A stretch of 8,468 nt of DNA from Lachnospiraceae bacterium UBA2868 (GTDB lineage: Bacteria > Bacillota_A > Clostridia > Lachnospirales > Lachnospiraceae), in the NCBI GenBank assembly GCA_002350465.1, contig DEEW01000070.1:1-8468 (forward strand), read 5' to 3'. The notes beneath the pieces were generated by a model that was not told the DNA's origin, made no database searches, and saw only the letters and a list, made by a program, of their open reading frames with translations. Positions within the stretch are counted from its first letter, which is position 1; every line of letters begins with the position of its first letter. Made by a program: the position numbers and the translations under genes. Shown piece by piece: positions 1 to 8,468 of this stretch.

Positions 1-223
1 AGTTTGCAAGTCCCTGTGTTGCCCGTCTTACCGTATATATGTTCATTCTGTTTGTTCCGGCACCGATGATGCCGCGAAGTCCGCCCGTACCGAATTCAAG
101 ATCTTTGTAAAATCTTTCCTTGATCTCATCATCGTTTCCCTCAATGGCCTTAAGCTCGGCCTTGGTGGCATCATCAAAATACTCGTCCTCACACCAGTAC
201 CGGTACTGTTCCATATAACTCAT
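1..223 (-). CDS. pgcA: Phosphoglucomutase/phosphomannomutase (phospho-sugar mutase), N-terminal 74 residues, cut by window edge
   Basis: Cytoplasmic alpha-D-phosphohexomutase that interconverts hexose 6-phosphate and hexose 1-phosphate, feeding nucleotide-sugar synthesis. The visible 74 residues start MSYMEQYRYW and contain the block FGTGGLRGIIGAG (about residues 44-56) followed by NRMNIYTVRRATQGLAN (58-74). This is the conserved N-terminal substrate-phosphate region of the Gram-positive PgcA-type mutases. The catalytic phosphoserine loop, metal-binding loop and C-terminal domain lie beyond the left edge, so activity and sugar preference cannot be judged. The start at 223 is supported by a perfect AGGAGG seven bases upstream; a second in-frame ATG at 214 is possible but further from that site. 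The gene follows the glycosyltransferase by 37 nt on the same strand, which fits a precursor-supply role for the polysaccharide locus, though such mutases also serve central metabolism. The family call is firm. The symbol is by analogy with the Bacillus gene. Confidence 0.9.
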   Translation of the reverse strand, partial: MSYMEQYRYWCEDEYFDDATKAELKAIEGNDDEIKERFYKDLEFGTGGLRGIIGAGTNRMNIYTVRRATQGLAN

Positions 224-230
224 ATCATAT

Positions 231-236
231 CCTCCT
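231..236 (-). promoter_or_regulatory. Strong Shine-Dalgarno site of the phospho-sugar mutase
   Basis: Read on the minus strand this is AGGAGG, a perfect match to the core anti-16S sequence, seven bases before the ATG at 223. It fixes the start of the mutase. It is the strongest ribosome binding site in the window; the other genes rely on weaker sites or close coupling, so the mutase may be translated more strongly and more independently than the genes upstream. Confidence 0.85.
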
Positions 237-260
237 GTCTTGTATTATATCTTCTGGTTT

Positions 261-2267
261 TTAGCCTACCATGCTCTTTGGGTTTCCCGCCAGAACAAAA
301 TTGGAATAATCCAGCGAAAAATTCGGATTAAAGTACGGATCTCCCTTATCAAGTTCCGCCCTCCACTTTTCTTTGAACAGATCACATTCTCTGTTGTATC
401 TTTCCGCATTCTGCCTGCTTGCCTCTTCGGTAACATCTGTCCCTCTTGATACGGACTCGTAATGGAACAGTTCCGCAAAGGGCGTAAATACATTAAGCAA
501 TCCTTTTTTTCTCAGCTTCAGGCAAAAATCAACGTCATTAAGCGCAACGGCAAGATCCTCCGACAGTCCTCCCACCTCATCAAACAGTTTCTTTTTAACC
601 ATAAGACATGCTCCGGTAACAGCGGATACATTTTGAGCATAGCAAAGCCTGCCCATATATCCGAGGTTCTCTTTCGCCATTTTGTAGTGGGAATGGCCTG
701 CGGTTCTGTGTGCCCCCATTCCGAGAACAATACCCGCGTGCTGTATCGTGTAATCGGGATAATAAAGCATGCATCCCACTGCCCCCACATCATCTCTCTG
801 GGCGTACATAAGGAGCTCCTCGATCCAGTTTCTCGTAATGACTTCCGTATCGTTGTTAAGGAGTATAATATACTCTCCCTCCGCAAAAGATGCTCCGAAA
901 TTATTCACCGCCGAATAGTTAAATTCGCCTTCATATGAGACAACCTTGATCCTCGGATGCATTTTGAGGGTTTCGTAATATTCTTTTATCTCATCTGTTA
1001 CAGAGTTGTTTTCGATTACTATGATCTCGTAATTATCATAGGATGTTCTGTCCGTAATTGACTCTATGCAGCGTCTGAGATCCTCTGTATGATCCTTGTT
1101 CGGTATAAGTATGGAAACGAGGGGATGGCCCGTAAGCGCATATCTTATCCTGAAAATAGTTTCAAAAGCTCTGGAGCTTTCGATCTTAAAACCGGAAAAT
1201 CCGCAAGCCGTAAGATGCGCGGCAACAGCTCCCTTAGCCGCATCTATCGCATAACTTTTTGCATTTATGTCGGATGCGACGCTTCCGGCATGAGAGCGCC
1301 AGTAGTAGAGTATCTTCGGCACATGGACTATATTTGTTGCGGCCTTTGTAAGTCTCAGTATCATATCGTGATCCTGGCTTCCGTCAAATTCGGTCCTGAA
1401 TGTTCCGCATTTATCAACCAGTTCCTTGGAAAAAACAGAGAAATGACATATATAGTTATTTGCTCTCAGATTATCGGGAGCAAAATCAGGCTTGAAATGA
1501 AGTGTGATCATATGATCGATGGACTTGCCCGAAAATGTAGTCTCATCGCAGTATATGTAGTCGGCACCCTTGTCGCATATGACTTTCATATACTCGTACA
1601 GCGCAGTCGGATGAAGGATATCATCATGATCAAACAGACCGATATAATCTCCCTTTGCCATTTCAAAGCACTTGTTCGTATTACCTGAAATCCCCAGATT
1701 CTCGGTCAGTCTTTCATATCTGATCCGGTCATCGCCGTACCCTTTTACTATCTGCTCAACATATGCATGATCGGCGTCCGAACCGTCGGCAAGGCATAAT
1801 TCCCAATTTTCATATGTCTGCGAAACAACCGAATCGATCATCTCCCGCAAAAATACTTCGGGAGTGTTATAAAGCGGTACAAGAATTGAAAACAGAATAT
1901 TCTTAGGAAAAACAGTTTCCTTCTGAGCCTTGATCTCCTCGGGAGTCGGCATGGAAAGAGTACCGTAACTCCTGTATGCTTTTCTTTCTATGATCTTGCT
2001 TATTATCTTCTTCTTAAGATTTGAAATACTTCCGTATCTTTTGATCCTGATAAACAGATTCTTTGTATGACTCCATGCAAGCCTTGCCGGATAAACCATT
2101 TTCCAGATCATTGAGTTGCGCAACTTATCCATTTTGTATGTAAGGTCTGCTGCTTTAGCTTCCGCATCTACAAGCTTTTCCGTAAGATCCGCGCATTTCT
2201 GGCGCTCCTTCTCATACAGATCCTTGTAGTATTCACTCGTCTTTAACAATTCCTCTTCGCGGTTCAT
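261..2267 (-). CDS. Tandem-domain GT2 glycosyltransferase with N-terminal coiled coil
   Basis: Predicted 668-residue cytoplasmic polysaccharide glycosyltransferase with two GT-A (GT2) catalytic domains. Residues about 4-54 are a heptad-rich charged helix, probably a coiled coil, followed by the NSMIWKMVYPAR block often seen at this place in such enzymes. Domain 1 (about 126-365) opens FSILVPLYNTPEVFLREMI, has the DXD-type motif as LFDHDD (211-216) and the acceptor-side motif QDHDMILRL (298-306). Domain 2 (about 383-640) opens PLVSILIPNKDH, has the DXD-equivalent LLNNDTE (469-475) and NDVDFCLKL (577-585). Both domains look catalytically complete, so the protein could add two successive sugars. 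There is no signal peptide or clear membrane span. ATG 2267 is preferred over an in-frame GTG at 2276 because a GGTGAT site sits just upstream of the ATG. The start overlaps the preceding gene by 35 nt. Sugar donor and acceptor cannot be read from sequence. Function class is firm, specificity unknown. Confidence 0.92.
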   Translation of the reverse strand: MNREEELLKTSEYYKDLYEKERQKCADLTEKLVDAEAKAADLTYKMDKLRNSMIWKMVYPARLAWSHTKNLFIRIKRYGSISNLKKKIISKIIERKAYRSYGTLSMPTPEEIKAQKETVFPKNILFSILVPLYNTPEVFLREMIDSVVSQTYENWELCLADGSDADHAYVEQIVKGYGDDRIRYERLTENLGISGNTNKCFEMAKGDYIGLFDHDDILHPTALYEYMKVICDKGADYIYCDETTFSGKSIDHMITLHFKPDFAPDNLRANNYICHFSVFSKELVDKCGTFRTEFDGSQDHDMILRLTKAATNIVHVPKILYYWRSHAGSVASDINAKSYAIDAAKGAVAAHLTACGFSGFKIESSRAFETIFRIRYALTGHPLVSILIPNKDHTEDLRRCIESITDRTSYDNYEIIVIENNSVTDEIKEYYETLKMHPRIKVVSYEGEFNYSAVNNFGASFAEGEYIILLNNDTEVITRNWIEELLMYAQRDDVGAVGCMLYYPDYTIQHAGIVLGMGAHRTAGHSHYKMAKENLGYMGRLCYAQNVSAVTGACLMVKKKLFDEVGGLSEDLAVALNDVDFCLKLRKKGLLNVFTPFAELFHYESVSRGTDVTEEASRQNAERYNRECDLFKEKWRAELDKGDPYFNPNFSLDYSNFVLAGNPKSMVG

Positions 2268-4287
2268 ATATATCACCCAGAGCCAGCCTGCTGCTCTTTA
2301 ATCCTGTTATCTTCCGGAGCAATACGCCGATACGGTAGCGGCGGTGAGGATCGATGGCGTCAAAGGGGATCCTGCATACAAAGCCCGCCAGATCAACATT
2401 TCTGGCATCGGGAAAAACTTCCCGTATATCACTCCTGTATTTTGAACTTGTCGTCACTATAATGCACTCTTTAAGCTCTTCATCGTATTCATCAAGCGGA
2501 ATGAGCACCACATATTTTCTGACAAGGGCATTGTCCCATGATTGATACAGCCCCCACCCCTCCAGGACATATGCGTCCTTTACATCGGATGAGATCGCTC
2601 TTTCGATCGTGCACAGATCCACGGACATCATTGCTTTGTCGCTCACTCTTCCGGGAATCTTGGTCAGCTCTTTTGTCTTGTTGCGCTTGTCGGTAATCTG
2701 ATACTCGGGAACAACTCCGCATTTTATCTCGATCGTATCGACATCCAGCTTATATCCGTAAAACGGATCAGGGTTCTTGACCATCCACGGATGAAGCGAG
2801 TACAGCATCCTGCGCTCTTCGCGCAGTCTCTCTGTCTTCTCGTCACTTAACGAATCCGCTCCCCTTGCAAGCGACTCATGATGAGTCATTACACACTCAT
2901 TGTTCACTACGTTGTAATAACCTGCTTCAAGAAGCTTAACACACAGATCGACGTCATTATAGCCGACCTTTATTTTATCACAAAAACCGCCTACTTGATA
3001 GTATTTTTCCCTGCCCACCATAAGGCACGCGCCTGTCACCGCCAGTACGTTCCATGCGAACCTGTTTCTGCAGTAATAATGCACCTGTGAGTCGGGAAGC
3101 CCTGCAAGCTTATGTGTCGGTCCCCGGTTAATATTCATCACTCCGATATGCTGTATCGAAACATCATCCGGATAGAGCAGTTTGGCTCCAACAGCGCCTA
3201 CATAACTTCTCGCCGCAAAAACCAGCAGTTTTCCCAAAAAGCCGTCCGTTATCGCATCCACATCGTCATTCATAAACAGCAAAAATCTTCCTCTGGCGGA
3301 TGCGGCCCCCTTATTACACATAGCGGAGTAATTAAACTCCTGGGGCTCGTATAGGTAGGTTCCTCTTCCTCCCGGAAGCTGTGTAACGTACTTATCGATA
3401 ATATCCCGGTTTTCTTCGCTGCTTCCGTTATCGACAACTATTATTTCATAGGGTATTTTCCCGGCATTTATCCTTATATTCCTTATGCATTCCTTGAGAA
3501 TGCGGGGCTGGTCCTTCGACGGGATTATTATGGACACAAGCGGAGCATCTTTTTGCGGCTGGGGTATTACGTTTATCCCCCGCCTCTTTTCCGCCGCCTC
3601 TTTGCAAAGGATATACCCGGGCTTTGTATAACGTTCATAGAGAGCTGCGTATATCTGCTCATCGGTTATCCCGTATACATCCTGAGATATTTCGGACAGA
3701 TCTCTGTGATACAGTATCCGCGGAACATGAACCACACTTTGCGCTCTCTCAAGTGCACGCAGCAAAAAATCACGGCATCTGACATTATCTCCGATCTCCG
3801 GAGAAGGTTTCATGGCCGGGACAAGTCTGGCAAATTTGGTCTTGATGGCAAAGCATGTCTCAATATAGGGAAATGATACGACCGTATCAGGTGAATAGTC
3901 CGGTTTTCTCCACGGTGTACGAAGTGTACGTATCCGTACATTAACATCGCTCAGATCAGCACCGGTGTCTGTTGTAAAGTCTTCATCGGGATATACGATA
4001 TCCGCACCCATTCCCTGCAAGGTCAGGCTGCGGACCATATCGGGCTCGCATACACCTCTTCTGTCCACAAAAATAACGTATTCTTCATTGATGCCTTCGA
4101 AATTAAGTATATTGGCATTATCATCAGGAAACAGTATTATCCTGCCGGAGGGTGCGGGATCCAAATTCTCTTTTTGATCCGCAGCGTCTCCCTCGCTCAT
4201 ATATGCCAGTTCATATGCATAAGGCATTGTCTGCTTGAAGCATTCTTCTTTATATGCAAGCAGTTGGTTATCTTTTGCAGCACTCAT
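2233..4287 (-). CDS. GT2 glycosyltransferase with one intact and one degenerate GT-A domain plus C-terminal beta-rich module
   Basis: Predicted 684-residue cytoplasmic glycosyltransferase. The intact GT2 domain spans about 248-510: it opens PLVSIIIPSKDQ, has the DXD-equivalent FMNDDVD (338-344), VTGACLMVG (417-425) and NDVDLCVKL (444-452), and closes near DPFYGYKL. The first 230 residues look like a shortened GT-A domain: VIFVDRRG (71-78) falls where the double-GT2 neighbour has YIGLFDHDD, and KPDYSP, CRDFLLRALE and VVHVPRILYH match its later landmarks, but the nucleotide-binding start and the DXD acids are missing. Residues about 553-675 form a separate beta-rich module with a GW motif (577-578), RSDIREVF and AGFVCRI, a pattern I associate with C-terminal modules of other Firmicutes polysaccharide enzymes; its role is unknown. 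The gene starts 10 nt after the methyltransferase gene with no good Shine-Dalgarno, suggesting translational coupling, and overlaps the next gene by 35 nt. Probably adds one sugar type; donor unknown. Confidence 0.9.
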   Translation of the reverse strand: MSAAKDNQLLAYKEECFKQTMPYAYELAYMSEGDAADQKENLDPAPSGRIILFPDDNANILNFEGINEEYVIFVDRRGVCEPDMVRSLTLQGMGADIVYPDEDFTTDTGADLSDVNVRIRTLRTPWRKPDYSPDTVVSFPYIETCFAIKTKFARLVPAMKPSPEIGDNVRCRDFLLRALERAQSVVHVPRILYHRDLSEISQDVYGITDEQIYAALYERYTKPGYILCKEAAEKRRGINVIPQPQKDAPLVSIIIPSKDQPRILKECIRNIRINAGKIPYEIIVVDNGSSEENRDIIDKYVTQLPGGRGTYLYEPQEFNYSAMCNKGAASARGRFLLFMNDDVDAITDGFLGKLLVFAARSYVGAVGAKLLYPDDVSIQHIGVMNINRGPTHKLAGLPDSQVHYYCRNRFAWNVLAVTGACLMVGREKYYQVGGFCDKIKVGYNDVDLCVKLLEAGYYNVVNNECVMTHHESLARGADSLSDEKTERLREERRMLYSLHPWMVKNPDPFYGYKLDVDTIEIKCGVVPEYQITDKRNKTKELTKIPGRVSDKAMMSVDLCTIERAISSDVKDAYVLEGWGLYQSWDNALVRKYVVLIPLDEYDEELKECIIVTTSSKYRSDIREVFPDARNVDLAGFVCRIPFDAIDPHRRYRIGVLLRKITGLKSSRLALGDIYEPRRGIVKDE
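2272..2277 (-). promoter_or_regulatory. Ribosome binding site inside the upstream gene that decides the double-GT2 start
   Basis: On the minus strand this reads GGTGAT, matching the 3' part of the extended Shine-Dalgarno consensus AGGAGGTGATC, four bases before the ATG at 2267. It lies within the coding sequence of the preceding glycosyltransferase, whose stop is at 2233. The alternative GTG at 2276 lies inside this site and has no comparable site of its own, so ATG 2267 is the better start. Translation is probably coupled to the upstream gene. Confidence 0.6.
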
Positions 4288-4297
4288 AACTTACAGA

Positions 4298-6631
4298 TCA
4301 TTCTGATTTTACCGGCTCAGCCCTTACAAAGCCTTCAGGCAGCGTATCTTCTTTGATGATCCCTGCCTTTCTCTTAAGGCGATAGGTAAACTCCTGTTTT
4401 TCCTCCAGCTTTCTTTGTGCCTCTTTCTTCAGTATACCAAGGATATCCTCATAGAACGGATCCTCTATCATGGAAATCCGGTATTTAACCTCAAGGGCTT
4501 TGGCATTTTGCGGAATTCCCTCGATTATTATCTGCGCATCGTTTGTATCGTAGATGAATGTGTTTTCGGAAACTTTATAACCGTTTACAATTATCTGTGC
4601 CACATCCTGTTTAAAACCATCGTTAAGGGAATACCGCAGTTTATCAATATGGAGCAGACATGGATATTCCGTAGGATCGATCCTGAGGGAATTAATATAC
4701 CTCTCGAAGGGTATCAGCATAGAAACACTTCCGTTATCGACGTCTCCTATCACGCTGATCTGATTATCCGGCGAAAAACTATTGCCTCTGGAAAAATAGA
4801 TCTTCGGCGTATCGAGATTCCGAAGGTAAGAACCGATCTTAACAATATTGTCAATCCTTATTGTAGTTGTCGGCATCAAAACCTGCATCACCTCAAGAGA
4901 TGCAGAGCCTCCTATGATATATACCTGGAAAGAATGTTCCATTTCACTAAACAGCATTCTTTCCCCTATATCGATGCCGCACAGGCTGTAAACATCCATT
5001 CCTTTTCTTGACAGATACATGGCAAACCCGTCATCGGTGCGGTTTCTGAAATGATAATAAAGAGCCCTGTATATCACGAACTGTATCGGGATCGCAAAAT
5101 CCCACACCCACTCATAATCAAGGACTGTCCAATTCCCTTTTTCCATTTGATCTTCATCAAGGACAATATTGGAAAAGATCATATCGAAATTACAGGGGTT
5201 AATAGCTGTATACCTTTTCTTGAACTCTCTTTTTCCGAACACCTCAACGAATCCCACAGAGCGCTTGAATTCAACCACATCGGTTAATGAATTAAGTTTT
5301 CTGCAATATTCCAGAATAACCGATTCCATCTGGGGGTACTTTCCGGCGGATTCGAGCTCATTCAGATAGTCCTCAAGGGTAATCCCGGACATATACTCAA
5401 ACCTTACGATATCTTTTGCCTTAGATGCGACCCCCGCCAGTGCCGTACCTCTTTCCCTGCCCTTCTGAAGGCTGCATTTTACAGGCACGAAGCCGGTATT
5501 GCCGTACTGCTCCAGCAGACGGTCATAATTAGTACTGAGTCTGTCGATATGCGGGTTTGCGTGAGTGGACAGTGCCAACTTAAATACCCGTTTTTCCCCT
5601 TCCGCATCCGTGTCTATAACCGTGCAGACCCTGAATGCCTCCATACGCTCGTTGCCGTACTTGGCATAAACAGGAAGGCTCATCCGGCTCTGCCAGCCCT
5701 CCTGCGGTGACGCCAGAACAATAAAGGAGTTGGCATAATCAGCGAAACACCCCTCTTCAATCATGGCATCAAAAGCCTTGGTTTCATCGAACAGAACAAG
5801 CCTGTCATCATCAAAATTGCGGATATTTGTATTTAGATCCCCCGGACCCGGGAGTCTGTCATCGGAATAGATCGTATGAGGAAGCTTATAATCGGGGTAG
5901 GGATAATAAAACCTTGAATCCTTGTAGCCCGTATCCTCAAGAAGCCGCATAAGGCTTGACTTTGAAAAGGTTTTTACCGGAGAATCTATCGGATATCCTT
6001 CTATTCCCCCGAAAAAGGTTCCCAGATGATCTTCCTTGCAGCCCGCAAAATACTTCATTCCCAACCGGTTTTCAATAGCTATTACTATCTTTCCTCCGGG
6101 CGCCAGATGCTCTTTGAGGATTTCCAGAAATGCATTATATGGTTTGTCGGCTTTGATATAGGAGGCTGCATATTCAAGTACTCCTATGAGTGTAATATAG
6201 TCGTACTTTTCGGTAAGCCCCTTCTCGACATCTTCAAAATTGCCGACCATTATGTTTACATTATCATACTCTTTGTTTCTGTATGCATTGATCAGGCTTC
6301 GTTTTTTTGAAAGTTCAACGCAGGTTACGCTTTTTGCCAGCCTTGCAAGAACGCCCGTAACGGCTCCGCATCCGCTTCCGATCTCAAGAACCTTGTCGGA
6401 TCTCTTTATGGGGATCCATCCCACCACATTTTCCCTTATGTATGACAGATGATACATAACGGACCATGATCTTGATTCCTGTATATAATGCTCATAGTCA
6501 AGGGAGGTATGATTTTTGACATAATCAAGTAACCTGTCCTCCGCAGCTCCCTCGCTGTACAGATCTTCTCCCGTATAATATGTGTAATCAACGACCACGC
6601 TTCCTATTTGGTCATAATTGGTGTAAGGCAT
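4298..6631 (-). CDS. Multidomain SAM methyltransferase with kinase-like domain; candidate WbdD-like polysaccharide chain terminator
   Basis: Predicted 777-residue cytoplasmic protein. Residues about 50-310 form a class I SAM methyltransferase: motif I VLEIGSGCG (81-89), post-I VTCVELS (102-108), motif II YDYITLIGVLEY (143-154), LAPGGK (176-181), then the block AIENRLGMKYFAG (185-197). Residues about 320-530 resemble a protein-kinase/APH fold: a strand lysine in RVFKLAL (K351), YMSGITLEDYL as a hinge-like segment (413-423), FDMIFSNIVL with D483 and N488 spaced as in the D-x4-N catalytic loop, and LDYEW (504-508) in place of DFG/DFE. Residues about 563-725 are beta-rich and unassigned, and 729-756 is a short charged helix, probably coiled coil. 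By analogy with E. coli WbdD, which phosphorylates and methylates the chain end, it may cap the exported glycan; internal glycan methylation is the main alternative. ATG 6631 with GGGGAAG upstream is preferred over an in-frame TTG at 6652 that would overlap wzt. The methyltransferase call is firm; the kinase-like and capping roles are inference. Confidence 0.88.
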   Translation of the reverse strand: MPYTNYDQIGSVVVDYTYYTGEDLYSEGAAEDRLLDYVKNHTSLDYEHYIQESRSWSVMYHLSYIRENVVGWIPIKRSDKVLEIGSGCGAVTGVLARLAKSVTCVELSKKRSLINAYRNKEYDNVNIMVGNFEDVEKGLTEKYDYITLIGVLEYAASYIKADKPYNAFLEILKEHLAPGGKIVIAIENRLGMKYFAGCKEDHLGTFFGGIEGYPIDSPVKTFSKSSLMRLLEDTGYKDSRFYYPYPDYKLPHTIYSDDRLPGPGDLNTNIRNFDDDRLVLFDETKAFDAMIEEGCFADYANSFIVLASPQEGWQSRMSLPVYAKYGNERMEAFRVCTVIDTDAEGEKRVFKLALSTHANPHIDRLSTNYDRLLEQYGNTGFVPVKCSLQKGRERGTALAGVASKAKDIVRFEYMSGITLEDYLNELESAGKYPQMESVILEYCRKLNSLTDVVEFKRSVGFVEVFGKREFKKRYTAINPCNFDMIFSNIVLDEDQMEKGNWTVLDYEWVWDFAIPIQFVIYRALYYHFRNRTDDGFAMYLSRKGMDVYSLCGIDIGERMLFSEMEHSFQVYIIGGSASLEVMQVLMPTTTIRIDNIVKIGSYLRNLDTPKIYFSRGNSFSPDNQISVIGDVDNGSVSMLIPFERYINSLRIDPTEYPCLLHIDKLRYSLNDGFKQDVAQIIVNGYKVSENTFIYDTNDAQIIIEGIPQNAKALEVKYRISMIEDPFYEDILGILKKEAQRKLEEKQEFTYRLKRKAGIIKEDTLPEGFVRAEPVKSE

Positions 6632-6635
6632 AATT

Positions 6636-6642
6636 CTTCCCC
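6636..6642 (-). promoter_or_regulatory. Ribosome binding site choosing the methyltransferase start
   Basis: The minus strand reads GGGGAAG here, a purine-rich Shine-Dalgarno-like site four bases before the ATG at 6631 (six bases counted from its GGGGA core). It supports that ATG over the longer in-frame TTG start at 6652, which would add seven residues and overlap the end of the ATPase gene. Confidence 0.55.
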
Positions 6643-6648
6643 GGTATT

Positions 6649-7989
6649 TCAAGCTTTAGTAACAATAACCGTCGAGTTCATGTCATAGAACCCGGTAGTA
6701 TTTTTCGACGAAATGACTGTCAGGTTAAAAACATCATACAGTCTGTGATAAACGGTAAAGTTTCCTTCTCTGTATCCCACGCATCCGAGAGATATAAGGT
6801 ACTCTCCTCCCTGAAGCGACATATTCTGGGTAAAGGTCACTATATATTCACTTCCGGCTTCGCATACACCGGTAGTTATTTTCTCAAACATGGTATTGGT
6901 GCCAGTTATCTCGGTTCCCTGCATGTTTTTAAAGGACAGGGCAAATATGGGATCCTGTATCGTTTCAAAGAAACGCACTTTAACCTTAACGGTAAAATCA
7001 TCGCCTTTGATTATTGTATTTGTGATGGTACCGCTGTTATCATATGCACAATAATCCTCGAACTCGGCAAGCCCGCTTCCGTATGCGTCAACATTCGGGT
7101 TAAGCTGCATAAGGTCTTTCCACTTCGATCCGCTTAAATCCTGCTGGCTTTTATTTGTATCTGCTGTCCGATCGAGCTGTCCCACAAGTACTTTCTTGTA
7201 CATATCGATGATCTCTTTGGGCTCACCCTCGCCTATCTTGTGACCCTTTTCAAGCAGTATCACCCTGTCACAGTATTTGCTGATGCTCCCGAGATCATGG
7301 CTGACAAACAGTATGGTTTTTCCCTGCTTCTTAAAATCCTCAAACTTTCTGTAACACTTGTTCTGGAAGAAAACATCTCCTACGGAAAGTGCCTCGTCCA
7401 CTATAAGTATCTCCGGATCGATATTGATCGCTACCGCAAAGGCAAGACGCACAAACATACCGCTCGAATATGTTTTAACCTTCTGATATACAAAATCCCC
7501 TATGTCGGCAAACTCAAGTATGGATTCAAGCTTGCTGTCTATCTCCTTTTCCGAAAAGCCGAGCATGGTGCCGTTAAGGTAAATGTTCTCTATTCCGGTA
7601 AACTCCATGTTAAAACCGGCTCCAAGCTCCAAAAGTGCCGATATACGTCCGTTTATGTCGAGATTTCCGGCAGAAGGCGAAAGCACCCCGGTTATGATTT
7701 TCAGAATAGTTGATTTTCCGGACCCGTTTGTACCGATTATGCCGACAGTCTCGCCCTTATATACCTCAAAATTAACATCATCAAGGGCATAATGCTCCCT
7801 GCAGTGGATATTCTTCCCGATATGCAGTGCTTCCTTGAGCCTGTCCCTGTTTCTGTCATAAAGCTTGTATATCTTCGATACATGGTCAACCTTTATAGCG
7901 ACCTCATCGGATATTTTGCCCGCTCTTATGTGGTCGGTATGCATCGTTTCGCTGTTCGGTTTTTCAATCTGTTCCAGAAAATCGCCCAT
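6649..7989 (-). CDS. wzt: Polysaccharide ABC transporter ATPase with C-terminal glycan-recognition domain (Wzt type)
   Basis: Cytoplasmic ATPase (446 residues) that powers export of a lipid-linked polysaccharide through the Wzm-type permease encoded just upstream. The nucleotide-binding domain spans about 30-265: Walker A GTNGSGKST (86-94), a signature in the YSSGM form (174-178) typical of Wzt/TagH proteins rather than LSGGQ, Walker B ILIVDEAL (194-201) with catalytic E199, and the H-loop SHDLGS with H231. Residues about 300-446 form an extra beta-rich domain (GSGLAEFED, then alternating strands to the C-terminus) that matches the position and pattern of the Wzt C-terminal domain. In characterised E. 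coli O8/O9a systems this domain binds the capped non-reducing end of the chain and gates export; that role here is inferred. The start at 7989 is supported by AGGA about seven bases upstream. The gene lies 8 nt after the permease stop and ends 17 nt before the methyltransferase. TagH-like teichoic acid exporters are the nearest alternative. Confidence 0.93.
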   Translation of the reverse strand: MGDFLEQIEKPNSETMHTDHIRAGKISDEVAIKVDHVSKIYKLYDRNRDRLKEALHIGKNIHCREHYALDDVNFEVYKGETVGIIGTNGSGKSTILKIITGVLSPSAGNLDINGRISALLELGAGFNMEFTGIENIYLNGTMLGFSEKEIDSKLESILEFADIGDFVYQKVKTYSSGMFVRLAFAVAINIDPEILIVDEALSVGDVFFQNKCYRKFEDFKKQGKTILFVSHDLGSISKYCDRVILLEKGHKIGEGEPKEIIDMYKKVLVGQLDRTADTNKSQQDLSGSKWKDLMQLNPNVDAYGSGLAEFEDYCAYDNSGTITNTIIKGDDFTVKVKVRFFETIQDPIFALSFKNMQGTEITGTNTMFEKITTGVCEAGSEYIVTFTQNMSLQGGEYLISLGCVGYREGNFTVYHRLYDVFNLTVISSKNTTGFYDMNSTVIVTKA

Positions 7990-7993
7990 AAAT

Positions 7994-7999
7994 AATCCT
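7994..7999 (-). promoter_or_regulatory. Ribosome binding site of the ATPase, overlapping the permease stop codon
   Basis: The minus strand reads TAGGAT at the permease TAG stop, placing an AGGA Shine-Dalgarno core about seven bases before the ATPase ATG at 7989. The overlap of the stop and ribosome binding site suggests coupled translation of the two transporter subunits. Confidence 0.6.
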
Positions 8000-8468
8000 A
8001 TAATACATCCGCAAAATGAATTTTCAGACGCTTAAAAATAATGGCGCCAAAGGCAAATACGCACATGGTAAGTATCCAGAAATATGCGGTTGAATAGAAA
8101 TTCTCCCAAAACCATATCTTATCTATCAGAGAGTCCCTGTAGCCTTCTACAATGTAGTTCATCGGATTAAGCTTAAATATGATCCGAAGCCGCGGGGACA
8201 ATGTGGTTATATTCCACAGAATGGGGGTTGCCCATATTCCTACCTGAAGTGCAATGGAAATAATCTGTCCCAGGTCTCTGAAGAAAATAATTATGGAGCA
8301 TGTTATGTAGCAAAGCCCCAGGACAAATACGAACATGCAAGCACTGTAGTAGAAAATCTGCAACGTATACAGATCCGGATAATATCCGTAGCATGCAAAC
8401 AATCCCACCGTAAACAGCAGGAAAAATCCGTGAACAAAAAGGGCGGATATTATTTTTATGATAGGAAG
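7998..8468 (-). CDS. wzm: ABC-2 type polysaccharide export permease (Wzm/TagG type), C-terminal 156 residues, cut by window edge
   Basis: Integral membrane channel of an ABC exporter for lipid-linked polysaccharide. The reading frame is open to the right edge (first visible residues LPIIKIISALFVHGF), so the N-terminal part, probably about 100 residues by family length, is missing. Visible hydrophobic segments lie at about residues 5-27, 37-61, 67-87 and 127-146 of the fragment. Between them are the family landmarks FFRDLGQI (62-69), IWATPILWN (78-86) and NPMNYIVEGYR (101-111), typical of ABC-2 permeases of capsule, O-antigen and teichoic acid export. The protein ends KRLKIHFADVL. The stop at 7998 is followed 8 nt later by the ATPase start, whose Shine-Dalgarno overlaps the stop codon, so the two subunits are probably made together. 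An internal GTG at 8408 is a valine codon within a membrane segment, not a start. Confidence 0.93.
   Translation of the reverse strand, partial: LPIIKIISALFVHGFFLLFTVGLFACYGYYPDLYTLQIFYYSACMFVFVLGLCYITCSIIIFFRDLGQIISIALQVGIWATPILWNITTLSPRLRIIFKLNPMNYIVEGYRDSLIDKIWFWENFYSTAYFWILTMCVFAFGAIIFKRLKIHFADVL

Follow-up and report, generated by a model that had tools for sequence, protein, structure and literature searches.

The window, the whole stretch of 8,468 nucleotides analyzed here, carries all its genes on the minus strand, in the order wzm, wzt, the gene for a 777-aa protein, two glycosyltransferase genes (GTA and GTB), and the start of a phosphoglucomutase-like gene (Table 1). The gene order and coordinates given in the original prediction were correct, and Pfam agrees with its naming of a permease, an ATPase with an extra C-terminal domain, a methyltransferase, and GT2 enzymes. 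The prediction of a probable Gram-positive host is supported by the 80 relatives that we retrieved, which are mostly named Lachnospiraceae and include commensals such as Blautia schinkii (L047) and Roseburia hominis (L051). One of these relatives, locus L004, holds complete copies of the two genes that are incomplete in the window, and it has rmlA- and rmlC-like genes upstream. Among the 80 loci, rmlA-like matches were found in 52 and rmlC-like matches in 63.

Table 1. Features of the window, with complete copies of its two partial genes in locus L004
Feature	Position	Strand	Basis or remark
wzm-like permease of ABC-2 polysaccharide exporter	7998..8468	-	Pfam ABC2_membrane 29.4 bits (fragment); 5' end cut by the window
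Complete Wzm copy, 327 aa	L004 4361-5344		Relative of the window's fragment
wzt, ATPase of 446 aa with C-terminal carbohydrate-binding domain	6649..7989	-	Pfam ABC_tran and Wzt_C
Predicted Wzt_C cap-binding domain, residues 301-437	6679..7089	-	Pfam 139 bits, cut-off 30.4
R416-L-Y418-D419, at position of Aquifex cap-lid Trp362	6733..6744	-	Alignment
Methyltransferase-kinase-beta-domain protein, 777 aa, proposed chain terminator	4298..6631	-	
SAM-dependent methyltransferase domain, residues 1-311	5699..6631	-	Pfam methyltransferase domains around residues 75-237
Aminoglycoside-phosphotransferase-like (APH-like) kinase domain, residues 312-588	4868..5698	-	
K351, candidate ATP-binding Lys	5579..5581	-	81/81 sequences
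D483, candidate catalytic Asp	5183..5185	-	81/81 sequences; aligns with Asp of O7-type family
N488, candidate metal-binding Asn	5168..5170	-	81/81 sequences
D505, candidate Asp of DFG-equivalent D-Y-E-W motif	5117..5119	-	81/81 sequences
Beta-rich C-terminal domain, residues 590-777	4301..4864	-	Related to post-kinase domain of O7-type family
Terminal helices, residues 724-745 and 748-755 (originally a coiled coil)	4367..4462	-	Secondary structure of full model
GTA, GT2 glycosyltransferase, 684 aa	2233..4287	-	Pfam Glycos_transf_2
GTB, double GT2 glycosyltransferase	261..2276	-	Pfam GT2 domains
SMIWKMVYPAR motif after charged GTB N-terminus, candidate coil and membrane-anchor module	2082..2114	-	Hand-made regex
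Phosphoglucomutase-like gene, start only	2..223	-	Named by eye
Complete phosphoglucomutase-like copy, 575 aa	L004 13136-14863		

Domains and family of the 777-aa protein

The original prediction read the 777-aa protein as a methyltransferase joined to a kinase-like domain and ending in a coiled coil. The first two parts stand, but the coiled-coil end is weak, the full model showing no more than two helices, of 22 and 8 residues, at the C-terminal end. Neither Pfam nor NCBIfam domain searches of the protein named a kinase; the kinase-like domain is instead supported by the predicted structure of residues 312-584 (pLDDT 90.7), which matches aminoglycoside phosphotransferases, and by the four candidate catalytic residues K351, D483, N488, and D505. 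Failure of both databases to recognize the kinase would suit a kinase that has degenerated into a regulatory or structural domain, with a cap made of methyl only, as would a Citrobacter relative in which Glu replaces the Asp of the DYEW motif (EREW). We consider this very improbable, given that all 81 sequences, stand-alone kinase ORFs included, keep the four residues unchanged, and that the Wzt of O8, which reads a methyl-only cap, carries Trp instead of Arg in its lid position. In the Citrobacter relative, the kinase profile barely detects the kinase region, yet the accompanying Wzt carries the R-x-Y-D motif described below.

The closest match of the 777-aa protein is the O7-type methyltransferase-kinase terminator rather than the WbdD family. 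The comparison with O7 was made through a Pseudomonas relative, P0124, standing in for ORF6-O7 and tied to it by six identically numbered residues and by an Asp that lies two positions from D441. The methyltransferase is 37% identical to P0124 over 294 aligned positions and matches the O7-type family with an HHalign E of 1.2e-62. Through P0124, residues Y25, Y60, G85, G87, E106, and Y154 align with the SAM-site residues Y28, Y66, G91, G93, E112, and Y158 named for O7 (PMC11231755), and all six are kept in 122 of 122 family rows (P0124, the 120 sequences listed from a total of 749 matches, and the Citrobacter protein). For the kinase, HHalign against the O7-type family gave a probability of 97.2 and an E of 3.4e-11; for the beta-rich domain against the corresponding region of the Gram-negative proteins, the values were 91.2 and 9.7e-7, which speak to sequence homology only. 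The domain that follows the kinase in O7 has been called a CBM (PMC11231755). The chemistry of the O7 terminator was demonstrated in vitro with a D441A control, the product being a methyl phosphate on the 3-OH of rhamnose (PMC11231755).

The similarity extends to the polymerase, since residues 128-667 of GTB are 41% identical to the C-terminal half of P0124 over 550 aligned positions. The regex for the motif near the GTB N-terminus matches the window's GTB, 16 of 75 stand-alone GTBs, seven of nine stand-alone kinases, and one of two full fusions; it fails to match any of four kinase-GTB fusions, any of 64 two-domain methyltransferase-kinases, WbdD, or P0124. This hand-made regex is therefore weak evidence for a coil or anchor module. 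A BLASTP comparison of the GTB N-terminus with WbdD for coil homology gave no match.

Assignment to the WbdD family was part of the original prediction. In its favor, the gene order is that of the E. coli HS O9 locus, Wzt is 37% identical to O9 Wzt over 435 aligned positions, and a Foldseek search with the whole model lists WbdD at ranks 4, 5, 7, and 11, aligned over 536-614 columns. Those superpositions are poor, however (rmsd 15-19, TM <= 0.29). The kinase is ruled out by profile as a WbdD kinase despite the Foldseek ranks, with an HHalign probability of 1.7% and an E of 0.03 against WbdD residues 211-460 and a probability of 0.5% in a second comparison, both being tests of sequence. The methyltransferase match to WbdD is generic, the WbdD pair His132-His133 falling on E153-Y154 in a weak overall match, and no long coil is seen at the C-terminal end of the model. 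WbdD was also absent among the best 50 matches listed in each of the kinase-only Foldseek and VIA searches, which excludes nothing, and among the best 60 of 68 matches up to E 10 in a PDB sequence search with profile A1. A true WbdD orthologue transferred from Gram-negatives is thus hardly credible.

Wzt, its lid motif, and synteny

The carbohydrate-binding domain predicted at the C-terminal end of the ATPase was found as Wzt_C, well clear of its cut-off (Table 1), and ABC_tran likewise scored above its cut-off (82.5 bits). Residues 32-426 of Wzt match Aquifex Wzt 8dku with an E of 8.5e-81. The alignment places the R-L-Y-D motif at the position of Trp362, which has a lid role in Aquifex Wzt (PMC9445017), and on these grounds we infer that the window's Wzt may bind a cap; pocket residues His350 and His355 of Aquifex are not kept in the alignment. 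R-x-Y-D/E occurs in 74 of 75 kinase-linked Wzts versus none of 19 kinase-less Wzts. The motif is present in the Wzts of O9, O99, Citrobacter, and Pseudomonas and absent from those of O8, O60, and Aquifex, with O99 and O60 sorted by sequence rather than by cap. The SMS-3-5 ATPase (741 bases), too short for Wzt_C, was left out of this comparison. The split in the lid motif could follow Wzt ancestry instead of cap chemistry.

The pairing of wzt with the methyltransferase-kinase, for which the original prediction had proposed a survey, is widespread. In 77 of the 80 loci, the methyltransferase is preceded by a wzt gene with Wzt_C or, once, shares one ORF with it, and the three remaining loci (L029, L033, and L067) stop at a contig edge; this arrangement is far beyond chance. 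Two of the 77 (L015 and L031) were counted by eye, as their maps place wzt directly upstream and the extended ORF starts overlap it. We set aside the single Wzt-methyltransferase-kinase ORF of L065 as evidence of a true fusion because it contains many ambiguous residues. In a sample of 100 genomes, 47 bear the kinase, and Wzt_C lies near it in 44 of these.

The methyltransferase accompanies the kinase in all 80 loci, which were found through the methyltransferase's own peptides. The two are separate ORFs in 13 loci; a further in-frame stop is present in five of these, so stop-codon readthrough cannot be a general account of the split. Separate ORFs also mean that the methyl and phosphate activities need not share a chain. 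This would suit a phosphate-bearing cap other than a simple methyl phosphate, such as a rhamnose 2,3-cyclic phosphate or phosphate and methyl on separate hydroxyls, still read by Wzt. The S-layer glycan of C. difficile SLCT-11 does carry 2,3-cyclophosphoryl-rhamnose at its end, and an ABC transporter is its presumed exporter (PMC6254364). Against such a cap stand the constant company of methyltransferase and kinase and the methyl phosphate made by the characterized homologue (PMC11231755), and we regard it as unlikely.

Alternatively, the enzyme might decorate internal chain or precursor sugars with phosphate and methyl, with Wzt_C recognizing something else, as the lack of a long ruler coil on the enzyme model would allow. 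The near-constant pairing with Wzt_C, the matching lid motif, and the O7 precedent (PMC11231755) argue against decoration, making it distinctly improbable.

Proposed mechanism and comparison with known systems

We think it likely that the locus makes and exports a wall polysaccharide, probably containing rhamnose, whose end is capped by phosphate and methyl and read by Wzt, and that, as part of the same explanation, an O7-type terminator/polymerase is here divided between two proteins, the polymerase half bearing a possible ruler coil. GTA and GTB would work in the cytosol, lengthening a chain bound to its lipid carrier, as in the ABC-transporter route. The APH-like kinase would phosphorylate a hydroxyl on the last sugar at the non-reducing end, the O7 precedent being the rhamnose 3-OH, and the methyltransferase would then methylate that phosphate and end the chain. 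The C-terminal domain of Wzt would bind the capped end, with R-x-Y-D where the reader of an O-methyl cap has its Trp lid, and binding would license export through Wzm. The original idea of a cap that is read by Wzt before export is supported by the domains, synteny, and lid motif; its WbdD assignment is not.

More tentatively, Lachnospiraceae may commonly export a rhamnose-containing wall glycan under quality control by a phosphate(-methyl) cap, with the terminator split and the coil on the polymerase. The Wzt lid may then be a portable code (Trp for O-methyl, Arg-x-Tyr-Asp for phosphate), found alongside two capping kinases that have no sequence relation, and the cap might be predicted from Wzt alone. 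The end mark has been worked out mainly in Gram-negatives, and the bacterium here is probably a Gram-positive of the gut or rumen. If this reading is true, 47 of 100 genomes sampled from a major gut family control surface-glycan length and export by an end mark of the Gram-negative O-antigen type, and the lid rule would let cap chemistry be tested from the Wzt sequence and confirmed directly in binding assays. The wall glycans of Lachnospiraceae are of consequence for the host, as illustrated by the glucorhamnans of R. gnavus, which induce cytokines (PMC12413058).

The locus resembles that of E. coli O9/O9a WbdD (PMC3482155; L081) in its order of wzm, wzt, capping enzyme, and glycosyltransferases, in the methyltransferase followed by a kinase, and in the proposed role in termination and export. 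It differs in a kinase of no detectable sequence relation and in the methyltransferase active-site residues, and WbdD has a long C-terminal coil and forms a trimer. Its Wzt shares the nucleotide-binding domain and Wzt_C with the Wzts of O9 and Aquifex aeolicus (2r5o, 8dku) and R-x-Y-D with O9, whereas the lid residue of the Aquifex protein, which reads 3-O-methyl caps, is Trp.

The 777-aa protein is collinear with the N-terminal part of Klebsiella pneumoniae O7 ORF6-O7 (methyltransferase, APH-like kinase, and beta/CBM domain). Through P0124, it shares the SAM-site residues and catalytic Asp; both systems also have a double GT2 partner and ABC-transporter export of a rhamnose-containing glycan, as proposed here (PMC11231755). 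Unlike O7, the host is probably Gram-positive, and the GT2-pair polymerase is encoded separately, beyond an intervening GT2 gene. The O7-type orthologues named in PMC11231755 all carry a coil, and no long coil is seen on the model of the 777-aa protein. The orthologues given there are from alpha- and gammaproteobacteria and cyanobacteria, and the terms Firmicutes, Bacillota, and Clostridi do not occur in its main text. Listings of the open-licence literature gave no recognized description of this system in Lachnospiraceae, which is not proof of absence.

Coupling of capping to export is not new in Gram-positives, having been discussed for WsaE (PMC2943079) and SLCT-11 (PMC6254364). Like our locus, the Geobacillus S-layer system of WsaE has a methyltransferase beside wzm-wzt and rhamnosyltransferases, with a proposed role in termination; unlike it, the methyltransferase is fused to two GT domains, no kinase is named in the available text of PMC2943079, and the product, which has a 2-O-methyl cap, is a glycan of the S-layer protein. 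The SLCT-11 glycan differs in that its phosphate is cyclic, and the words methyltransferase and kinase are absent from the main text of PMC6254364; it resembles the glycan proposed here in its Gram-positive host, ABC transporter, richness in rhamnose, and phosphate-bearing non-reducing end.

Identity of the 777-residue protein

The original prediction likened the locus to that of E. coli O9-type strains, and WbdD was the first candidate for the identity of the 777-residue protein. The likeness holds for gene order, which is the same in the E. coli HS O9 locus, but not for the kinase: profile comparison with the WbdD kinase shows no relation (probability 1.7), and we rejected this candidate. 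The WbdD methyltransferase gives only a generic profile match to that of the window, and its residues H132-H133 (PMC3482155) fall opposite E153-Y154. In the proposed structure search (Foldseek, whole model), WbdD is listed at ranks 4, 5, 7, and 11 with alignments of 536 to 614 columns, but these superpose badly (rmsd 15 to 19).

According to PMC11231755, the Klebsiella O7 terminator combines a methyltransferase, an APH-like kinase (earlier unannotated), and a CBM with a coil and two GT2 modules; its product is a 3-O-methylphosphate on the terminal rhamnose, and a kinase-dead control was included. Our stand-in for this protein (ORF6-O7) was P0124, a Pseudomonas relative in which the six SAM-site residues given in that paper occur at identical numbers and the kinase Asp lies two positions away from O7 D441. 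The six residues are retained in all 122 family rows compared. Against the Gram-negative O7-type family, profile comparison gave E 1.2e-62 for the window methyltransferase, probability 97.2 and E 3.4e-11 for the kinase, and probability 91.2 and E 9.7e-7 for the beta domain, while GTB, the double GT2 protein, is 41% identical to this family over 550 aligned positions. Together, these four matches, made through P0124 rather than ORF6-O7, indicate that the window carries a predicted O7-type terminator/polymerase split into two proteins, with another GT2 gene in between.

A tblastn search of plasmids found two Gram-negative relatives, covering 45% and 37% of the query, both adjoining a permease and an ATPase. 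The kinase-like domain of the Citrobacter relative may be inactive.

Features of related loci (those of L004 were named by eye)
Locus	Positions	Feature	Remarks
L004	1187-3796	869-aa protein, C-terminal part GH25 muramidase-like	between rmlA- and rmlC-like genes
L004	14805-18515	multi-pass membrane protein, GtrA-like, SGNH-like lipoprotein, DPM1-like GT2	3' of phosphoglucomutase-like gene
L065	8582-12091	single ORF across Wzt, methyltransferase, and kinase	many ambiguous residues; apparent fusion only
L083 (Citrobacter braakii plasmid)	7944-9893	relative of the 777-aa protein, coil-like C-terminus	beside rfb genes; EREW replaces DYEW
L024, L028, L032, L042, L048, L051, L053, L057, L059, L060, L062, L064, L078		separate methyltransferase and kinase ORFs	
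L042, L057, L064, L078		kinase ORFs 1406-1419 aa long	methyltransferase on separate ORF
L042		kinase ORF also with beta domain, long coil-like stretch, STCWKFTAPLR motif	large further C-terminal part

Gene neighborhoods and co-occurrence

Our neighborhood sample, the 80 best of 560 confirmed loci in a scan of species genomes, was retrieved by methyltransferase peptides and is skewed to near relatives. Most of the genome names are Lachnospiraceae; Clostridium, Eubacterium, and unplaced Clostridia also occur. One locus, L004, has a homologue of the 777-residue protein at 94% identity in identical gene order, downstream of rmlA-like, GH25-like, and rmlC-like genes. Because of these names and the L004 match, the host of the window is likely Gram-positive, as originally predicted.

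The kinase is present in all 80 loci; in 67, among them L065, it shares an ORF with the methyltransferase, and in 13 it has a neighboring ORF of its own. A Wzt with Wzt_C lies immediately upstream in 72 loci (70 by script, with L015 and L031 added by eye) and upstream but non-adjacent in four (L026, L038, L063, and L074); only in L065 does it share the methyltransferase-kinase ORF, and three loci run into a contig edge. Upstream genes, counted with truncated loci included, are Wzm-like in 73, RmlC-like in 63, and RmlA-like in 52. The kinase is fused to a double GT2 in four loci, and methyltransferase, kinase, and double GT2 form a single ORF in two.

The GH25-like protein of L004 has matches in 41 of the 80 loci. 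The L004 genes 3' of the phosphoglucomutase-like gene are suggestive of an extracytoplasmic decoration system.

In all 13 split loci, the kinase ORF is in the methyltransferase's frame; wzt-to-methyltransferase frames, by contrast, are mixed (23/30/23). A lone stop (TAA, TAG, or TGA) divides the two ORFs in eight split loci, an additional in-frame stop follows the first in five, and the split or joined state requires four changes on the kinase tree. The shared frame, single stops, and four changes suggest repeated fission or refusion via stop codons, or readthrough in some split loci.

The co-occurrence raised in the original prediction is borne out in 100 genomes from the family of survey genome G001, selected without reference to the capping enzyme. 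Wzt_C occurs in 59, the kinase in 47, and both in 45, compared to 27.7 expected (hypergeometric P 1.3e-13, kinship ignored). Wzt_C lies ≤8 kb upstream on the same strand in 44 of the 47 kinase genomes (exceptions G015, G068, and G106). Among 67 Wzt_C places, all 44 followed by a kinase score at least 134.3 bits, and 22 of the 23 others score at most 119.9; the remaining place (141.2 bits) is in G106, whose kinase is on a different contig. Across the phylum, matches were obtained in 9 of 398 genomes and were only weak in three of these.

Proposed cap reading by Wzt

The methyl pocket of Aquifex Wzt is lidded by Trp362, according to PMC9445017; by hand count, chain positions in our alignment are one above the numbers used there. 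Arg416 of the window Wzt aligns with this residue. Arg416 and Tyr418 are unchanged in all 75 Wzts compared (the window and 74 loci), 74 of which have R-x-Y-D/E. Twenty further Wzt_C sequences came from the 23 unlinked survey places: the motif is present in G106, a kinase genome, and in none of the 19 without an adjoining kinase, some of them from genomes that also have a kinase-linked copy elsewhere. The motif also occurs in the Wzts of E. coli O9 and O99, both loci with a WbdD-type kinase, and of the Citrobacter and Pseudomonas relatives. The O8 and O60 Wzts have Trp at the lid-aligned position, like Aquifex, and the O8 locus has a 425-residue methyltransferase and no kinase.

Because two kinases without sequence relation accompany the motif, its distribution points to a common reader motif that would reflect the cap rather than shared capping enzymes, with O99 and O60 compared by sequence rather than cap chemistry. 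Against this reading, the split in lid motifs could be partly due to Wzt ancestry, and the Citrobacter Wzt retains the motif even with a kinase-like domain that has Glu for the others' Asp and is scarcely detected by the kinase profile.

The family also has a second Wzt_C class (≤120 bits, no adjoining kinase; G060, G041, G013, G024, G084, G100, and others), with R-x-Y-D absent in all 19 sequences read.

Proposed mechanism and known systems

Judging from their families, GTA (the intervening GT2) and GTB would build the glycan on a lipid, and Wzm-Wzt would export it. Based on conserved residues and on homology to the O7 family, the chain end is predicted to be phosphorylated and methylated, and the domain, synteny, and motif of Wzt are consistent with its recognizing this cap. 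The glycan may contain rhamnose, given the neighboring rml-like genes. No long coil was seen in the structure model of the 777-residue terminator; the GTB N-terminus is a candidate for length control.

Our searches of open-licence literature gave no earlier description of an O7-type kinase-methyltransferase in Lachnospiraceae; as far as these searches show, its status as a common system of this family is new, as is the split terminator/polymerase architecture. The lid-motif correlation may be new as well. Cap-coupled export in a Gram-positive organism has already been proposed for Geobacillus (PMC2943079), and for C. difficile SLCT-11 a non-reducing end bearing phosphate has been described (PMC6254364). 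Whereas the Klebsiella O7 terminator has its GT2 modules and coil on the same protein, the window has its double GT2 on the separate GTB.
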